A stretch of 64,000 bases of DNA from Armatimonadota bacterium (GTDB lineage Bacteria > Armatimonadota > Fimbriimonadia > Fimbriimonadales > Fimbriimonadaceae), in NCBI GenBank assembly GCA_037138755.1, contig JBAXHT010000001.1, positions 715,805-779,804 on the forward strand, read 5' to 3'. The stretch's first letter is position 1, and each line of letters starts with the position of its first letter. A program made the position numbers and the translations under genes. This document shows, one piece after another, positions 1-64,000 of this stretch. The notes under the pieces are model-generated. The model searched no databases and was not told the DNA's origin. It saw only the letters and a list, made by a program, of their open reading frames with translations.

Positions 1-983
1 GTTTTTGCCACGAACTGGGTGTTCGCTAGGTTAAAAAGCTGAAAAGGATCGTTGGGATTGCCTGCAACCGCCTTCTCTAGCATCTCAAGGGTTCGGTTAA
101 CCTTGTCTTTCGATTTCACTAATTCCTCGCGGTACCCATCATGATGGATTTTTGCCGCTGGAAGCGGAGTCCAAGGTAGCCCAAGTGCAATCAAAGAAGG
201 TGTGATCTGCTCATGGATTGGCTCGGAAAACTGAACGCCGGGAATCCGTCGGAATAGACGGGTCGGAGAGTGAACGAACTCAGTAATCGTCCCCGACTCG
301 TCGAGGTAGTTCACGATTTCAATGCTGAATCCGCCGATGTGCGGCCGACAGACCGCCTTCTGAAACTCTTCAAAACACGAAGGATCAAGTTGCTCGTCGG
401 CGTCGATCCAAAGTGCCCATTCCCCGCTGGCTAACGAAAGTGCGTGGTTACGGGCGGCAGAAAAATCTTTGATCCATTCGAAGTAGCCTTCGATTGCGCC
501 AAATCGCCGGGCGATTTCCATCGTACGGTCGGTGGAGCCAGTGTCCACAACAACGATTTCATCGACGATCCCTTGAAGTGAGGCGAGACACTTCTCCAAA
601 ACCGCCTCTTCATTTTTGACGATCAGGCAAGCAGAAATTCGAGCGCCGATGCCGGGTTCAGGAGTGTACGGATGAGCGTTTAGCCAACCATCTGCCGAAA
701 CGTCGGCACGGGAACGTCGTTGTGCCACCAGTTGGCGGCAATAGTAGTAACGCGACAGAAACAGTTCAAGATCATGGTGTCGTGGGGCGCCGATCGTCTC
801 GGCAAACCTCTGCGACGCAGCCTCTTCATTGCCGAAAAAGGATTCTACAAAGAGGTACTCGCATAGCAAATCGGGATTTGTTGGCTCCTTTTCAAGAGCC
901 AAAGCCAGTTGCTCACGCGCCGCCAGAAAATGGTGCTTCTGCAGGCTTTCTCGGGCTTGTTGGGCAACTGGATGGGGCTTCAT
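1..983 (-). CDS. TPR-linked family 2 glycosyltransferase, SunS/WcaA-like (3' end outside window)
   Basis: Reading leftwards from ATG at 983, the frame stays open to base 1, so the gene is truncated by the window edge (327 full codons seen). The first ~120 residues look helical and TPR-like. From about residue 125 comes a GT-A fold start (ISACLIVKNEE), then VDEIVVVDTGSTDRT, then DFSAARNHAL and LWIDADE, the DXD-type metal and nucleotide-sugar site typical of SunS-like GT2 enzymes with TPR repeats. It probably transfers a sugar to a protein or surface glycan; the acceptor is unknown. The start overlaps the stop of the upstream MerR gene (ATGA), so the two are translationally coupled. Family call is firm, substrate is not. 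Confidence 0.85.
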   Translation of the reverse strand, partial: MKPHPVAQQARESLQKHHFLAAREQLALALEKEPTNPDLLCEYLFVESFFGNEEAASQRFAETIGAPRHHDLELFLSRYYYCRQLVAQRRSRADVSADGWLNAHPYTPEPGIGARISACLIVKNEEAVLEKCLASLQGIVDEIVVVDTGSTDRTMEIARRFGAIEGYFEWIKDFSAARNHALSLASGEWALWIDADEQLDPSCFEEFQKAVCRPHIGGFSIEIVNYLDESGTITEFVHSPTRLFRRIPGVQFSEPIHEQITPSLIALGLPWTPLPAAKIHHDGYREELVKSKDKVNRTLEMLEKAVAGNPNDPFQLFNLANTQFVAK

Positions 984-1246
984 GCGGCTCGTTCGCTTCG
1001 TTGTCTCGCAAGGAACTTGCGAGCACCAGCGATGCTGAACATTTCGTCTCGGACGAGCCGTTTGATCGTGAAGACGGTTTGAATGTCCTCTGGTCGGTAG
1101 CGTCGCTGACCGCCGTCGGTTCGCACTGGCTCAAGAAACTCCTCGAACTCACGCTCCCAGTACCTCAGCGTGTGGATTTCCACCGCTGTGATCTTGCTGG
1201 CAACGCTAATGCTTACCAATCCTTCTGACTTTCGCCTTTCACTCAT
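980..1246 (-). CDS. MerR-family transcriptional regulator (short, DNA-binding domain only)
   Basis: This 88-residue protein carries a MerR winged helix: SISVASKITAVEIHTLRYWEREF followed by GGQRRYRPEDIQTVFTIKRL, including the R-Y-W-E-R-E-F and R-R-Y motifs of the family. It ends soon after the helix-turn-helix, so it lacks the long dimerisation helix and any effector domain; these minimal MerR proteins often sit in front of the gene they control. An AAGG ribosome binding site lies about 8 bases before the ATG. Its stop overlaps the start of the glycosyltransferase, implying one transcript. The effector, if any, cannot be read from the sequence. Confidence 0.85.
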   Translation of the reverse strand: MSERRKSEGLVSISVASKITAVEIHTLRYWEREFEEFLEPVRTDGGQRRYRPEDIQTVFTIKRLVRDEMFSIAGARKFLARQRSERAA

Positions 1247-1431
1247 CGTTTGCCCTTACTCAGGTTGAATTGAAGCGTTATCCGCCTCACACGATGATGT
1301 ATTGGTAGGTTGCTGGCAAATATGCAGGGGAGATGGGAAGTTTTCACTGGGATCGCGGGCGTCTCGCCTGCAAAAGCCTCGTAGTCTTTCGCTGATCCCG
1401 ACCGAGCCGAAATGTTGGTACCGCAGTGGGA

Positions 1432-1437
1432 TAGACT
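1432..1437 (+). promoter_or_regulatory. -10-like box TAGACT of the M14 peptidase gene
   Basis: TAGACT ends 6 bases before the ATG at 1444 and there is no Shine-Dalgarno sequence. With that spacing the transcript would start at or next to the start codon. No convincing -35 element is visible. Confidence 0.45.
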
Positions 1438-1443
1438 AGCAAA

Positions 1444-3981
1444 ATGTTCTCGGCCGCCCTCGCCACCGTCTTGCTAAGCCGCCTCCAAGCCGACGCAAAT
1501 ATGCACATGAACGGACCGTTCAACAGCGGAGTCCCGACTCCCGAATCGGTGCTGGGCTACAAGATCGGATCGCGAATCACGACCTACCGTGAGCAAGAAA
1601 GGGTCTACGACGCCATCGCCGCCAAGGCGGGTGGAAAAGTGCAGCGGATCGACTACGGCACTTCCAACCAAAACTTTCCTTTGAGGGTGTATGCCATCTC
1701 CTCACCCAAAAACATCGCGCGGTGGGAGCAGATTCAGAAGGCAATGGAGAAGGCGGGCAGCACCGGCACTGAGCCGCCGAAGGATACTCCAGCCATTGTC
1801 TGGATCAACCAGACGATCCATGGCAATGAACCTGCCTCGTTCGAGTCGGGCATGGAGTTGTTCTACAACCTGGTCGCAGGCAAAGGCGAATTTGCTAAGT
1901 CCCTCGATAACACCGTCGTCATCCTTAACCCCGTTTACAATCCTGACGGTCACGAGCGATTCGCGGTCGGCTATAACTCCTACGCCCGAGGGAACTACCA
2001 AGACGGCGCGTTCGAGTCATACGAGATCAACCTCCTCTGGGGACGCTATAACCACTACCGGTTCGATATGAACCGAGACCGCATTTCCTTCTCCCAAAAA
2101 GAAACCCAGGCGGAAGTCAAACTCATGCAGTCGATAAGACCCCAAATCTACATTGACCAGCATGGCCAGGTGCAGAATTACTTCTTCCCGCCCAACCCGA
2201 TGGCGATCAACGTCAACGTAGATCGCGCGAGAATCAACAAATGGACCGATATCCTCGGCCGAGCCTGCGCCAAGGCGTTCGACAAAACCGGCTGGAGCTA
2301 CTTCATTAAAGAGGACTTCGACTTCTACGCTCCCTGTTACCTCGATTCCCACGCCGCGCTCAGCGGGGCAATCGGAATTACCCACGAAACCGATGGCGGA
2401 AAAGTTCTGGCGAAGAGCCGCGACGATGGCTCCATCTCGACCCTTCGCGAAGGTGCCGCAAAGCACCTGACCACGGCCCTTGCCGTGATAAAAACCGCTA
2501 GCGAAAAGCGCGACGACCTCATTTCCGACTGGGCAAAATACAAGAAAGCCGCCGTCTCTGCCGAAGGCAGCGAGATGAAGCGGGTCTACGTCACCACGAA
2601 AGATGCCCGGGTTCTGCAACGCCTGCAGGCGCACCTAAAAAGAACCGGAGTCGAGGCAGAGTTTGCGTTCGCCCAACAATCGCCAACCCCTCCGGTAAGG
2701 GCCAAGAGCAAACCCATTCGAATCGAGGGCACCGACTTCTGGACGAACAAGAAAGACAAGTACGAGCTTGATCCTTACACTCTCGTTGTCGACCTTCGCC
2801 AAGAGTTTGGCCCTATCGCCAAATCGCTCTTCGAACGCGTCTCTGATTTTGAAAAAGAGTTCACTGACGCCCAGATGAACAAGAAGAAGACAGCGCCGGA
2901 AGGCGAGCAATACCCAGGACCACAAGGCACCGAGTTCTACGATTTGACCGGGTGGGCCCTGCCGTTCGCGTACGACCTTAAAGCTTATTGGACTGATGGC
3001 TCGGAGAAAGTTTCAACGACCAAGGCGTATCAGTCACTCACACCTCAAGTCCAGGACAACCCTCTCGGCTGGGTGATTGCTTACCGTGACTCAGAGGATG
3101 TCTTAGCGGTTCGAGAACTGCTTGCCGAAGGTGTCAAGGTGTCGGTAGCAACCGCGGATATGAACTTAGGTGACCAGAAAATCGCCAAAGGATCGTTCGT
3201 CATCTTTGCGCTTCGTAATCCCGCAGAAACCGCAAAGCTGATCAATGGAGCCACTTTTTCACGAGGCTCAGAGGTCACCGCCCTCACCACCTCCTACCCC
3301 GAATCCGGGCGAGAAGGTCCAGGAAACCGCCTCGCTGGACTCCGATCTCCGAACATCGGCCTCGTGTTCGGAAATCAGGCGAACATGACGGGCAGCAGCG
3401 GCACCTGGTTCACGTTCGATCAAGAGTTCAAGCTACCGTTCGTTTCCTTGTCCTCGAACGCCCTCGGCACACCCGCTATCCGCGACTACACCGCCATCAT
3501 CGCCCCCTCCGGCTCTGCCGCACTGAGCAACTCCAAAGTTAAGGACTGGGTTCGAGAGGGCGGAGTCCTCGTCGTTTATGGCGAGAACCCTTCGGGAGTT
3601 GCTTCCTTTATTGCAAGCTCCGAAACCCGGGCAATCCCTGGTGCGATCTTCCAGGCCGTTCTTGATAAACGATCTCTTCTCGCAAGCGGCTACGAAGGCG
3701 ACCGAATCGCCGTCCCGGTCGACGGCGACTCGTTCTACAAGGCCCGCAAGGAAGGCGGCGGAGTTGTCAAGTTCGCCGACGATGAGACGTCCAAACACCT
3801 CACCGGTTGGACGTGGGGCGAAGAGTCAGAGAAAGCCATTAAGGGAACAGTCTGGCTCCACGACGAACCACTCGGACGTGGACACATCATCTGGTTCGCC
3901 CAGGACCCTTGCGAGCGCGCGATGTGGCCCGGTCTCCACAAACTGCTGCTCAACTCGCTGATTCTGATGCCAGGGAACTAA
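1444..3981 (+). CDS. Secreted M14-family zinc carboxypeptidase-like protein
   Basis: This is an 845-residue exported protein with a weak N-terminal signal (MFSAALATVLLSRLQADA). The catalytic M14 domain occupies about residues 35-350. Zinc ligands visible are H126 and E129 in IHGNEP and H240 in IDQHGQ, and the catalytic glutamate is probably E315 in ITHETDGG. About 450 C-terminal residues form an additional region, partly Rossmann/GATase1-like (IAPSGSAALSNSKVKDWVREGGVLVVYGE), as in other large bacterial M14 proteins. It likely trims peptides outside the cytoplasm. It is monocistronic, preceded by a -10-like box and followed by a strong terminator. A second copy of its last codons lies at 4526-4555. 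Confidence 0.9.
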   Translation: MFSAALATVLLSRLQADANMHMNGPFNSGVPTPESVLGYKIGSRITTYREQERVYDAIAAKAGGKVQRIDYGTSNQNFPLRVYAISSPKNIARWEQIQKAMEKAGSTGTEPPKDTPAIVWINQTIHGNEPASFESGMELFYNLVAGKGEFAKSLDNTVVILNPVYNPDGHERFAVGYNSYARGNYQDGAFESYEINLLWGRYNHYRFDMNRDRISFSQKETQAEVKLMQSIRPQIYIDQHGQVQNYFFPPNPMAINVNVDRARINKWTDILGRACAKAFDKTGWSYFIKEDFDFYAPCYLDSHAALSGAIGITHETDGGKVLAKSRDDGSISTLREGAAKHLTTALAVIKTASEKRDDLISDWAKYKKAAVSAEGSEMKRVYVTTKDARVLQRLQAHLKRTGVEAEFAFAQQSPTPPVRAKSKPIRIEGTDFWTNKKDKYELDPYTLVVDLRQEFGPIAKSLFERVSDFEKEFTDAQMNKKKTAPEGEQYPGPQGTEFYDLTGWALPFAYDLKAYWTDGSEKVSTTKAYQSLTPQVQDNPLGWVIAYRDSEDVLAVRELLAEGVKVSVATADMNLGDQKIAKGSFVIFALRNPAETAKLINGATFSRGSEVTALTTSYPESGREGPGNRLAGLRSPNIGLVFGNQANMTGSSGTWFTFDQEFKLPFVSLSSNALGTPAIRDYTAIIAPSGSAALSNSKVKDWVREGGVLVVYGENPSGVASFIASSETRAIPGAIFQAVLDKRSLLASGYEGDRIAVPVDGDSFYKARKEGGGVVKFADDETSKHLTGWTWGEESEKAIKGTVWLHDEPLGRGHIIWFAQDPCERAMWPGLHKLLLNSLILMPGN

Positions 3982-4015
3982 TTGTCAGCATCACCTTGGG
4001 GACCCGTGTAAAGAA

Positions 4016-4051
4016 GAAAGGGCGATGGTTCATGACGACCATCGCCCTTTC
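4016..4051. terminator. Bidirectional rho-independent terminator
   Basis: A near-perfect stem of about 14 base pairs (GAAAGGGCGATGGT pairing with ACCATCGCCCTTTC) with an 8-base loop lies between the convergent M14 peptidase and Lys-rich protein genes. It can serve both strands. Confidence 0.8.
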
Positions 4052-4074
4052 TCTTCTCCGGTTTTTTGCGTGGT

Positions 4075-4365
4075 TCAGTGACCTTTGCCGGATGGTTTTG
4101 AAGCAGGCTTTGATGCAGGCTTCGAGGTGGACTTGGCTGGGGTTTTCGATGAACTCTTCGTGCTCTTCGCACCGGACTTTGCGCTGGCTTTGCTTGCCGA
4201 CTTGGCGGGCGCTTTGGTCGTGGTCTTCGAAGATGTTTTCGCTGGAGTCTTTGATGTCGACTTGGGTGCCGACTTGGTCGTGGTGGGCTTATGATCCTGG
4301 GCAAAGCCGACGGCGCACACCGAGACAAGAGACAAGATGGCCAGGAGCTGAGTGAGGTGTTTCAT
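4075..4365 (-). CDS. Exported Lys/Ser/Thr/Ala-rich low-complexity protein
   Basis: About 96 residues. The chosen start, MKHLTQLLAILSL, gives a clean signal peptide with cleavage near AVGFAQ. The mature part is a degenerate repeat of short units such as KSTSKTPAKT and KPASKPSGK, with no hydrophobic core, so it is predicted disordered and highly basic. A similar composition is seen in cell-wall- or polyanion-binding tails, but no family is recognised. It sits alone between the terminator and a displaced fragment of the M14 gene, so it may be cargo of an insertion. The longer reading frame beginning 8 codons earlier would spoil the signal peptide. Confidence 0.6.
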   Translation of the reverse strand: MKHLTQLLAILSLVSVCAVGFAQDHKPTTTKSAPKSTSKTPAKTSSKTTTKAPAKSASKASAKSGAKSTKSSSKTPAKSTSKPASKPASKPSGKGH

Positions 4366-4495
4366 ATTTGCGATTGTGGGCAACTGCACACAGGAGATAC
4401 AACATTCCCCTACGGGGTATTAGTTCCCACTAATTTTGTTTTCTTGAAATTGTGAGTTGGCTACCTCAGTTCGCTCCGAAGTGTATTACTCGGAG

Positions 4496-4555
4496 ATGCC
4501 CGCCGGTTGTCTTCCCTTCTTTCTTAACTTGCTGATTCTGACGCCAGGGAACTGA
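4496..4555 (+). pseudogene. Displaced 3'-end fragment of an M14-peptidase-type gene
   Basis: Bases 4526-4553 match bases 3952-3979, the last codons of the M14 gene, at 26 of 28 positions. In frame they encode NLLILTPGN then stop, against NSLILMPGN then stop. Similarity fades upstream of about 4510. An ATG happens to open this frame at 4496, giving a 19-residue peptide that I do not consider a gene. The fragment ends 5 bases from the stop of the convergent zinc-protease gene, as an intact M14 gene would have done before the intervening ~570 bases arrived. Confidence 0.6.
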
Positions 4556-4560
4556 TAGAA

Positions 4561-5436
4561 CTATCGAGGATCATAACCTGACTCTTTGACGAGCCAAGCT
4601 GGGTCCCTGCACTCGATGATCTGCTTCACCGCCGCATGCTTGTCGGCAGCTTTGTTGTAATACGCCTGCGCGATTCGGGCACCAATAAAATAGCCGAGGT
4701 CGCCCGGTCGAGGCTCTTTTTGTCCGAACGTGGATATCCAGTCGAGCACACGGTTCTTTCCGGCGACTTCCGCCTTCCACTCCTTCCAAAGCTCAGCTTC
4801 GTGAGCCAACCCGTACTTCCACTGTTCGGTGTTAATCAGTCCTCCGCTCGCCAAGTAGCCGATCCAGTCGGCACTTCCTTCGCGAATCGTAGCCGCGAGG
4901 AGTCCGTTTCCACCACCTTTAGGTTGCAGAAAGTGGATGAGCTCATGGGCAACGATATACGGCATTTTGTCGGGCTCGTTGATGGACATCTCAACTCCGA
5001 GCATGAGGCCCGCCGAACTCGCCGTGCCTCCGCTCGTATGTCTGCCGATCACGCAGTAAACCGGTGGAAACGTTGCTTCGGGATACAAGTGCTTCATTGC
5101 GTAGAACGCTGACTTGATTCTTGGAAGAGCCTCCTTGACTTTCAACGTCCGCTCTCGCAAAAACATGTAGTCAACCTTCCGACTCCGGATGTGATCGGCA
5201 AGTCGGTCGGCACCTTGAATCTTGGTGAGGTTGAAGAATGCCAGTCCATGGGAACCACCATTCAGATACTTTTCCTTGAGATTTTTGGCGAGGTCTTCTG
5301 AACTCGAGTTGTCGAACACCGTCCAAAAACGGTCTATGTCGGATGTGATGAACTGGAACTGATCGGGATCGGAAGGAAACGAAGGCGGCGTCTGCTGCGC
5401 AGCAATCGCAAGAATGGCAATTCCGGACGAGATCAT
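4561..5436 (-). CDS. Exported zinc-dependent protease, DUF2268-like gluzincin fold
   Basis: From ATG at 5436 the protein is about 291 residues with a short hydrophobic N-terminus (MISSGIAILAIAAQQ) that reads as a signal peptide. The active-site motif HELIHFLQP gives HExxH, and IREGSADWIGYL about 25 residues later supplies the likely third zinc ligand (E), an arrangement seen in DUF2268-type predicted proteases. The frame could be extended two codons to a TTG, but the ATG is preferred. Substrate is unknown. The gene is convergent with the M14 region and divergent from the GH57 gene. Confidence 0.75.
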   Translation of the reverse strand: MISSGIAILAIAAQQTPPSFPSDPDQFQFITSDIDRFWTVFDNSSSEDLAKNLKEKYLNGGSHGLAFFNLTKIQGADRLADHIRSRKVDYMFLRERTLKVKEALPRIKSAFYAMKHLYPEATFPPVYCVIGRHTSGGTASSAGLMLGVEMSINEPDKMPYIVAHELIHFLQPKGGGNGLLAATIREGSADWIGYLASGGLINTEQWKYGLAHEAELWKEWKAEVAGKNRVLDWISTFGQKEPRPGDLGYFIGARIAQAYYNKAADKHAAVKQIIECRDPAWLVKESGYDPR

Positions 5437-5502
5437 TCTCAATGATTACCTAGAATCGAAGACTTCAAGTTTCAATTTGAGTGATTGATAGGCTCTACGG
5501 CG

Positions 5503-5508
5503 TATCAT
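5503..5508 (+). promoter_or_regulatory. -10-like box TATCAT of the GH57 gene
   Basis: TATCAT ends 6 bases before the chosen ATG at 5515, with no ribosome binding site between. This also supports 5515 over the upstream ATG at 5485 as the true start. Confidence 0.5.
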
Positions 5509-5514
5509 TCTCTC

Positions 5515-7218
5515 ATGCCCGTCGGACGACTTCTTCTCTGCCTCCACTCGCACATGCCATATGTGCTGAGCCATGGGAAGAGCCCTCACGGGACGGACTG
5601 GATTCACGAAGCGATTCTAGAGTGCTACTTGCCTCTTCTCGATGCTCTCTGGCGCCTCGAACAAGACGGCATCAAGCCCCGCTGGACGGTCAACATGACC
5701 CCGATTCTCGCCGAGCAGTTGGAAGACGAATCGCTCAAGGCCAGTTTTGAGCACTACTGCCAAGAAAAGATCGACTACGCAAAAGGCGACGCGATCGGCT
5801 TCAAAGCTCAAGGCGAAATGTGGATGGAGGGCCTTGCCCACTTCTGGGTCGCCCAATACGAAAAGGAACTTCAGCAGTTCCGAGAGCGATGGAATCGCTC
5901 GATCATCGGCGGGTTCAAGCACTTCAACGACAACGGCTCCATCGAGGTCATAACGAGCGGAGCAACCCACGGTTACCAACCGCTACTCGGTACCGACGAG
6001 AGTTGCAAAGCCCAAGTCCGGCTTGGCGTCGAAACCCACAAACGGCACTTCGGCAAGCAGCCCCGAGGTATCTGGCTCCCTGAATGCGCCTACCGGCCCC
6101 GCTATGACTGGAAGTCCCCAGTCGCCGATAACGAATCGGCTTGGCAGAGGATGGGCACAGAAGAAATTCTGAAGGATGAGGGAATCGAATACTTCTTCGT
6201 CGACAGCCACATGATTCGCGGCGGGAATCCACTCGGGACGTATGCAACCAAGTTTCCCCAGCTAGCCGAGATGTTCGCTCGGTCATCGAAGTTCTTCACC
6301 CCGCCCGCTGAGTACCGCTCGGAATACGAACATTACATGCTCCCCAACGGAGTCGTCTGCTTCGCCCGAGACCCTCAGACAACCGTCAAAGTCTGGTCAG
6401 GAGACGTCGGCTACCCAGGCGATCCTTCGTATTTGGAGTTCCACAAACAGCTTTATCCCGGCCGCCACAAGTACTGGCGTATCAGCGAGAACAAGGCTGA
6501 TCTCGGTCAGAAGCAGCCGTACGACCCATTCCGTGCCTACGAGTCGATCCAGAACCACGCCGCGGACATGGTCGACGTCATCAAACAAACCTTGGCCCAC
6601 TACAAGGGTCTTGCAGATCGCAACGGCTGCATCGTCGCGATGTACGACACTGAGCTCTTCGGCCACTGGTGGTGGGAAGGTCCCGAGTTCCTGTATCAAC
6701 TCGGCAAAAAGCTTCACGAAGACGGCGAAGTCGAAATGGTGAGCGGCGGCGATGTGCTCGATACGGATCCGGCCAAGCACGTCATCACCCTTCCCGAAGG
6801 CTCCTGGGGCGAAGGTGGTTACCACTACATCTGGCTTAATGAGGAAAATAACTGGACCTGGGGACGACTGTACGAGTGCCAGCGCAAAATGCGCTGGATG
6901 GCGAAAGAGTGGCGTGACGGGGCGGCCAACGAAATCATCACCCAAGCCGCGAGGGAGCTTCTGCTTGCCGAAGCCAGCGACTGGCAGTTCCTCATCTCCA
7001 CCCAAGCCGCTCGCGATTACTCCGAAATCCGCTTTAACGACCACGTAGACCGCTTCTTAGAGCTCTATGGCATTGCCGAGAAAGTTCACACCGGCGGAAC
7101 TATGAACGAGAAGGAACTCGAATTCCTTAGAGATTGTCAAATCAAGGACGCGCCTTTCCCCGAGATCGACCTCACGATGTGGGCAATCGACCCAGTGACG
7201 GGTGCGCTAGTACAATGA
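5515..7218 (+). CDS. GH57 glycoside hydrolase / 1,4-alpha-glucan branching enzyme-like (DUF1957 C-terminus)
   Basis: A 567-residue cytoplasmic enzyme. The start MPVGRLLLCLHSHMPYV matches how GH57 branching enzymes begin, so I use 5515 rather than 5485. The nucleophile is E190 in IWLPECAYRP and the acid/base is D378 in MYDTELFGHWWWEGP, both in standard GH57 context. The C-terminal third is helical, as in the TK1436 type, with tryptophan-rich glucan-binding segments. Family knowledge points to alpha-1,6 branching of glycogen-like glucan, though some members are amylases. Its stop overlaps the ATG of the following lipoprotein gene by 4 bases. Confidence 0.88.
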   Translation: MPVGRLLLCLHSHMPYVLSHGKSPHGTDWIHEAILECYLPLLDALWRLEQDGIKPRWTVNMTPILAEQLEDESLKASFEHYCQEKIDYAKGDAIGFKAQGEMWMEGLAHFWVAQYEKELQQFRERWNRSIIGGFKHFNDNGSIEVITSGATHGYQPLLGTDESCKAQVRLGVETHKRHFGKQPRGIWLPECAYRPRYDWKSPVADNESAWQRMGTEEILKDEGIEYFFVDSHMIRGGNPLGTYATKFPQLAEMFARSSKFFTPPAEYRSEYEHYMLPNGVVCFARDPQTTVKVWSGDVGYPGDPSYLEFHKQLYPGRHKYWRISENKADLGQKQPYDPFRAYESIQNHAADMVDVIKQTLAHYKGLADRNGCIVAMYDTELFGHWWWEGPEFLYQLGKKLHEDGEVEMVSGGDVLDTDPAKHVITLPEGSWGEGGYHYIWLNEENNWTWGRLYECQRKMRWMAKEWRDGAANEIITQAARELLLAEASDWQFLISTQAARDYSEIRFNDHVDRFLELYGIAEKVHTGGTMNEKELEFLRDCQIKDAPFPEIDLTMWAIDPVTGALVQ

Positions 7219-8177
7219 TCTCTATGCGCCGCTTCTCAGCTCTGCTACCGCTCCTGCTTGTTTGGGGATGTTCCCCTCAAAAGGATGAGCAGGCGATTTC
7301 CTCAGCTCCGCCAGCTACCGAGGCGACGTCATCTGAGCCAGCGCCAAATCCTCCTGTGACACCGGAACCCGGCAAAAGCGATCCCGTTACCAAGGCAGAG
7401 CCCAACAAACCCGCCCCAGCCGCACCCAGCAAACCAAAAGAAACCCCGATCCCGCCTCCAATTCCTGGACCTGCACAGTCCGGATTCAAGCCAACGCCGA
7501 ATAACGCAGTCACTACTCTTGCCGCCGTGGACGCTCAGATGAAACGGATGAGAGACGTTGAGTTGACCCAACGCGTCCGTGCGGTCTACCCCGTGGGCAA
7601 GGGAAGTGCAGAGCTCATAAGCCGAATCAAGGGTCCCAATGATGTCCTGCTGAGATACGCCAACCTAGAACCGATCGGATCCAACTTTAACTTTGTCCAG
7701 TACACCGAGGTGCGTAAGGACGGAAAATCTCAAACGCTCGTCGGACAGAAATACGAGCCCGGTCACCGACTCCCTTCAGGAAACATCCTCGAAACCTGGC
7801 CGAAGAACTTCTCTCATCACCTTCTTAACAACTTTGGTGACGGCAAAGCAAACACGCTTAGCGACCTCGCACGGGCGGCAGCAAAGGCGGGCTGGACAAC
7901 TGCCGTCGAAACCAAGAAGTTCGATACCGGAACGTTCCAGCGTGTGATTTTGACTTCAAAGAGTAAGCCAAAACGTACTTACACGATCCTGATCGAGCCC
8001 GACAAGAAGTTGCCAATGGAGCTTCAGATGGACGTCGACGATACCAAGAAGACCCGCGTCACGGCTGCTCTCCGGTGGAGGCAAAGTGACAAACCATTGA
8101 CGCCAAAGGATCTTGATCCAAAAGTCGAAACGGCTCCGCACGTTGGTGGAGAGATGGGCAAAAAATCAGGAATCTAG
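7215..8177 (+). CDS. Lipoprotein with Pro/Ala-rich linker and LolA-like domain
   Basis: Starting at ATG 7215 (ATGA overlap with the GH57 stop), the 320-residue protein opens with a lipoprotein signal whose lipobox ends LLLVWGC, lipidation at C19. Residues ~25-95 are a Pro/Ala/Glu/Lys-rich spacer, and ~100-315 form a beta-rich domain (TQRVRAVYPVGKGSAELISR through MELQMDVDDTKKTRVTAAL) resembling outer-membrane-lipoprotein-sorting (LolA/DUF2092-like) folds. I infer a periplasmic lipid- or peptide-handling role only from fold resemblance. The longer frame beginning at 7134 lies inside the GH57 gene and lacks a signal. It ends in a 4-base convergent overlap with the next gene. Confidence 0.65.
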   Translation: MISMRRFSALLPLLLVWGCSPQKDEQAISSAPPATEATSSEPAPNPPVTPEPGKSDPVTKAEPNKPAPAAPSKPKETPIPPPIPGPAQSGFKPTPNNAVTTLAAVDAQMKRMRDVELTQRVRAVYPVGKGSAELISRIKGPNDVLLRYANLEPIGSNFNFVQYTEVRKDGKSQTLVGQKYEPGHRLPSGNILETWPKNFSHHLLNNFGDGKANTLSDLARAAAKAGWTTAVETKKFDTGTFQRVILTSKSKPKRTYTILIEPDKKLPMELQMDVDDTKKTRVTAALRWRQSDKPLTPKDLDPKVETAPHVGGEMGKKSGI

Positions 8178-10126
8178 GCTCCTCGTTTGGTAGCGAAGAG
8201 CCGAATTCCTTTCAATGTCGCCGGCTTGTCACTGGCGTTCAGGATTCGTAGGTAGCGCCCTCCCATCGGCTTTGGGCGGTACACGGTGGAATCAGGATCG
8301 GCATTCGGGTAGTACCGAAGTCTCTCGCTCAGGCTCGCTTCGGCGATCCAAGGCCTTGAGTCGTTGACCTTTTCGGTGGTTCCGTAAACTGCCACGAGGA
8401 AAGCCTGCGGTAGTTCGCCTCGGAGCTCAAGTTCGCCGAGCAGCCTGTCGCGGCCCAGGTCGACCTCAACCCACGCCTTCGGGGCAAGTGTGAACGTCGT
8501 CCCGTCATTGTCATCAGTAAGACCAAGCAGCTGCGCAGGGAACGAGCTTGCTGAGTCGCGAGTTGGCTTGCCGAGGACGAGATTGTTGTCTCGCGTGATC
8601 TCGCTCGCTGGTAGATTAAACGGCAGCTCGATCGAAGCCGCCTTTGTCATCCCGCGGGCGTAGATATTGCTCAGCTTTGCCGAACTAAAGCTGAACGAAT
8701 CCTTGGCTCCGTGGATTTCGGCGGATACGGTGATCAATCCCACAAAGCCTTGCTCGGGAGACGCAGGGAAGGCATAGCCATTCTTGTCCGTAACCATCTC
8801 GGGCTGGTTTGCGAATCGGAGCTTTGCCCCAACCAGAGGATCGCCTTCGGGGGTGACTACACGCAAGATCATCACTGCCGGATAAGAGACGGTCGGGTTC
8901 ATCAGACGGTCGACCTGGAACATGGTGAGCGGACCGGTTTCCGGTCGAGCGAGCTGCTTAAACAGCGGCTCGTTCGTCGGCCTCGCCGGAGGAACAAGGG
9001 CGGCAAGCAGTGAGATGTCCGTCAGGTTTTCGTCTGGTGCATTCTGAGGGATCAGTTGCTTGATCAGGTCAACTTGACTCTGTTGCCCCAACGGATTAAC
9101 GTGTCTATTTGCTCCGATGGGCGCGAAGCTGTAGGTCGAAGCGTCGACAGCGTTGAGATTCCAAGCTCGCGAGGTATCAGGACTGACTTCAAGCCAAGTT
9201 CCGTTCGGATCGATGAAGATTGGATTCGTTGCAATCGCCTGATCTCCAAAGGCCGGGACGATTCGATAGATTGCGTTGCGGCTGTCCTTTGATCTCGAAG
9301 GAGACGGCAGCTTCAGCTCAACCTCAGTCGCCCCACCTTGGATCGTCGTTTGCGACGAAACTTGAGTGCCGCCAAAAACCCGATAGCCGGTGATTGGCTG
9401 GTCGCTGTTCAGGGTGATTTTATCTCCGCTCTTGGTGAGCCAGGTCTTTGCAGTTTTCGCAGGCTTCGCAGCCAAAGTCAAATGGAGCTCAGGTTGGTCA
9501 GACGGCGAGAGAGAGCTCCAGACTTCTGTCTTAGTTGAGCATTCAACTAAGAGTCCGAAGTTAAGTCCCTCGTGGCTTTTGAGATACTGCAAGGTGGAAC
9601 CGAGGCCGGAGATCGTGACCGTATCTCCCTTGACCTCAACCTTGGCATTAAGCTTTTCGGAGTCTTCGCTCCCCAATGCGCCTGGAGTCTGCCAGTTTCC
9701 AGTGTCGCCGCCTGACTTGGTCCAAGTGACACCAGGAGCAAACGGCACCTCGGCTCCGACGACCGGAGCTTTGATTCGCTTTGAGAGGGCTTGCACACCC
9801 GGCCAAAGCCAAGGTCGCTTCATGAGCCGGACGCCGGTGATGCCCGCCTTTTCTGGGTCAGACAGCTTGAACTTGATGGAGGCGTCTATAACTTCTTTCC
9901 CTTCGCCAACTGCAAGATCGAGCGAGCCGAATCGGATGAGAATGCTTCGCTTGGCATCGCCAGAGAGACCGAAGCTGGTCGGTATCGGCAGACCTGGAGC
10001 CTCTGCGTCGATCTGGGCTTCTTGAACATCCCAATATCGAACCAGGGGAGAAGCTTCGAGATTGACTCCGCGCCGAAGGATCAGAGTATCGGCTGCGACT
10101 GCGGCGAAGGCCAGCGTGGAAAGCAT
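8174..10126 (-). CDS. Large exported protein with DNRLRE-like and F5/8 type C-like domains, function unknown
   Basis: About 650 residues from ATG 10126, where a signal peptide (MLSTLAFAAVAADT) begins. The longer frame to 10201 would run through a terminator hairpin and is rejected. The N-terminal ~200 residues (RGVNLEASPLVRYWDVQEAQIDAE, later GLNFGLLVECS) resemble DNRLRE domains of surface proteins. The middle contains Ig-like stretches, and the C-terminal ~150 residues (DDNDGTTFTLAPKAWVEVDLG, RYLRILNASDKPATLKGIRLF) resemble an F5/8 type C carbohydrate-binding sandwich. It is likely a surface or periplasmic binding protein; no catalytic motif was seen. A CAAACT box lies 6 bases before the start. 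Confidence 0.55.
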   Translation of the reverse strand: MLSTLAFAAVAADTLILRRGVNLEASPLVRYWDVQEAQIDAEAPGLPIPTSFGLSGDAKRSILIRFGSLDLAVGEGKEVIDASIKFKLSDPEKAGITGVRLMKRPWLWPGVQALSKRIKAPVVGAEVPFAPGVTWTKSGGDTGNWQTPGALGSEDSEKLNAKVEVKGDTVTISGLGSTLQYLKSHEGLNFGLLVECSTKTEVWSSLSPSDQPELHLTLAAKPAKTAKTWLTKSGDKITLNSDQPITGYRVFGGTQVSSQTTIQGGATEVELKLPSPSRSKDSRNAIYRIVPAFGDQAIATNPIFIDPNGTWLEVSPDTSRAWNLNAVDASTYSFAPIGANRHVNPLGQQSQVDLIKQLIPQNAPDENLTDISLLAALVPPARPTNEPLFKQLARPETGPLTMFQVDRLMNPTVSYPAVMILRVVTPEGDPLVGAKLRFANQPEMVTDKNGYAFPASPEQGFVGLITVSAEIHGAKDSFSFSSAKLSNIYARGMTKAASIELPFNLPASEITRDNNLVLGKPTRDSASSFPAQLLGLTDDNDGTTFTLAPKAWVEVDLGRDRLLGELELRGELPQAFLVAVYGTTEKVNDSRPWIAEASLSERLRYYPNADPDSTVYRPKPMGGRYLRILNASDKPATLKGIRLFATKRGA

Positions 10127-10174
10127 CTCTCTAGTTTGACGCTTACGCCGGTCGAATGTGTCCCTAAAACAGAA

Positions 10175-10196
10175 CGACCCGCTCGTTGGCGGGTCG
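10175..10196 (-). terminator. Rho-independent terminator of the small basic protein gene
   Basis: Stem CGACCCGC/GCGGGTCG with a 6-base loop, followed on the minus strand by a T-rich CTGTTTTAGGG run. It lies 28 bases beyond the stop of the small basic gene at 10225. Confidence 0.75.
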
Positions 10197-10224
10197 ATCA
10201 AAATCGGTTGTCAGTAGATTGATC

Positions 10225-10404
10225 TTACTCTTCAGTCTTCTTTGGAGCGGCGGCTTTCTTTGCGGCAGCTGGCTTTGCTGCTTTAGGAGCGGCGGCTTTC
10301 TTTTCTTTCTTAGCTCCGCCGGCCATTGCTTCCTTCTTAGCAGTCTTAATGATCTGCTCTTTTCGGTGTCGCTTCACTCGTAGTTCTTTATTTCGGACTC
10401 GCAT
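10225..10404 (-). CDS. Small Lys/Ala-rich basic protein (59 aa), function unknown
   Basis: The N-terminal 25 residues, MRVRNKELRVKRHRKEQIIK onward, are a strongly basic predicted helix. The rest is a K/A/P-rich tail (units such as KKAAAPKAAKPAAAKK) of the kind found in histone-H1-like and ribosome-associated bacterial proteins. It has its own terminator downstream and an AT-rich leader with GGAG about 16 bases upstream, so it appears to be transcribed alone. Such a composition suggests nucleic-acid or ribosome binding, which is inference only. Amino-acid choice is non-random and the frame is clean, so I believe it is a real gene despite its size. Confidence 0.65.
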   Translation of the reverse strand: MRVRNKELRVKRHRKEQIIKTAKKEAMAGGAKKEKKAAAPKAAKPAAAKKAAAPKKTEE

Positions 10405-10485
10405 CGTTGTTTCTAAATCTCCAGCTATATGCTAAAAAGGCAGTTTACCATAGGTGCCGATTTTGGGAGCGCGAGGGGCATCTTG

Positions 10486-11463
10486 TCAGCCTAGGATCCG
10501 TCCGATCTGCTCCAAATCGTCGTTCGACGGAACCGCGACCCCTGGCTTCCGAACCACACTGGCGGCAGTATGCGTTGCTAAGTGCAGGCTGGTCTCCGTT
10601 AGCGGCCCGAGTGCCGAGCAGAGGGCTAGCGTGGCAATGACCGTGTCGCCCGCTCCCGCTTCGTCGTAGACATCGACCCGGACGGCAGGTACCTGTGCGG
10701 TTCCAGTTGTGGTGGCGACCACCATCCCACTTCCACCTAGGGTGACAACGAGGTTGTCAATGTTGTACTGCTCGCGAAGAAGCGAGGCGATGGACGCCGC
10801 TTGGTCATCACCGATGGGCTTGTTTGAGCCTACGGCAGCACTGGCTTCAAAACGGTTCAGGCTCACCATTCCAGCACCACGATAGTAGGCCAGAGTTCCT
10901 GGTTTGGCGTTCGCAACCACCGGCAAACCCTCGCTTCTCCCGAACGCAATGATTTGTTCAATAACGCCTTGGGGGATCGCGCCTTTTTGGTAGTCGCTAA
11001 GCAGGATCACGTTTCGCCCGGTGGAGTTCGCTTGGACACGCTGGATCAACTGCTGGGCGATCGACTCGGGAATAGGTCGGTCGTCCTCGTGGTCGATTCG
11101 CAAAACTTGGTGCGAGTGGTTTGCAACGACACGGGTCTTTCTGGTCGTCGGCCTCGCCGGATCGCGCTGAATGAGAATTGGGTCGATCCCGCTGAGTTTG
11201 AGGGCGTTCTCAAGATCGTCTCCTGCGCTATCCTGTCCGGCGATCCCGATGATTCCGGTCTTTGCGCCGAGGGCCATCAGGTTCATCGCAACGTTTGCGG
11301 CGCCACCGGGAACGGAGCTGACCTTCGACTGCTTCACAACAAGCACCGGAGCCTCTTGGCTGACCCGAGTCGCTTGTCCGTAAATGTACTCGTCAAGCAT
11401 CAGGTCTCCGACGACGAGGACGCTCAGTCCGTGAAACTTCGAAAGATAGCCTTTCCCGTTCAC
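10486..11463 (-). CDS. rfaE1: PfkB-family kinase, RfaE1/HldE kinase-domain-like
   Basis: A 325-residue PfkB-type sugar kinase. Visible motifs are the N-terminal VVGDLMLDEYIYG, substrate-binding GGAANVAMNL, and the C-terminal anion hole and catalytic aspartate in YDEAGAGDTV. Sequence style (EAPVLVVKQSKVSSVPGGAANVA, VLLSDYQKGAIP) matches the D-glycero-beta-D-manno-heptose-7-phosphate kinase domain of HldE/RfaE, which supplies heptose for LPS. The cytidylyltransferase half of bifunctional HldE is absent. It overlaps lgt by 4 bases (ATGA), so both are one transcript and both serve the envelope. A ribokinase-like activity on another sugar phosphate cannot be excluded. Confidence 0.75.
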   Translation of the reverse strand: MNGKGYLSKFHGLSVLVVGDLMLDEYIYGQATRVSQEAPVLVVKQSKVSSVPGGAANVAMNLMALGAKTGIIGIAGQDSAGDDLENALKLSGIDPILIQRDPARPTTRKTRVVANHSHQVLRIDHEDDRPIPESIAQQLIQRVQANSTGRNVILLSDYQKGAIPQGVIEQIIAFGRSEGLPVVANAKPGTLAYYRGAGMVSLNRFEASAAVGSNKPIGDDQAASIASLLREQYNIDNLVVTLGGSGMVVATTTGTAQVPAVRVDVYDEAGAGDTVIATLALCSALGPLTETSLHLATHTAASVVRKPGVAVPSNDDLEQIGRILG

Positions 11464-12218
11464 GCCGCCACCGCAGCCTTGGCCGGGCGCAGCACGAAGA
11501 AGAGTCCAAAGAGCGCAACCACGATAGCCATCACGTGACCTTCAGTAAACGGTAGCCCGCCGATGGTTGTCGAGCTAGAGCCCGCCCTGAAAAACTCGTA
11601 GATGAAGCGAGTCAAGCCATGCAGTACGAAAACCAAACCGAAGGTAAATCCTGGCTTGTCCGATCGCTTCTCTAACTGAAGAACCACGAAAAACACGATG
11701 AGATTCATCAGTGAATCGTAAAGCTGGGCGGGAACGGTTTGGGCCTTCGCCTCGGCGCTATAAACAGTAAACGGAAACGCTGTCGCCGCGACCGCTCCAT
11801 GACAACACCCGTTCAGAAGGCATCCGATTCGTCCGATCACGTGCCCAATCACAAACGCCGGGCCAGCTAAATCAAGAAACCCAATGACGCTGAGCTTCTT
11901 CCGCTTACACCAAATCGCCGCCGCAAGGCCGCCGACGATGAACCCGCCAAAACTCGTCAGGCCCTGCATCTGCAGGCTAAAGAGCTGATCCGTGTGCGCC
12001 AAGTAGTACGGCAAATCTTGGATGATAAAGAACACCCGTGCGCCAAGAATTCCGCCGATGATGGCAACAAATGCGACATCCGAAACCTGCTGCTTGGTGA
12101 ACCCAAACCTCTCGGCCCGCCTGGAAGCCACCATGAGTGAGAGCAGGAAGGCGACGACCATCGCCGCGCCAAAACTAGCAATCTTAAAATTGCCGATGTG
12201 AATCAGCTCGGGATGCAT
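11460..12218 (-). CDS. lgt: Prolipoprotein diacylglyceryl transferase
   Basis: A 252-residue polytopic membrane protein with about seven hydrophobic segments. The Lgt signature is present as HVIGRIGCLLNGCCHG, and the C-terminal YEFFRAGSSS and FTEGHVMAI segments fit the family. Lgt moves diacylglycerol from phosphatidylglycerol to the lipobox cysteine of prolipoproteins, so it would act on the lipoproteins encoded at 7215, 19406 and 22262. It is first in a two-gene unit with the PfkB kinase. A TACACT -10-like box lies 8 bases before the ATG. Confidence 0.95.
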   Translation of the reverse strand: MHPELIHIGNFKIASFGAAMVVAFLLSLMVASRRAERFGFTKQQVSDVAFVAIIGGILGARVFFIIQDLPYYLAHTDQLFSLQMQGLTSFGGFIVGGLAAAIWCKRKKLSVIGFLDLAGPAFVIGHVIGRIGCLLNGCCHGAVAATAFPFTVYSAEAKAQTVPAQLYDSLMNLIVFFVVLQLEKRSDKPGFTFGLVFVLHGLTRFIYEFFRAGSSSTTIGGLPFTEGHVMAIVVALFGLFFVLRPAKAAVAA

Positions 12219-12226
12219 CGGCTAGA

Positions 12227-12232
12227 AGTGTA
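12227..12232 (-). promoter_or_regulatory. -10-like box TACACT of lgt
   Basis: On the minus strand TACACT ends 8 bases before the lgt ATG at 12218 with no ribosome binding site between. Same arrangement as the other leaderless-type starts in this window. Confidence 0.4.
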
Positions 12233-12236
12233 CCGA

Positions 12237-12710
12237 CTAGCGAATGTAGCGCCCAGCACCGACAAGCTCGAACTTCTCGATCATCGAGTTGATTTCTTCG
12301 GGATGAGATTCGGCGTAACGCAGAGCAGCCTTGATCTCACTCATCGGCAAGCTGGGATACATATTCGCCAACCCATTGACAGTGGCGCCTTTTCGCGATT
12401 CTCGGGCAACCTCCCAGACCGCAACCTGGCAAGAGACAAGCTTGGCAACGCCATCTACGATCTCAATTCGATGATCGCCTGTGCTGTGATAATGCGCGAG
12501 CTTCGATTCAGCTTCTTCTCGCCCGATTAGAAGGAGCTCAGAGACCTCCGGAATCGAGATTTGCCCTTCATCCGCAGCCATGATGGCAAGCTCTTCCAGA
12601 AGATTTGGATAGCGGTTCCAAAGAGCCGTCAAGAGCTCTTCCAGCCGCTCGGGTGTGCGTTGCCCAATGCGTTGAAGCTGGTCCAGTTGCCAAGATGCTT
12701 GCCGTGTCAT
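12237..12710 (-). CDS. DUF433-domain protein with N-terminal helical extension
   Basis: 157 residues. Residues ~95-145 (CQVAVWEVARESRKGATVNGL, then MYPSLPMSEIKAALRYAES) match the DUF433 helix-turn-helix, where a fixed phrase on repeated attempts or progressions precedes YPxLxxxxIxAALxYA. The first ~90 residues (LLTALWNRYPNLLEELAIMA, EVSELLLIGREEAESKLAHY) are helical and may be a second DNA- or protein-binding module. DUF433 proteins are usually antitoxins paired with a PIN-like DUF5615 toxin, but no partner lies beside it. It sits 18 bases upstream of lgt in the same orientation. A regulator role is inferred. Confidence 0.6.
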   Translation of the reverse strand: MTRQASWQLDQLQRIGQRTPERLEELLTALWNRYPNLLEELAIMAADEGQISIPEVSELLLIGREEAESKLAHYHSTGDHRIEIVDGVAKLVSCQVAVWEVARESRKGATVNGLANMYPSLPMSEIKAALRYAESHPEEINSMIEKFELVGAGRYIR

Positions 12711-12771
12711 TTACTCTAATGCCTATGCCCTGTTTCTTTATATGATTTGGGAGTAGACATCGTCGGCTACG

Positions 12772-13653
12772 TCAATGCTGATTATGCCCAATTCCTGACT
12801 GAAAGTGTTCCCTCAGGAACCCGAGGACTTCCTCGAAATACTTCTCAGGGTCCTCCCAGCGCGCCTCGGAGTGGTTGCGTCCGGTGAACCAGACGAGCTT
12901 TTTGGGACCCTTCAATGAAGCAAAGTTGCCTTCAGCGGCTTTTGGTAGGGCTAGCGAGTCTCGATCTCCATGGAGAACCAACGTTGGTTTCCCGATCTTT
13001 GATAAAGCATCTGAAACTCGAATCCGAAATGGATTCAAACCCAGAATAGGAATCCCGAGGTAGATCACTGGCTTGAGCAGAATCTGCATCTTTTTTCCCC
13101 CTAGAAAGTTCCACCAGCCATCAATCGCACTACTCAAATGGTCGTAGGCCGAATCCAAAATCAGCACATCCGCACACGACGAATCTTCAGCCAGAGCGAA
13201 CGCCGAGGCTGCCGAGCCCATCGAACTCCCGATCAAGGCCACCGGAACTCCCGGATGCTTCGCCCGAACCCAGGCGCAAGCCGCCAAAACCGCCGTCCGC
13301 TCACGCCAACCCAACCCCGACTTCCGCCCTTGCGATGCCCCGCAAGCCGGAAAATCGAAGTAGAGCGACGCGTACCCATTCTCCAACAGTCTCGGAGCCA
13401 ATGGAGCCATCTCTGCCCGGTTCATCATATAGCCGTGGGCGCAAATAACCACCCCTTTTGGTGATGAACACGGCACCCACCAGCCCCGCAGTTTCAGACC
13501 AGTTGAAGGATCGTCAAACTCCACCCATTCTTGCGGAGCCCCAAGAAACCCCGGAGACAAGAACAACGGAGTTCGCATCGGATACGCGAAAAGGTAAGCG
13601 ATCCCCGCCATCGCCGTCACATACAGGCCAAGAAGTAGAAAAAGAATGAACAT
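12772..13653 (-). CDS. Membrane-anchored alpha/beta hydrolase
   Basis: 293 residues. The N-terminal ~25 residues form one transmembrane or uncleaved signal helix (LFLLLGLYVTAMAGIAYLF). The hydrolase core has an oxyanion segment VVICAHGYMMNR, nucleophile elbow GSSMGS, acid in LHGDRDS and histidine in TGRNHSEA, a complete catalytic triad. It resembles YqkD/BAAT-like hydrolases, so it is likely an esterase or peptidase facing the periplasm or cytoplasmic membrane surface. Natural substrate unknown. It is divergent from the ASCH gene across 45 bases. Confidence 0.8.
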   Translation of the reverse strand: MFILFLLLGLYVTAMAGIAYLFAYPMRTPLFLSPGFLGAPQEWVEFDDPSTGLKLRGWWVPCSSPKGVVICAHGYMMNRAEMAPLAPRLLENGYASLYFDFPACGASQGRKSGLGWRERTAVLAACAWVRAKHPGVPVALIGSSMGSAASAFALAEDSSCADVLILDSAYDHLSSAIDGWWNFLGGKKMQILLKPVIYLGIPILGLNPFRIRVSDALSKIGKPTLVLHGDRDSLALPKAAEGNFASLKGPKKLVWFTGRNHSEARWEDPEKYFEEVLGFLREHFQSGIGHNQH

Positions 13654-13698
13654 GTTTGCGTTTTGTGGCTGGGTTAGAAGACAATGTTAGCAGTCTCC

Positions 13699-14046
13699 AT
13701 GTTCGCACTCAACTTTTACTCAGATTTGTACGGCGACGTTTTGAAAAACAACCGCAAAACGGTCACGATTCGACTGGGGGATAAGGCCGACAAGTATGTG
13801 GAGGGCATGGTCGTCTGGGTCACCGTCGGCCCCCGCTTCGGCCGCCGCCAGAAGTTGTACTCCGCAATCATCGACCGAGTAGAAGTGAAGCCGATTCATG
13901 AACTCTCACCGAGAGACATCGAGCGCGAAAATCCCGAGTTCCGCTCGCAAGATGATGTGATCGGGTTGCTTTCGCGGGTTTATGGGGACTTGATCACGCC
14001 GAACCACCACGTCACCGTCATCTACTTCTCTCGCATCGACGAGTAG
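13699..14046 (+). CDS. ASCH-domain (PUA-like fold) RNA-binding protein
   Basis: 115 residues from the ATG at 13699; a longer start at 13684 is possible but MFALNFYSDLY fits better as the N-terminus. The segment NRKTVTIRLGDKADKYVEGMVVWVTVG is the ASCH signature: an N-R-K-T-x-T-I-R motif and then a small beta barrel. ASCH proteins share the PUA fold and are thought to bind RNA or modified nucleosides, sometimes as ribonucleases or acyl-cytidine amidohydrolases. No transcription partner is obvious. Family call moderate to good, activity unknown. Confidence 0.7.
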   Translation: MFALNFYSDLYGDVLKNNRKTVTIRLGDKADKYVEGMVVWVTVGPRFGRRQKLYSAIIDRVEVKPIHELSPRDIERENPEFRSQDDVIGLLSRVYGDLITPNHHVTVIYFSRIDE

Positions 14047-14139
14047 GTCAGTTGAACCCACAATTTTGACGGCGAGTCATACAATCTCCGCTCGCTGAGG
14101 TCACCGAGTGCGTTGCGACGGGGTTAAACTCCGTTCCAA

Positions 14140-15675
14140 ATGAGCTTCAAAATTGCCGTCCTAGGCGCCGGTTCCGTTGGATTCACTCGCACTATGGTGC
14201 GAGACCTTCTGTGCGTCCCTGAGTTTGCGGAGATGACGGTTGCTCTACACGACATCAACGAGCACAACCTCTCGATGGTCCACCAACTCATCGAAAGAGA
14301 CGTCAAATCCTCCAACCTCCCTACCAAGATCGAAAGCCATCTCGACCGCCGCAAAGCTCTCGAAGGTGCCAAATACGTGTTCTCATTCGTCCGAGTCGGC
14401 GGCCTCGAAGCCTTCGCCTACGACATCAACACACCACTGGAATACGGCGTGGATCAGTGCGTTGGCGACACCCTTGGCCCCGGCGGAATCATGTACGCCC
14501 AGCGCGGCATCCCTGTCCTCCTCGACTTCTGCGCGGACATGGAAGAAGTCGCCCACGACGAAGTCCTCTTCCTCAACTACAGCAACCCGATGGCGATGCT
14601 CACCTGGGCCTGCAACAAATACACCGAAATCCCCACCATCGGCCTCTGCCACGGCGTGATCGGCGGTCACAGCCAAATCGCTTCCGTCATCGAAAACCTC
14701 GGTGTAGAGAAAGGTTGGCACCCCGAAGGCACAAAGCTGAGTCGCAAAGATATCGACATCATTTGTGCAGGTATTAACCATCAAACTTGGTATATTCAGG
14801 CGCGATACAAGGGCATGGACATGACGCCATTCCTGCTCGAAGGCTTCGAAAAACACCCTCGTTTCCCGACAACCGAGAAGGTGCGAATCGACATGCTTCG
14901 CCGCTTCGGCTACTATTCAACCGAGTCAAATGGACACCTGAGCGAGTACGTCCCCTGGTACCGAAAGCGGGCCGACGAGATCCCCGATTGGATCGACATG
15001 TCCACCTGGATCCACGGAGAAACCGGCGGCTATCTGCGCGTTTGCACCGAAGGCCGAAACTGGTTCGAGCACGAGTTTCCGCAATGGCTCAAAGACGATC
15101 CTTTTACTTTTGAACCAGAAAAGCGGGGCAACGAACATGGCTCGTACATTCTCGAAGGCCTCGAAACGGGACGAATGTATCGGGGGCACTTCTGCACCGT
15201 CAATAACGGCGTCATTACGAATCTTCCGGACGACTGTGTTATCGAAGCACCAGGCTATGTGGACGGGAATGGAATATCCATGCCAGTCGTTGGTGACCTT
15301 CCGCTCGGCTGCGCCGCAGTCTGCAACGCCAGCATCTCTGTCCAAAGAATGGCGGTCGAGGCCGCCGTCCACGGCGACCTCAACCTGCTCAAACAAGCAA
15401 TGATGATGGACCCGCTCACCGGCGCAGTCGGCAACCCGCCGGAAATCTGGCAGATGACGGACCGAATGGTCTCCGAGCTTGCCGAATGGCTCCCCCAGTA
15501 TCAGGCGTTCTTGCCCGAGATCAATGCCCGTCTCGATTCCGAGCCCTCCCTTGCGAGGCTTCGAGGCAACAAAGGCGCCGCCCGACTCGTCACGAGGTCC
15601 GTCGAGCAAATGGAAGCCGATGCCGAAGCCAAAAAGGCGGCAGCGGCGAGCGATAAAGCCGGACTCTCAACCTAG
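14140..15675 (+). CDS. GH4-family NAD-dependent glycosidase (alpha-glucosidase/galactosidase group)
   Basis: A 511-residue cytoplasmic enzyme. The N-terminus IAVLGAGSVGFTR is the Rossmann loop that holds NAD+, and NYSNPMAMLTWA, LCHGVIGG and AGINHQTWYIQ are GH4 signature segments. The metal and substrate-selecting tetrad, normally CHSV in alpha-galactosidases, reads C170-H171-G172-V173 here. GH4 enzymes use NAD+ and Mn2+ in a redox-elimination mechanism. Sugar specificity is therefore uncertain. A TAAACT box lies 9 bases before the ATG. It stands alone, with no transporter beside it. Confidence 0.87.
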   Translation: MSFKIAVLGAGSVGFTRTMVRDLLCVPEFAEMTVALHDINEHNLSMVHQLIERDVKSSNLPTKIESHLDRRKALEGAKYVFSFVRVGGLEAFAYDINTPLEYGVDQCVGDTLGPGGIMYAQRGIPVLLDFCADMEEVAHDEVLFLNYSNPMAMLTWACNKYTEIPTIGLCHGVIGGHSQIASVIENLGVEKGWHPEGTKLSRKDIDIICAGINHQTWYIQARYKGMDMTPFLLEGFEKHPRFPTTEKVRIDMLRRFGYYSTESNGHLSEYVPWYRKRADEIPDWIDMSTWIHGETGGYLRVCTEGRNWFEHEFPQWLKDDPFTFEPEKRGNEHGSYILEGLETGRMYRGHFCTVNNGVITNLPDDCVIEAPGYVDGNGISMPVVGDLPLGCAAVCNASISVQRMAVEAAVHGDLNLLKQAMMMDPLTGAVGNPPEIWQMTDRMVSELAEWLPQYQAFLPEINARLDSEPSLARLRGNKGAARLVTRSVEQMEADAEAKKAAAASDKAGLST

Positions 15676-15769
15676 ATACCAACGTGGATTCCAGGAAAAG
15701 ACTCAATGGGGATAACTCCCGCTAGTCCTTCAGTCCCGGTAACCCTTTGGGGTTTCGTATCATGGAGCC

Positions 15770-15794
15770 AAGAACCGCGCAATTACTGGTTCTT
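15770..15794 (+). terminator. Possible weak hairpin after the GH4 gene
   Basis: A 7-base-pair stem AAGAACC/GGTTCTT with an 11-base loop lies 95 bases downstream of the GH4 stop and before the small basic gene. There is no T-run, so it may instead be part of that gene's leader. Confidence 0.25.
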
Positions 15795-15827
15795 AAGACG
15801 CCCTTAACACGGCAACACGAGGATACG

Positions 15828-16058
15828 ATGACAAATCGAACACGAGCTTGGCGAAGAAAGCAAACCCGACGCGTGGTTGCAAAGATCGAAGACACAAAGG
15901 AGTGGCTCCTCAAGACGGTTCAGAAGCGGAAGGCCGACCGACCTGCCCCGGTCCCCGGTGCTAAAGAGCACAAGCACGGAAACCTCACAAAGATTCAGGA
16001 GCTCCGGCTTCAGGTCTATGTGAACCAACAGTTACTCGACGAAGTCAAAGCGGCGTAA
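15828..16058 (+). CDS. Small basic protein (76 aa), function unknown
   Basis: The ATG at 15828 is preceded by a GAGGA ribosome binding site, so I prefer it over the in-frame ATG at 15747. The sequence begins MTNRTRAWRRKQTRRVV, a basic amphipathic helix, continues with a Lys/Arg-rich middle containing KADRPAPVPGAKEHKHG, and ends in a helical segment ELRLQVYVNQQLLDEV. The charge suggests RNA, DNA or ribosome binding. I do not recognise a family. It is followed directly by a strong terminator. Confidence 0.55.
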   Translation: MTNRTRAWRRKQTRRVVAKIEDTKEWLLKTVQKRKADRPAPVPGAKEHKHGNLTKIQELRLQVYVNQQLLDEVKAA

Positions 16059-16073
16059 GGCGAGACTCAAAAC

Positions 16074-16105
16074 AAAGCCCGGTTCTCAGTTGAGAACCGG
16101 GCTTT
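16074..16105. terminator. Strong bidirectional terminator
   Basis: A 15-base-pair perfect stem (AAAGCCCGGTTCTCA with its complement) and a 2-base loop, flanked by A and T runs, lies between the convergent small basic gene and the PEP-CTERM gene. Confidence 0.9.
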
Positions 16106-16125
16106 GTCGTTTAAGAACCCGAAGC

Positions 16126-16788
16126 TTACTTTCGCTTGCGTCGAGCGGCCAGGCCAGTGAGTCCGAGACCGAGCGCAATCATGCTCGCAGGCTCTGGAAC
16201 CGGCGTGTAGTTATAGGTGATCGTCGCGGATGCCTTAGCAAGAACATCGGCATTCGATGTAATGTTTCCGGCTGGCGACGTGGTTACACCGCTGAAGCTC
16301 GAGCCAGCGATTGGCAATGCAATCGTTCCCGCGCCCGAGAAGAGGGCGAAATCTGCAGGCCCAGTCAGAGTATTCATCTGAGTGTCCGTCGCTGACAGAG
16401 CAGAATACGTCTTTCCGGAGGTTCCGCCAAAATCCGTAGTTCCGTCGTAGGCACTGACGGTGTCGCTGGTTGTTGCCAGCGGGCTGGTCACAACCAGGTT
16501 CGAAAGATCCGGCTTTTGGATCTTAACTTGACCAGCCAAGTTCCCAGTAACGCTTGCCCCACTTCCGGTTTCGAGCCATTCGAACTTGATCTCACCGTTC
16601 AACTGACCTGTCAACGAGACCACGATGCTGGTGAGGTTGCCAAGAGCAGGGTTGAACTTGTTGAATGTCAGCGAGTTGGTCCAGTTCGTGGGGGCAAAAC
16701 CGAACGACTGGGTCTGAGTGATGACTTGAGCGCCCGAAATGCTCGCAAGCCCCAATCCAACCAAAAGAATTAATGCAGGTTTTTTCAT
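16126..16788 (-). CDS. PEP-CTERM sorting-signal protein with choice-of-anchor E-like domain
   Basis: About 220 residues from MKKPALILLVGLGLASISG, a signal peptide with a GGAG ribosome binding site 7 bases upstream; the 15 codons before it are not used. The body is a beta-sandwich (FNKFNPALGNLTSIVVSLTG) resembling the choice-of-anchor E domain. The C-terminus carries a complete PEP-CTERM signal: VPEPAS, a hydrophobic helix, then the basic tail ARRKRK. Such proteins are processed by exosortase and exported to the surface or matrix. No exosortase gene is in this window. Confidence 0.85.
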   Translation of the reverse strand: MKKPALILLVGLGLASISGAQVITQTQSFGFAPTNWTNSLTFNKFNPALGNLTSIVVSLTGQLNGEIKFEWLETGSGASVTGNLAGQVKIQKPDLSNLVVTSPLATTSDTVSAYDGTTDFGGTSGKTYSALSATDTQMNTLTGPADFALFSGAGTIALPIAGSSFSGVTTSPAGNITSNADVLAKASATITYNYTPVPEPASMIALGLGLTGLAARRKRK

Positions 16789-16972
16789 AAGAAACTCCAG
16801 CCTGGCATGCCAGGTAACACCTGATTCTAACATAAGCTCAAGTTTCTTGCTAGGTTTTCCTGCCAGTTTGTTAACAGAAATTAACCTGTTTCATCTTTGT
16901 TTGCAGTCAATGAGCCGTATGGCTGACTCATCCCGCGAGTTCGCGACCCAACCTGTCATAATCACTCACAAG

Positions 16973-17905
16973 ATGGGATTTAAGGTAAGCATCATTGGCG
17001 GCGGCGGACGGGTTGGATCGGACGCGGCTTATGCGCTCCAGCTTGGCGGAAAGGTTCGAGAGATCGCGTTGGTGGACGCGAACCCAGACATGGCAGACGG
17101 CGAGGCACTTGACCTTCGCCACGGCTCTTCCCTGACGTCGAATATCAAGTTCACCTCTTCCAGCTCCTACGATATCGTCAATGGTTCCGATTGTGTGGTC
17201 ATCACCGCCGGTCTACGCCGCAAGCCAGATGAGACTCGGCTCGACCTCATCAACCGAAACGTCGGGTTGTTCAAAGGGATTCTTGAAAGCCTAAAGGGCG
17301 TCAAGCTCGCCGAAGGCGCGACCATCGTGGTCGTCTCCAACCCGGTCGACATTTTGACCCACCTCGCCGCCAAGAGCGGAATCCTGCCCGAGTCGCAAGT
17401 CCTTGGCCTCGGAACCGTACTCGACACAGCTCGATTCCGATCCCTATTGGCTGATCACTTCAACCTCTCGGCCCCAGACGTCAAGGCCCTTGTCCTGGGT
17501 GAGCACGGCGACACGATGGTTCCGATCCTTTCATCGGCAACTGCCCAAGGCGTACCCCTCACTTCCTACCCTGGAGTAGATGCTGAGGCTGTGAAGGGCG
17601 TATTCGAGTTCACACGAAAGTCCGGAGCCGAAGTCATTCGCCTCAAGGGTGGCGCAGGCCGCGCAGTTGGAGTTTCGATCAAGGAAGTCGTCGAAGCAAT
17701 CGCTCTCGACTCCCACGCGATCCTCCCGGTCTCCGCGGTTCAGAGCGGCAAACTCGGAATCGAAGGCATCTCACTCTCGCTTCCGACGGTCGTCGGACGA
17801 CACGGCGTGGTTGAGATCGTCGAGCCTTCAGTTTCCGCGGAAGAGAAAGAGTTGCTTCACAAGTCGGCAGCTTCTCTCAAAGAAATCTGGGCGCAGATCA
17901 ACTGA
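16973..17905 (+). CDS. mdh: Lactate/malate dehydrogenase family, malate-type specificity residue
   Basis: 310 residues from ATG 16973 (MGFKVSIIGGGGRVG); the 78-codon extension upstream overlaps the PEP-CTERM gene and is rejected. The NAD-binding glycine loop, VVVSNPVD, GLGTVLDTARFR and the active-site GEHGDTMVPI are intact. At the substrate-specificity loop (R-K-P-D-E-T-R, residues 83-89) arginine occupies the place held by Gln102 in lactate dehydrogenases, which favours malate/oxaloacetate. A CATAAT box lies 10 bases upstream and a strong terminator downstream, so the gene is monocistronic. It would act in the TCA cycle. Confidence 0.85.
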   Translation: MGFKVSIIGGGGRVGSDAAYALQLGGKVREIALVDANPDMADGEALDLRHGSSLTSNIKFTSSSSYDIVNGSDCVVITAGLRRKPDETRLDLINRNVGLFKGILESLKGVKLAEGATIVVVSNPVDILTHLAAKSGILPESQVLGLGTVLDTARFRSLLADHFNLSAPDVKALVLGEHGDTMVPILSSATAQGVPLTSYPGVDAEAVKGVFEFTRKSGAEVIRLKGGAGRAVGVSIKEVVEAIALDSHAILPVSAVQSGKLGIEGISLSLPTVVGRHGVVEIVEPSVSAEEKELLHKSAASLKEIWAQIN

Positions 17906-17921
17906 CCACACTTTCAAAAGT

Positions 17922-17955
17922 AAAATAGCCACCCCTTTTTAGGGGTGGCTATTTT
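17922..17955. terminator. Strong bidirectional terminator
   Basis: Stem AAAATAGCCACCCCT paired with AGGGGTGGCTATTTT around a short T loop, followed by TTTC. It separates the convergent mdh and cupin genes. Confidence 0.9.
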
Positions 17956-17969
17956 TTCAAGAACCCACT

Positions 17970-18443
17970 TTAGCGAGCGACCATTGGAGGCCCGAGTAGC
18001 TCCATCTTATACTTCGCGTGAAGGATCGCGATCTCTTGCATCGGTGGTTCAGAGTGAGCCTTAAGCAGCGCATCAAGCTCAATGAAGAAGTCATCTAAGC
18101 CGCCCGGTGCAACCACCAAAAGGAGTCGACCTGGCTCGGACCCAACATTTTGATAGAGGTGTTTAACACCAGGCTGGATATGAACAACGTCCCCTGCAAC
18201 CGCGTTCACAATCACGCCGTCTAACTCAAAGATGAAGGTTCCTTCGAGCACGTGAAATGTCTCGGAGTCCGAAATGTGCGCGTGCAGTGGTGGTCCCCCC
18301 ATTGGCGGAGTTTGCCCATGGATGACTGTGTACTGGTTTCCGGTCTCAGTCCCGGAGACTTTGATCGAAACGAGATCTCCGAAAATGTTGAGAATCGCTG
18401 GAGTGGTCTGTTCTTCTTGTTTACGGACACCTGAAAACGGCAT
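17970..18443 (-). CDS. Cupin-domain protein (cupin_2)
   Basis: 157 residues forming a single beta-barrel cupin. Motif 1 reads GGPPLHAHISDSETFHVLEGTF, giving H-x-H and E metal ligands, and motif 2 VAGDVVHIQPGVKHLYQNVG gives the final histidine. Cupins of this type are metal-dependent dioxygenases, isomerases or sensors; the substrate cannot be read. It is convergent with mdh and divergent from the DHFR-like gene. A TAGAAT box lies about 9 bases before the ATG. Confidence 0.8.
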   Translation of the reverse strand: MPFSGVRKQEEQTTPAILNIFGDLVSIKVSGTETGNQYTVIHGQTPPMGGPPLHAHISDSETFHVLEGTFIFELDGVIVNAVAGDVVHIQPGVKHLYQNVGSEPGRLLLVVAPGGLDDFFIELDALLKAHSEPPMQEIAILHAKYKMELLGPPMVAR

Positions 18444-18486
18444 GGAGGGAATTCTACTACGCCCGAATTGAGCCAGGCTCTGAGAG

Positions 18487-18492
18487 TATCAT
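18487..18492 (+). promoter_or_regulatory. -10-like box TATCAT of the DHFR-family gene
   Basis: TATCAT ends 6 bases before the GTG at 18499. This spacing, shared with other genes here, favours GTG 18499 over the TTG at 18493. Confidence 0.45.
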
Positions 18493-18498
18493 TTGTGT

Positions 18499-19014
18499 GT
18501 GCTCACGACTCTTTTCATCGCCACCAGCCTCGACGGCTATATCGCCGGGCCGGATGACGATTTGTCGTGGCAGTTCACCGACAACGACTACGGTTTTGAC
18601 GAGTTCTACCAGTCGGTTGACACCCTCATCATGGGCCGTGGAACCTACGACGTCGTTCGCGGAATGGGACGCTGGCCGTACTCCGGCAAACGAACCCTGG
18701 TCGTCACCCGCTCGGAAAAGCTGGACATCACAACCGCGGATACCGCCTACTTCAACGGCTCGCTCGTGGACCTAGAGAAGATGCTGGAGGAGCAAGGCGT
18801 CAAACGATCCTGGTTGGTCGGTGGCGGTGAGCTTGTAAAGGGCTACCTTGAGGGCAAGCTGGTTGAGGAAGTCGTGGTCTCCGTCCACCCAGTCTTGCTC
18901 GGTAAAGGCGTTCCCTTGTTCCCGGGCGGCTTCCCCCAGACCTCACTGAAGCTAATTGACGCCGAAGCATTTGATAGCGGATTGGTCCAATTACGCTACG
19001 GCGTCAAGAGCTGA
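18499..19014 (+). CDS. Dihydrofolate reductase family / RibD C-terminal-like reductase
   Basis: 171 residues from GTG 18499 (LTTLFIATSLDGYIAGPDDD). The N-terminal strand with S-L-D-G-Y-I-A, the NADPH-binding LIMGRGTYDVV and WLVGGGELVKGYL motifs, and overall length fit the RibD_C/DHFR superfamily of NADPH reductases. The group includes YyaP/YwjB-like proteins whose physiological substrates are mostly unknown; it is not a standard folA. Its 3' end overlaps the convergent receiver gene by 19 bases. Confidence 0.8.
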   Translation: MLTTLFIATSLDGYIAGPDDDLSWQFTDNDYGFDEFYQSVDTLIMGRGTYDVVRGMGRWPYSGKRTLVVTRSEKLDITTADTAYFNGSLVDLEKMLEEQGVKRSWLVGGGELVKGYLEGKLVEEVVVSVHPVLLGKGVPLFPGGFPQTSLKLIDAEAFDSGLVQLRYGVKS

Positions 19015-19409
19015 TCGAGCTTGTCCTTTCGGATTGAAGTAAGTGCTCCGTGGCGTCGCATCGACTCATTTGCTGAATCGACCGATGACATCCCGCAAAC
19101 CCTTATCGGATAGTGACCAAGGACGCCCAGCAGAGTGGAGCCGTTGAAATCAGTTCCCGCAAAGTAGTGGTCAAGGAAGCAGACCTCGTACTGAGCCAGC
19201 TCGATCTCACTCGGGTCGCCGGCATGATGAGGATCGATTCCAAAAAAGCGCTGATCAACTCTCTCGATCCCTGAGTAGCTATGAATCTGGTGCCCATATT
19301 GACGGAGGGTTTCTCGGAGTCGGAGGGCAAAGGAAACATGATCTTCGATAATGAGCACGCGACACTTCCGGGTCAGCTCCAGCATCAGTTCGAGTGACTG
19401 CCAGCTCAC
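18996..19409 (-). CDS. Stand-alone response-regulator receiver protein
   Basis: 137 residues with a receiver fold: RVLIIEDH gives the acidic pair, VCFLDHYF the phosphoacceptor aspartate, VCGMSSVDS the switch Ser and IRKDKLDQLL the conserved lysine. There is a loop insertion between strands 2 and 3 (about residues 50-70), and no output domain. Its start overlaps the stop of the deacetylase-NAGPA fusion gene by 4 bases, implying coupled translation with an envelope enzyme. No sensor kinase lies nearby. Confidence 0.75.
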   Translation of the reverse strand: MSWQSLELMLELTRKCRVLIIEDHVSFALRLRETLRQYGHQIHSYSGIERVDQRFFGIDPHHAGDPSEIELAQYEVCFLDHYFAGTDFNGSTLLGVLGHYPIRVCGMSSVDSANESMRRHGALTSIRKDKLDQLLTP

Positions 19410-21091
19410 TTTCGCCTTTTGGGCTGCTCCACCGCCAGATCTTCCGAGTCCTGAGTTGTTTCATCAACGACACCCTTGATCGTGATCGCGTGAGGAACTG
19501 GTCGAGAAGGATCCTTAGCCGACGAATGACCCGACGCCTTGATCTTTCCGTCAAAAACCAGTGAAGTCGAAAATCCGGAATCGATCAGAACAGCTTCCTC
19601 GACTCCAGCTTCTGCGATAGCAATCGCGAGTTTTTCACTCGAAACCGAGGTGACAGCCGCCCCGGCAACAAACTGGCCGTCCTTCGTGATCCCGATAAAG
19701 GCTCGGCGCCGAAGGTCTTGGATATCCTTCGCACCAACAACATCCTGAAACTCGCGAGGCTGAGGAACTCCATTGTGAACAAGCCAAACACCGGCCATGA
19801 ACGTATCGGTGTAGCCCTTCATGAACCACTGAAACTGCTCCTCACTGTGCATTTGGGCGGGTATGTAAGGCAGTATGGCAAATTCTTCGTCACTCCAGAT
19901 CACCAGTGGACGACCATTGATTTTGTCCCATCGCTCAGCCGATTGGTCAGGTACGACCTCGGTCATTTCTGGAGTCTTGAGGGGTCCGACCATGGCGTTG
20001 TCCGTCGAAGCAATCGCCGCCATCGCAAAGAACCCTCCGTTGATTCCCGCCTGAGCCTGCTCTCTCTCAACAAATGTTGAGACCATCTCCCGACCGGTCA
20101 GGCTCATGTGGGTCGAGGGCATACCTCCGAAGGTCATTCGCAACGGAATACCCGCAAACTTTTCGTTGACGTATTTGATCTTTGATTTCTTGTTCCAGGG
20201 AGCCCGAAAGATCGTCGCAGGATGTCCATAGATCGCTCCGTCCCGGTCGCGAAGAGCTTCTTGATAACGTGTGTGGACATACCTGCCCACGGACATAATA
20301 TTCGGCGACTCCTCGGCAGGAGTATTGACGATGGTGTAGGCCATTTTATAACCCGATTGCCGAGTGATCAGCTGGGTGTCGTCCCCGTTACTCCCGTTCG
20401 GGTAAGCAAGAAAATCTACCGTCACTCCGAGTTTCGTTTCAAGGTCCTTCTTAGAGTCGACAAGTTCGGTCGTTTGAACGGAAATATCACGCTCTTTGAG
20501 GTCCAGAAAATGGTTAATCGTGTGCCCACCAACCGTAAAAAGCTTGTTTTGGGTGAGTTCCTTGAGGGTCTCCCAAGTCATCTTTGGTCGACCTTGTTGG
20601 CTGCCCACAAAGCCTGTGTGGACAAACATGGTACTGGGGTAGTTGTACTGCTGGAGTAGCGGCCAAGCGTAGTCGTAAAAGCTCTGATAGTTGTCATCAA
20701 AGGTCAAAACAATCGACTTTTCAGGGACTTCCTTTCCAGTAGTGAGATGCTCATAGAGTTCTTGGGAAGAGATGACGCTGAAGCCTTCAATGTCAATCGC
20801 CCGAAGAATCGTTTCTAACTCCTCAATGGTGCAGTCGTACCAGAGGGTGCCTTTGCCACGCTCCGGCACAATGTCGTGAAACATGAGCACGGGTATTCGA
20901 CGGCGCTGGGATTCAAAGCAGATGTCTTCCTCGAGAGGCGGTTCCCCTCGAAATGCGGCGTATTCGTCCGAGCTGACTTGCTTGGTTTCGCTGGGCTCGG
21001 CCTTTGTAGTGGTCGCGCTTTCTTTCGGTTGCTCCTTGCATCCGACCAAAGTCAGACCCAAAGCCAAACCCAAAAGCCACCACTTTCTCAC
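19406..21091 (-). CDS. Lipoprotein: polysaccharide deacetylase fused to NAGPA-type phosphodiester glycosidase domain
   Basis: 561 residues from GTG 21091. It starts with a lipoprotein signal (VRKWWLLGLALGLTLVGC, lipidation at C18). Residues ~60-300 form a NodB-type deacetylase: LTFDDNY gives the catalytic and metal aspartates (~130-133) and GGHTINH the metal histidines (190, 194). Residues ~345-545 form a NAGPA/DUF2233 domain with GINGGFF and DSGFSTSLVFDG. The pairing suggests trimming of peptidoglycan or an exopolysaccharide. The longer frame up to 21178 would overlap tmk. A TACAAT box precedes the GTG by 6 bases. Confidence 0.85.
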   Translation of the reverse strand: MRKWWLLGLALGLTLVGCKEQPKESATTTKAEPSETKQVSSDEYAAFRGEPPLEEDICFESQRRRIPVLMFHDIVPERGKGTLWYDCTIEELETILRAIDIEGFSVISSQELYEHLTTGKEVPEKSIVLTFDDNYQSFYDYAWPLLQQYNYPSTMFVHTGFVGSQQGRPKMTWETLKELTQNKLFTVGGHTINHFLDLKERDISVQTTELVDSKKDLETKLGVTVDFLAYPNGSNGDDTQLITRQSGYKMAYTIVNTPAEESPNIMSVGRYVHTRYQEALRDRDGAIYGHPATIFRAPWNKKSKIKYVNEKFAGIPLRMTFGGMPSTHMSLTGREMVSTFVEREQAQAGINGGFFAMAAIASTDNAMVGPLKTPEMTEVVPDQSAERWDKINGRPLVIWSDEEFAILPYIPAQMHSEEQFQWFMKGYTDTFMAGVWLVHNGVPQPREFQDVVGAKDIQDLRRRAFIGITKDGQFVAGAAVTSVSSEKLAIAIAEAGVEEAVLIDSGFSTSLVFDGKIKASGHSSAKDPSRPVPHAITIKGVVDETTQDSEDLAVEQPKRRK

Positions 21092-21097
21092 CCAAGT

Positions 21098-21103
21098 ATT
21101 GTA
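21098..21103 (-). promoter_or_regulatory. -10-like box TACAAT of the deacetylase-NAGPA gene
   Basis: On the minus strand TACAAT ends 6 bases before GTG 21091 with no ribosome binding site, supporting the short start that yields the lipobox. Confidence 0.45.
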
Positions 21104-21129
21104 GCGTTTGGCAGGTAGGCTTTGGTTCC

Positions 21130-21738
21130 ATGTTCGTAACGTTTGAGGGGCCGGAGGGTGCGGGGAAGTCGACCGCAATTCGTGGTCTTTCTATAGCTCT
21201 TGAATCTCAATGCCACTCAGTTTTGGTAACAAGAGAGCCAGGAGCCGGCGAGTTTGGGCAGAAGATTCGTGCGCTATTGCTAGACCAAGACGAAGTGGTG
21301 CCTGAGGCCGAGCTGCTACTCTTCCTTGCCGACCGAGCGAATCATGTGGAGAATATCATCCGACCAGCCTTGGCAGCAGGAACAATTGTTCTTTGTGATC
21401 GGCACGCTGATTCTTCCGTGGTTTACCAAGGATATGCCCGGGGCGTAGACATCGAGTTTTTGAAAGCCGGAAACTCCTTCGCCACAAAAGGGCTGAAACC
21501 TCATCTCACCCTCCTTTTTGATCTTGATCCCGTCATTGGGCTCAAGCGGATCGGCGATGGGCGCGATAACAACCGACTCGACCGCGAGCCACTCGAGTTT
21601 CATCAGAAGGTACGAGCAGGTTTTTTAGACCTTGCTTCAGATGAGCCAGAGCGGTGGGTTGTTTTGGATGCAACAAGGGCACCGGAAGCACTTTGCTCCG
21701 ATGCCCTTGCCGAAATCTTGAACAGATTAGGCCGCTAG
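21130..21738 (+). CDS. tmk: Thymidylate kinase
   Basis: 202 residues with a P-loop GPEGAGKST at residues 7-15, the TMP-binding VTREPGA, and CDRHADSSVVYQG containing the DR(H/Y) motif. It phosphorylates dTMP to dTDP for DNA synthesis. The LID region with RIGDGRDNNRLDREP lies where expected. It is divergent from the deacetylase gene across 38 bases and overlaps the convergent cheW-like gene by 12 bases. A TAGGCT box lies 8 bases before the ATG. Confidence 0.93.
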   Translation: MFVTFEGPEGAGKSTAIRGLSIALESQCHSVLVTREPGAGEFGQKIRALLLDQDEVVPEAELLLFLADRANHVENIIRPALAAGTIVLCDRHADSSVVYQGYARGVDIEFLKAGNSFATKGLKPHLTLLFDLDPVIGLKRIGDGRDNNRLDREPLEFHQKVRAGFLDLASDEPERWVVLDATRAPEALCSDALAEILNRLGR

Positions 21739-22173
21739 TTTTTCGATCTTCTTTTTCAGATCTGCCGGGACAATGGCTTCGGGCTTCAACAGCAAACAGA
21801 GCGATCCGCCTTTCTTGCCAACGCCATATGCGAGATCCGGTTCAACGCTCGCCAACCAATCCTGAGCCTCATCAAAGTCCGCTTCGGAGAAGTGGTAGAT
21901 GGTTTCGACCCCTTCGACGCGCAAAGCATAGCGGCCAACGTGAGTTGAAATGACTAGGAAGTGCTCGGGTTCTTCATTCAGGGGAATCTCAAACCGCGCC
22001 GAAGCGTCAATGACCGCAACGGTGGTGTCTTGGTAAGGAAACATTCCGACGAGGGTTTTTGGTGCCTTCGGAATTTTCGTCAGAGACTGGGAAGGCAAAA
22101 TCCTCTCTACAGACCCAATCGGCACTCCAAACTTCTCGTCACCCAGGCGAAACACAACAAACTTTCCTTCCAT
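21727..22173 (-). CDS. cheW: CheW-like chemotaxis adaptor
   Basis: 148 residues from MEGKFVVFRLGDEKFGVPIG; the next upstream ATG at 22200 would add nine residues. The much longer frame to 22569 overlaps the divergent lipoprotein gene and is rejected. The sequence has the CheW beta-barrel pattern: V-x-F-x-L-G-x-E-x-F-G-V-P-I, then LVGMFPYQDTTVAVIDAS. CheW couples chemoreceptors to CheA. No other chemotaxis gene is in this window, so it may be an orphan adaptor. Confidence 0.75.
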   Translation of the reverse strand: MEGKFVVFRLGDEKFGVPIGSVERILPSQSLTKIPKAPKTLVGMFPYQDTTVAVIDASARFEIPLNEEPEHFLVISTHVGRYALRVEGVETIYHFSEADFDEAQDWLASVEPDLAYGVGKKGGSLCLLLKPEAIVPADLKKKIEKLAA

Positions 22174-22261
22174 TTCCTTAACCCATTTACAGGTTTCCAT
22201 TGATGGAAAGGCGTCATACTGCCATAAATACCAGATGCGACTGGAAAAATTTGAGCTAAAG

Positions 22262-23242
22262 ATGACCGCGTGTGCAATGTCGATTCTTGCTGGACTCTTG
22301 GCGTCTGGTTGCCAAAAAGGAAACTCTCTCGAACAGTTTGCAAAGCAAGTTTCGGGCGCCAAAAGTATACGGGTTGAAGCGACCTTTAAGATGGGATCCG
22401 AGAATCGATCTATCTCGATTCTGCGCCAACTTCCTAACCGTGCAAAAACCCTGTCGGGCGACGTCGTAGTTGTGGTTGATGACAAGAATGGTTGGCTCGA
22501 AGTCGATAACTCGATCAAGAAGTATGCGGCCGTCCCCTGGGGAGGAAAATTCTTTCCAGCGCTAGGCAAATTGGTCTCTCCGAACCTGACCGCCTGCCTT
22601 TTTGCCTATGGCGTTTCTCCGCTCCAGATTGCCCCGATCAAGTCATGGAAGGCATCGAAGAGTGGGAGTAACGATGTTTGGACTACGACCGTCGAGTCTC
22701 AAATGGGACCTCAGAAGTATGAGTTGGAGCTCAATTCTCGGGGAGAACTCACACGATTTTTGAATCCAAACGGCGAGTTCCTCGTAAAAAAGTGGGAGAT
22801 CAACCCGTCGCTAACCGACAGCGATTTCAAAGTCACGATTCCCGATGGCTACGTGATGTCATCGCTTCCATTGGAACCCATGAGTCTGATGGCAGGCGCA
22901 AAAGTCGACTTTTCCAAGATGCAGGATAACAGCAAAAAGAAGCTCGGCGAAAAGTGGTCGCTGGTCCTCTTCAGTGATCCTGCGGATTCCCTTTCGACTG
23001 GACTGCGAACGTGGCTCAACGGAAAGTCCTTTGGAGCACCTGTTCTCGAAGTATCGCTCGGCAGTGGCGGTGACTTTTCCGTTTCGGACAGCAAGGGCTT
23101 CTGGCATTTGGTGAGTGCCACACCCACGTGTGTTCTGGTCGATAAGGAAGGAGTGATTCGCGCGCTTTGGCAAGGATTTGACCCGGCCCAAACGTCACGA
23201 CTAGAAGCTGAGATCACTAAGGCGATGAAAGAGCACGCCTAG
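22262..23242 (+). CDS. Lipoprotein with LolA/DUF2092-like and thioredoxin-like domains
   Basis: 326 residues from ATG 22262, which gives the lipobox LLASGC with lipidation at C17. Residues ~30-220 are a curved beta sheet of LolA/DUF2092 type (SIRVEATFKMGSENRSISI, DVVVVVDDKNGWLEV). Residues ~235-325 read as a thioredoxin/TlpA fold (KWSLVLFSDPADSL, ATPTCVLVDKEGVIRALWQG) with the cis-proline segment TPTCVLVD but no CxxC active site. It would sit in the periplasm; binding rather than disulfide chemistry is likely. It overlaps the convergent GT2 by 4 bases. Confidence 0.65.
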   Translation: MTACAMSILAGLLASGCQKGNSLEQFAKQVSGAKSIRVEATFKMGSENRSISILRQLPNRAKTLSGDVVVVVDDKNGWLEVDNSIKKYAAVPWGGKFFPALGKLVSPNLTACLFAYGVSPLQIAPIKSWKASKSGSNDVWTTTVESQMGPQKYELELNSRGELTRFLNPNGEFLVKKWEINPSLTDSDFKVTIPDGYVMSSLPLEPMSLMAGAKVDFSKMQDNSKKKLGEKWSLVLFSDPADSLSTGLRTWLNGKSFGAPVLEVSLGSGGDFSVSDSKGFWHLVSATPTCVLVDKEGVIRALWQGFDPAQTSRLEAEITKAMKEHA

Positions 23243-23919
23243 CGATCAAGCCACTTCTTACGCTGAACCCGCTTTTTCTTACGAGTGCGAACCATCGCTT
23301 CGCGGATATCACGATACATTTTTGTTCGAGCCTGGAGCCCCTTCACAAGGCCGAGTTTTTCTTCCTTGAAACAGTTGCTCACTCCGCGAAGAATCACGCG
23401 CTTCACCTTTGCTCGCTTCTTCCGCACTGCTTCGGTGATGGCGACTTCGACTCCGTAGCGTAGTTCGCCGATGTACGGAATACTCTCGAACAGCTCTCGC
23501 CTCATCGCCCGTTGACCGCTGAGGAACGGAGTGACGGCCATTGCGGCATTACTGCCGATTTTGCCGCCTCGGAAGACACCAACGCACATGTCGCACTCGC
23601 CCCGGATCAACGGGAGGACGATGGAGTCGATATGTCCGGGTTCTATTCCCTCAAGGTCAGCATCAACAAACGCAATAATCGGCGCGAGGGTTGCGCTGAC
23701 ACCAGCGACCATGGCCCCGCCCTTACCGACGTTTTTGACCATATCCACCAGATGGACCCCGTCAATCTTGCGAACGACTTCTGCCGTGTTATCCGCACTT
23801 CCGTCGTTTACAACAATGATTTCGTGCGCATACGAAGAAGCCTTCACCGCCTGCAGGACGTTGGCGATGCGCGAGGCCTCGTTATAGGCCGGAATAATGA
23901 TCGCTACACGTTTTGTCAA
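23239..23919 (-). CDS. Family 2 glycosyltransferase (DPM/GtrB-like, soluble)
   Basis: 226 residues beginning from a TTG at 23919 (TKRVAIIIPAYNEASRI). The GT-A motifs are VAIIIPAYNEA, EIIVVNDGSADNT and IIAFVDADLEG (DXD). The basic C-terminus (RTRKKKRVQRKKW) may bind membrane. The family usually transfers a sugar to a lipid or polysaccharide precursor. It lies 25 bases after the FemAB/GNAT-like gene on the same strand, so the two probably form an envelope or glycan unit. AAGAAG 8 bases upstream may serve as ribosome binding site. Confidence 0.83.
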   Translation of the reverse strand: MTKRVAIIIPAYNEASRIANVLQAVKASSYAHEIIVVNDGSADNTAEVVRKIDGVHLVDMVKNVGKGGAMVAGVSATLAPIIAFVDADLEGIEPGHIDSIVLPLIRGECDMCVGVFRGGKIGSNAAMAVTPFLSGQRAMRRELFESIPYIGELRYGVEVAITEAVRKKRAKVKRVILRGVSNCFKEEKLGLVKGLQARTKMYRDIREAMVRTRKKKRVQRKKWLDR

Positions 23920-23944
23920 CTTTGCTTCTTACGTTGGTATAACG

Positions 23945-24985
23945 TCAGTTTTGAGGCTTAGGGTTGCGAAGACTTTTCCCCTCTACTCGCTCTCTTACCT
24001 TTGATTCTACTCGCCAAGCTGCCTTGTTCCATGCGTAGCCCGCCTTTGTCAGCGCAGTTTGTGGGGGCAAAATGATACGAAAATTCGTTCGTTCCCGGGT
24101 TGGTTTCCACCTGCGCTTATAGGGTTCGTCTCCTCGCATAAAGTCGAATTCCGTACACCCTTCTTCGATGGCTCGTTGGATCGTTTGGGCAACCAAAACT
24201 GTGCCCGGAGATAGACTTGCTGCCGAAGGGTCCATACCAGCTTGGTAGAAGTAGCACGTCTGCTCGTGGCGCATGGCGTAAACGCAGCCAACTGCCTTTC
24301 CTTCGGCGATAAGGAGGTTCATCCAGAGCTTGTTTTGCTGGGCGACAAGGCGGAGCCAGTCGCGCTGGAATCGCTCCGCTTTACCAAAGAACGCACCAGG
24401 GAGCCCGCGCTGTTTCCAGCGCAGCTTGTGAAGCTCGAAGAAGGCGTCGGCGAATTGCTCGACGGTTTCGACACTCACCCATTCAACCCTAGCACCTTTC
24501 TCCTGAAGGGCCTTACCGTTGATTCGGCGTACATCGTAACGGAGGCTCTTGCTAAGAGTTTTGACGTACTCATCAAAACTGGATGGAAGATCCAGGACGA
24601 GGCACTTCGCTTGCTCAATGGCCCCATGGCCTTCCAACGAGCCCAGCGCGGGGTGATCAGAGGGGAGCTGATGAATATCCAGAAGAGATTTTTTGTTGAG
24701 ATCTTGGATCGCTTCGCGATACAAATCGTTGTACTGACCGATTGGTCCTAAATAGTCACTCGGCCCAACACCGAGCGGCCGGATGGATCGCCAGCCAGAG
24801 CGGTGCCGATAGAGATTCCAGAGGCCAACTAAGTCGTTGCCTTCTTTGACCTGAATGCTGACGACCCGCGAAGGATCACCATAGTGAGTCAGCCAGTTCT
24901 GCTGCCACTCGGCGGTCTGGAAGATTGTTCCTCCAGAAAGCGGGTGTGCCGAAAAGCCTTTTATGATATCAAGCTTCGGCATCAT
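23945..24985 (-). CDS. FemAB/CelD-like GNAT-fold acyltransferase
   Basis: 346 residues. The middle and C-terminal parts (EYVKTLSKSLRYDVRRINGKAL, AVGCVYAMRHEQTCYFYQAGMDPSAASLSPGTVL, CTEFDFMRGDEPYKRRW) are typical of the BioF2/CelD-type GNAT double-domain enzymes, which acylate polysaccharides or add peptides to wall precursors. The motif F-D-F-M-R-G-D-E-x-Y-K-x-R-W is a strong family signature. It precedes a GT2 gene in the same direction, consistent with polysaccharide decoration. A TATACT box sits 4 bases from the ATG. Confidence 0.8.
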   Translation of the reverse strand: MMPKLDIIKGFSAHPLSGGTIFQTAEWQQNWLTHYGDPSRVVSIQVKEGNDLVGLWNLYRHRSGWRSIRPLGVGPSDYLGPIGQYNDLYREAIQDLNKKSLLDIHQLPSDHPALGSLEGHGAIEQAKCLVLDLPSSFDEYVKTLSKSLRYDVRRINGKALQEKGARVEWVSVETVEQFADAFFELHKLRWKQRGLPGAFFGKAERFQRDWLRLVAQQNKLWMNLLIAEGKAVGCVYAMRHEQTCYFYQAGMDPSAASLSPGTVLVAQTIQRAIEEGCTEFDFMRGDEPYKRRWKPTRERTNFRIILPPQTALTKAGYAWNKAAWRVESKVRERVEGKSLRNPKPQN

Positions 24986-24989
24986 AGCT

Positions 24990-24995
24990 AGTATA
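24990..24995 (-). promoter_or_regulatory. -10-like box TATACT of the FemAB/GNAT-like gene
   Basis: On the minus strand TATACT ends only 4 bases before the ATG at 24985. It overlaps the divergent TATAAACT on the other strand, so two promoters share the same few bases. Confidence 0.5.
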
Positions 24996-24999
24996 AACT
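24994..24999 (+). promoter_or_regulatory. -10-like box TAAACT of the metallophosphatase gene
   Basis: TAAACT ends 7 bases before the ATG at 25007; the overlapping TATAAA at 24992-24997 is the alternative. No ribosome binding site is present. Confidence 0.5.
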
Positions 25000-25006
25000 G
25001 AGCGCG

Positions 25007-26113
25007 ATGGTCGCCGCTTTCGTTCCCGCTTTATTAGGTCAATCCACTGCGGGTGTGGTCGCTGGGCCCTACCTTCAACTGGCGTCATCACCGGGAACGA
25101 TGGTTGTCCAGGTCATTCAGCAAGGAGATCTCAAGATTCCTCTGAATGCGAAGGGGTTGACTGTCAAAACTCTACCTTCCATCGCCATGGCGACTCCCGG
25201 TTTGTTTGTCCGCAAATGGGCAATTTCTGGCCTGAAGCCTGGGCAGGCTTGGACTTATTCGTTGGGGGCCAAGAATTACTCGGCACACGGACTGCCAGCC
25301 GGAAAGGTGCGATTGGCGGTTTTTGGCGACTCTGGACGCGGGCTCCCGGGTCAAAAACTGATCGGTAAGCAACTGGCGAAGTACGATCCCGACCTCATTG
25401 TCCACGTTGGAGACATCGTGTACCCTCGGGGTCGAGAAAGTGAGTACCTGCTCTATCATTTCCCGGTTTACGGTTCGATTCTTGCAAAGACCGCAAGCGT
25501 GGCGGCTCCCGGCAATCATGACACCGCGTATCGTGACCTCAAATCCTATCCGGACGGCCTTGCCTACTACAAGCTGTGGCACCTGCCCCAGTTTAAGCCG
25601 AAGTGGGCGAAGGGCCCCGGAAACTTTGGTTTTGGTTATGGAGACGCCTATTGGGTGATTCTGGATAGCAACACTTACATCAACTGGAAAAGTAGCGGTC
25701 CGCAAACTTGGCTGAAACAAGAACTGGCCAAGGGAGCGAAGTACAGGTGGCGATTTGTGGCGTTCCACCACGCACCATTTCATTCCTCTGAGAAGAAGAA
25801 AGATGAGGTCTATATGCAAGCCGTCGCCCCAATCTTTGAGCAAGGCCGAGTCACCGCAGTTTTCTGCGGACATGTTCATAACTACCAGCGAACAAAGCCG
25901 ATCAATGGAGTCACGTACTTCGTCACCGGGGCCGGTGGGGCTGAGTTGTACGACCAGAAGATCGCAGGCAACAAGAAGCTCTGGAAGCCGTTTACTGCCG
26001 CCTACATTCCGGGCTACTCCTTCACGTCTCTGGAGTACGACAGGAGCGGCGCGACGGTGAGGCAAATTGACGCCAAAGGCAAGGTGATTGACACCATAAA
26101 GCTGACGCCATAA
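25007..26113 (+). CDS. Secreted purple-acid-phosphatase-like metallophosphoesterase
   Basis: 368 residues with an N-terminal signal (MVAAFVPALLGQSTAGVVAG) and a fibronectin-like N-domain to about residue 95 (PYLQLASSPGTMVVQV). The catalytic metallophosphoesterase motifs follow in order: VFGDSGRG, VHVGDIVYPRG, APGNHD, FVAFHHAP and FCGHVHNYQR. The order and the N-domain match bacterial PAP-like enzymes that release phosphate from extracellular phosphoesters. It has its own promoter-like box and a terminator downstream. Confidence 0.88.
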   Translation: MVAAFVPALLGQSTAGVVAGPYLQLASSPGTMVVQVIQQGDLKIPLNAKGLTVKTLPSIAMATPGLFVRKWAISGLKPGQAWTYSLGAKNYSAHGLPAGKVRLAVFGDSGRGLPGQKLIGKQLAKYDPDLIVHVGDIVYPRGRESEYLLYHFPVYGSILAKTASVAAPGNHDTAYRDLKSYPDGLAYYKLWHLPQFKPKWAKGPGNFGFGYGDAYWVILDSNTYINWKSSGPQTWLKQELAKGAKYRWRFVAFHHAPFHSSEKKKDEVYMQAVAPIFEQGRVTAVFCGHVHNYQRTKPINGVTYFVTGAGGAELYDQKIAGNKKLWKPFTAAYIPGYSFTSLEYDRSGATVRQIDAKGKVIDTIKLTP

Positions 26114-26141
26114 GCAATACCGGGCATCACATTTACCAGCC

Positions 26142-26169
26142 AGCATCGGTGTCAGCTAGCACCGATGCT
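26142..26169 (+). terminator. Rho-independent terminator after the metallophosphatase gene
   Basis: Stem AGCATCGGTG/CACCGATGCT with an 8-base loop followed by TTGTTTGTTTTG. Confidence 0.75.
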
Positions 26170-26243
26170 TGTTTGTTTTGACCCTGGTAAACGCCGCAGG
26201 ACTTCCGGCATTGGCACTCAGGAAACACCAACCCCGAGGCACA

Positions 26244-26993
26244 ATGAAGGTTCAGCAATTTGGGGTTATCGCGGTTACCGGACTACTGTTCGCAACCGGG
26301 TATGCAGGGTTCAAGGCTCGAGCAGCAGTTCATCCGCAAGCATCCGACACGATCGACGCGGCAAGAAAGCAATTCGAGAAAGGCGACAAAGCGCAGGCGA
26401 AAGGCTATGCCGAATCCATGCTCATGGGGCAGCGACTTTTGGTGTCGGTTGATTATGGAGATACGCCAGAGTCACAGATCGGAGCCTGTTCAGAATCCCT
26501 CGCTGGAGCATTCGAGATGTGGGAGACCGCGCTGAATGGTGATGTCAAGTTTGCACTTGCCAAGCAAGGCGAAGAAGCAACCATCAAGATCCAGTACGGC
26601 AAAGATGTTCGACTTGACGGCTCAATCGTCTCGGGCTACATCAACTGGAGCCGAACCATTGAGCGCCAAGGCAACCAAGCCACTCCGATCTTCAACGCCG
26701 ATATTCACCTCCGCACAACCGACCCGAACGGCAAACCGATGAACGCCACTCAGATGCGGCACACCGCCGGTCACGAGCTAGGCCACATGTTTGGTCTCGA
26801 CGACGTCAATACCGTTGGGATGCTGATGGGACCGCTTGACCTTCGTCGACCAGTTTCAAAACCGAATCCAACCGAGGTTGAAACGGTCCAAGCGATCCGA
26901 GCTGAGTGTGAAAGCATCGTCGCGAAAGCCGATGCCCCGCACGGCCACCACTTCCTCGGGTTTGGCTCCTGCCACGAGCACAAACACCACTAA
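26244..26993 (+). CDS. Exported matrixin-like metzincin zinc protease
   Basis: 249 residues from ATG 26244, preceded by GAGG. The N-terminal ~25 residues are a signal anchor (MKVQQFGVIAVTGLLFATG). The catalytic motif HELGHMFGLDD supplies HExxHxxGxxD, with aspartate as third zinc ligand as in some metzincins, and VGMLMGPL a few residues on supplies the Met-turn. The C-terminus is His-rich (HGHHFLGFGSCHEHKHH), which could bind zinc. A longer frame starting at 26169 begins inside the terminator and is rejected. Target proteins are unknown. Confidence 0.8.
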   Translation: MKVQQFGVIAVTGLLFATGYAGFKARAAVHPQASDTIDAARKQFEKGDKAQAKGYAESMLMGQRLLVSVDYGDTPESQIGACSESLAGAFEMWETALNGDVKFALAKQGEEATIKIQYGKDVRLDGSIVSGYINWSRTIERQGNQATPIFNADIHLRTTDPNGKPMNATQMRHTAGHELGHMFGLDDVNTVGMLMGPLDLRRPVSKPNPTEVETVQAIRAECESIVAKADAPHGHHFLGFGSCHEHKHH

Positions 26994-27025
26994 GATTTAT
27001 CTACCGCACAACCTAACCCCAACCC

Positions 27026-27048
27026 CAGCCCCCTCCCTCCAGGGGGCT
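27026..27048 (+). terminator. Rho-independent terminator after the metzincin gene
   Basis: Stem AGCCCCCT/AGGGGGCT followed by TTTTTC. Confidence 0.8.
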
Positions 27049-27069
27049 TTTTCGTTGATCTGTTGGCAG

Positions 27070-27075
27070 TAAACT
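27070..27075 (+). promoter_or_regulatory. -10-like box TAAACT of the PrpD-family gene
   Basis: TAAACT ends 6 bases before GTG 27082. This spacing favours GTG 27082 over the TTG at 27079. Confidence 0.45.
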
Positions 27076-27081
27076 CAGTTG

Positions 27082-28611
27082 GTGACCACCGTTGTTCTCG
27101 CTCGCGACACAAATCAGGCGTATGGAATTGGGCAGTTTGCCATCGACTTTCTAGCTGGCAAACTTGGGCCGGGACCGTCGCAGGCGGTTTTGGATCGCTG
27201 CCGGCTCTTCCACACGGATTCGATTCTGTGCGGAGCCTCAGCACTGGCGTACCAGACAAACGCTCCTCGGCTGCTACGCCTGGAGGCACTTGAATATCCA
27301 GATGCTAACGGTGCCACCGTGTTTGGGTCAAACGTTCGAGTCAAAGCGGAGAAGGCGGTCGCGGCAAATTCCTCAGCTGTTAGAGAGTGGGATTCGAACG
27401 GGACAAACTTTGGCTATAACCCAGCTCTTGGTCACCTGGCGGGTGAGTTTGGGCATAACGATTACTATCCTGTCGCGGTGGCGGCTTGCCAGGAGCGGGG
27501 ACTGGACGGCCGAACTGCACTCCTCGCAATGGTTCTGATCGACGAGATTCGTGGGCGACTCGCCGAGGTTTTTAGCCTCAAGACCTACAAAATCGACCAC
27601 GTTGTTCACGGAGCTATTGCTTCAGCGGCGGTTTATGTGGCGTTGCACGGTGGAACAGCGCAGCAGGCTGAGCACGCAATCGGCATGTTCGTGGCGCACT
27701 ACATTCCTTGGCGCGCGATTCGCGCTGGCAAGCAGCTCAGCGACTCGAAGGGGGCTTCGGCAGCAATCAGTGCAGAAGCGGCGGTCCTATGTGCGCGGCG
27801 AGCGTTGAGAGGGTTCGTGGGGCCGAAGGACATCTTCCGGAATCCGGAGTCGATGTTTAGGCAGTTCGAGCCCACCTCGGGCTCATCGCCTTTTGATCTT
27901 CATTTGACTCACTCCGGCGATGACTTTGCGGTGATGGGGATGCACTTCAAACTCGGGCTTTATGAGCACCAGTCGGCTGGGGCATTGCAAGGTGCGTTGG
28001 ATTTGCTCGGAAAAGACCCTTCCTTTGTTTCCAAGGTTGCTTCGATTACGATCAAGGCGTATGAACCCGCTTTTGGGATCATCGGCGACCCAGCCAAGCG
28101 TGACCCCAAGACACGGCAATCGGCGGACCACTCAATGGTCTACATTGTGGCAACCTTGCTCAGGAAAGCATCAGAACTCGGAGCCGGCCCTGATAATGAT
28201 TCACGTTGGAAGTCGCTGATGCTATCTCCGGAAGACTATGGTGCAGACGCCCTCCACAACACGGCGACTCGGGAATTGATGGAGAAGATTCAGTTCGAGC
28301 ACGGCGGATCGGAGTACGACCGGAACTATCCGGATGGGATTCCGACTTCGATGGTGGCGACTTTGACCGATGGAACCGTTTTGGATTCGGGGTTTGTGAT
28401 GTATCCGGCAGGACATGCTCGCAACACTTCTGCTGATTTGGCGGGGATTTTGGATCACAAGTTTGGTCTTTTGGGGTCCATCGCGGTTCCTGCTGGCGGA
28501 GATGTTGCTGGTTTGGTTTCACGGCTGAATGGGCTAGCTTCGATGTCTGCGGCTGCTTTGCTGGGGCTGTATGACTTCCCGATTGCCGAGCACTCGGCGA
28601 TTGACGGTTAA
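27082..28611 (+). CDS. prpD: MmgE/PrpD-family protein, 2-methylcitrate dehydratase-like
   Basis: 509 residues. Recognisable PrpD segments are VREWDSNGTNFGYNPALGHLAGEFGHNDYYPVAVAAC near residues 95-135, then DHVVHGAIASAAVYVALHGGT and SADHSMVYIVATLLRKA. Length fits the longer PrpD subgroup. PrpD dehydrates 2-methylcitrate in propionate breakdown; MmgE relatives act on other citrate-like substrates. No prpB or prpC lies in the window, so the pathway link is inferred only. It is convergent with the dprA-like gene across 21 bases. Confidence 0.85.
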   Translation: MTTVVLARDTNQAYGIGQFAIDFLAGKLGPGPSQAVLDRCRLFHTDSILCGASALAYQTNAPRLLRLEALEYPDANGATVFGSNVRVKAEKAVAANSSAVREWDSNGTNFGYNPALGHLAGEFGHNDYYPVAVAACQERGLDGRTALLAMVLIDEIRGRLAEVFSLKTYKIDHVVHGAIASAAVYVALHGGTAQQAEHAIGMFVAHYIPWRAIRAGKQLSDSKGASAAISAEAAVLCARRALRGFVGPKDIFRNPESMFRQFEPTSGSSPFDLHLTHSGDDFAVMGMHFKLGLYEHQSAGALQGALDLLGKDPSFVSKVASITIKAYEPAFGIIGDPAKRDPKTRQSADHSMVYIVATLLRKASELGAGPDNDSRWKSLMLSPEDYGADALHNTATRELMEKIQFEHGGSEYDRNYPDGIPTSMVATLTDGTVLDSGFVMYPAGHARNTSADLAGILDHKFGLLGSIAVPAGGDVAGLVSRLNGLASMSAAALLGLYDFPIAEHSAIDG

Positions 28612-28632
28612 AGCCGCACGTCAACAACGAGA

Positions 28633-29451
28633 TCACAAAAACCGAACGGTGCGTCCAGCTCTTTGGGCCATCTTCGCCAACTTCTCCATGTTTCCGCCCG
28701 GGGAGATCTTGACGAAGTCTAGGCGTTGTGAGAGGCCAGCGACGACTCGGTCGCGGACTTGGTTGTTGATTCCCACAAACGACGCCTCGGGGCGGAAGGG
28801 GGAGATGACGAGGTCGGTGGACGGGTCGAACTCGTAGCGCCAGAGGCGGGCCATCCGGAAGGCTTCATTGCGGAGGTCTTCGCCAAGGACTTGGAATAGG
28901 CCCCTATCGAGGCACAGGATGCGCGGTGCGCCCCATCGTAACGGAACCACGGCACTGCGCTGGTACTCGGGTTTATCGTGGCCAGTAACGATCACCTCGC
29001 CATTGAGGACGCCTGCTTCCGAGAGTCTTTCGATCTCGTCCAACTGATCTCGGGTCGCATTTCGAGACGACAAGACGGAAAATGTGCGGGCCCCAAGTAG
29101 CTTTGTGTTGCCGTAGAGGAAGAGCATCGCTGGCGGATCGGGGTCGAATGCCTCGATGAGTTCAGGATAGCCCGCGTCAGTGATGACAGTCCAGCGGACG
29201 CCGAGGGTTTCCAGTCGGCGTTCCATAGGCGCAACTTCCTCGAAAAGTTGGACTCGGTGTTCAGCCAGATATGTTGCAGATTTGACGCTTAACTTATACT
29301 CTTCGCGATAAGATTCGATACTCAGTGCGAGAAACTCCTCGGCGGAGCGGCTGAGGAGATCATTCCGTGCTAGAACCCGAACCACCGAACGCCCACCAAT
29401 TCCCGGCGTCATCGCCAGGGCTAGGGTGAACGTTCGGCGAGTCGCACTCAT
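28633..29451 (-). CDS. Divergent DprA/Smf-family Rossmann protein
   Basis: 272 residues. The N-terminal region (TLALAMTPGIGGRSVVRVL) resembles the helix-hairpin-helix part of DprA, followed by AGYPELIEAFDPDPPAMLFLYGN, SVLSSRNATRDQLDEIERL and PRILCLDRGLFQV, which align to the DprA Rossmann fold (Y-P-x-L, P-P-x-x-L-F-x-G-N, the S-R-x-x-T loop). The usual GGAxGID and GTGLD-YP signatures are missing, so it is a divergent paralogue; DNA binding is uncertain. Its start overlaps the mtnP stop by 4 bases. Confidence 0.65.
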   Translation of the reverse strand: MSATRRTFTLALAMTPGIGGRSVVRVLARNDLLSRSAEEFLALSIESYREEYKLSVKSATYLAEHRVQLFEEVAPMERRLETLGVRWTVITDAGYPELIEAFDPDPPAMLFLYGNTKLLGARTFSVLSSRNATRDQLDEIERLSEAGVLNGEVIVTGHDKPEYQRSAVVPLRWGAPRILCLDRGLFQVLGEDLRNEAFRMARLWRYEFDPSTDLVISPFRPEASFVGINNQVRDRVVAGLSQRLDFVKISPGGNMEKLAKMAQRAGRTVRFL

Positions 29452-30182
29452 TTCTTCGCAAGATCGACGGCGGTGGCGAGCAGAATCTTGACCGCCTTTT
29501 CGCCAGAGCGCTTCATCTCGTCTTCGACTTCTTGATGGTTTGGCTCGATAGGCGAAATCCCTGCCGCGAGATTCGTGACGATGGCGAGGCAGCCGTACTG
29601 CACTCCGGACTCTTTCATCGCGATTGCCTCACTCGTCGCAGTCATTCCAACGATGTCCGCACCGAACTGACGAAAAAGCACGATCTCCTGCGGGGTTTCA
29701 TAGCGGGGACCATTCCCGGCCAAATAGACCGCCTTCGGGTGTACCTCGACCCCAATAGCAAGTCCTTGGTGCATGAATTGATGCCTCACTTCGGGAGAGA
29801 ACGGATTGTTGAAGCCGGTGTGAACAACGGTGGCGTCATGAATCGTCGTGTTCCGGAATGTGAAGTCAAGAAAGTCTGAACAAGCAATAAATGTCCCGGG
29901 TCCCCACTGCTCGTGCAGCGAGCCAACCGCTGCGCTGGCAAGGCAGTACTTCACCCCAAGCTGCCTCAAGGCAGTCGCCATTCCGACGTAATTGACCTTG
30001 TGTGGTGGCACCTTGTGACCCGCCGAGTGGCGGCTGAGCAGGAGGATGTCGGCTCCTTCCTGGTGCAAGTGCCGTCCCCGAATCGTTCCGACGGGTGTCG
30101 GAATATGAACTGGAGCTCCGCCCAGAGCGATCAAACGCGAGCCAACGCCGGTGCCGCCAATGATCGCCGCATCAAATTTCAT
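29448..30182 (-). CDS. mtnP: S-methyl-5'-thioadenosine phosphorylase / purine nucleoside phosphorylase
   Basis: 244 residues from ATG 30182 (MKFDAAIIGGTGVGSRL); the frame extends far upstream into the divergent CBS gene but the family begins here. Motifs are IIGGTGVG, GRHL and LLLSRHSAGH for phosphate binding, NYVGMATALRQLGV, and YLAGNGPRYETPQEI followed by GADIVGMTATSEAI, which place it in the MTA-phosphorylase branch of PNP family 2. It salvages methylthioadenosine from polyamine or SAM metabolism. Translation is coupled to the DprA-like gene downstream. Leaderless-type CATAAT box 6 bases upstream. Confidence 0.88.
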   Translation of the reverse strand: MKFDAAIIGGTGVGSRLIALGGAPVHIPTPVGTIRGRHLHQEGADILLLSRHSAGHKVPPHKVNYVGMATALRQLGVKYCLASAAVGSLHEQWGPGTFIACSDFLDFTFRNTTIHDATVVHTGFNNPFSPEVRHQFMHQGLAIGVEVHPKAVYLAGNGPRYETPQEIVLFRQFGADIVGMTATSEAIAMKESGVQYGCLAIVTNLAAGISPIEPNHQEVEDEMKRSGEKAVKILLATAVDLAKK

Positions 30183-30188
30183 AAGGCG

Positions 30189-30194
30189 ATTATG
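30189..30194 (-). promoter_or_regulatory. -10-like box CATAAT of mtnP
   Basis: On the minus strand CATAAT ends 6 bases before the mtnP ATG at 30182 and overlaps the start codon of the divergent CBS gene. Confidence 0.45.
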
Positions 30195-30608
30195 ATTCAA
30201 ACTAAAGCCATGATTCTTCGTGAAGTGCTTCATGCGCACATTCCGACGCTCACTGCCGAGAGCACCGTACGCGATGCAGTGGACAAAATGGATGTGTATC
30301 AGTTCCCGGCTCTGGTCGTGGTGGATGTTGACATGAAGCCCCTGGCGGTTCTCACAGAGGGCGATTTGAGCCGTGCAGTGGCGCGTCGGGATAACTTCGT
30401 CAGCATGGCCTCCGAGCCAGCCTTTGTGTACGCAACGAAAGAGCCGACGACGGCCGATGTCAACCAGGAGATCTCCGACGCACTCCACAAAATGCTCTCC
30501 TCCGGGCTCACTATCCTGCCGGTAACCGACGAAGGAATTCTTGCGGGAGTCGTCTTGCGAGTCGATCTGATGCAAGCGTTGATGATGGACGCAGCGATTG
30601 GGACGTAG
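30192..30608 (+). CDS. Two-CBS-domain protein
   Basis: 138 residues from ATG 30192, which has AAGG 6 bases upstream; an ATG at 30210 is an alternative. Two CBS motifs are visible: HIPTLTAESTVRDAVDKMDVYQFPALVVVD with LAVLTEGDLSRA, then EISDALHKMLSSGLTILPVTD with LAGVVLRVDLMQAL. Stand-alone CBS pairs bind adenine nucleotides and regulate partner enzymes. It leads a tight run into bcp, panB and panC. Confidence 0.82.
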   Translation: MIQTKAMILREVLHAHIPTLTAESTVRDAVDKMDVYQFPALVVVDVDMKPLAVLTEGDLSRAVARRDNFVSMASEPAFVYATKEPTTADVNQEISDALHKMLSSGLTILPVTDEGILAGVVLRVDLMQALMMDAAIGT

Positions 30609-30616
30609 AACCGAGC

Positions 30617-31066
30617 ATGCTTAAAGTTGGCGATCAGTTTCCTGCGTTTTCATTGCTCAACCAAGATGGAGAGACTGTCACCTCGGATGCCCTCAAAGGG
30701 TCGATTTCGGTTGTCTACTTCTATCCCAAAGATGATACGAGCGGCTGCACAATCGAGGCGTGTGAATTCCAGGAGCGCCTCGCGGACTTCCCAGGAAAGA
30801 ACGTCTTCGGAGTCTCACCAGACCCAGTGAAATCGCATAAGAAGTTTGCGGATAAGTACAGCCTGGCCTTTACATTGTTAGCCGATACTGAGACGGCGCT
30901 TTGCCAGGCTTGCGGAGTTTGGGCCGAGAAGTCGATGTATGGGAAGAAGTACATGGGGGTTCTGCGGACGACCTTCATCGTTGGACCAGACGGAGTTGTG
31001 ACCCACGTTTTCGAGAAGGTGAAGCCGCAAGGCCACGCCGAAGAGATCAAAGCGGCTATCGGCTAA
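30617..31066 (+). CDS. bcp: Thioredoxin-dependent peroxiredoxin, Bcp type
   Basis: 149 residues with the Bcp signature DDTSGCTIEACEFQE: peroxidatic C44 and resolving C49 five residues later, the atypical 2-Cys arrangement. FAL-type FPGKNVFGVSPD and GVLRTTFIVGPDG complete the fold. It reduces hydroperoxides with thioredoxin. It starts 8 bases after the CBS gene and its stop codon forms part of a TAAACT box in front of panB. Confidence 0.93.
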   Translation: MLKVGDQFPAFSLLNQDGETVTSDALKGSISVVYFYPKDDTSGCTIEACEFQERLADFPGKNVFGVSPDPVKSHKKFADKYSLAFTLLADTETALCQACGVWAEKSMYGKKYMGVLRTTFIVGPDGVVTHVFEKVKPQGHAEEIKAAIG

Positions 31067-31069
31067 ACT
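31064..31069 (+). promoter_or_regulatory. -10-like box TAAACT of panB, overlapping the bcp stop codon
   Basis: TAA of this hexamer is the bcp stop. The box ends 7 bases before the panB ATG at 31077, and no ribosome binding site is seen, so panB may be transcribed separately as a leaderless mRNA. Confidence 0.4.
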
Positions 31070-31076
31070 TCCTGTA

Positions 31077-31862
31077 ATGTCTCGAAAAGTGACGGCGCCG
31101 GGCCTTCGGCAAATGGCGGATTCTGGCGAAAAGATCGTTTGCATCACCGCGTACGACTACACGTCTGCCTTGATCTGCGAGCAAGCTGGAGTGGATGTTG
31201 TCCTGGTCGGCGACTCTCTGGGCAATGTCATCCAGGGTCATCCGACCACCGTTCCCGTGACCCTCGAAGAAATGGTGTATCACACCCGTTGCGTCCGGCG
31301 AGGCTTGTCATCGCCGTTACTCGTCGCCGACTTACCGTTTGGATCCTACAACGTTTCTGTTGAACAAGCGGTTGCTTCAGCGATCGATCTGATGAAAGCT
31401 GGCGCCGATGCGGTGAAGCTTGAGGGTGATTATACGGAGGAAATCAAGGCAATCCGTAAAGCAGGCATTCCGGTGATGGGGCACGTCGGGTTCACACCGC
31501 AGTCGATCAACGAATTCGGCGGGCATAAAGTGCAGGGCCGTGGCGACGGTGGAAAAGATGTTTTGGCGGAGGCATTTGCCATCGAGGATGCCGGTGCCTT
31601 TGGGATTGTTCTAGAGATGATCCCGACGACGGTTTCGGGGCAGATCACGAAAGAGCTTCAGATTCCGACGATTGGAATCGGGGCCGGATCGTGCTGTGAT
31701 GGGCAGATTCAGGTGTGGCATGACGTATTTGGACTGAGCAGCCGGAAGCTGAAGCATGCTCGTTGGTTCGCTCAGGGCCAAGACGTCTTCGGCTCGGCAC
31801 TATCTGAATACATTTCGACAACAAAGTCGGGGGCTTTTCCGACTTCGGAGAATAGTTTTTGA
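31077..31862 (+). CDS. panB: 3-methyl-2-oxobutanoate hydroxymethyltransferase
   Basis: 261 residues. Family motifs are ITAYDYTSA, VVLVGDSLGNVIQGH, ADAVKLEGDY, GHVGFTPQSINEFGG and the catalytic IVLEMIPTTVS and IGIGAGSCCDGQIQVWHDVFG. It adds a hydroxymethyl group from 5,10-methylene-THF to ketoisovalerate, the first committed pantothenate step. It overlaps panC by 4 bases (TTGA), so the two are translated together. Confidence 0.95.
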   Translation: MSRKVTAPGLRQMADSGEKIVCITAYDYTSALICEQAGVDVVLVGDSLGNVIQGHPTTVPVTLEEMVYHTRCVRRGLSSPLLVADLPFGSYNVSVEQAVASAIDLMKAGADAVKLEGDYTEEIKAIRKAGIPVMGHVGFTPQSINEFGGHKVQGRGDGGKDVLAEAFAIEDAGAFGIVLEMIPTTVSGQITKELQIPTIGIGAGSCCDGQIQVWHDVFGLSSRKLKHARWFAQGQDVFGSALSEYISTTKSGAFPTSENSF

Positions 31863-32671
31863 CGATTGTACGAACGGTAGCGGAATACTGTGCGCTGAGC
31901 CTCACTGACGTCGGCTTCGTTCCTACGATGGGTGCTTTACATGCAGGCCATTGTGAACTCATTAAAGCGACTTCTTCGCACCAAAATCGAGTGGTATCGA
32001 TTTTCGTCAACCCAACTCAGTTCGGACCCAACGAGGACTTAACCCGCTACCCTAGACCCTTTGAGCGTGATGTCGAGCTGGCTTCTGAGGCTGGTGCTAA
32101 CGTCATCTTTGCCCCGACGGTTGAGGAGATGTATCCATCGCATCCGACGATGATCCATGTGCCGATTGTGACTGAGCATTTTGAGGGGAGTTCTAGGCCT
32201 GGGCATTTCCATGGAGTTGCCACGATTGTTGCCAAGCTATTCGGGATTGTCCAACCAACAACTGCATACTTTGGACAAAAAGATCTGCAACAGTGCGCAG
32301 TCATTACCAAGATGGTGAAAGACCTAAACTTGCCTGTTCAGATTCAAATCGAACCAACTATTCGAGAAGCAGATGGTCTTGCGATGTCGAGTCGCAACGT
32401 CTACTTGACGCCAGAACAGCGAAGCAAAGCCCCGCAAATCTACCGGCAACTTTGCGTGGCTAGCGATGCAATTTGGCTTGGAGCCAACATTCACCAAGTG
32501 TTGGAGGACTCAATTCAAGCCCTAAACGCTGGAGGTTTTGAAGTCGACTATTTTGCTCTTATCGAAAGGAACGGCTTCGCTCCGACTCATTCACTTAACT
32601 CCAATCTTGCGCTCATCACAGCGGCAAAACTCGGCACTACCCGGCTCATCGATAACGTCTTACTTGACTAA
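31859..32671 (+). CDS. panC: Pantothenate synthetase
   Basis: 270 residues starting with TTG in the TTGA overlap with panB. Motifs are FVPTMGALHAGHCELI with the HIGH-like HAGH, FVNPTQFGPNEDLTRYPRP, PGHFHGVATIVAKLFGIVQP, FGQKDLQQ and MSSRNVYL, the KMSKS-like loop. It joins pantoate and beta-alanine with ATP. The C-terminal domain is complete. panD is not in the window. Confidence 0.95.
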   Translation: MTIVRTVAEYCALSLTDVGFVPTMGALHAGHCELIKATSSHQNRVVSIFVNPTQFGPNEDLTRYPRPFERDVELASEAGANVIFAPTVEEMYPSHPTMIHVPIVTEHFEGSSRPGHFHGVATIVAKLFGIVQPTTAYFGQKDLQQCAVITKMVKDLNLPVQIQIEPTIREADGLAMSSRNVYLTPEQRSKAPQIYRQLCVASDAIWLGANIHQVLEDSIQALNAGGFEVDYFALIERNGFAPTHSLNSNLALITAAKLGTTRLIDNVLLD

Positions 32672-32722
32672 GGTAAACTCCTTCCTCTTTTGCAGTAGCT
32701 GCAAATAGATCGGAAATTATTG

Positions 32723-33139
32723 ATGAGCAAGAATGTTCAAGAGGTCAAGAATAGCCTCAAGTTTAAGGCAGACGAGAAGGAAGGTCTTCTCACTGTTCGG
32801 TTTGGTGTTAAGAAGTTTGTGATCCCTCACAAAGCTCGGATGATGAGCGACGGGAAGTTCATGTTCCTCTCGTTTGGTGCCTCGTCAGAACTGTACGAAG
32901 TAGATGGAAAAGGCCTCAAAGCGATGGACAAGGCCGCTGACGGTTCCGCCGCCTACGAAGCACTTAAACCATCGACCCGCAAGAAGCGCGGAGCAAAGAA
33001 GGGTAAATCAGCCGTCGAATTGCCCGCTGCGCTTGCCGAGGCCTTGAAGAATCTCCCCGCCGGGTACCGCTTGGGTGTGTCACCGGACGGAACCCCAAAG
33101 CTGGTCAAAACCAGAACCCGTCGCAAGAAAGGCGAGTAA
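32723..33139 (+). CDS. Basic hypothetical protein with Lys/Arg-rich tail
   Basis: 138 residues from ATG 32723. The first ~70 residues form a probable small beta domain (EGLLTVRFGVKKFVIPHK, GKFMFLSFGASSELYEVDG). After STRKKRGAKKGKSAVE comes a Pro/Ala/Leu segment, a motif PAGYRLGVSPDGTPKLVK and a basic end RTRRKKGE. No family recognised. The charge points to nucleic-acid or ribosome contact. A TAAACT hexamer at 32671-32676 lies 46 bases upstream, so this gene may have a leader. It lies 19 bases before tRNA-Thr. Confidence 0.55.
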   Translation: MSKNVQEVKNSLKFKADEKEGLLTVRFGVKKFVIPHKARMMSDGKFMFLSFGASSELYEVDGKGLKAMDKAADGSAAYEALKPSTRKKRGAKKGKSAVELPAALAEALKNLPAGYRLGVSPDGTPKLVKTRTRRKKGE

Positions 33140-33158
33140 CTCGCCATAATATAGGTAC

Positions 33159-33233
33159 GCCCTAGTAGCTCAGCGGTAGAGCAATGCTTTTGTAAAGCGG
33201 AGGTCGCGGGTTCGATTCCTGTCTGGGGCTCCA
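33159..33233 (+). tRNA. tRNA-Thr (anticodon TGT)
   Basis: A 75-base cloverleaf. The acceptor stem GCCCTAG pairs with CTGGGGC (one T-G wobble), the D arm is GCTC/GAGC, the anticodon loop TTTGTAA carries TGT at 33191-33193 reading ACA, and the T arm has GTTCGATTC. Discriminator T is followed by an encoded CCA at 33231-33233. The anticodon stem has an A-G mismatch and a T-G wobble at its distal end, but the fold is otherwise sound. A terminator follows directly. Confidence 0.93.
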
Positions 33234-33263
33234 GCCTAAGTTCTTAAAGGTAGAACTTGGGCT
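33233..33263 (+). terminator. Rho-independent terminator after tRNA-Thr
   Basis: Stem AGCCTAAGTTCT/AGAACTTGGGCT (one wobble) with a 7-base loop, then TTTTTG; it begins at the last base of the CCA. Confidence 0.8.
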
Positions 33264-33315
33264 TTTTGTTTACGTGCGCGTGATTCCAAATTCATTCGCT
33301 AAAAACAGGTTTGCG

Positions 33316-33334
33316 GAAGCCTGCTATTGGCTTC
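33316..33334 (-). terminator. Possible terminator of the sigma-factor gene
   Basis: A 6-base-pair stem GAAGCC/GGCTTC with a 7-base loop. On the minus strand it is followed by GCAAACCTGTTTTTA, whose T-run is 8 bases away. It lies 60 bases past the sigma-factor stop. Confidence 0.3.
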
Positions 33335-33394
33335 ACGGCGGGCTCCCCATTGCTCCACCAACTTCTGCTCGTCACCCGCCAGAGTGACTCTTCG

Positions 33395-34237
33395 CTACAG
33401 AAGTTCTCTGAGCCTTCGCTGCTGCGCAATTATCCTGAGCTTACGGATGGCCTGGACCTCGATTTGGCGGACCCGGTCCCTGGTCAGGTTCAGGGCTTGG
33501 GCGATTTCCTCCGGTTGGACTTCGACGCCGTCGCCACGGAGACGGAATTCCATGACTTGTTGTTCGCGCTCACTGAGCTCAGAGACAACGTTTCTTAGTT
33601 CAGACAAAATCGACTCGCGCATGGCCCGATCCTCGGGGTTATCGCTGGTTTCGTCTTTGATCATTCCGCCCAGGGTGCTACCGCCGTCCCCAATAGGCAG
33701 ATCAAGGGAGAGCATTTCCTGGCCAGCGCTCAGATTCTGTTGGAGCTTAGTCACCGGGATTCCGATCAGCTCAGAAAGCTCCTGCATTGACGGCTCATGC
33801 CCCGTTTCGCGTAGAAATTTGGCGCGTTCTTTCTCTACCCGGCGGATGGTTTGAGAGACGTGGGCGGGGAGGCGAATGGCTTTTGACTTGTTATCAATGG
33901 CTCGACCGATGGATTGCCGGATCCAGTGAGTTGCGTAGGTCGAGAACCGGAATCCCCGTTCGGGGTCGAACCGTTCCGTGGCTTGCATCAGCCCGATGGC
34001 ACCCTCTTGGATGAGGTCTTCCATAGGGATGTGGCGGCACTTGTAGCCTTTGGCGATGTTGATCACCAGGCGCATATTGGATTCGATGAGGCGGCGGCGG
34101 GCGGTTTGGTCGCCGTTCTGGATGGCCCGGGTTAGCGCAATCTCGCTTTCTGCGCTAAGAAGGGGTTCTTGCGTCAGGCGATTGAGGTAGCTGGGGATAC
34201 CTTCTTCTTCGTGCACGGTTACCGGGTTAGTCTGCAT
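33395..34237 (-). CDS. Sigma-70 family RNA polymerase sigma factor (RpoD-like, group 2)
   Basis: About 280 residues from MQTNPVTVHEEEGIPSYLNR (region 1.2); an ATG at 34306 would add 23 residues. Region 2 reads NMRLVINIAKGYKCRHIPMEDLIQEG and FSTYATHWIRQSIGRAI, region 3 RRVEKERAKFLRETGHEP, and region 4 ends with the helix-turn-helix LNLTRDRVRQIEVQAIRKLR. Region 1.1 is absent, so it looks like an alternative or group 2 factor recognising near-consensus promoters; whether it is the housekeeping factor cannot be told here. No anti-sigma gene is adjacent. Confidence 0.88.
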   Translation of the reverse strand: MQTNPVTVHEEEGIPSYLNRLTQEPLLSAESEIALTRAIQNGDQTARRRLIESNMRLVINIAKGYKCRHIPMEDLIQEGAIGLMQATERFDPERGFRFSTYATHWIRQSIGRAIDNKSKAIRLPAHVSQTIRRVEKERAKFLRETGHEPSMQELSELIGIPVTKLQQNLSAGQEMLSLDLPIGDGGSTLGGMIKDETSDNPEDRAMRESILSELRNVVSELSEREQQVMEFRLRGDGVEVQPEEIAQALNLTRDRVRQIEVQAIRKLRIIAQQRRLRELL

Positions 34238-34380
34238 CGACGGATTGCGTTGGATCGAGAAAAGACGACGAACGCGACCTAGTTTTGACTTAGGCGCACA
34301 AACCATCTCGCAAGTTCCATGCCATGCGATTGGCGAGCGCACTTCTTATTCAAGTTGACGCACTTTTGGGCGGATTAGTT

Positions 34381-35166
34381 TCAACGATTCCGTGATGATA
34401 GTGCATGAAATTCGATGGCGCGAAGTAGCCCAGAATCTGTTCGCTCAACGACGAGCCAGACAAACGCCTTGCTCGTTAGTTTTGCCATATCTCCCTGGGA
34501 GGATTTATCGAGAACGATACGGGTTTCTTGATCCCCGTTCTTGACGGTCAGGACTCGTTTTTCGGGTTCAAACTCCTGGAGTTCGCCGACTATCGTTCCT
34601 TGGTCGTCGTTCTTAGGGGGCTCGGTTTTGAGGGGGGTGTCGCTAAGGGTTGCGATGCTTGTGTCGAGGGTGCTGGTGGTTCGCCCTTTGATGAAGACAG
34701 CCATGCCGGTTTTGAGGTCAGCTGTTTTTCCGGGGTTTCCGCCGATGATGATGGCGGCCTTTTCGGTGAGCCGATATTTGTAGCGGCTCCCGTCGGCGAA
34801 CTCGACAAAGATGCCGTCTTTGTCTCCGCCTTTCAGCGTTCCGAGCATGATGCCTTTGCGGATGAAACTGAGCCAGCGGGCGCTTTCGGAGTCGGAGACT
34901 TCGCGGAGGAAGGTTCCTTTTTCGTTGGTTCTCACGTTGACCGTTACATCGTCGCCGGGGTTGAACTTGAAGGCGTCGACTTGGGAGCGACGTCGCCAGA
35001 AGTGAGTTTTGGGCTCGATCTTTGCCTGTAACTCGGTGCCGTTGGCCTGAAAAGTCATCAATCCGCCTTCGACCCGAAGAACCTTTGCGGAGTAGATTTC
35101 GGCAGGGCAGGCGGCAGCACAGGCAAGCGCGACCAGCACCGCTCTATAATGAGAGCAAGGGCGCAT
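34381..35166 (-). CDS. Exported hypothetical protein with repeated beta (OB-like) segments
   Basis: 261 residues from ATG 35166, giving a signal peptide (MRPCSHYRAVLVALACAAACPA). Three similar beta-rich segments follow: KVLRVEGGLMTFQANGTELQA, IMLGTLKGGDKDGIFVEFADG and TIVGELQEFEPEKRVLTVKNG, looking like repeats of one small domain. The longer frame to 35322 overlaps the divergent SpoIIM gene and is rejected. Its start codon overlaps that of the SpoIIM gene within CATG. Function unknown; periplasmic location inferred. Confidence 0.55.
   Translation of the reverse strand: MRPCSHYRAVLVALACAAACPAEIYSAKVLRVEGGLMTFQANGTELQAKIEPKTHFWRRRSQVDAFKFNPGDDVTVNVRTNEKGTFLREVSDSESARWLSFIRKGIMLGTLKGGDKDGIFVEFADGSRYKYRLTEKAAIIIGGNPGKTADLKTGMAVFIKGRTTSTLDTSIATLSDTPLKTEPPKNDDQGTIVGELQEFEPEKRVLTVKNGDQETRIVLDKSSQGDMAKLTSKAFVWLVVERTDSGLLRAIEFHALSSRNR
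35145..35150 (+). promoter_or_regulatory. -10-like TATAAT before the SpoIIM-family gene
   Basis: A perfect TATAAT ends 14 bases before the ATG at 35165, inside the divergent gene's first codons. AAGG at 35157-35160 may be a ribosome binding site. No -35 match is visible 17 bases upstream. Confidence 0.35.
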
Positions 35167-36145
35167 GAACGAAGAGACTTTGGTGAACCGTCGCATTGCC
35201 GATTGGAAGCGGCTCGAAGCTCTTTGCGTGAAGGCCGACGTCCGGGTCGCGAACCTCAACGAGAACGAACTGTTCGAGTTGGTTCGATTATATCGGAAAG
35301 CCTCAACGGACTTATCGGTCATTCGGACTCGAAGTCAGAACGTCCCGCTAGCTAACTATCTGAACAACCTTGTCGGACGGGCTCATGCGCTGATTTATCG
35401 GGCGCCTAAGAAGCCGTTTTTCCGCGCCGTCGAGTTGTTTGTTCTGAACGTCGTGTTGACGTTTCGAAGGAATAAAGCCTTCTTTTGGGCATCGTTTCTG
35501 CTCGCATTTGGCAGTGCCCTTTTCGCCTACGGCATGATAGCTTACGACCACGACAATCTCAGCGTCTTTGCGGGTGGAATGGAAGGAAATTTCAAGGATT
35601 GGACCGATGGCAAGCATGAGGGCCGAAACTTGGACGAGAGTATTGCCGCCAGCTTCTTCTATGCTTCCAATAACCCGACGGTTTCGATCATCGCGGGAGC
35701 GATTGGGGCCGCCACGATGGGGCTTGGCTCGATCGGGATGATGATCCAGAACGGAGCCTTGATTGGAGCATTGTCTTACGAGATGAATGCGGTTGGAAAG
35801 CTCTATTTCTTGCTCTCTTCAATTGCGCCACATGGCGTACCCGAGATTTCCGGGATCATCTTTTCGGGCGCAGGAGGTTTGCGGTTGGGTTGGGCGATTT
35901 TGGTGCCGGGTCTTCTCTCCCGTGGCGAGTCTTTGCGGCGAGCTTCCAAGGATGCGGTGATGATGATCGTAACCGGCGTCGTTCTCTGCTTTATCGCGGC
36001 TCCAATCGAAGGGTTCTTTAGCTTTAACCCCAATATTCCGCAATGGCTGAAGACCGCGGTTGCGGTCGCCGAGATTTGTATGTGGGTCGCGTTCTGGAGT
36101 CTTTACGGCAAGGAAGTCGACCCGAATGACCCCCTCACGGAGTAG
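35165..36145 (+). CDS. SpoIIM-family (stage II sporulation protein M-like) membrane protein
   Basis: 326 residues. The cytoplasmic N-terminus VNRRIADWKRLEAL is the usual SpoIIM opening, followed by five or six membrane segments with MGLGSIGMMIQNGALIGAL and the family motif IAPHGVPEISGIIFSGAGGLRLG. Outside spore formers this family commonly accompanies RDD, DUF58 and MoxR genes; here the RDD/DUF58 pair lies 11 kb away. Probably part of an envelope-stress or protein-complex assembly system. The CHMI-like gene follows after 5 bases. Confidence 0.85.
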   Translation: MNEETLVNRRIADWKRLEALCVKADVRVANLNENELFELVRLYRKASTDLSVIRTRSQNVPLANYLNNLVGRAHALIYRAPKKPFFRAVELFVLNVVLTFRRNKAFFWASFLLAFGSALFAYGMIAYDHDNLSVFAGGMEGNFKDWTDGKHEGRNLDESIAASFFYASNNPTVSIIAGAIGAATMGLGSIGMMIQNGALIGALSYEMNAVGKLYFLLSSIAPHGVPEISGIIFSGAGGLRLGWAILVPGLLSRGESLRRASKDAVMMIVTGVVLCFIAAPIEGFFSFNPNIPQWLKTAVAVAEICMWVAFWSLYGKEVDPNDPLTE

Positions 36146-36150
36146 CCCCC

Positions 36151-36501
36151 ATGCCGCACATTATTCTTGAAACCACCAGCGACGTCGTTGAGAACCAGGA
36201 TGTCGTTGACATTCTTGAGGCACTGGTAGCCCGGCTGGCCGGGTTTGAGAGCATCAGTCCGGCTTCGATCAAGGGCTATCATTCGCTGCGGCACACTTGG
36301 GTGATGGGCGAAGGCGGTCCGCACGGATTTGTGCATTGCGAAGTCGCGATACTGTCGGGGCGACCGGAAGAGCTCGTTCAGGAGATCACGGACGGGATGT
36401 ACGCCGCGCTTCTCGAGGGATTTTCCCGGTCGAAGGAGTCAGGCGAAGCGGGAATAACGCTTGAGCTGAGACAGATGGAAAAGGCGACCTACAGGAAGTA
36501 G
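36151..36501 (+). CDS. 5-carboxymethyl-2-hydroxymuconate isomerase-like tautomerase
   Basis: 116 residues starting MPHIILETTSDV, with the N-terminal proline exposed after Met removal that acts as catalytic base in the tautomerase superfamily. Length and the CHMI-like spacing (GFVHCEVAILSGRPEELVQEITDGMYAAL) fit this trimer-forming subgroup. It would isomerise an aromatic-degradation intermediate in classical CHMI; no other such pathway gene is nearby, so the substrate is unknown. It follows SpoIIM by 5 bases. Confidence 0.72.
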   Translation: MPHIILETTSDVVENQDVVDILEALVARLAGFESISPASIKGYHSLRHTWVMGEGGPHGFVHCEVAILSGRPEELVQEITDGMYAALLEGFSRSKESGEAGITLELRQMEKATYRK

Positions 36502-36540
36502 GCGAACGAGCTCATCTTGCGGCTCTTGTCGACGATGGGG

Positions 36541-36546
36541 TAGCGT
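36541..36546 (+). promoter_or_regulatory. -10-like box TAGCGT of the S9 peptidase gene
   Basis: TAGCGT ends 6 bases before GTG 36553. A weak match to TANNNT, listed because the spacing equals that of other genes here. Confidence 0.3.
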
Positions 36547-36552
36547 CGCTTC

Positions 36553-38580
36553 GTGCCGTTCTTTGCGCCTCTATTGTTCACTCCTGCTCAGTCAGACCTC
36601 CCGAAGCATCCGCGATATGCGGCGTACGTGAAGGCTCGCCAGGAGATTCCGAACCTCGACGCGAAGTCCAACCCAGCTTCCGCGACTGGGTTTTCGGCGG
36701 ATTCAAAGTTTGTTCTACTGAGCAACGGAAAACGCATCGAAATCGCGACGGGCACACTTTCGGAGGCTCCAAAGGAATCGGCGGCGGACCCAGGTCTAGT
36801 GCGGCGCGGACAAGGTGGGCCCGGACGAGGACGACAGTTCACGACGGCAGTAAGCCCGGATGGCAAGTTGACCGCCCGTTACGCCAACTCCAACATCATC
36901 CTGGAGAACGCAGAGGGGAAGATCGAAATCACCAAAGACGGCTCGGCTCAGGCGAGGATCAAACATGGCACGGCGAGTTGGGTGTATGGAGAAGAGCTGA
37001 ATCAGAACCAAGCGATGTGGTGGTCCGGAGACTCAAAGACCCTGGTCTACTACCGCTTCGACGAGTCGAAAGTGCTCGACTATTTCCTGACGACAAAGCA
37101 GAATGGAGTTCAAAACGAGCTCTACACGGAGGCGTATCCGAAAGCCGGAACCCCAAATCCAACCGTTCAGCTCTGGACTTACGATGTCACTACGCAGCGC
37201 TCTCAGCAGATCGACACGACGTTTCCGTCGACCGACTCGGACATTGCCCACTACGTCTACAACGTGCGCTTCGCCCCCGACGGTCAGACGTTGCTGTTCA
37301 ATCGAACCAACCGCAAACAGAATGTGATGGAGCTCTGCGCCACCGATCTAGTTAGTCGCAAATCTAGCGTCGTGGTCCAGGAATCGTATCCGTCCGGCTG
37401 GGTCGATAACAGTCCTCGTATGATGTGGCTCAAGGATGGCAAGAGCTTTTTGTGGATGACCGAGCGGAACGGCTTCAATAACTTCTGGTTAGGATCGCTT
37501 GATAAAGGGCTGATCGCGAAGGTGACCGACCTGAGGTCGGATTGTGAGAGCATTGTCAAGCTCGACGAAGATAAGAAAACTCTTTGGTACACCGCGCACG
37601 ACGGAGACAATCCGTATCTGATCCAGCTTCACCGGGTCGGCTTGAACGGAAAGGGGGATATCCGCTTAACTGACCTCGCAACAAGTCACAACCCAATCAT
37701 CTCGCCCGACGGAACGATGTTTATCGACCGGGCCTCGAAGTTCGGATTGCCGCAGTTTTCGGTTTTGAGAGATGCAAATGGCAAAACGAGAATGGGACTA
37801 ACCAAGGGGGATCTCTCGGTCTACGAGGACTCAGGGTACCGACCAGCCGAGCGTTTCTCGGTGATGGGTTCAGACGGGGTCACGCCGGTTTATGGCTATC
37901 TGTGCAAGCCACGGGACTTTGATGCCTCAAAAAAGTATCCGATGCTCTTGAGAGTTTATGGAGGTCCTGAATCAGGTTCGAGGCAGGAAGCGTTCCGGGG
38001 TGCCGACCCAGTTTGCGAGCTCGGCTTCATTACAGCATGGATTGACGCAAAGGGAACCTCGGGGCGAGGGCGTGACTTTGCCCAGTCGGTTTACAAAAAA
38101 CTCGGAGTCGTGGAAGTCGACGACACTGCGGCGGCGGTAACAAACCTCTGCAAAGCGAACCCCTGGATTGATCCAACCCGCGTTGGGCTTGAAGGGACGT
38201 CGTACGGGGGCTACTTCTCGGCAATCGCCCTAGTGCGTCATCCCGAGGTGTTCGCGGCGGCGTGTGCCAGTAGCTCGGTCACGAGCTGGCTCCACTACGA
38301 TACGATCTACACGGAGCGATACATGGACACTCCGCAGAACAATCCGGAAGGGTACAAGGCGGGCTCGGCAATGGAGTACGTAAAGGATCTGACCGGAAAG
38401 CTTTGCCTGTTCTATGGCACAGCCGATGACAACGTTCACCCTTCAAACACCCACCAACTGATCGCCGCTTTGGATCGAGCAAACAAGCCTTACCGGCTCT
38501 ATGTTGGGGTCGACCAGGGCCACGCAGGACTTCGCCAGGATCGGATGCTCGAGTTCTTTATCGAGGCGTTAACGCCTTGA
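36553..38580 (+). CDS. S9-family prolyl oligopeptidase / dipeptidyl-peptidase IV-like
   Basis: 675 residues from a GTG. The N-terminal ~430 residues are the beta-propeller (repeats such as YNVRFAPDGQTLLFNRTN and WLKDGKSFLWMTERNGFNNFW). The hydrolase domain carries catalytic S550 in GTSYGGY, aspartate in GTADDN (625-626) and histidine in VDQGHAGL. This cleaves Xaa-Pro dipeptides or short peptides. A weak hydrophobic N-terminus (MPFFAPLLFTPAQSD) may be a signal. It overlaps the convergent GYF gene by 23 bases. Confidence 0.9.
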   Translation: MPFFAPLLFTPAQSDLPKHPRYAAYVKARQEIPNLDAKSNPASATGFSADSKFVLLSNGKRIEIATGTLSEAPKESAADPGLVRRGQGGPGRGRQFTTAVSPDGKLTARYANSNIILENAEGKIEITKDGSAQARIKHGTASWVYGEELNQNQAMWWSGDSKTLVYYRFDESKVLDYFLTTKQNGVQNELYTEAYPKAGTPNPTVQLWTYDVTTQRSQQIDTTFPSTDSDIAHYVYNVRFAPDGQTLLFNRTNRKQNVMELCATDLVSRKSSVVVQESYPSGWVDNSPRMMWLKDGKSFLWMTERNGFNNFWLGSLDKGLIAKVTDLRSDCESIVKLDEDKKTLWYTAHDGDNPYLIQLHRVGLNGKGDIRLTDLATSHNPIISPDGTMFIDRASKFGLPQFSVLRDANGKTRMGLTKGDLSVYEDSGYRPAERFSVMGSDGVTPVYGYLCKPRDFDASKKYPMLLRVYGGPESGSRQEAFRGADPVCELGFITAWIDAKGTSGRGRDFAQSVYKKLGVVEVDDTAAAVTNLCKANPWIDPTRVGLEGTSYGGYFSAIALVRHPEVFAAACASSSVTSWLHYDTIYTERYMDTPQNNPEGYKAGSAMEYVKDLTGKLCLFYGTADDNVHPSNTHQLIAALDRANKPYRLYVGVDQGHAGLRQDRMLEFFIEALTP

Positions 38581-39058
38581 TGCGGTCCATCAGTTGCTGA
38601 GGATCGTACGGGGTTGGCTTGCCCTGGAGTTGGAAGACGACAAGGGCAAGCAGAAGCAGATTGAGGATCAGGGATGCCAGGGCAACCTGGTTGCCTTTTC
38701 GGTAAGCCACGACGGCGAAGAGAACCCCAGCGATTCCGGCGACGACATGGAAGCCCATCGGCAGGCAACAGAGTACAAGCGAGCCCGCAAGGCAGACCCA
38801 TGACGCGCGAAGTTCAAGGCGACCGGTACTGACCGACTGAGGTGTGTAAGCCTGAAACGTCTGGTTCTCTGCCCAGATCAGGCCGTCGATGGTGCTTGCA
38901 GCAATGCGCATACTGCTGCTTTCTGGTTGAAGCAGGGTGGTTGGTACGATCCGGCCCTCGGCGATCCATTGGTTGATCACGTTCAAGTCTGCGGGGCCGT
39001 ACTGTTGGCCATCGGGAGCGTGGATGAAATAGCGCAAGCCTGAATAGTTTACGCTCAT
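38558..39058 (-). CDS. GYF_2-domain membrane protein
   Basis: 166 residues from ATG 39058. Residues ~8-55 match the GYF_2 domain (YFIHAPDGQQYGPADLNVINQWIAEGRIVPTTLLQ), a small peptide-binding module in bacteria, followed by two or three transmembrane helices (WVCLAGSLVLCCLPMGFHVV, ASLILNLLLLALVVF). This N-GYF, C-membrane layout is common with DUF4190-like tails. Function unknown, probably protein-protein contact at the membrane. It is divergent from acpS with only 9 bases between. Confidence 0.75.
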   Translation of the reverse strand: MSVNYSGLRYFIHAPDGQQYGPADLNVINQWIAEGRIVPTTLLQPESSSMRIAASTIDGLIWAENQTFQAYTPQSVSTGRLELRASWVCLAGSLVLCCLPMGFHVVAGIAGVLFAVVAYRKGNQVALASLILNLLLLALVVFQLQGKPTPYDPQQLMDRIKALTPR

Positions 39059-39061
39059 AAT
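39056..39061 (+). promoter_or_regulatory. -10-like box CATAAT of acpS
   Basis: CATAAT ends 6 bases before GTG 39068 and overlaps the first codon of the divergent GYF gene. Confidence 0.45.
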
Positions 39062-39067
39062 GAACCT

Positions 39068-39424
39068 GTGGTTGTTGGAGTCGGGATCGATCTGGTGGAC
39101 ATTTCGCGGATTGCCCACGCGATGCGTAACCCGCGGTTTGTGCCCAAAATCCTGACGGAAAGGGAAGAGGCGTATTGCAAAAACGCCCAACAGGTCGCCG
39201 GGCGTTGGGCGGCGAAGGAAGCGGTTATCAAGGCGGTAGGGATCCCCCTGCTGATGCGGGACATTGAGATTCTAAATGACCCGCTGGGGCAGCCACATGT
39301 GGTCATTCGGGATTTGCGTTTTGACTCGGCGCGCTTGCGAATTTATGTTTCACTGACCCACGAAAAGACCCACGCGGCGGGCGTCGCGGTGGTCGAGCGG
39401 ATCGTTCTTCAGGTTCCGTTTTAG
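39068..39424 (+). CDS. acpS: Holo-[acyl-carrier-protein] synthase
   Basis: 118 residues from GTG. The AcpS motifs VGVGIDLVDISRI and AGRWAAKEAVIKAVG are intact, with the metal-binding aspartate and glutamate, and VSLTHEKTHAAGVAVVE at the end. It transfers phosphopantetheine from CoA to ACP. It overlaps the convergent unknown gene by 4 bases. The last ~32 bases recur in diverged form at 41204-41235. CoA biosynthesis genes panB and panC lie 7 kb upstream. Confidence 0.93.
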   Translation: MVVGVGIDLVDISRIAHAMRNPRFVPKILTEREEAYCKNAQQVAGRWAAKEAVIKAVGIPLLMRDIEILNDPLGQPHVVIRDLRFDSARLRIYVSLTHEKTHAAGVAVVERIVLQVPF

Positions 39425-40401
39425 AGGGTGTAATACCGTCCCGGCGAAGTCTCGACCTCGACCGAAACGTTAAGCAGACTATAAACTGCAATCCTAACAC
39501 TTAAACGATTCTTGAAACGGTCTCGTAGTTCTGGCGCAAGCCGTTTTGAGGATTGATCCATCACCGTAAGAACATCTTTGTACAGCGGATGACGTTGATC
39601 AATATCCTCGGTATATTTCTCTTTCTCCTTACAGGCCCTTTCCATATCAGCAATCGACATTCGATTGAGAACTTTGAACTTTAGGGCCATGCGAGCCGAA
39701 AAGTAGTCAACGGCGTCGTCTATCCCGTAGAATGCTCTGCTGCGAACGAGATTTTCTCGCAACTTTGTAGCGTCAACCTCGAATCGGTACTCGTCATCCA
39801 ACTCGGTAAATTTTAGACCTCCGGACAAGGCAACCGCGCGCAGCAATGCAACCTCATTAACGCTACCGACTGATACGAAGTATTCGTGGCTCTCGACAAA
39901 GAATGGGAAGGTGATTTTCTTCGTAAATCCAAATTTTTCTAAGTCTCTGAGCCTGAACTTACCCGTCAAATTGAGAGTTTTCATTCCAGGAAGTCGGCTG
40001 TAACTTGTTGTCAGCTGCTCCCCTAGCGGGATAATCATGATCGTTCCGAGGTAGTCGTGGTACCCAAGAATCTTCGGAACAAAGACGTCGATCCCTTTAT
40101 TTGGCAGCGGAACCGTGCCTGGCGAAGGAGTTTGAGAGCCGGAAGTCACCGCGTCGTTGTAGAGCTCCCAAAGTGGATTGGAGATTCCTCCAAACTTACC
40201 CTCTTTGTCCAACAATGGGGTTGGCCCCACTCCCGTGATGACGTCAATCTGCGCAACGTAACCTCCTCGCTCCGACCGCTCCGCGCGGTACTTCAGAAAT
40301 TCAGGAACAGTACCGCCACCGAAAGGAAGCCTCTTTGTGAAGTGAAGAGTCTGTGAGGGAGACGCTTGAAAGGCGAGGACTAGGAATGGAACCAACAACA
40401 T
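39421..40401 (-). CDS. Exported hypothetical protein
   Basis: 326 residues with an N-terminal signal (MLLVPFLVLAFQASPSQ). No family recognised. It is rich in Asp, Lys and Tyr, with an N-terminal part GGTVPEFLKYRAERSERGG and a C-terminal helical region (RMSIADMERACKEKEKYTED, SSKRLAPELRDRFKNRLSV). By eye its base composition is more AT-rich than neighbouring genes. It lies, with the next gene, between acpS and the displaced acpS tail, so it may be acquired cargo. The next gene upstream ends one base away. Confidence 0.5.
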   Translation of the reverse strand: MLLVPFLVLAFQASPSQTLHFTKRLPFGGGTVPEFLKYRAERSERGGYVAQIDVITGVGPTPLLDKEGKFGGISNPLWELYNDAVTSGSQTPSPGTVPLPNKGIDVFVPKILGYHDYLGTIMIIPLGEQLTTSYSRLPGMKTLNLTGKFRLRDLEKFGFTKKITFPFFVESHEYFVSVGSVNEVALLRAVALSGGLKFTELDDEYRFEVDATKLRENLVRSRAFYGIDDAVDYFSARMALKFKVLNRMSIADMERACKEKEKYTEDIDQRHPLYKDVLTVMDQSSKRLAPELRDRFKNRLSVRIAVYSLLNVSVEVETSPGRYYTL

Positions 40402-40402
40402 T

Positions 40403-40906
40403 TTAGTTGTGCACCACCGTTACTACCAGCGTTTTTTCCTGCGTCGTGTCTTTTATGGGGTCCAGAACTGCATCGGTTGCTAGGTACTCCACATCAAAGC
40501 CTGACCCTGAGTACGAAGATGGGACGAAGATGTCTACCCATCCGTACCCATAGTTTGCCGAGTTAAACGAGAGGCCCGTGTTAACCGTTGCAGTTACCCC
40601 TGAGATGTTTGTGCCGACCACAAAGACGTTGTTCACATCAAGGTGGTTACACTGGTCTGCTTGGAGGTAAAAGTACGGGGCTGAACTTTGCTGATACAAG
40701 AAAGTATCAAGGTCGCTCGAAGTCACAAGGAAATTGCCAGTGGCACTCTGCCCCGATGCCTTTGTGATTGTCAATGTCGTCGGAGCGGAAACAGTCCATG
40801 CGGGTGCCTTATCGTACGGTGCGGGCAGAGCTTGCCGTTGTGAAAACGCGGCGGCAGCGAGGATGACGGTAAGTCCAAGAACGGCGATTCGGGTTAGATT
40901 TTTCAT
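40403..40906 (-). CDS. Small exported beta-rich hypothetical protein
   Basis: 167 residues from ATG 40906, preceded by GGAG; earlier in-frame ATGs are less well placed. Signal peptide MKNLTRIAVLGLTVILAAAAFSQ, then a Thr/Ser/Tyr/Asn-rich beta sandwich (PTTLTITKASGQSATGNFLVTSSDLDTFLYQQ, VDIFVPSSYSGSGFDVEYLATDAV). No family recognised; it has the look of a secreted adhesin or matrix domain. It runs into the 39421 gene on the same strand and belongs to the putative inserted segment. Confidence 0.5.
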   Translation of the reverse strand: MKNLTRIAVLGLTVILAAAAFSQRQALPAPYDKAPAWTVSAPTTLTITKASGQSATGNFLVTSSDLDTFLYQQSSAPYFYLQADQCNHLDVNNVFVVGTNISGVTATVNTGLSFNSANYGYGWVDIFVPSSYSGSGFDVEYLATDAVLDPIKDTTQEKTLVVTVVHN

Positions 40907-41170
40907 CATTTTCTCCATGACCCAGATCGTTGTGACCCAGTGTAGGAAACTATTCTCAAATTTCAACAACTTTTGCAGAAACTTAACAAATATTCTTTTC
41001 TATGGTAAAAGAACCATGTAGGAATACTAGGGGAAGCGACACCAGGAAGCGCCATTCGGAGACCGATTACCTAGTCTTTTCTAACGACAGGGAGGTCTTT
41101 TTCCCGTTTAGCTCGTCTTTCGGGGCCGGATCCACCGGCGGCACAATCAGCCGAGGAGGTGCCCGTATCG
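40907..41170. other. Intergenic region, no convincing gene
   Basis: This stretch and the pseudogene fragment behind it hold 330 bases with no supported gene. The part next to the 40403 gene is AT-rich and presumably carries its promoter on the minus strand, with no clear -35/-10 pair. A 96-codon plus-strand frame at 41002 has unlikely composition and runs through the acpS-tail fragment in another frame, so I do not call it. Confidence 0.5.
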
Positions 41171-41236
41171 TCGCTCCCCTCTCGAGCGGCACCGTACGCG
41201 AGTGTCGAGCGGATTATGTTGCAGGTTCCGTTTTAA
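41171..41236 (+). pseudogene. Displaced 3'-end fragment of an acpS homologue
   Basis: In frame this encodes SLPSRAAPYASVERIMLQVPF and a stop, against SLTHEKTHAAGVAVVERIVLQVPF for the intact acpS. Bases 41204-41235 match 39392-39423 at 27 of 32 positions, and of the last ten residues nine are identical. Three of the five mismatches are silent or conservative codon changes, so this was once coding sequence of a diverged acpS. Its stop is directly followed by the stop of the convergent ABC-2 permease gene. Confidence 0.6.
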
Positions 41237-42412
41237 CTACTCGGCGTCCCAACGAAATCTTGTCAATCCAATCGCGGCAAAGCCCAAAGTGAATAGCAAG
41301 AGCACGCCAAAGAATGGGAGTACCGCGGACAGCTCTTGACCCCGCCATGTCATTGCATCCATCCCATCAACCGCCCATCGCACCGGGATGCACTTGGAAA
41401 TGCTTTGAACCCAATCTGGGAACATGGAAGCAGGAAACCAAGCTCCTCCGAGCATCGTCATCACGAGCACGACTAGAGTGGATAAGCCTCGGCTCTGAGC
41501 TTCGGTCCTCCCAAGGGCCGAAACGAAGAGGCCGAACGAGGCGGTCATCAACGCTGAACCAAATAGCATAACCGCAAGTCCGATCACGCTACCCGTGATC
41601 TTGAAATGGAATATCATGATTCCACCGATCAACACCACGCAAAGTACAAACAGGGCCTTGATGGTTGAGCTAAAGATTCTGCCCAACAGGAACCAGCGTG
41701 GGGATATTGGAGCCGCAGTCAAGCGTTTGAGGAGCCCCTTTTGGCGGTCCCGCATCAGGAGCATCGCGGATTCAATCGCACCAAATAGAATCCCCTGGAT
41801 TGCCATACCGCCGAAAACGTGCGCAATTGTGGCGTTCCGGTCATCTGTGGCATCTTGCTTCTTTTCCTCAGAAAGGTCGTCAGTCTTAGTCGTATAAGGA
41901 CTGTTCTCCTTTTGATCCATGGCGAACGCCTTTCCGTATTTGTTCTCGACGATCACCCCCATGATCCCGCCCATCAGTTCGCCCTTGGCGATGCCAGATT
42001 CAAGGTTTTTTGTGGGATCGGCGATGAACTTCAGTTCTGGCTTTTCTGCTGTGCTGTTTCCAAAAGCATTGGCGGCACCCGCGACGAAGCCAGACGGAAT
42101 GATAACAGCAAGCGGTGCCTTGCCCGCCTTAACTTGATCCTTCGCTTCCTGTTCGGAAACCTCTTTGATCGTCAGGCTTTCGGCTTTGCTCCATCGATTC
42201 AGAAGGGGCGCAACTTCGGCCCTGTTCTTCGCCGCTACAAGCACTGTAATCTTCGTGCCTGGCTTTCCGCCGGAGGCTGCTTGTGAACCGAAGATCACCG
42301 CCATGAAACATGCGATTCCCAGCGGAACCAAGAGGCTGATCAGGACCGCCCGACGATCCATGAAGTATTGCAGGAGGTCTTTTCGAACAACCGCGAGAAT
42401 GACTTTGAACAT
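41237..42412 (-). CDS. ABC-2 type transporter permease
   Basis: 391 residues. N-terminal membrane helix (VLISLLVPLGIACFMAVIFG), a large extracytoplasmic domain (residues ~45-175, with AVIIPSGFVAGAANAFGNST), then a cluster of five or six helices carrying DRQKGLLKRLTAAPISPRWFLLGRI, the ABC-2 signature loop. It pairs with the ATPase gene immediately upstream, whose stop overlaps the start here. The module probably exports a lipid, drug or polysaccharide; sequence does not say which. Confidence 0.88.
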   Translation of the reverse strand: MFKVILAVVRKDLLQYFMDRRAVLISLLVPLGIACFMAVIFGSQAASGGKPGTKITVLVAAKNRAEVAPLLNRWSKAESLTIKEVSEQEAKDQVKAGKAPLAVIIPSGFVAGAANAFGNSTAEKPELKFIADPTKNLESGIAKGELMGGIMGVIVENKYGKAFAMDQKENSPYTTKTDDLSEEKKQDATDDRNATIAHVFGGMAIQGILFGAIESAMLLMRDRQKGLLKRLTAAPISPRWFLLGRIFSSTIKALFVLCVVLIGGIMIFHFKITGSVIGLAVMLFGSALMTASFGLFVSALGRTEAQSRGLSTLVVLVMTMLGGAWFPASMFPDWVQSISKCIPVRWAVDGMDAMTWRGQELSAVLPFFGVLLLFTLGFAAIGLTRFRWDAE

Positions 42413-43329
42413 TAGTCCCTCAGCCCCTTTCCAGTCAGATGGAGGAAAACATCCTCAAGTGATGATTCATCGCTCCGAATCGCTTTGAGACTTGCCTTTC
42501 CGGATAACTGCGAGGTGATCCACGCGACATCGTTCTCGAGGTTTGTGACTTGCACAGTGACGACAGACTCCTCAACCTTTAAGTTTGGATACTTGAGCAT
42601 CAGAGATGCCATGAGATCTCCCGGTGGAGGCTCGGCAAACGTGAGGGCGAGCAGATTGAGGTCGGGCAACAGATTCGAGATTTCAGCTTTGGTTCCGCCC
42701 GCGATGAGCTTGCCCCCATCCATAATCGCTATCCGAGAGCACAGCCTTTCCACCTCTTCCATGTAGTGGGACGTGTAGAGGATGGTCATGCCGTCCCGGT
42801 TGAGAACTTCCAAAGTATCGAAGATTTGATTTCGGCTCTGGGGGTCAACTCCGACGGTAGGTTCATCGAGTACGAGCAACTTCGGCTCGTGCAACAAGGC
42901 GACAGCGATATTGAGGCGTCGCTTCATTCCTCCCGAAAAGTGCTCAACTCGTTCGGTTGCCCGGTCTTCTAATCCAACCTGTCTCAGAACCTTGGAGCAC
43001 CGCTCCGAGACGTTACTTAGTCCGTAAAGGCTTCCAAAGAACTGTAGATTGGCATTGGCCGATAAGTCTTCGTACAAGGCGATTTCTTGGGGGACGAAAC
43101 CTATTTTGGACTTCTGGCTAAAGGCGACGGGGCTCATTACTTCGCCCTCCAGTTGGAGCTCACCGGAGTCGGCGGCGAGGGTACCTACAATCATGGAGAT
43201 CGTCGTGGTTTTTCCCGCACCGTTCGGTCCCAGTAGACCAAAGAACTCTCCTCGTTGCACTTCGAATGACACGTCGCTCACTGCTTTGCGAGCACCAAAT
43301 GACTTCGACACCGAATTCAGACTTAGCAT
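42412..43329 (-). CDS. ABC transporter ATP-binding protein
   Basis: About 305 residues from [17 protein letters not shown] (start 43329; a start three codons earlier is possible). Walker A is [11 protein letters not shown]-loop [11 protein letters not shown], signature [10 protein letters not shown], Walker [14 protein letters not shown]-loop YTSHYMEE. The C-terminal ~85 residues ([37 protein letters not shown]) resemble the accessory domain of ABC-2 (CcmA/DrrA type) ATPases. It energises the permease encoded right downstream; the two genes overlap by one base. Confidence 0.9.
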
Positions 43330-43356
43330 TCGACACAAGGATACGCTTGTTGCGCC

Positions 43357-43800
43357 TTAATGGCTACGGGTTAGGACCATTCGATGACTAACTTCCCACT
43401 CTTTGCCGTTTGGCTTGAGCCATTTCTCGCTGGTTAGGTCGCCGTTTGGGGCGAGGGTCCAGCGGCGGCGGAACTGGCCGATGAAGTTTTCAGTGATCTG
43501 GGGGCGTTCGATCTCGAACCAGTTAGACCTTCCAGCTTGAAACTCACGCCAGTTCTTGAGCTGGAACACGAACTTCTCGCTGAGGTTTCGTTCGACCCAC
43601 TGAGTCCCGTCTTCGCTCACCTCGATGGCGTCGACCGCCCACTGGTACTTCGGGGGAGCGTAGCGGTATTTGGTATCGTAGACTCCGTCGCCGAACCGGA
43701 CTTGGATAGGCATCTCCAGGTCCTTGTTTTGGAACAGGTCATGGAAGAACATAGTTCCAACGTAGGTTCCTTGAAGGCGAGCGAAGCCGGGGTCGATCAT
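43357..43800 (-). CDS. Small lipocalin-like hypothetical protein
   Basis: 147 residues, no signal peptide, beta-strand rich (GTYVGTMFFHDLFQNKDLEMPIQVRF, RYRYAPPKYQW-type stretches, EKWLKPNGKEWEVSHRMVLTRSH). The alternating pattern and length suggest a small beta barrel similar to DUF1579 or avidin-like folds, but I recognise no family. It lies 9 bases after the FadF-like gene and 27 bases before the ABC ATPase on the same strand, so it may be in one transcript with them. Confidence 0.6.
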   Translation of the reverse strand: MIDPGFARLQGTYVGTMFFHDLFQNKDLEMPIQVRFGDGVYDTKYRYAPPKYQWAVDAIEVSEDGTQWVERNLSEKFVFQLKNWREFQAGRSNWFEIERPQITENFIGQFRRRWTLAPNGDLTSEKWLKPNGKEWEVSHRMVLTRSH

Positions 43801-43809
43801 GATCTTTGT

Positions 43810-45819
43810 CTACGTTACCGGGGTTTTGGAGTTTGCCGCCTGTAGCATTTCCGCCAAATCAACCAGGTTGATCTCCTCATCCGTAACCTGCTTGACGCTG
43901 GCGTCAAGCATGATCTTACAGAAGGGGCAACCCAGGGCGACGGTTTTGGCGCCAGTGGCGAGGAGCTGCTCGACACGGGCGTTGGAAGGTCGCTCTGTGA
44001 GCGGCTCTTCCATCCACATTCGACCGCCTCCAGCTCCACAGCAGCGGGTCTTCTGTGAGTGAAACTCGGGGTTAACCATGCCTTCAACCAAGGCGCGGGG
44101 AGCTTCGGACTCATCGTTCACCCGGCCCAAGTAACACGGATCGTGCATCACGACCGAGCCTTTTTCGGGCTTAGCGGCGAGCAACTTGCCCTTCGAAACC
44201 AGGCTCTGAAGCAGCTGCGTGTGATGGAATACTTCGATCTTGGCGTCGAAGTCGCCGTACTCGTTCTTCAGTGAGTTGAAGCAGTGGGGGCAGGCGGTGA
44301 CGATCTTTTTGACGCCGTACCGCTCGAACGCGGAGACGTTTTCCATCGCCTTTTCTTGGAAAAGGAATTCTTCGCCCAGGCGGCGAGCTGGGTCGCCAGT
44401 GCAAGCCTCCTCATTGCCAAGACAAGCAAAGCTAACTCCTGCTTTCTTCAAAAGGTCCGCAACGGCTTTGGTCGTCTTGATGGCTCCTGCATCGGTAGCT
44501 CCTGCGCAACCGACCCAGAAAAGGTATTCGAACTCGGAAGTTGTTCGGGCAAGCGGGATATCGAAGCCCTGCATCCATTCCTCGCGGTTTCCGCTAGTTC
44601 CCCAGGCATTTCCCGTAGAGGCAGTTTGACGCAAAACCAGTGCCGCCGAGCCGCTGAGACCGCCTTCGGAGACGATGTTTCGGCGAGCGTCGACGATGAT
44701 GTCGACATGGCGAATGAGAACCGGGCAGGCTTCGACACAGGCGTTGCACGTGGTGCATTGCCACAATGCTTCGGGATCGAGAGAAGGGACGACTTCAGCT
44801 CCACTTGCCATCGCACCGCGGAGGTCTTGGACGATCTGTTTGGGATTGAGAATCTTGCCGACGGCATTCGCGGGGCAGACTTCGGTACAGCGTCCGCACT
44901 CCATACAGGCATCGAGGGACATCAGGTGCCAGCGCGAATAATCCCTCGCGTACTTCACCCCGATCTGCTCAGTCTGCTCTACTTCTTCCATTGGAATTGT
45001 TCGGAGCTTGCCCATGTGGGTATCCGGGGAGCCCGCCGCGCTGAAAATGGCGAGGACAATGTGGCGGAGCTTAAGCCGTGGAATGAGGACGAAGAAAGCG
45101 AAGACGCAGAGCGCGTGGAACCACCAGAGGGCCTTGTAAGCGAGGACGTTGCCCTTCAGCGATGCAAGCGGCTTCGCCAGGGCAAACCCAACCCAGGAAA
45201 CGGAATCCCAACCTTGCTGAGATTGTGGGTTGATGGCAATTCTGGCGGCTTCGAGCAAGTAGCCGTTGACGGTGATCAACAGCAGGAGCCAGAGGACCTG
45301 CATGTCCACGTTGTCTTTCGAAATCGGCTCTTTCGTCGTCCCTCGTCGAACAACTGCCCACACTAGCCCGAATAGGAGGAGAAGCCCCAGGGTGTCGAAG
45401 ATCACCTCATAAGCAAGGTAGTAAGAACCCTGGTGAAACTTGATTGGTGAGTAGGTGTTGATGCCGAGCAGGGTGGTCGCGACAAAGAGCGCCAGGAACC
45501 CATAGAACATCATCAGGTGCATTGGCGCACCCGTCTTCGGGCGGCTGCTGCGGACCTTCTTTTGTAGAAGTATATAGGTCCAAACCTTACCAAACCAACG
45601 TTCTAGACCCACCCGAGTAGGCATCCAATACTGCTTGCCTTGGCGAACTTCTCCAGTCGGACGGCCGCTCATCCAAAGCTGGATTCGGGCCCAAATCTGC
45701 CAGCCCATGTAGCCAATCGAGGCGATTGCACAGACGTAGAAAAGGAGCTTCTCAGGGAGACTAAACTGCCAATACTCTTCTCGGGTTGCTCTCATGCGGG
45801 TCGCGCCTTTGCGATCCAT
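43810..45819 (-). CDS. FadF/EMR-like membrane Fe-S oxidoreductase (heterodisulfide-reductase-related)
   Basis: 669 residues. About residues 20-260 hold five or six transmembrane helices of cytochrome-b/NarI-like type. Two 4Fe-4S binding stretches follow: DACMECGRCTEVCP and WQCTTCNACVEACPVL. The C-terminus contains two CCG-type cysteine domains (ACPHCFNSLKNEYG with HDPCYLGR, and TRCCGAGGGRMWMEE with LGCPFC). This order matches FadF/YwjF-type electron-transfer-flavoprotein:menaquinone oxidoreductases, which move acyl-CoA dehydrogenase electrons to quinone. No etfAB lies in the window. Confidence 0.85.
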   Translation of the reverse strand: MDRKGATRMRATREEYWQFSLPEKLLFYVCAIASIGYMGWQIWARIQLWMSGRPTGEVRQGKQYWMPTRVGLERWFGKVWTYILLQKKVRSSRPKTGAPMHLMMFYGFLALFVATTLLGINTYSPIKFHQGSYYLAYEVIFDTLGLLLLFGLVWAVVRRGTTKEPISKDNVDMQVLWLLLLITVNGYLLEAARIAINPQSQQGWDSVSWVGFALAKPLASLKGNVLAYKALWWFHALCVFAFFVLIPRLKLRHIVLAIFSAAGSPDTHMGKLRTIPMEEVEQTEQIGVKYARDYSRWHLMSLDACMECGRCTEVCPANAVGKILNPKQIVQDLRGAMASGAEVVPSLDPEALWQCTTCNACVEACPVLIRHVDIIVDARRNIVSEGGLSGSAALVLRQTASTGNAWGTSGNREEWMQGFDIPLARTTSEFEYLFWVGCAGATDAGAIKTTKAVADLLKKAGVSFACLGNEEACTGDPARRLGEEFLFQEKAMENVSAFERYGVKKIVTACPHCFNSLKNEYGDFDAKIEVFHHTQLLQSLVSKGKLLAAKPEKGSVVMHDPCYLGRVNDESEAPRALVEGMVNPEFHSQKTRCCGAGGGRMWMEEPLTERPSNARVEQLLATGAKTVALGCPFCKIMLDASVKQVTDEEINLVDLAEMLQAANSKTPVT

Positions 45820-45849
45820 GATGAGCTAAAGGCTCACCAAAATCAAAGG

Positions 45850-46596
45850 CTATTCTACCGGGGACTGGCGATTTCTTAGTTCGGCTGCGATTTGCGCTAC
45901 GGTTCCGATCCGCAAGTTCTTTCGCTCACGGTTGAGCGATTCCAGCATCATGCGGTGTATCAGAATCCGGGTGTTGTCACCCTCGAACAGCGGTCCGAAC
46001 GGAATGATGAGCCAGTTAGGCTCCTCGACAGCCAATAGCGAGCGAAAGTCAGGATCGGGGTACGACGTCAGTGGCCTAGACGTGAGATGCTGGGAGGGCG
46101 TCAGCGGTCCATTGATACCTCGCACCGAGGTCACCACGTTATCGAACTCTCGTTCGATGATCGGTGAGAAGTTGGCCTTATCGCCGTATAGAGTCGCCCC
46201 CGGATGGTACAGGCTCTTCGGACTCACCCCAAACACCTCGCGACAGAAACGCTTGGCTGAGCGGACTTCGTCGCCAAAGGCTCCCTGGGTCCAAGAGGGG
46301 AGGAACCCGGTCGGCTGAGCGCTCATAAACGGCGCCAACGCGACTTCGTGTTCGGTCGTGCGAATCGTCTCCCACCGGCGAACATCGTCGAGCATCGTCA
46401 GTGGATCAATGAAAAAGGTCGCTGGCATCCCAAGCTGCCTGAGCAATGGAAGTGCCAAGTCTGCGTGGTCGGGAAGTCCGCCAACATAGGCGATACTGAC
46501 GGCCAAGAACGCGCCGTTCGACCATGGAGCATTCGTCTCACCTAGAAGCAATTTTGGCTTGATTCCGTCCAAGGTAAATCCATCGCCTGGCTCCAT
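45850..46596 (-). CDS. NodB-fold polysaccharide-deacetylase-like protein, catalytic residues not evident
   Basis: 248 residues from ATG 46596, which has a strong GGAGG ribosome binding site 4 bases upstream; an ATG 8 codons earlier lacks one. The fold reads like a polysaccharide deacetylase (AVSIAYVGGLPDHADLALPLLRQLGMPATFFIDPLTM), but the DD motif of catalytic members is replaced by YVGGL and HTxxH by EHEVALAP. It probably lacks deacetylase activity and may bind glycans. Not exported by any visible signal. Confidence 0.6.
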   Translation of the reverse strand: MEPGDGFTLDGIKPKLLLGETNAPWSNGAFLAVSIAYVGGLPDHADLALPLLRQLGMPATFFIDPLTMLDDVRRWETIRTTEHEVALAPFMSAQPTGFLPSWTQGAFGDEVRSAKRFCREVFGVSPKSLYHPGATLYGDKANFSPIIEREFDNVVTSVRGINGPLTPSQHLTSRPLTSYPDPDFRSLLAVEEPNWLIIPFGPLFEGDNTRILIHRMMLESLNRERKNLRIGTVAQIAAELRNRQSPVE

Positions 46597-46706
46597 AGTC
46601 CCTCCGTTTGTCAACCGCATGATACAGCCAAAACATATGGCAACTGCCGTGCCATCCCGAACAACCTTAACCCAAAGCTACTACGAACACCAGCTTTTCT
46701 GAGCCG

Positions 46707-48083
46707 TTAGAGCCGACCCCTTGACTTTACATCAAGGTAGTAGGAAACCAAATCCTTCGCCAAATCCTGTGGCTCAGAGTCGAGCACGTTCAGATGGGCG
46801 GTTTGGAGAAGGGAAGCCGCTTGGCGTCGCTCGTCAGTCAAAAAGTGAGCCGAGGCGAATTTGAACAACTCATCCGGGTTCTCGGGTTCTTTGCGCAGGA
46901 TCTCGCGGAATCGAGGATCGGCAATGTTGACGAGCAACGCAAGGTGACTGCGGGCCATCGTGCCAAAGCTCTGAACGACATCCCTTGCCATGTCCCGGTC
47001 TTCTAATCCGGTGAAATTCACCATCAGCGAGCGACGTTTGTGGCGGGCCGAAAGATAGCCAAAAGCTCGGACCGGGTCGCTCTCGACTGGCTCTGCGACC
47101 AGCCCGTACATTGCGTTCAAGATCACCCCGAGCTGGCGTTGCCCTTTCTTGGGTGGAACGTAGGTGATCACGTCGGCACCGTAAGCGAGGAAGCCAACAT
47201 TGTCTCCGGCGGCAATCGCCGATTGAATCAGCATCAGGATTGCGTCGAGAACCAGATCAAGCTTACGAACCCCGCCGATTTCGGCCAGCATGTGGCGCCC
47301 ACAATCGACGCAGATCATGACCGCCTGGTTGCGCTCAACTTCATACTGCCGAACGATGAGCTTTCCTCGGCGAGCGGTGGCACTCCAGTCCACTTTGCGG
47401 TAGTCATCGCCGTCGGCATACTCACGCAGAGACTCGAACTCAGTGCCCAGCCCGCGCATTTTCGAAATTCTCACGCCTACTTCGCGCAGCCGGCCCTGCT
47501 GGTTGAGCAAGGCGAATTCGCGAAGCGCGAGGATGTTGGGATACACCTTGACGTCTTGGCTGGTTTCGAGTTCGACCTGCTTTTGAACTAACCCCAACGG
47601 GCAGTCAAGCCTTAAAAAGGTGCCACGCAAGCTCTCCCTGCCCCTCTCAGGCGGAATCAATGTGTACTCAAAACCAAACTTGTGGCCGGGAGCGACTTTG
47701 AATTCCGCCTCATTGGATTCGCCGCTAAAGGTAGCCGGAACCTCCTCCCGTACGAGCCCAGAAATCGCGATCCCGCTCTCATTCTCCAGTTCGAAAAGAA
47801 CCCGGTTCCGCGCCCGAACCGAAAGAACTGCATCCATCCTCCTCCGAATTCGAAGCCCTTCGACCGAAGCCCCAAATTGGTAGGTAAGAACCGCGACCGT
47901 ACCCAGCAGGAGGTTGTATGCGTACAGCATCCAACCCATCCCGATGAGTGTTGAAACAACAATGATTGGCGCACCGGCAACGACGAACCACCAGAGCCGC
48001 CGCGTTGGCACCATCACGGCGCGAACCACTTTCGGTTCGAAGAACGCATCCGATTTTCCAAACTCGTTAGGTTCGCCGCTCAT
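46707..48083 (-). CDS. DUF58-domain membrane protein
   Basis: 458 residues from ATG 48083. Two N-terminal transmembrane helices (WWFVVAGAPIIVVSTLIGMG, LLLGTVAVLTYQFGA), a beta domain, then the DUF58 signature GLGTEFESLREYADGDDYRKVDWSATARRG, and a VWA-like C-terminal part (NQAVMICVDCGRHM, with a D-x-S/G-type site). DUF58 proteins accompany MoxR ATPases and RDD proteins in envelope or chaperone systems. It is divergent from the RDD gene across 19 bases. No MoxR gene is in view. Confidence 0.82.
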   Translation of the reverse strand: MSGEPNEFGKSDAFFEPKVVRAVMVPTRRLWWFVVAGAPIIVVSTLIGMGWMLYAYNLLLGTVAVLTYQFGASVEGLRIRRRMDAVLSVRARNRVLFELENESGIAISGLVREEVPATFSGESNEAEFKVAPGHKFGFEYTLIPPERGRESLRGTFLRLDCPLGLVQKQVELETSQDVKVYPNILALREFALLNQQGRLREVGVRISKMRGLGTEFESLREYADGDDYRKVDWSATARRGKLIVRQYEVERNQAVMICVDCGRHMLAEIGGVRKLDLVLDAILMLIQSAIAAGDNVGFLAYGADVITYVPPKKGQRQLGVILNAMYGLVAEPVESDPVRAFGYLSARHKRRSLMVNFTGLEDRDMARDVVQSFGTMARSHLALLVNIADPRFREILRKEPENPDELFKFASAHFLTDERRQAASLLQTAHLNVLDSEPQDLAKDLVSYYLDVKSRGRL

Positions 48084-48089
48084 TCTCAG

Positions 48090-48095
48090 TACACT
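48090..48095 (+). promoter_or_regulatory. -10-like box TACACT of the RDD gene, overlapping a divergent box
   Basis: TACACT ends 7 bases before GTG 48103. On the other strand TAGTGT at 48091-48096 ends 7 bases before the DUF58 ATG at 48083, so the two divergent -10 elements lie on top of each other. Confidence 0.5.
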
Positions 48096-48102
48096 ACACG
48101 TT

Positions 48103-48858
48103 GTGCCGCTGGAGACTGCCGTCCTCACACCGGAAAAGACCGTTCTAACTTACCGCCTCGCGGGGTTAGGTAGCCGCTGTTTGGCCAACTTCGTGGACAT
48201 TATCATCCTGATTCTGGCGATTTATGCCTTGCTTACTTTCATCGGACTGATGGGCTTCTTCACAGGAGGGCTGTTCTCAGGGTTTGCGCTCGGGGTCACA
48301 ATGTTTCTCGCCTCCATGGGACCGTTTGCCTACTTCATCTTTTGCGAAGGGCTGATGAACGGGGTGACCTTAGGGAAAAAAATGGCGGGGATTCGAGTTC
48401 GAATGCTCGATGGGACGCCGGTCACGTTTGCGGCGGCGACCGCTCGCAACATCTTGCGAGTAGCTGATTTTCTTCCTGGCGCATATTTCATCGGGATTGT
48501 GTCCATGTTCGTCAACCCTCGGCTTCAGCGAGTAGGCGATCTGGTTGCGGGAACAATCGTGGTCCACGAGAACCGCGTTCAGGAGGCGTTCTCTGTTGCC
48601 CCACACCGAGTCGGAATCCACCCCTTAGAGCACACCGTAGGCGAGCTTCGCAACATGACCGACGGTCAGTACTACGTTCTTCGGCGCTACTGTGACCGGT
48701 TCCCCGAGTTGCCAAGAGACGTTCAGGATCATCTGACGGACACAGTGTGGGTTCCAATGGCCAAAAACCTCAGCGTTCCGTTGGACGCCAACATCCATCC
48801 GCTTTACTTGGCAGAAGCGGTGGTCATGAAGTACGGACGAGCCCGAGGAATGCTCTAA
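48103..48858 (+). CDS. RDD-family membrane protein
   Basis: 251 residues from GTG 48103 (PLETAVLTPEKTVLTYRLAG); the frame runs on upstream inside the DUF58 gene and is rejected. The RDD domain is visible as LGSRCLANFVDIIILILAIY, then CEGLMNGVTLGKKMAGIRVR and VNPRLQRVGDLVAGTIVVHE. Three to four transmembrane helices are followed by a soluble C-terminus. Some RDD proteins act as cation antiporters or transport-associated membrane proteins; the role here is probably linked to DUF58. Candidate oriC lies just downstream. Confidence 0.82.
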   Translation: MPLETAVLTPEKTVLTYRLAGLGSRCLANFVDIIILILAIYALLTFIGLMGFFTGGLFSGFALGVTMFLASMGPFAYFIFCEGLMNGVTLGKKMAGIRVRMLDGTPVTFAAATARNILRVADFLPGAYFIGIVSMFVNPRLQRVGDLVAGTIVVHENRVQEAFSVAPHRVGIHPLEHTVGELRNMTDGQYYVLRRYCDRFPELPRDVQDHLTDTVWVPMAKNLSVPLDANIHPLYLAEAVVMKYGRARGML

Positions 48859-49073
48859 ATGGAGTGTTGTCAACCTATGTGGATTGTGATGTGGAAAGAT
48901 TGGACAACCCTTGATTCTGGGGAGAAGAGCATGTTTCGAACAGAGTTCAACCCGTGTTTTCCACACGCGATTTCAGGTGTGATTACACTGGATAATCCAC
49001 AAATCCACACTGCTAATAAGAGTAATAACTCTTTCTCTAAAAGGATTCTTTTTTAAGAGAGGGATGTGGATTG
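48859..49073. other. Candidate chromosomal replication origin (DnaA-box cluster)
   Basis: Between the RDD gene and recF there are six DnaA-box-like 9-mers: TGTGGATTG at 48878, TGTGGAAAG at 48890, TTTTCCACA at 48957 (a perfect TTWTNCACA), TAATCCACA at 48993, AAATCCACA at 49001 and TGTGGATTG at 49065. A 50-base AT-rich stretch at about 49010-49060 may be the unwinding element. The flanking recF and dciA genes belong to the classic origin neighbourhood, although dnaA and dnaN are absent here. No gene is visible in these 215 bases. Confidence 0.55.
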
Positions 49074-50135
49074 GTTACGCATCTTCGTCTCTCGAACTTC
49101 CGGAACTTTGAGTCCTTGGATCAATCTCTGGGGCGAGGCTTCACGATTCTGGCGGGGGAGAATGCTCAGGGGAAGACTTCTTTCCTGGAAGCTCTGTACT
49201 GGCTCTCGACCGCTCGGCTGCTTCGAGGGCAGCGCGATGGCGAGGCTGTGCGGCACGGAGCCGCGGGTTGTACCGCCGAGGCGACCCTAGAGGGGGGAAC
49301 GACAGTTGCGGGCGCGCTAGAGGTCGGAGCGAGGAAGAAGTTCTTTCTGAATGGGGCATCGCTGCCCCGGGCTGCCGACGTGATGGGGCGAATCCCGACG
49401 GTTTGTATCTCGATGTTTGATCTCGCGATTGTTCAGGGGGATCCTTCTGATCGAAGACTGTTCTTGGATATGGAGCTTTCGGCTTTGTATCCGGCTTACC
49501 TGCGGCACTTTGCTGCCTACAAGCGGGCGTTGGAACAGCGGAATGCCTTGCTGAAAATGGCCCAAGAACGTTCGGTTGATCCTCTGGCTTTTGAAGGTTG
49601 GGAAGAACAGCTGGAGGCTCACGGAGCGGAGATTCGGCGATTTCGGGAATCGTATGTTGCGTCTTTGTCGTCGCTATCTGCTTTGGTTCATCAAGAGATG
49701 GCGTCTCGAGAGGAGGTTTTGTCGTTGCGATACTTCAATCGAGATTCTGGAGCTTCATTGGGGGCTTCTCGACATTTAGATATCGCTCGGGGTTCGACCC
49801 AGGTGGGGCCACACCGGGATGATATGGAGGTTTTGATAGATGCAACAGAGGCGCGATTGTTTGGTTCGCAGGGTCAGCAGCGAACGGCAGTTATTTCGCT
49901 CAAACTCGCGACGATGGAGGCTTGGAAGGATTTGCTGGGCGTTGCCCCGTTATTGCTTTTGGATGACATGCTCTCCGATCTTGATCCCGTTCGTCGCTCG
50001 CGTTTGTGCGGTGTGGTCGCCTCAAGGGCCTCGCAGGCGGTTCTGACCTGTACAGAGGCTTCGGCTGCCGGAGCGGAGATTTTGGACGTCGCAGAGGTTC
50101 TGACGGTGCAAAATGGAACGGTGAGGCGCGGATGA
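49071..50135 (+). CDS. recF: DNA replication and repair protein RecF
   Basis: 354 residues from TTG 49071, preceded by an AGAGAGGGA ribosome binding site; no in-frame ATG or GTG nearby fits the family N-terminus VTHLRLSNFRNFES. The SMC-like ATPase has Walker A LAGENAQGKTSFLEAL, a coiled middle part, the signature QGQQRTAVISLKLA and Walker B PLLLLDDMLSDLD. RecF loads RecA at gaps with RecO and RecR. Its stop overlaps the dciA start (ATGA). A DnaA-like box overlaps the start codon. Confidence 0.95.
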   Translation: MVTHLRLSNFRNFESLDQSLGRGFTILAGENAQGKTSFLEALYWLSTARLLRGQRDGEAVRHGAAGCTAEATLEGGTTVAGALEVGARKKFFLNGASLPRAADVMGRIPTVCISMFDLAIVQGDPSDRRLFLDMELSALYPAYLRHFAAYKRALEQRNALLKMAQERSVDPLAFEGWEEQLEAHGAEIRRFRESYVASLSSLSALVHQEMASREEVLSLRYFNRDSGASLGASRHLDIARGSTQVGPHRDDMEVLIDATEARLFGSQGQQRTAVISLKLATMEAWKDLLGVAPLLLLDDMLSDLDPVRRSRLCGVVASRASQAVLTCTEASAAGAEILDVAEVLTVQNGTVRRG

Positions 50136-50545
50136 GGAAGTTTGACCGAATTCTGAGTGATGCGGTGTTGCAGCCGGAAGCGCTCCGCGCAGCTCGGGCT
50201 CTGGGGATCTTGCGCCGATGGGAAACCGTGGTTGGCGCGGCAATGGCGGAGAGGTCTTGGCCGGATAGGTACGACCACGGAAAGGTGTTTGTTGCGGTGA
50301 CGGGTTCTGCATGGGCGCAGGAGCTTCGGATGCAGAAGGAGACGCTTCTGGCTCGGTTGCGGGAAATGGCAGGCGATGAGGCTCTGTTTGTCGATCTGCG
50401 ATTCGGGGTTCGGCCGTTGCGGCGTTCGTTCGAGTTCGCAGTAGTTGAGGAAGCTGTTGACGATTCGCTTAGTGGACTCTCGATTCGTGAGATCGCCGAG
50501 AGACGGATGAAGAAGTGGCAAGATGATTCGGCAGATCACGGCTAG
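50132..50545 (+). CDS. dciA: DciA (DUF721) replicative-helicase operator
   Basis: 137 residues from ATG 50132, in a 4-base overlap with recF. The DUF721 pattern is clear: RILSDAVLQPEALRAARALGILRRWETVVGAAMAERSWPDRYDHGKVFVAVTGSAWAQELRMQK, that is W-x-x-V-V-G then L-x-V-x-x-x-x-x-W-x-x-E-L. DciA brings DnaB to the origin in most bacteria lacking DnaC. Placement after recF is the common arrangement. It overlaps the comEC-like gene by 23 bases. Confidence 0.88.
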   Translation: MRKFDRILSDAVLQPEALRAARALGILRRWETVVGAAMAERSWPDRYDHGKVFVAVTGSAWAQELRMQKETLLARLREMAGDEALFVDLRFGVRPLRRSFEFAVVEEAVDDSLSGLSIREIAERRMKKWQDDSADHG

Positions 50546-51833
50546 GCCCTTCGTTTGCCTGCTGATCGGAGTTCTGATCGGACTGAATCTGCCATTTGCC
50601 CCTTGGATCTTTGCACTAGGAGTAGTGATTGCTACTCTGTATCGATTTCGATGGCTGGCTTGGCTCTCATTTGGCTTGGTGGCCTCTGGAGTGTTCTTGC
50701 TCTGGCAGTCCCAAGTGTCCGTTTCTCCGGGACCGTTCGATGGCTCTGTCCGCTTGACCGGGTTTGCTGAGTACCGCCAGGGACAGACGCAGGTCCCTTT
50801 TCGGGGCGGGGTGTTGAAGTTGCCCGGGCAGGTTGCAGTAGCGGCGGGGGAACTCTGGACTGTTTCCGGAACGGTCACCGAGGCGAAGAGCGGAGTGTTG
50901 CGCGCTATTTCTTATAAGCGTTCAGTCAGTTCTCCATTGTCCTTCATCGGGTCCTTTCGAGTCTGGGCAATTGATCGGATCAATCTGCTTTATGGAGAGC
51001 GCGACGGACCGTGGGTGAATGCACTCACCTTCAACTTTGCCTCGGAGTTGGAGAAGGGGGACAAAGCCGCTTTGGTGCAAAGTGGGACTTACCACTTGGT
51101 CAGCGCTAGTGGCTTGCACGTTTGGGTTCTGGCACTGTTTGCTCATTTCCTATTAGTTTCGGTTGGAGTGAAGCGGCATTGGCAGATCGCTCTCATCGCA
51201 TGTTTACTCCTCGGATACTGCTTGCTTACGGGTTTTCATCCCCCCACGGTTCGGTCCTCGCTAATGTGGCTGGTTACGTCGTGTGCCTACCTTGTAAAGC
51301 GATCGCCGGATGGATTGTCAGCGATTAGCCTTGCCGGCGTGTTATGGCTAGCTGTGGCTCCGCAAGATGTGTTTTCGCCCTCGTTCCAACTTTCTTATGT
51401 TGTAACGGCTGCGCTGACGATCTGGTTTGATCGACGGCGCGAGTTCGCCGAATGGTGGAGGGGTCTGGAAGTGTCCTGCGTTGCTAGCTTTGCAGCTGAG
51501 CCACTTGGAGCTTGGTGGTTCGGACGAATTGTCCTCATCGGACCAGTCACCAACATCTTGGTCGAGCTGGCTTCCTCGGTGGTTGTCGTGCTCGGATTCG
51601 TATCCGTGATTCCGTTTGTTGGTGAGCTCGTTGTGCTGTTCTGCCGTCCGTTGCTTTGGTGGATGCAATGGATTACGGCGCTTACGGCGCAGTTTCCTTC
51701 GATCGTGCTAGCTCCACGGGGGTTTTCGCCGATGCTTCTGGTCGGGTACTACTGCTTGCTTCTGATGGTGCTTTGGGGCCGACCGTGGCGGTCAGCCCCA
51801 AAATCTTCAGCTTCGAAGAAGCTCGAGCCTTGA
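50523..51833 (+). CDS. comEC: ComEC/Rec2-family competence membrane protein (short form)
   Basis: 436 residues, about 10 transmembrane helices. The N-terminal third includes the OB-like DUF4131 region (FDGSVRLTGFAEYRQGQTQVP), and the Competence domain carries QSGTYHLVSASGLHVWVLAL and GFHPPTVRSSLMWLV, both family signatures. The C-terminal metallo-beta-lactamase domain of full-length ComEC (about 750 residues) is absent. ComEC forms the inner-membrane DNA-uptake channel. It shares a transcript with recF and dciA and overlaps the convergent valS gene by 27 bases. Confidence 0.82.
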   Translation: MIRQITARPFVCLLIGVLIGLNLPFAPWIFALGVVIATLYRFRWLAWLSFGLVASGVFLLWQSQVSVSPGPFDGSVRLTGFAEYRQGQTQVPFRGGVLKLPGQVAVAAGELWTVSGTVTEAKSGVLRAISYKRSVSSPLSFIGSFRVWAIDRINLLYGERDGPWVNALTFNFASELEKGDKAALVQSGTYHLVSASGLHVWVLALFAHFLLVSVGVKRHWQIALIACLLLGYCLLTGFHPPTVRSSLMWLVTSCAYLVKRSPDGLSAISLAGVLWLAVAPQDVFSPSFQLSYVVTAALTIWFDRRREFAEWWRGLEVSCVASFAAEPLGAWWFGRIVLIGPVTNILVELASSVVVVLGFVSVIPFVGELVVLFCRPLLWWMQWITALTAQFPSIVLAPRGFSPMLLVGYYCLLLMVLWGRPWRSAPKSSASKKLEP

Positions 51834-54452
51834 TTTGAGCTTCTCGATTCTTGATTGCAGATCGACCAGTGCGGCGCGATCTCGCTCAATGATTTCCGGA
51901 TTCGCTTTTTCTACGAACTGCGGATTGCCGAGTCGTCCACTTAGTCCTCCAGCTTCTTTCTCAGATTTAAGCAGATCTCGTTCCGTGGCGGCCGTGACCT
52001 TTTCGAGATCAATCAGCCCATCGACCACAATGTGGAAGTCAACCCCGCCCGCTGTCGTTGAGACATGTCGCTCCACTGGTTTGCCCTCGGTGAGCTTAAG
52101 AACCCAAGCCTGTGATGCCACGATGCCAGCCGACTCTCCCAGGTCGCCCTCGTAGAACACCTCGGGAACCTTCTCAAGCGGCTTTAGGTCGAGTTCAGCT
52201 CGGAGTGCCCGGAGCGCCCGGGTCGCCGCGAAGACACCTTCGATAGCTGCTTCAGCTGATTCGTCAACCAAAGAGGAATCAATGGTCGGCCAAGAGGCTG
52301 ACATCAGGAAGTTTGTCTTGGATTCGAGCGGGAGGTGGCTATACAGTTCTTCGGTGATGAAGGGCATCACCGGGTGCAGCAGCTTTAGGAATGCCTCAAA
52401 GACGGTCAGCAGCACCCACTGAGGAGTCTGGGCTGTTTCCGGGTTTTGGAGTCGAGACTTCGAAATTTCCAGATACCAGTCGCAGACCTCGCTCCAGAAG
52501 AAGCGATACATCGCCTGGCAAGCCGCCTGGATGTCGTATTTCTCGTAGCCCGCTTGTACTTCATCAATCGTCTTGCTCAGCCTTGTAAGCAGCCATCGGT
52601 CGACGGTTTGGAACTCAGTAGGCTGTGCCGGAACTGACTCGATGTTCATCAACACGAACCGAGTCGCATTCCAGATCTTGTTGCAGAAGTTTCGGGCATC
52701 CTCAGTCTTCTTGTCGCTGTAACGAAGGTCCTGATTCTCTCCGGTCTGGCTCAAGAGGGTCCATCGGAGTGCGTCGGCACCCAGGGTGTCGATAACGGTC
52801 ATCGGGTCGATTCCCGTTCCAAGCGACTTGGACATTCGCCGCCCATCCTCACGAAGTACCGTCGCGTAGATCATGACGTCCGAGAACGGCTTGGCGCCGA
52901 CAAGGTCGTAGCCCATCATCATCATTCGGGCGACCCAGAGGTTGATGATGTTGCGGTCGGTAACAAGCGCGCTCGTCGGATAGAACTGCTTCAGATCCTC
53001 GGTCTGTTCGGGCCAGCCGAGCGTGACGAAGGGCCACATCCCAGAGCTGAACCAAGTGTCGAGAACATCGTCATCTTGCTTGACAATCTTCTTGTCACCG
53101 GCCTGGGCTTGCGCTTCTTCCCAGGTGAGAGCGACGAAGCACTCTCCTTCTTCAGTGTAGAACGCCGGGACGCGGTGTCCCCACCAGAGTTGGCGACTGA
53201 TGTTCCAATCCCTGATCGAATCCATCCATGCGAGGAAGATGTCTTTGAACCGTTCGGGGTGGAACTTGACTTCGTCTTGTTCGACTGCCTCAATGACGGG
53301 CTTCGCAAGCTCGGTTTGCCTCGCGAACCATTGCTCGCTTAAGAGTGGCTCAATAACTTCGCCGGAGCGATCTGAAACGATAATGGGGATGTCGTGAGGT
53401 TCGATTTCGACGAGAAGGCCAGCTTCTTCTAGATCGGCAATGATGAGCTTTCTTGCTTCGTAGCGATCGAGACCTTCGTATTTAGCGATCTTCTCAACGA
53501 TCTCTGCAGCTTCGCTCTCTCGCGACCAATCGGCGTTGATCTCCGCGGAGAGATTGAGAATTACGGGCATCTGCAAAGAGTGCCGGGCACCGACTTCGAA
53601 GTCATTGGGATCGTGAGCAGGGGTGATCTTGACTGCTCCGGTTCCGAACTCTGGGTCCGGATACAGGTCAGCGACGAGCGGAATCTCTCGGTTGACGAGA
53701 GGCACTCGGAGGGTCTTCCCGATCTTGCCTTCGTATCGCTTGTCTGAGGGGTGAACGGCGACGGCGATGTCGCCGAGAAGGGTCTCCGGTCTGGTGGTAG
53801 CAATCACAACTTCGCCACTGCCATCTGTGAACTCGTAGCGGATGTGATAGAGGTTGCCTTTACGGGTCTCGCGGAAAGTCTCGATGTCCGAAACACTCGT
53901 CTTGAGCTTTGGATCCCAGTTGACCACTCTCTTGCCTCGGTAGACGAATCCCTTGTTGTACCAATCGATGAAGACTTTGAGGACTGCATCAGCGTACTTC
54001 TCATCGAGCGTGAATTTGGAGCGCGACCAATCGAAGGCGCAGCCGAGGGCACGGAACTGGTTGAGGATCGTATCGCCAGATTCCTTTCGCCATTCCCAAA
54101 CGCGCTCTGTGAACTTCTCTCGACCGATCTGAGCTCCGCTCGATCCTTCCTTTCGGAGCTGCTTTTCGACGACGCTCTGGGTGGCAATTCCGGCATGGTC
54201 TTGCCCTGGCAGGATCAGAACACTCTTACCAAGGAGTCGCTGATAGCGACCGAAGAGATCTTGAAGCGGGTAGCAGAGGGCGTGGCCCAGGTGGAGCGAC
54301 CCGGTAATATTGGGTGGAGGAATGGTGACGCAGTAGTTGCCACCTTTCGCATCAGCGGATGGCTTAAAAAGTCCGGCCGCATCCCATGCGGCGTACCATT
54401 TGCCTTCAATCGGAGCGGCGTCATAGCGCGGGGGAAAGTTCGATATGTCCAT
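51807..54452 (-). CDS. valS: Valyl-tRNA synthetase
   Basis: 881 residues from ATG 54452, preceded by GAGG 9 bases upstream; 16 codons of longer frame are rejected. Class I signatures: PPPNITGSLHLGHAL (HIGH), the editing domain around DPKLKTSVSDIETFRETRKG to TTRPETLLGD, WWGHRVPAF, and RRMSKSLGTG (KMSKS). The anticodon-binding domain and C-terminal coiled coil (EKEAGGLSGRLGNPQFVEKA to SRIEKLKSRLELLRS) are complete. It charges tRNA-Val. A TATCCT box lies about 40 bases upstream of the start, so this gene does have a leader. Confidence 0.96.
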   Translation of the reverse strand: MDISNFPPRYDAAPIEGKWYAAWDAAGLFKPSADAKGGNYCVTIPPPNITGSLHLGHALCYPLQDLFGRYQRLLGKSVLILPGQDHAGIATQSVVEKQLRKEGSSGAQIGREKFTERVWEWRKESGDTILNQFRALGCAFDWSRSKFTLDEKYADAVLKVFIDWYNKGFVYRGKRVVNWDPKLKTSVSDIETFRETRKGNLYHIRYEFTDGSGEVVIATTRPETLLGDIAVAVHPSDKRYEGKIGKTLRVPLVNREIPLVADLYPDPEFGTGAVKITPAHDPNDFEVGARHSLQMPVILNLSAEINADWSRESEAAEIVEKIAKYEGLDRYEARKLIIADLEEAGLLVEIEPHDIPIIVSDRSGEVIEPLLSEQWFARQTELAKPVIEAVEQDEVKFHPERFKDIFLAWMDSIRDWNISRQLWWGHRVPAFYTEEGECFVALTWEEAQAQAGDKKIVKQDDDVLDTWFSSGMWPFVTLGWPEQTEDLKQFYPTSALVTDRNIINLWVARMMMMGYDLVGAKPFSDVMIYATVLREDGRRMSKSLGTGIDPMTVIDTLGADALRWTLLSQTGENQDLRYSDKKTEDARNFCNKIWNATRFVLMNIESVPAQPTEFQTVDRWLLTRLSKTIDEVQAGYEKYDIQAACQAMYRFFWSEVCDWYLEISKSRLQNPETAQTPQWVLLTVFEAFLKLLHPVMPFITEELYSHLPLESKTNFLMSASWPTIDSSLVDESAEAAIEGVFAATRALRALRAELDLKPLEKVPEVFYEGDLGESAGIVASQAWVLKLTEGKPVERHVSTTAGGVDFHIVVDGLIDLEKVTAATERDLLKSEKEAGGLSGRLGNPQFVEKANPEIIERDRAALVDLQSRIEKLKSRLELLRS

Positions 54453-54536
54453 GTAATAACCTCGCTTCCATGTCTTGGAGTGAGGGTTATAGGATACCAA
54501 AACTCAAGTGTTTCACGTTAAAATGTTCTATGTAAC

Positions 54537-54872
54537 ATGAACGATTTTGATCGAGGGTTTCTGCTGGGCTTCTTTTGCGGCCAGGGAAGTTTTGGTGGTG
54601 ATGGAAAGCAGGGGCATATCATCCTGCGGATGCACGCGGTTCATCTTCCTTTGATGGAGCGGCTCCGTGATCTCTTGGCTGGTAGCAAGATCAACGGACC
54701 GTATACGAACGGGGTGAAGCTCTACTATCAGTGGTCGCTAAGGGGTCCCGGACTGGAGACCCTGGTGGCATCTCGTCTGCTTGAGGATTTGAAGGAGTTT
54801 GATCCGGACTCCTATCTCCGGTATCGCGCAATGGTAGATCGTTACTTCAAGAAGCTCGATAAGATCCAGTAG
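54537..54872 (+). CDS. Stand-alone LAGLIDADG-fold protein lacking the acidic motif residues
   Basis: 111 residues. The LAGLIDADG helix reads LLGFFCGQG at residues 9-17, so the two acidic positions are C14 and Q16, followed by SFGGDGKQGHIILRMHAVHLPLMERLRDLLAG, the beta-strand and helix pattern of a single LAGLIDADG_1 domain, and YYQWSLRGPGLETLVASRLLEDL. A single domain would dimerise. With both acids missing it should not cut DNA, but the DNA-binding saddle may remain, making a domesticated regulator plausible. It is not inside an intron or intein. Divergent from valS and overlapping cdsA by 31 bases. Confidence 0.7.
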   Translation: MNDFDRGFLLGFFCGQGSFGGDGKQGHIILRMHAVHLPLMERLRDLLAGSKINGPYTNGVKLYYQWSLRGPGLETLVASRLLEDLKEFDPDSYLRYRAMVDRYFKKLDKIQ

Positions 54873-55609
54873 CTGAAGGGGGCGGTCATCAGAAGTGAGT
54901 CAAGTCGGTCGAAGACTCCGCCGTGGCCGGGGAGCAGGTTTCCGCTGTCTTTGACTCCGGCCTGGCGTTTCAGATAGCTTTCGAAGAGGTCGCCAAGTTG
55001 GCCAATGACCCCGCACGAGACTCCGAGCAGGAGCATCTTGTCTATTGGGTACTTGAGGAAGTAGCCAAGGGCAGCCGCGGCTCCGACGGCGGCGAGGAGG
55101 TTGGCAATGGAGCCTTCCCAGGTTTTGTTGGGCGAGATGGAGGGGGCGAGTTTGTGCTTGCCGAAGGCTTTACCGGCAAAGATGGCAGCGGTATCTCCGG
55201 CCCAAATGGGTATTGCAGCAGTGAGGATTGCTGGGAATGCAGATGGAACGCCTATCAACCCTAGTAGCCCGATGCTGGCTCCCGCGAGAAACCAGCCAGA
55301 AGAGAACAACCGTCCTGAATCAAGCTTGCGACAGGGAGTCAATGTGCAACCGATCGTCCCAGTGCATAAGAACAAAACTGCGAAGAGAAAGGGTGGATCG
55401 TGGAGGTTTCGAGCTCCGACGAGGTACCAAATACAACTCACTACTGCGAGCAGTACGGGAGATGTTTGAAGCAGTTGTGCTAGCTCGTAAGCAATGCTTA
55501 ACACGGCTAGTCCAACGAGCAGGTATCTCCCTACCCCCGTCGGGTCTAAAAAAAGAACCCCCACCACGATGGCAAAAAGCACCAGCGCAGTGAGGATCCT
55601 TTCTTTCAC
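54842..55609 (-). CDS. cdsA: Phosphatidate cytidylyltransferase
   Basis: 255 residues, about 7-8 transmembrane helices. The CdsA signature is complete at the C-terminus: SYLKRQAGVKDSGNLLPGHGGVFDRLD, and NKTWEGSIAN precedes it. It makes CDP-diacylglycerol for phospholipid synthesis, feeding the phosphatidylglycerol used by Lgt. No uppS or dxr lies beside it, unlike in many genomes. It is convergent with the LAGLIDADG gene, overlapping by 31 bases. Confidence 0.94.
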   Translation of the reverse strand: MKERILTALVLFAIVVGVLFLDPTGVGRYLLVGLAVLSIAYELAQLLQTSPVLLAVVSCIWYLVGARNLHDPPFLFAVLFLCTGTIGCTLTPCRKLDSGRLFSSGWFLAGASIGLLGLIGVPSAFPAILTAAIPIWAGDTAAIFAGKAFGKHKLAPSISPNKTWEGSIANLLAAVGAAAALGYFLKYPIDKMLLLGVSCGVIGQLGDLFESYLKRQAGVKDSGNLLPGHGGVFDRLDSLLMTAPFSYWILSSFLK

Positions 55610-55618
55610 GAACTCAGT

Positions 55619-56218
55619 TTAGTCGACTGGCTGCTCGACTTCAGCGTTCAGGAGCTTGAGGGCGACCTGGGTGCGGTTCTCGCACTGAAGCTTTCGCATG
55701 ATGACCGAAACGAGGTTTTTGACGCTCTGCTCTCGCAGGCCAGAAACTTCGCTGATGCGACGGTTGGAATAACCCTTAGAGACGAATTCTGCGACTTCGT
55801 ATTCGCGGTGGGTGAGCCGATTGCCGCGTCGGTAAGGTCGCTTACCTTCTCGAACCATCATTCGAGCTGGAAGCTTTTCTTGCACGCCAGCAAGTGCATC
55901 GAGAAGTGCATCACCGCCGGCATCACGGGCTACCATCACGTCAACAATACTCTTGTCGAAACCAGCCGGGAGCTTGTCGCCGATGACGACAACGACGAAC
56001 TCTCCGAATGCTTTAGCACCTTGAAGGAACTGTGCGTCTTCGGACCCGAGTCCAGATGCTTCGAGAAGCATCACTTGGGCCTGAGCAGCTTTGGAGCTAC
56101 TAATAAGGGCTCGGGCGGTTGATTCTCGGGCGACGACACTATAAGTGCCTTTCCGCTCGAGCATGCCAGCAAGGGCGTCCAGAAGGAGCCTTTCTTTAGA
56201 ACAAATTGCAATTCTCAT
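55619..56218 (-). CDS. LuxR-type response regulator with atypical receiver
   Basis: 199 residues from ATG 56218, preceded by a strong GAGGTGA ribosome binding site 5 bases away; the 30 codons upstream are rejected. The N-terminal domain looks like a receiver (AICSKERLLLDALAGML, VVVVIGDKLP), but the phosphoacceptor region is VMLLEASG (E53-S55) with no aspartate, and the acidic pair is absent. The C-terminal helix-turn-helix is a NarL/LuxR type (LTHREYEVAEFVSKGYSNRRISEVSGLREQSVKNLVSVIMRKL). It may be regulated without phosphorylation. No kinase is adjacent. Confidence 0.8.
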   Translation of the reverse strand: MRIAICSKERLLLDALAGMLERKGTYSVVARESTARALISSSKAAQAQVMLLEASGLGSEDAQFLQGAKAFGEFVVVVIGDKLPAGFDKSIVDVMVARDAGGDALLDALAGVQEKLPARMMVREGKRPYRRGNRLTHREYEVAEFVSKGYSNRRISEVSGLREQSVKNLVSVIMRKLQCENRTQVALKLLNAEVEQPVD

Positions 56219-56352
56219 ATTCTCACCTCGTCCAAGTTCTCTCTCGGAATATTCATTCCAAACTCGCAACGAATGACTTGATGATATGTTTACTCGAAAA
56301 AGCCACAAAATGTGATACAGTTTCGCGTTTTTTAGTTAGAACTTGGGACAAA

Positions 56353-56379
56353 AGCCTCCTTGCAGTCCGCAAGAAGGCT
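56353..56379 (-). terminator. Rho-independent terminator of the Gly-rich exported gene
   Basis: Stem AGCCTCCTTGC/GCAAGAAGGCT (one mismatch) with a 5-base loop; on the minus strand TTTTGTCCC follows. It lies 14 bases beyond the stop at 56393. Confidence 0.65.
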
Positions 56380-56392
56380 CATGGAACTTAAA

Positions 56393-57517
56393 TTATCGAA
56401 CCTTGACTTTGATCTGAGTAGAGTACGGCTCCTTAAGTCCGTAAGCATCACTGATCGTCAACGTTACGATAAAGACTCCATCTTTCCGAACTGAAGAGGG
56501 GTTGGTCTGATCGTCGCTCGCAATACGGTACTTGTACCGGACGCTTTGACCTTCTGCATCAACTTGGATACCGTCGGCGTCGTCAAAGTCCCAAGTGTAT
56601 TTGAGAACGCTACTGCCGCCGAATCCGTTTGCGGAGTAGATGTTTGTTGCATTGCGCTCAGTCTGCAAAGTTCGGAACGTTGGCTCACCTCTGATCGGGG
56701 TTTTATCGTTTAGGACACGGACGTCGCCGATGTAGAACGCAGTTGAAACATCGCCAGCAAAGCTGATGCTCTGCACAACTTTATTGGTGTCTTGAAGGCC
56801 GCGAATGGCCTGCAAAGGAACGCTGGCCTGCTTCCAACCCCGGTCGTTCGAACTGCTTGTGGCAGCCGGAAGAATGGCCTCGCTTCGCTTGCCGTCAGTT
56901 GTTGTGACGATGATCCGAATAGACTTGAGGGTCGATGCCGCGGTAGCAGCACCGCCAGGTCCGCCAAATCCACCCGGTCCCCCGAGCCCGCCAGGAGGCC
57001 CTCCACGGCCGCCCTGACCACCCTGACCACCGCGACCGCCCTGGCCTCCAGGGATACCAAACCCTCCTGTCTGCTGACCACCGAATGGAGCGTCTGAACC
57101 TTGGCCGTAGTCGCCGTCATCGCCCTGTCCCATGGGAGCTTCCTCACCATCGCCGACGCCTCCTCCTTTACCGCCGCCCTTGCCGCCGCCGGACGGTCCA
57201 CCCATCGGCCCGCTACCTGTAGCTGAGTCGAGCGATTTGTAGGTGAGGCGCAGCAGATTGTACTTATCCGAGAAGCTCGCCGACAAGTCAATCTTCTTTC
57301 CGAACAGCAGCGTCCCGCCCTGGTAGAAATTTTTGGTCGTGACACGAATCGACTTGCTCCCCTCGTAGGCAGTATCGTCGGTCTCGGTGCAGATTCCTCC
57401 GCCCCACGACTTGACCGAGATGCTTTGCTCCGAGAGCGGAACGCCCGGTCGGTACAGAATCGATGTTCCGTCGCCTTGTACGGCGGCCATCATGGATGCG
57501 GCGAGAAGTGTAATCAC
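56393..57517 (-). CDS. Exported protein with Gly-rich low-complexity insert and PKD-like C-terminus
   Basis: 374 residues from GTG 57517, with GGAG 7 bases upstream; N-terminal hydrophobic signal MITLLAASMMAAVQ. Residues ~15-100 and ~195-265 look like two halves of one jelly-roll carbohydrate-binding sandwich (YEGSKSIRVTTKNFYQGGTLLF ... KSIRIIVTTTDGKRSEA ... VVQSISFAGDVSTAFYIGDVRVLND). Between them, residues ~105-195 are a glycine-rich run (GGPSGGGKGGGKGGG, GGQGGRGGQGG). The C-terminus is PKD-like with YTWDFDDADG. It follows ymdB closely on the same strand and has its own terminator. Confidence 0.65.
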   Translation of the reverse strand: MITLLAASMMAAVQGDGTSILYRPGVPLSEQSISVKSWGGGICTETDDTAYEGSKSIRVTTKNFYQGGTLLFGKKIDLSASFSDKYNLLRLTYKSLDSATGSGPMGGPSGGGKGGGKGGGVGDGEEAPMGQGDDGDYGQGSDAPFGGQQTGGFGIPGGQGGRGGQGGQGGRGGPPGGLGGPGGFGGPGGAATAASTLKSIRIIVTTTDGKRSEAILPAATSSSNDRGWKQASVPLQAIRGLQDTNKVVQSISFAGDVSTAFYIGDVRVLNDKTPIRGEPTFRTLQTERNATNIYSANGFGGSSVLKYTWDFDDADGIQVDAEGQSVRYKYRIASDDQTNPSSVRKDGVFIVTLTISDAYGLKEPYSTQIKVKVR

Positions 57518-57536
57518 AATAGTTCTCCAGATATTC

Positions 57537-58319
57537 TTAGTCTCTAATTTGGATGCGCTCGATGCTCGTGGCGCGACCCGTATCAGTTCTGACGTTTATC
57601 GCTACCCCAGAGATTACACCAGGTTCGTTAGCAACCTCGAATTTTTCTGGCAGTCCGGTGCGAAAGCGACGAAGAATAATATCACGATCCATGCCCAAAA
57701 CGGAATTCCTTGGGCCACACATTCCTACATCTGTGATGTAAGCGGTCCCTCCGGCCAGAATCGTTTCATCGGCGGTTTGAACGTGGGTATGGGTTCCAAC
57801 GACTGCAGTCGCCCGGCCCTCGCAGTGGTAACCCATCGCAATTTTCTCGCTCGTCACCTCGGCGTGAAAGTCCAGAAAAATGTGGGGAGTCTGCAAATCT
57901 TTGGTCAACTCTTCAAACGCATAAAACGGATCGTTGTACGCCGGATCCATCTGTACACGCCCGCTGAGGTTGATCACTGCCAGCTGGGTCCCCTCCTTTT
58001 GAATCTGGATCATGCCCCGACCTGGAATGCCAACCGCCATGTTCTGGGGCCGGATAATCGGCTTTCCAGAGTCCAGATACGGCGCAATCTCTCGCTTGTT
58101 AAAGGTGTGATTCCCAAGCGTGATCGCGTCCGCCCCCAGCGAGAAGAACTCCTCGGCGATCTTGTCCGTAATCCCCAACCCACCCGCACTGTTCTCGCCG
58201 TTGATGATGATGAAACGAGGCAAGTACTTCGCCTTCAAGGCCGGAAGGTGCTCCCGCACCGCGTCACGGCCGGGCTTACCTACGACGTCACCTAGAAAGA
58301 GGATCGTGTAGGTGTACAT
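57537..58319 (-). CDS. ymdB: YmdB-family metallophosphoesterase (2',3'-cyclic nucleotide phosphodiesterase)
   Basis: 260 residues from ATG 58319 (MYTYTILFLGDVVGKPGR); a TTG three codons earlier is less likely because a CATAAT box ends 8 bases before this ATG. Motifs GDVVGKPGRDAV, NGENSAGGLGI, TLGNHTFNKREI, VAVVGTHTHVQTAD and YITDVGMCG are characteristic of the YmdB/TIGR00282 family, with two-metal phosphodiesterase ligands. In Bacillus YmdB affects biofilm and sporulation. It follows the APC permease on the same strand. Confidence 0.93.
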   Translation of the reverse strand: MYTYTILFLGDVVGKPGRDAVREHLPALKAKYLPRFIIINGENSAGGLGITDKIAEEFFSLGADAITLGNHTFNKREIAPYLDSGKPIIRPQNMAVGIPGRGMIQIQKEGTQLAVINLSGRVQMDPAYNDPFYAFEELTKDLQTPHIFLDFHAEVTSEKIAMGYHCEGRATAVVGTHTHVQTADETILAGGTAYITDVGMCGPRNSVLGMDRDIILRRFRTGLPEKFEVANEPGVISGVAINVRTDTGRATSIERIQIRD

Positions 58320-58328
58320 GTCGCTCAA

Positions 58329-59636
58329 TTATGGCAGAGCGGGCTTGCGTCGAAGTTTGTAAACAAACACTCCGCTCGCGATCGCCATCGCGGTCGGAAC
58401 TTGCTTCTTCCATCCTTCTTCGGCGAAGTTGTTCCATGCAAGCAAACCAATCAAAACCGCCGGACCAACCGCCAGTAAGGCGCAAACCCATGCTCCGCCG
58501 GGAATTCGAAAAGGTCTCGCAAGCTCCGGCTCACGACGACGCAAAACGTACAGCGCCACGAACTCCAGCATCACCGAGAGTCCATACAGAATCGCATTGA
58601 CTGTGATCAGCTCGCTAAAGCTGAACCACGCCAAACACGTATATAGCCCCGCGCAGAGAACGATGGACCGCACCGGGGTCCCCATCCGCACGCTCGTATG
58701 CCCTAGCCAAGAGGTCAGGTACCCATCCCGAGCCAAAACCGCGGGAATGCGAGAAGAAGCGAGCATCTGGGACACAAACATAGCGCTTGCGCTGCTCAAG
58801 CCCCCCAACAGAACTAAGGTTCCCACCCAAGGCCCGGCTGCCCGGGCGGCGATCGCCGGCCAACTCCCGTCGGTCCACTGTTCGGCGTTCGGGGATGAAG
58901 GCAACGCCAGAATCGTCGGCACAAAGTAGACCATCGTCACAAATGGAATCGCCAGCCAAAGGGCCCTAGGAATGGATCGCTGCGGCTGATGAATATCCCC
59001 TGAGACGGTGCTCAGGTTGTCCCAACCCAGGTAGTTCCACATCACCGTCGCCAGACCTACCGAGAGCGTTCCTGAATCCGCCTTGATGGGTTGCAAAACC
59101 AACGGATGAAAGCCGCTTCGCAAGCACATCAGCCCAAACGGCAAGACGATCAAAAACGTAAAGAGCGTCGCCGCCATGCCAACCTCGCGCACCCCACGAA
59201 TGTTGATGTAGGTGATGACCAAGATGTGCAGAACCGCGATCATGGAGGTGAGCCACTTGGCGTCCAGGCCATGCAGCCCAAAAATCGAGATCATCGATTG
59301 AGATAAGTAGCTGGCGAACAGGAGCGGATACAAAGCCGCGTCCACGATGCTGTACAGAAACGATAGCCACGCACACTGGAACCCTGCAAACGGCCCCAAC
59401 GCCCGCCTCACCCAAACGTAGTAACCGCCTTCCTCAGGGATCGCCGTACCGAGCTCGGCCGTCATCAAAGCCACCGGCCAGGCCCAGACCACTGGGATCA
59501 AAAGGATCAGGATCAGCCCCAGCGTCGGCCCCATCGAGCCAATCACCGGCTCCAGCCCATAAGGACCCCCGCTCACCAAGCAGAACATCGCCATCGCGAG
59601 GGGCAGCGTCCGCAGTTTCGCGGGCGAGGTTTTCAT
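58329..59636 (-). CDS. APC-superfamily amino acid permease
   Basis: 435 residues with 12 predicted transmembrane helices. The N-terminus MFCLVSGGPYGLEPVIGSMGPTLGLILIL and GGYYVWVRRALGPFAGFQCAWLSFLYSIVDAALYPLL match the APC family (G-x-x-x-G-L in TM1 and EGGYYVWV). It imports an amino acid or polyamine; the substrate is not predictable. A GATAAT box lies 11 bases before the ATG. It reads into ymdB after 9 bases and diverges from the 59713 gene by 76 bases. Confidence 0.88.
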   Translation of the reverse strand: MKTSPAKLRTLPLAMAMFCLVSGGPYGLEPVIGSMGPTLGLILILLIPVVWAWPVALMTAELGTAIPEEGGYYVWVRRALGPFAGFQCAWLSFLYSIVDAALYPLLFASYLSQSMISIFGLHGLDAKWLTSMIAVLHILVITYINIRGVREVGMAATLFTFLIVLPFGLMCLRSGFHPLVLQPIKADSGTLSVGLATVMWNYLGWDNLSTVSGDIHQPQRSIPRALWLAIPFVTMVYFVPTILALPSSPNAEQWTDGSWPAIAARAAGPWVGTLVLLGGLSSASAMFVSQMLASSRIPAVLARDGYLTSWLGHTSVRMGTPVRSIVLCAGLYTCLAWFSFSELITVNAILYGLSVMLEFVALYVLRRREPELARPFRIPGGAWVCALLAVGPAVLIGLLAWNNFAEEGWKKQVPTAMAIASGVFVYKLRRKPALP

Positions 59637-59700
59637 CCGAAGCTACGATTATCCCAGAATCTTGAGAGATCCTGACGAGCCCGAACTCAGAGAAGCGTGA

Positions 59701-59706
59701 TACGAT
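59701..59706 (+). promoter_or_regulatory. -10-like TACGAT of the 59713 gene
   Basis: TACGAT, overlapping GATAAT at 59704-59709, ends 6 bases before GTG 59713. No ribosome binding site. Confidence 0.35.
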
Positions 59707-59712
59707 AATTCT

Positions 59713-60726
59713 GTGGCGTTCGTTCTCCAGCTCATCGGCGCAATCGTGGTCTCGTTTTTCATCCTATTAGGGGTGGGTGCGCTCTACTTGTTCTTCAAAC
59801 TAAGAAAGCTGAAAGGTCAGATCACGAATATGGCGACCCACATGGGCGGTCTAGCCGTGCCCGTCTCCATCGAACTCCTACCCGAAGACTCACCCAACTG
59901 GTTCAACGCCAAGCAGGTCGAAACCTGGACCGCCATAGTCAAGAACCAGGGCTTCATGCACGCCGGAGACTTCCGACTCGCGATGCAGCAGGGCTCACTG
60001 GCGCGGGGTTTTGTCCACGCCAACGGAGAATCTATGGCCGCAATCTGCGAGTTCGGTAACGGTCAGTGTTGGCTCGATTACGTCCAATTCGCCGCGGATG
60101 AGTTCACCCTCACCGCTACAAACGTCGTCACCCCGGTTGCTGCCGCCGATCCGCCCTGGAAAACCAGCATTCGAGCACCGAAAGAATCACCCGAGAACCT
60201 TTACAAGCAGTTCTGCGAAGCTGCTCTCGCGAACCCAAAACGATTCACCACCGCAGACTTCAAGCACGAATTCGAAGAGAGCTTTCGACGGGTGATGGAG
60301 TGGCAGTACACCAGCGGTACAATCACTACCGACCACCTTGATCAACTTTCGGAGCTAACTGGGCTCACGATTGACCCTCAAACCCAAGAATTCCTCCGCC
60401 AACAGGGAATCCATAACGAAGAAGAGGATCAACAGCAAACTTTGATCAATCGCTACCTCGAAGAGAGCGGCATCCTCGCCTCCGATTGGGAGAAGATCGA
60501 AGATGATGTCGTTGTGGTAACCGATTCAATGTCCCCGGAGGACGTAGTCTCGCTGATTGAATACCATCGTGATATCGACGACATCGAAGAAATCTCCGAG
60601 CGCCTGCAAGGCAAATCCGGAACCGAGCTCTTTTGGGCTATCCTCCAAACCATCGGTCAGATCGACCAAGTGAAGATCATTTACTACCTAAAGGATTCAG
60701 TGGGACAAGTGATTCAGTTCCTCTGA
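59713..60726 (+). CDS. Membrane-anchored hypothetical protein
   Basis: 337 residues from GTG. A single N-terminal transmembrane helix (AFVLQLIGAIVVSFFILLGVGALYLFFKL) places the rest in the cytoplasm by the positive-inside pattern (KLRKLKGQ). The middle (ELLPEDSPNWFNAKQVETWTAIVKNQGFMHAGDF) resembles bacterial YbjN-like or DUF-type proteins, and the C-terminal third is acidic (EEDQQQTLINRYLEESGILASDW, DDIEEISERLQG). No family recognised. It is divergent from the permease gene. Confidence 0.6.
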   Translation: MAFVLQLIGAIVVSFFILLGVGALYLFFKLRKLKGQITNMATHMGGLAVPVSIELLPEDSPNWFNAKQVETWTAIVKNQGFMHAGDFRLAMQQGSLARGFVHANGESMAAICEFGNGQCWLDYVQFAADEFTLTATNVVTPVAAADPPWKTSIRAPKESPENLYKQFCEAALANPKRFTTADFKHEFEESFRRVMEWQYTSGTITTDHLDQLSELTGLTIDPQTQEFLRQQGIHNEEEDQQQTLINRYLEESGILASDWEKIEDDVVVVTDSMSPEDVVSLIEYHRDIDDIEEISERLQGKSGTELFWAILQTIGQIDQVKIIYYLKDSVGQVIQFL

Positions 60727-60779
60727 AGGAGCTGCCGTCACTATCCCCGAATCCGAATAAAAGTTCCTGGCGCCGCAAC

Positions 60780-60983
60780 TTATTTGGAGATCGCTGGAGC
60801 TGAGGCACCTAAAACAGCTTTGATCATCTCCTCAGAAACACTTGGAAAGCCCGATCGGAAGCCGTCGAGATTGTCATCATCAAGGTAGTTGAACAGGAGC
60901 TGAACCGGAACCCGAGTTCCCCGAAAGCACAGTTCTCCGGACATCACTTGCGGATTCTTTTCAACTGCGAGGCGAAGCTCCAT
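60780..60983 (-). CDS. DUF433-family antitoxin-like protein
   Basis: 67 residues from MELRLAVEKNPQVMSGELCF; an ATG 6 codons earlier is possible. The DUF433 pattern is clear: NPQVMSGELCFRGTRVPVQLLFNYL, then FRSGFPSVSEEMIKAVL. The helix-turn-helix family usually represses its own operon and neutralises a PIN-like DUF5615 toxin, but no toxin gene is adjacent: only 53 bases separate its stop from the previous gene's. It is divergent from priA across 38 bases. Confidence 0.75.
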   Translation of the reverse strand: MELRLAVEKNPQVMSGELCFRGTRVPVQLLFNYLDDDNLDGFRSGFPSVSEEMIKAVLGASAPAISK

Positions 60984-61021
60984 ACTCTCATTATCCAACA
61001 CAATACGCCAAACTCTATCCT

Positions 61022-63436
61022 ATGAGCGCGCAAATCCAGGTCGTTGATGTCGCGCTCGATCCTCGAGCCGGTGGCTCCGACGCGATCTACTCCTACCTCC
61101 CCATCCCCGGGCTCCAACCCGGCGATGCTGTTCTTGTCCCGCTCGGCAATCGCCAGCTCATGGGTTACGCCATCGGAGTCCGAAAAACCGCCGAAGAAGA
61201 CCTCGGCTTTGATCCCAAACACCTCCGCCCCGTCAGCGGAATCGTGGACGGCCTCCGAATCCCCGCACCAATCCTCAAAACCGTCCACCACGTCGCAACG
61301 GAATACCTCTGCCCCGTCCCTGCTGCCCTCACGGTAGCCACCCCACCGGGAGTCAAGGATCGACTCCTACCCGTCTGGCTGCGAACTCAGGAACCGACCC
61401 CTATCGAACTGAAACCGCTCGATAGGGAAGTCTTGAGAACTCTGGAAGACCAAGGCGGTGAACTCGAAGTCAAGCCCACCGAAACCGGCACCACTAAAGC
61501 CCTAAAAAACCTCCAAAAGCTCGGCCTGGTGCAACAAACCCTCCGCCTAAAACCCCCGGCGAACCGCAAGAAGCAAGAGGGAACCTTCCGCCTGGTCCCC
61601 GATCAGGCAAAGGTCGAGAGCTTCCTCCACAACGAAGGCAGGAAGAAACCCGCCCAGGCCATCGTACTGATGCAGATGCAACAGACCGACGGCACCGCAC
61701 TTTCCAGCGCAGAAATCAGGGCCATGGCGGGCGTCACCGAGACGACGATCAAGGCTCTCATCACCGCAAAACTCCTCCAGGAAGTCGACGAAGATCATCC
61801 CGCCCCCGCAAAAACTCCACCGACCCCGAACCCCCACCAACACCTCGCGATTGAGGCGATCACGAGTGCGGTTCACGAGCACCGCCCTCAGCCCTTCCTC
61901 CTTTATGGAGTCACGGGAAGCGGAAAAACCGAAGTCTTCCTCCGCGCCGCCGCCAAGGCCCTCAGTGACGGTCGTCAGGTCCTCTACCTCGTCCCCGAAA
62001 TCGCCCTCGCCGCCCAAGCCATCGCCCAACTGAGAGACCGCTTCGGAGCCAGGGTCGCCATCATGCACTCCGAGCTCACGCCCGTCGAGCGTCTTGCCAA
62101 CTGGCAACGCATCCGCAGCGGCGAAGCGAGCATCGTCCTCGGGCCACGCTCCGCCCTGTTCGCCCCACTCAACAACGTCGGTCTCATCATCATCGACGAG
62201 GAGCACGAGGGTGGTTACAAGCAAGAACAATCACCCCGCTACCACGCCCGCGACGTCGCTCGGTTTCTATCGCAGCAGCATAGCTGTCCCCTCGTCCTGG
62301 GTTCAGCAACTCCTTCGTTGGAAAGCTTCTTCGAAGCTGAGTCAAACGAAAATGCCGCGGATGAATCAAAGTTAACGCTTTTAACGCTTCCCGTCCGGGC
62401 CGCATCGGCCCAGCTTCCCAAGGTCTATATCGACGACCTCACGCAGGTGTACAAACGCGGGGTGCCCAGCATGTTTGGCGAGCTCCTTACGGAGAAACTT
62501 CACCAAACAATTGATGCCGGAAACCAGGCGATTCTCTTCCTCAACCGCCGAGCCTATGCCCCGTTCCTGATGTGCCGCGACTGTGGGCACCAATGGACTT
62601 GCCCCGAGTGCGCCGTTTCGCTCAGCTACCACCGTGGGATCAACAAGATCAAGTGCCACCACTGCGGATACCAGGAATCCGCTCCACTAGATTGTCCAAA
62701 GTGTGCAGGGCTCAAGATCAAGCCGTTCGGCGTTGGAACCGAAAAGGTCGAAGAGTCTGTCCGTGAACATTTCCCCGATGCCCGCGTCGCCCGTCTCGAC
62801 CGAGATATCGCCCAAAAGAAGGGGGCACTCGAAGAAGTCATCGCGAACTTCCGCGCCGGGGAGACCAACGTCCTTGTCGGCACCCAGCTGGTCGCGAAGG
62901 GTCTGGACTTCCCTGATGTCACCCTAGTGGGAGTGATTGCCGCCGATGTCTCGCTCAACCTCCCTGACTTCCGGTCCTCCGAGCGCACCTTCCAGCTTCT
63001 CAGCCAGGTAGCAGGTCGAGCCGGTCGAGGAACCAAAGCCGGCGAGGTCGTCATCCAAACCTTCAACCCAGAAGCTCAGGCTATCCTGAGCGCGCAGAAT
63101 CACGACTTCCTGGCCTTCTACCAAGCCTGCAAGACGGAGCGGATCCAAGCAGACTACCCGCCCTTCTGCCGCCTCGTCAACATCGTCTTCTCTGGCGAAT
63201 CCCGCCCCGCCGTCCTTTCTCTCTGTGCTCGAGCCTTGGCTCATCTACAAAAAGTCGAAGGGCTGTCCATCCTCGGCCCTGCCGATTGTCCGCTTGAGCG
63301 GCTCAACGGCAAGTGGCGAAGACACCTCTTGATCAAGCATGAGTGTCATCTAGCTGAGATCGGTGCAGCGCTGGATGGGCTGGAAGAGAAGGGTGTGACT
63401 TTGACGATTGACGTCGACGCCTACTCTTTGATGTAG
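61022..63436 (+). CDS. priA: Primosomal protein N' (replication restart helicase)
   Basis: 804 residues. The N-terminal 3'-DNA-end-binding domain (VVDVALDPRAGGSDAIYSYLPIP) leads into a winged helix, then the DEXH helicase with Walker A GVTGSGKTEVF, Walker B IIIDEEHEGGYKQEQSPRYHARDVA and motifs LGSATPSLESF and VAGRAGRG. The zinc-binding insert has eight cysteines (CRDCGHQWTCPEC and CHHCGY with CPKC). It restarts stalled forks and loads the helicase. Its neighbours are unrelated. Confidence 0.95.
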   Translation: MSAQIQVVDVALDPRAGGSDAIYSYLPIPGLQPGDAVLVPLGNRQLMGYAIGVRKTAEEDLGFDPKHLRPVSGIVDGLRIPAPILKTVHHVATEYLCPVPAALTVATPPGVKDRLLPVWLRTQEPTPIELKPLDREVLRTLEDQGGELEVKPTETGTTKALKNLQKLGLVQQTLRLKPPANRKKQEGTFRLVPDQAKVESFLHNEGRKKPAQAIVLMQMQQTDGTALSSAEIRAMAGVTETTIKALITAKLLQEVDEDHPAPAKTPPTPNPHQHLAIEAITSAVHEHRPQPFLLYGVTGSGKTEVFLRAAAKALSDGRQVLYLVPEIALAAQAIAQLRDRFGARVAIMHSELTPVERLANWQRIRSGEASIVLGPRSALFAPLNNVGLIIIDEEHEGGYKQEQSPRYHARDVARFLSQQHSCPLVLGSATPSLESFFEAESNENAADESKLTLLTLPVRAASAQLPKVYIDDLTQVYKRGVPSMFGELLTEKLHQTIDAGNQAILFLNRRAYAPFLMCRDCGHQWTCPECAVSLSYHRGINKIKCHHCGYQESAPLDCPKCAGLKIKPFGVGTEKVEESVREHFPDARVARLDRDIAQKKGALEEVIANFRAGETNVLVGTQLVAKGLDFPDVTLVGVIAADVSLNLPDFRSSERTFQLLSQVAGRAGRGTKAGEVVIQTFNPEAQAILSAQNHDFLAFYQACKTERIQADYPPFCRLVNIVFSGESRPAVLSLCARALAHLQKVEGLSILGPADCPLERLNGKWRRHLLIKHECHLAEIGAALDGLEEKGVTLTIDVDAYSLM

Positions 63437-63490
63437 GCACCCTGGGTGACGCGGGGAACCACAGACTACTGAGGATGGTTAGATCAAAGA

Positions 63491-64000
63491 GTGAAGAAAC
63501 GGCGAAACCAGATTCTGCTCGCCGTTTACTTGCTGGTCATCGCGATCATCCGCTTCGGCTTCGGACCTCGGTCCGAGATGAATTGGTTCACGTACGAGAT
63601 GGTGCATAACGGCATCCTCTTCTTTGTGCCCCTGGGCATCTTACTCGTCCTCATCGGTTTATGGAAACGTAAGTTTCTTCCGTTCGCTTTTGTTATCTTG
63701 TTGGCCAACTGGCTCGTCTTCGCCGACCCAATTCTCCGCCTTCCGAAGCCCCGACTCGCGTCTCACGACTTGCGCCTTATCTCCTATAACATCGCCCACG
63801 GCTGGATCGATATTGAGGGAGTTCGGAAGGTCCTGAGAGACTCTAATGCGGACATCATTTGCCTCCAAGAGGCGGCTACCGATCCCAAGGAGATTGAAGC
63901 TTCGGCCAAAGTTCTTGCCGAGAAGTTGGGTTACAATTTCTGGGTGCAGGAATCGCACAACGCAATTCTGAGTCGGTTCCCCGTTCGCTTGGAGAACGTG
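63491..64000 (+). CDS. Endonuclease/exonuclease/phosphatase-family membrane protein (3' end outside window)
   Basis: From GTG 63491 the frame is open to the window edge (170 codons seen). Two or three N-terminal transmembrane helices (QILLAVYLLVIAIIRFGF, ILFFVPLGILLVLIG, FVILLANWLVFA) are followed by the start of an EEP domain: LRLISYNIAHGW, DIICLQEAATDP and NAILSRFPV, including the N and E metal residues. Members include sphingomyelinase-like and Mg-dependent DNases with the active site outside. Identity of substrate cannot be judged from this part. A weak ribosome site only. Confidence 0.8.
   Translation, partial: MKKRRNQILLAVYLLVIAIIRFGFGPRSEMNWFTYEMVHNGILFFVPLGILLVLIGLWKRKFLPFAFVILLANWLVFADPILRLPKPRLASHDLRLISYNIAHGWIDIEGVRKVLRDSNADIICLQEAATDPKEIEASAKVLAEKLGYNFWVQESHNAILSRFPVRLENV

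Follow-up and report, generated by a model that had tools for sequence, protein, structure and literature searches.

In the window, by which we mean the whole stretch of 64,000 nucleotides analyzed here, the 3' end of acpS occurs a second time as a short displaced stump, and two genes lie between the intact acpS and this stump. The scar is real, recurrent and well polarised, and it belongs to recombination of a known kind. On balance, we favour the reading that the stump is the scar of a gene acquisition, in which donor DNA was imported by homology on one side and joined illegitimately at its far end. The window genome (G000, 3.27 Mb), from a freshwater bacterium, falls among the Fimbriimonas metagenome-assembled genomes of the phylum Armatimonadota. 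Judged by acpS, it is closest to G016 (JARXAE01, Fimbriimonas sp. D15.bin.35) and G001 (CAIYMO01, Loclat_bin-02583), with acpS identities of 93% and 89%, respectively.

Table 1. Features discussed in the text. Positions are those of the window unless a contig is given.
Feature	Position	Strand	Basis or remark
Host gene of the second case, 845 aa ('M14')	1444..3981	+	ORF
3' end of the 845-aa gene, reference copy	3949..3982	+	repeat comparison
Cargo of the second case, 96-aa exported Lys/Ala/Ser-rich protein	4075..4365	-	ORF
Displaced 3' stump of the 845-aa gene	4523..4556	+	30/34 identical
acpS, holo-ACP synthase, 118 aa, intact	39068..39424	+	Pfam ACPS PF01648, E 1.1e-14
3' end of intact acpS, reference copy of the repeat	39385..39424	+	repeat comparison
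Cargo gene 1, 326 aa, hydrophobic N-terminus, no family	39421..40401	-	family searches
Cargo gene 2, 168 aa, exported-type N-terminus	40403..40909	-	upstream of cargo gene 1, same orientation
Non-coding cargo, cargo gene 2 to stump	40910..41196	.	sequence inspection
Displaced acpS 3' stump (VERIMLQVPF + stop)	41197..41236	+	31/39 to the intact copy
ABC-2 type permease, old acpS neighbour	41237..42412	-	abuts acpS in G001; absent here in G016
ABC ATPase, partner of the permease	42412..43323	-	missing at the same place in G016
Region between E1-alpha head stump and intact gene	window -26620 to -24600, G000:C1:~689190-691200
tRNA-Gln(ttg) with displaced 3' copy 4.4 kb downstream	G000:C1:488275-488348		66 bp, 82% identical

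The displaced acpS end and the ancestral gene order

The direct repeat at 39385-39423 and 41197-41235 has a spacing of 1812. Over the last 33 bases of acpS (39392-39424 against 41204-41236), 27 of 33 positions match, stop codon included, and the next best places for this 33-mer in 1.2 Mb of G000 reached 22/33 on the + strand and 23/33 on the - strand. The repeat pattern had two matches in the window and zero expected in shuffles; the acpS tail repeat is not due to chance. The preliminary description had reported that the tail recurs 1.8 kb away, which was confirmed, and that 27 of 32 bases match, which is correct with the last position left out. It placed VERIMLQVPF and the stop at 41207-41236; the sequence is present, but its true start is 41204, one codon earlier. 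The homology extends leftward to about 41197 only, not to 41171. The stop of the stump (TAA, 41234-41236) touches that of the permease (CTA, 41237-41239) with no gap, and the stop of intact acpS (39422-39424) overlaps that of the 326-aa gene (39421-39423); the preliminary description had both pairs as abutting. An assembly artefact is unlikely to lie behind the stump because the copies differ and similar scars are present in three assemblies.

In G001 (Fimbriimonas), the acpS stop (TAG) stands directly against the permease stop (CTA), and the site is empty. The 26 bases past the stump stop match G001 at 20/26. The 26 bases past the intact acpS stop match the stump flank at 4/26 and are unrelated to it, leaving one side of the junction without homology. 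Since the stump–permease junction has the geometry of G001 and intact acpS runs into unrelated sequence, acpS next to the permease is, judged from these alignments, the ancestral order, and the two-gene cargo of about 1.77 kb is a derived insertion. On either side of the insert stands one copy of a long direct repeat whose target occurs once in G001, and nothing between acpS and the permease is missing in the window relative to G001. This empty site supports the earlier proposal that extra genes were inserted and the gene end displaced while acpS stayed intact. The segment 41171-41236 was not found conserved in relatives within another gene, and the junction of acpS with the gene at 39421 is not ancestral throughout the clade, G001 having acpS against the permease.

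G016 has neither the permease nor the ATPase, and its acpS meets a 147-aa gene. The absence of this pair (window 41237-43338) is a clean loss or replacement from gene edge to gene edge. Each of the three species (G000, G001 and G016) has its own content between acpS and the 147-aa gene; whole genes vary, and mobility genes are absent. The minimal mobile elements of Neisseria likewise have conserved flanking genes, interchangeable cargo and no mobility gene; their definition does not include stumps.

The cargo and the divergence of the stump

The 326-aa protein has weak relatives (24-31% identity) in G010, G003 and G073 and no close relative in the 85 genomes of the family, and the 168-aa protein had zero matches in the 84 other genomes. 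Neither matched a family in Pfam, NCBIfam or PHROGs, PDB sequences gave nothing useful, and a single-sequence fold of the 326-aa protein was unusable (pLDDT 34.6). Family searches revealed no recombinase, integrase or transposase in the acpS cargo, and restriction-modification genes are not among its two genes, which have no family match. No integrase, IS or significant fold was found in the non-coding cargo (the DNA fold was unremarkable); a sigma-70-like promoter match lies there at 40966-40939 on the - strand. The preliminary description had suggested setting the cargo against the genome, and in the GC part of this comparison the cargo genes were lower, at 0.490 and 0.513 versus 0.546 (1-kb sd 0.021). 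A donor genome with the order acpS, 326-aa gene, 168-aa gene was not found among the family genomes searched.

Every altered codon of the acpS stump but one is silent (P 0.005-0.008 under free decay), and these mostly silent changes give a hint of allelic divergence. The M14-type stump looks freely decayed. Third codon positions account for 32/58 differences pooled over six protein-gene stumps, positions at which the intact gene also evolves. Changes private to the stump were found at 4/33 sites for both acpS and the M14-type gene, and in E1-alpha there were 13 on the stump versus 4 in the intact copy. At the acpS sites where the copies differ, the intact copy mostly agrees with G016 and G001; two states are common to the stump and intact acpS and absent from both relatives. 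The intact 3' part groups with G016, as vertical descent predicts, and a visible import at this end was unsupported by the site patterns along acpS. By these patterns, both acpS copies are best placed in the lineage of G000, and the stump is, at least in part, a decaying copy. The earlier view of a different acpS allele rather than a fresh duplication is not demonstrated, the changes being mostly private to the stump, as in an old decaying copy. Since the intact 3' part groups with G016, any donor must lie within the species' own lineage; a distant donor is unsupported, given the states shared by stump and intact copy and the kinship of the intact end with G016.

The decay-like changes of the stump and the near-orphan nature of the cargo genes would also suit a local partial duplication of acpS by template switching, with the cargo captured or born between the copies later and no transfer at all. 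We regard this as very improbable, as several loci have cargo of low GC that the relatives do not share, and the edges of the duplications match gene edges every time.

Recurrence of gene-end stumps

The same layout had been pointed out at the 'M14' locus of the window, and it is real: 3949-3982 and 4523-4556 agree at 30/34 positions. In the relatives G016 and G001, what follows the 845-aa gene is a different gene, so this place has changed more than once. Behind this gene, window 4561-5442 encodes a 293-aa exported protein that is absent from the searched stretches of the relatives; its counterpart in G016 and G001 is a different gene, fucosidase-like by eye.

Scans of G000 covered 1.2 of its 3.27 Mb. 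In an indel survey, 400 kb of G000 were aligned with G016, and a self-scan for stumps was applied to 1.2 Mb of G000, 367 kb of G016 and 235 kb of G001 (1.8 Mb, three genomes). The survey gave about 48 gene-scale indels, four of them with a stump; permuted flank controls were lower. These stumps belong to acpS, the 845-aa gene, a dehydrogenase E1-alpha gene and, as a 5' head of 58 bp, a gene in G016. The E1-alpha stump, likewise a 5' head (about 166 bp, 80%), came to light when the sequence at its indel was compared with itself; it adjoins the native upstream flank without a break, the arrangement also seen in G001. The stretch separating it from the intact gene holds a prepilin-like gene and a membrane-protein unit duplicated in tandem (570 bp, 67%). 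The self-scan added the 3' ends of a tRNA-Gln gene in G000, an esterase gene in G016 and an acetyltransferase-like gene in G001, the latter two at broken synteny and less clean. The total is at least seven stumps in 1.8 Mb of three independently assembled genomes, and this count is a lower bound because the acpS stump itself fell below the self-scan threshold.

The scan for displaced gene ends bears out the recurring process that the preliminary description had supposed from two cases, and removes two of its restrictions. The process is not limited to convergent gene ends, since two stumps are 5' heads and one is a tRNA tail. Nor is exported cargo the rule: by a crude N-terminal score, a hydrophobic N-terminus was found in 15/47 ORFs in insertions versus 29% of all ORFs.

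The tRNA-Gln 3' end is a classic target of site-specific integration, and an intact gene with a displaced end is its classic outcome. Gene ends might then serve as att sites, with the integrase acting in trans. The tRNA-Gln repeat, however, flanks a two-gene cargo without an integrase, as at acpS, and the repeats are 79-92% identical (79% at acpS, where an integrase-driven island should have near-identical att sites). They are unrelated in sequence, differ in length, occur at 5' and 3' ends and tend to have no common core. This explanation is the least probable of those considered, and we give it hardly any weight.

Several further repeats were rejected as stumps. A fifth candidate at window +193 to +197 kb consists of tandem paralogous genes with a common N-terminus, a repeat near window +323 kb is a tandem gene pair also present in G016, and the terminator-like sequences at window +220 kb and +669 kb are repeats of intergenic DNA. 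At G000:C1:~333387-344028, a 1253-aa ORF has several displaced copies of its 3' region behind it, together with copies of the start of the next gene (390 bp, 93%); the arrangement resembles a polymorphic-toxin/Rhs-type array of orphan modules. Intergenic repeats of a dispersed family (50-110 bp, at least 4 copies in 10 kb) were found at G000:C1:~444817-454173.

A probable route of gene acquisition at gene edges

In 7/7 stumps, the duplicated part lies inside one gene, with a length of 33 to about 166 bp. The duplications end 0-24 bp from the gene edge on the cargo side and none enters the neighbour (7/7 one-sided, sign test 1/128). If staggered duplications fell at random around a junction, many of them should straddle it. 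Because the duplications are bounded at gene edges, a homologous anchor shared by donor and recipient is likely; edge-bound, one-sided duplications are expected where donor and recipient share the gene and not its neighbour. In the mechanism we propose, the donor would be a related cell in which acpS is followed by the two cargo genes, and its DNA was probably taken up by transformation. It would pair with the recipient through acpS and cross over by homology either within the gene or upstream of it; its far end would attach, with no real homology, within the last ~36 bp of the recipient acpS. This would leave acpS intact with the donor's end, the permease intact and the recipient's old acpS end stranded as the stump. 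The same scar would have formed at other genes as separate events, at 5' as well as 3' ends. All 20 genomes of the genus encode ComEC and DprA, which permits, and does not prove, transformation.

Import of this type corresponds to homology-facilitated illegitimate recombination (HFIR), whose usual marks are a micro-homology of 3-10 bp at the illegitimate join and a recipient deletion of similar size. Such a deletion was not evident here; had one occurred, it would fall within the part of acpS that the donor restored. HFIR of transforming DNA has been described in S. pneumoniae, A. baylyi and P. stutzeri (PMC3240628, PMC2884548). As in those cases, one side would be homologous (the shared gene), the other is not, and about 1-2 kb of foreign DNA is gained; unlike them, our case is read from natural genomes, and no loss of unique recipient DNA was seen. 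In Vibrio cholerae, displaced 3' ends of effector genes were explained by the authors in a similar, HFIR-style manner (PMC5361080). In this T6SS effector-immunity displacement, as with Rhs orphan 3' ends, a module replaces the gene end and the old 3' end is pushed downstream (PMC5361080), but toxin and immunity genes are involved there, whereas here housekeeping genes are hit, the neighbours change and the stump has no evident use.

The strongest rival is a single, Campbell-type crossover of a circularised donor fragment carrying a piece of the acpS end and the cargo, which would place the target end on both sides of the cargo and give the same structure. In an E. coli HFIR test, partial duplications of this kind, 109-950 bp long, made up most of the products (PMC3240628), and stumps of 104-166 bp would suit this route. 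At acpS and the M14-type gene, however, the homology is only 33-39 bp, at or below the usual pairing length of RecA, and a free circle would be required for each event. We therefore consider it unlikely.

Restriction-modification cargo is frequently, not strictly, associated with insertions that carry a long target duplication. Such an insertion, made by a staggered break with end joining or by some transposase, would set the cargo at a gene edge with the target copied and leave the same end structure. It has been described in Helicobacter pylori, where, according to the passage on it in PMC1643837 (citing Nobusato 2000), cargo lies between long direct target repeats. The cargo there is of the restriction-modification type, whereas here it encodes uncharacterised exported proteins and the repeats end at the edges of genes. 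G000, G016 and G001 have no Ku, which speaks against classical end joining; the cargo has no transposase, the duplicated lengths vary, and not one of the seven duplications straddles a junction. These points make a long target-site duplication rather improbable, below the single crossover.

Returning to the one-sided import that we favour, the scar is probably a mark of the way in which these bacteria acquire genes. No report of such scars in the phylum was found in the literature searched. That Fimbriimonas gains its genes mainly by an integrase-free route landing at core-gene edges is a bolder claim, and we hold it to be improbable. If it were true, gene-end stumps could be read genome-wide as dated scars of gene gain. 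The entry of small integrase-free cargo into bacterial genomes has so far been mostly inferred, and stumps preserve the side on which the cargo landed, the former neighbour and, in their state of decay, a rough age of the event. Their frequency in these three genomes suggests a route so common that it can be counted and tested through comparisons of gene order, in a phylum that has received little study.
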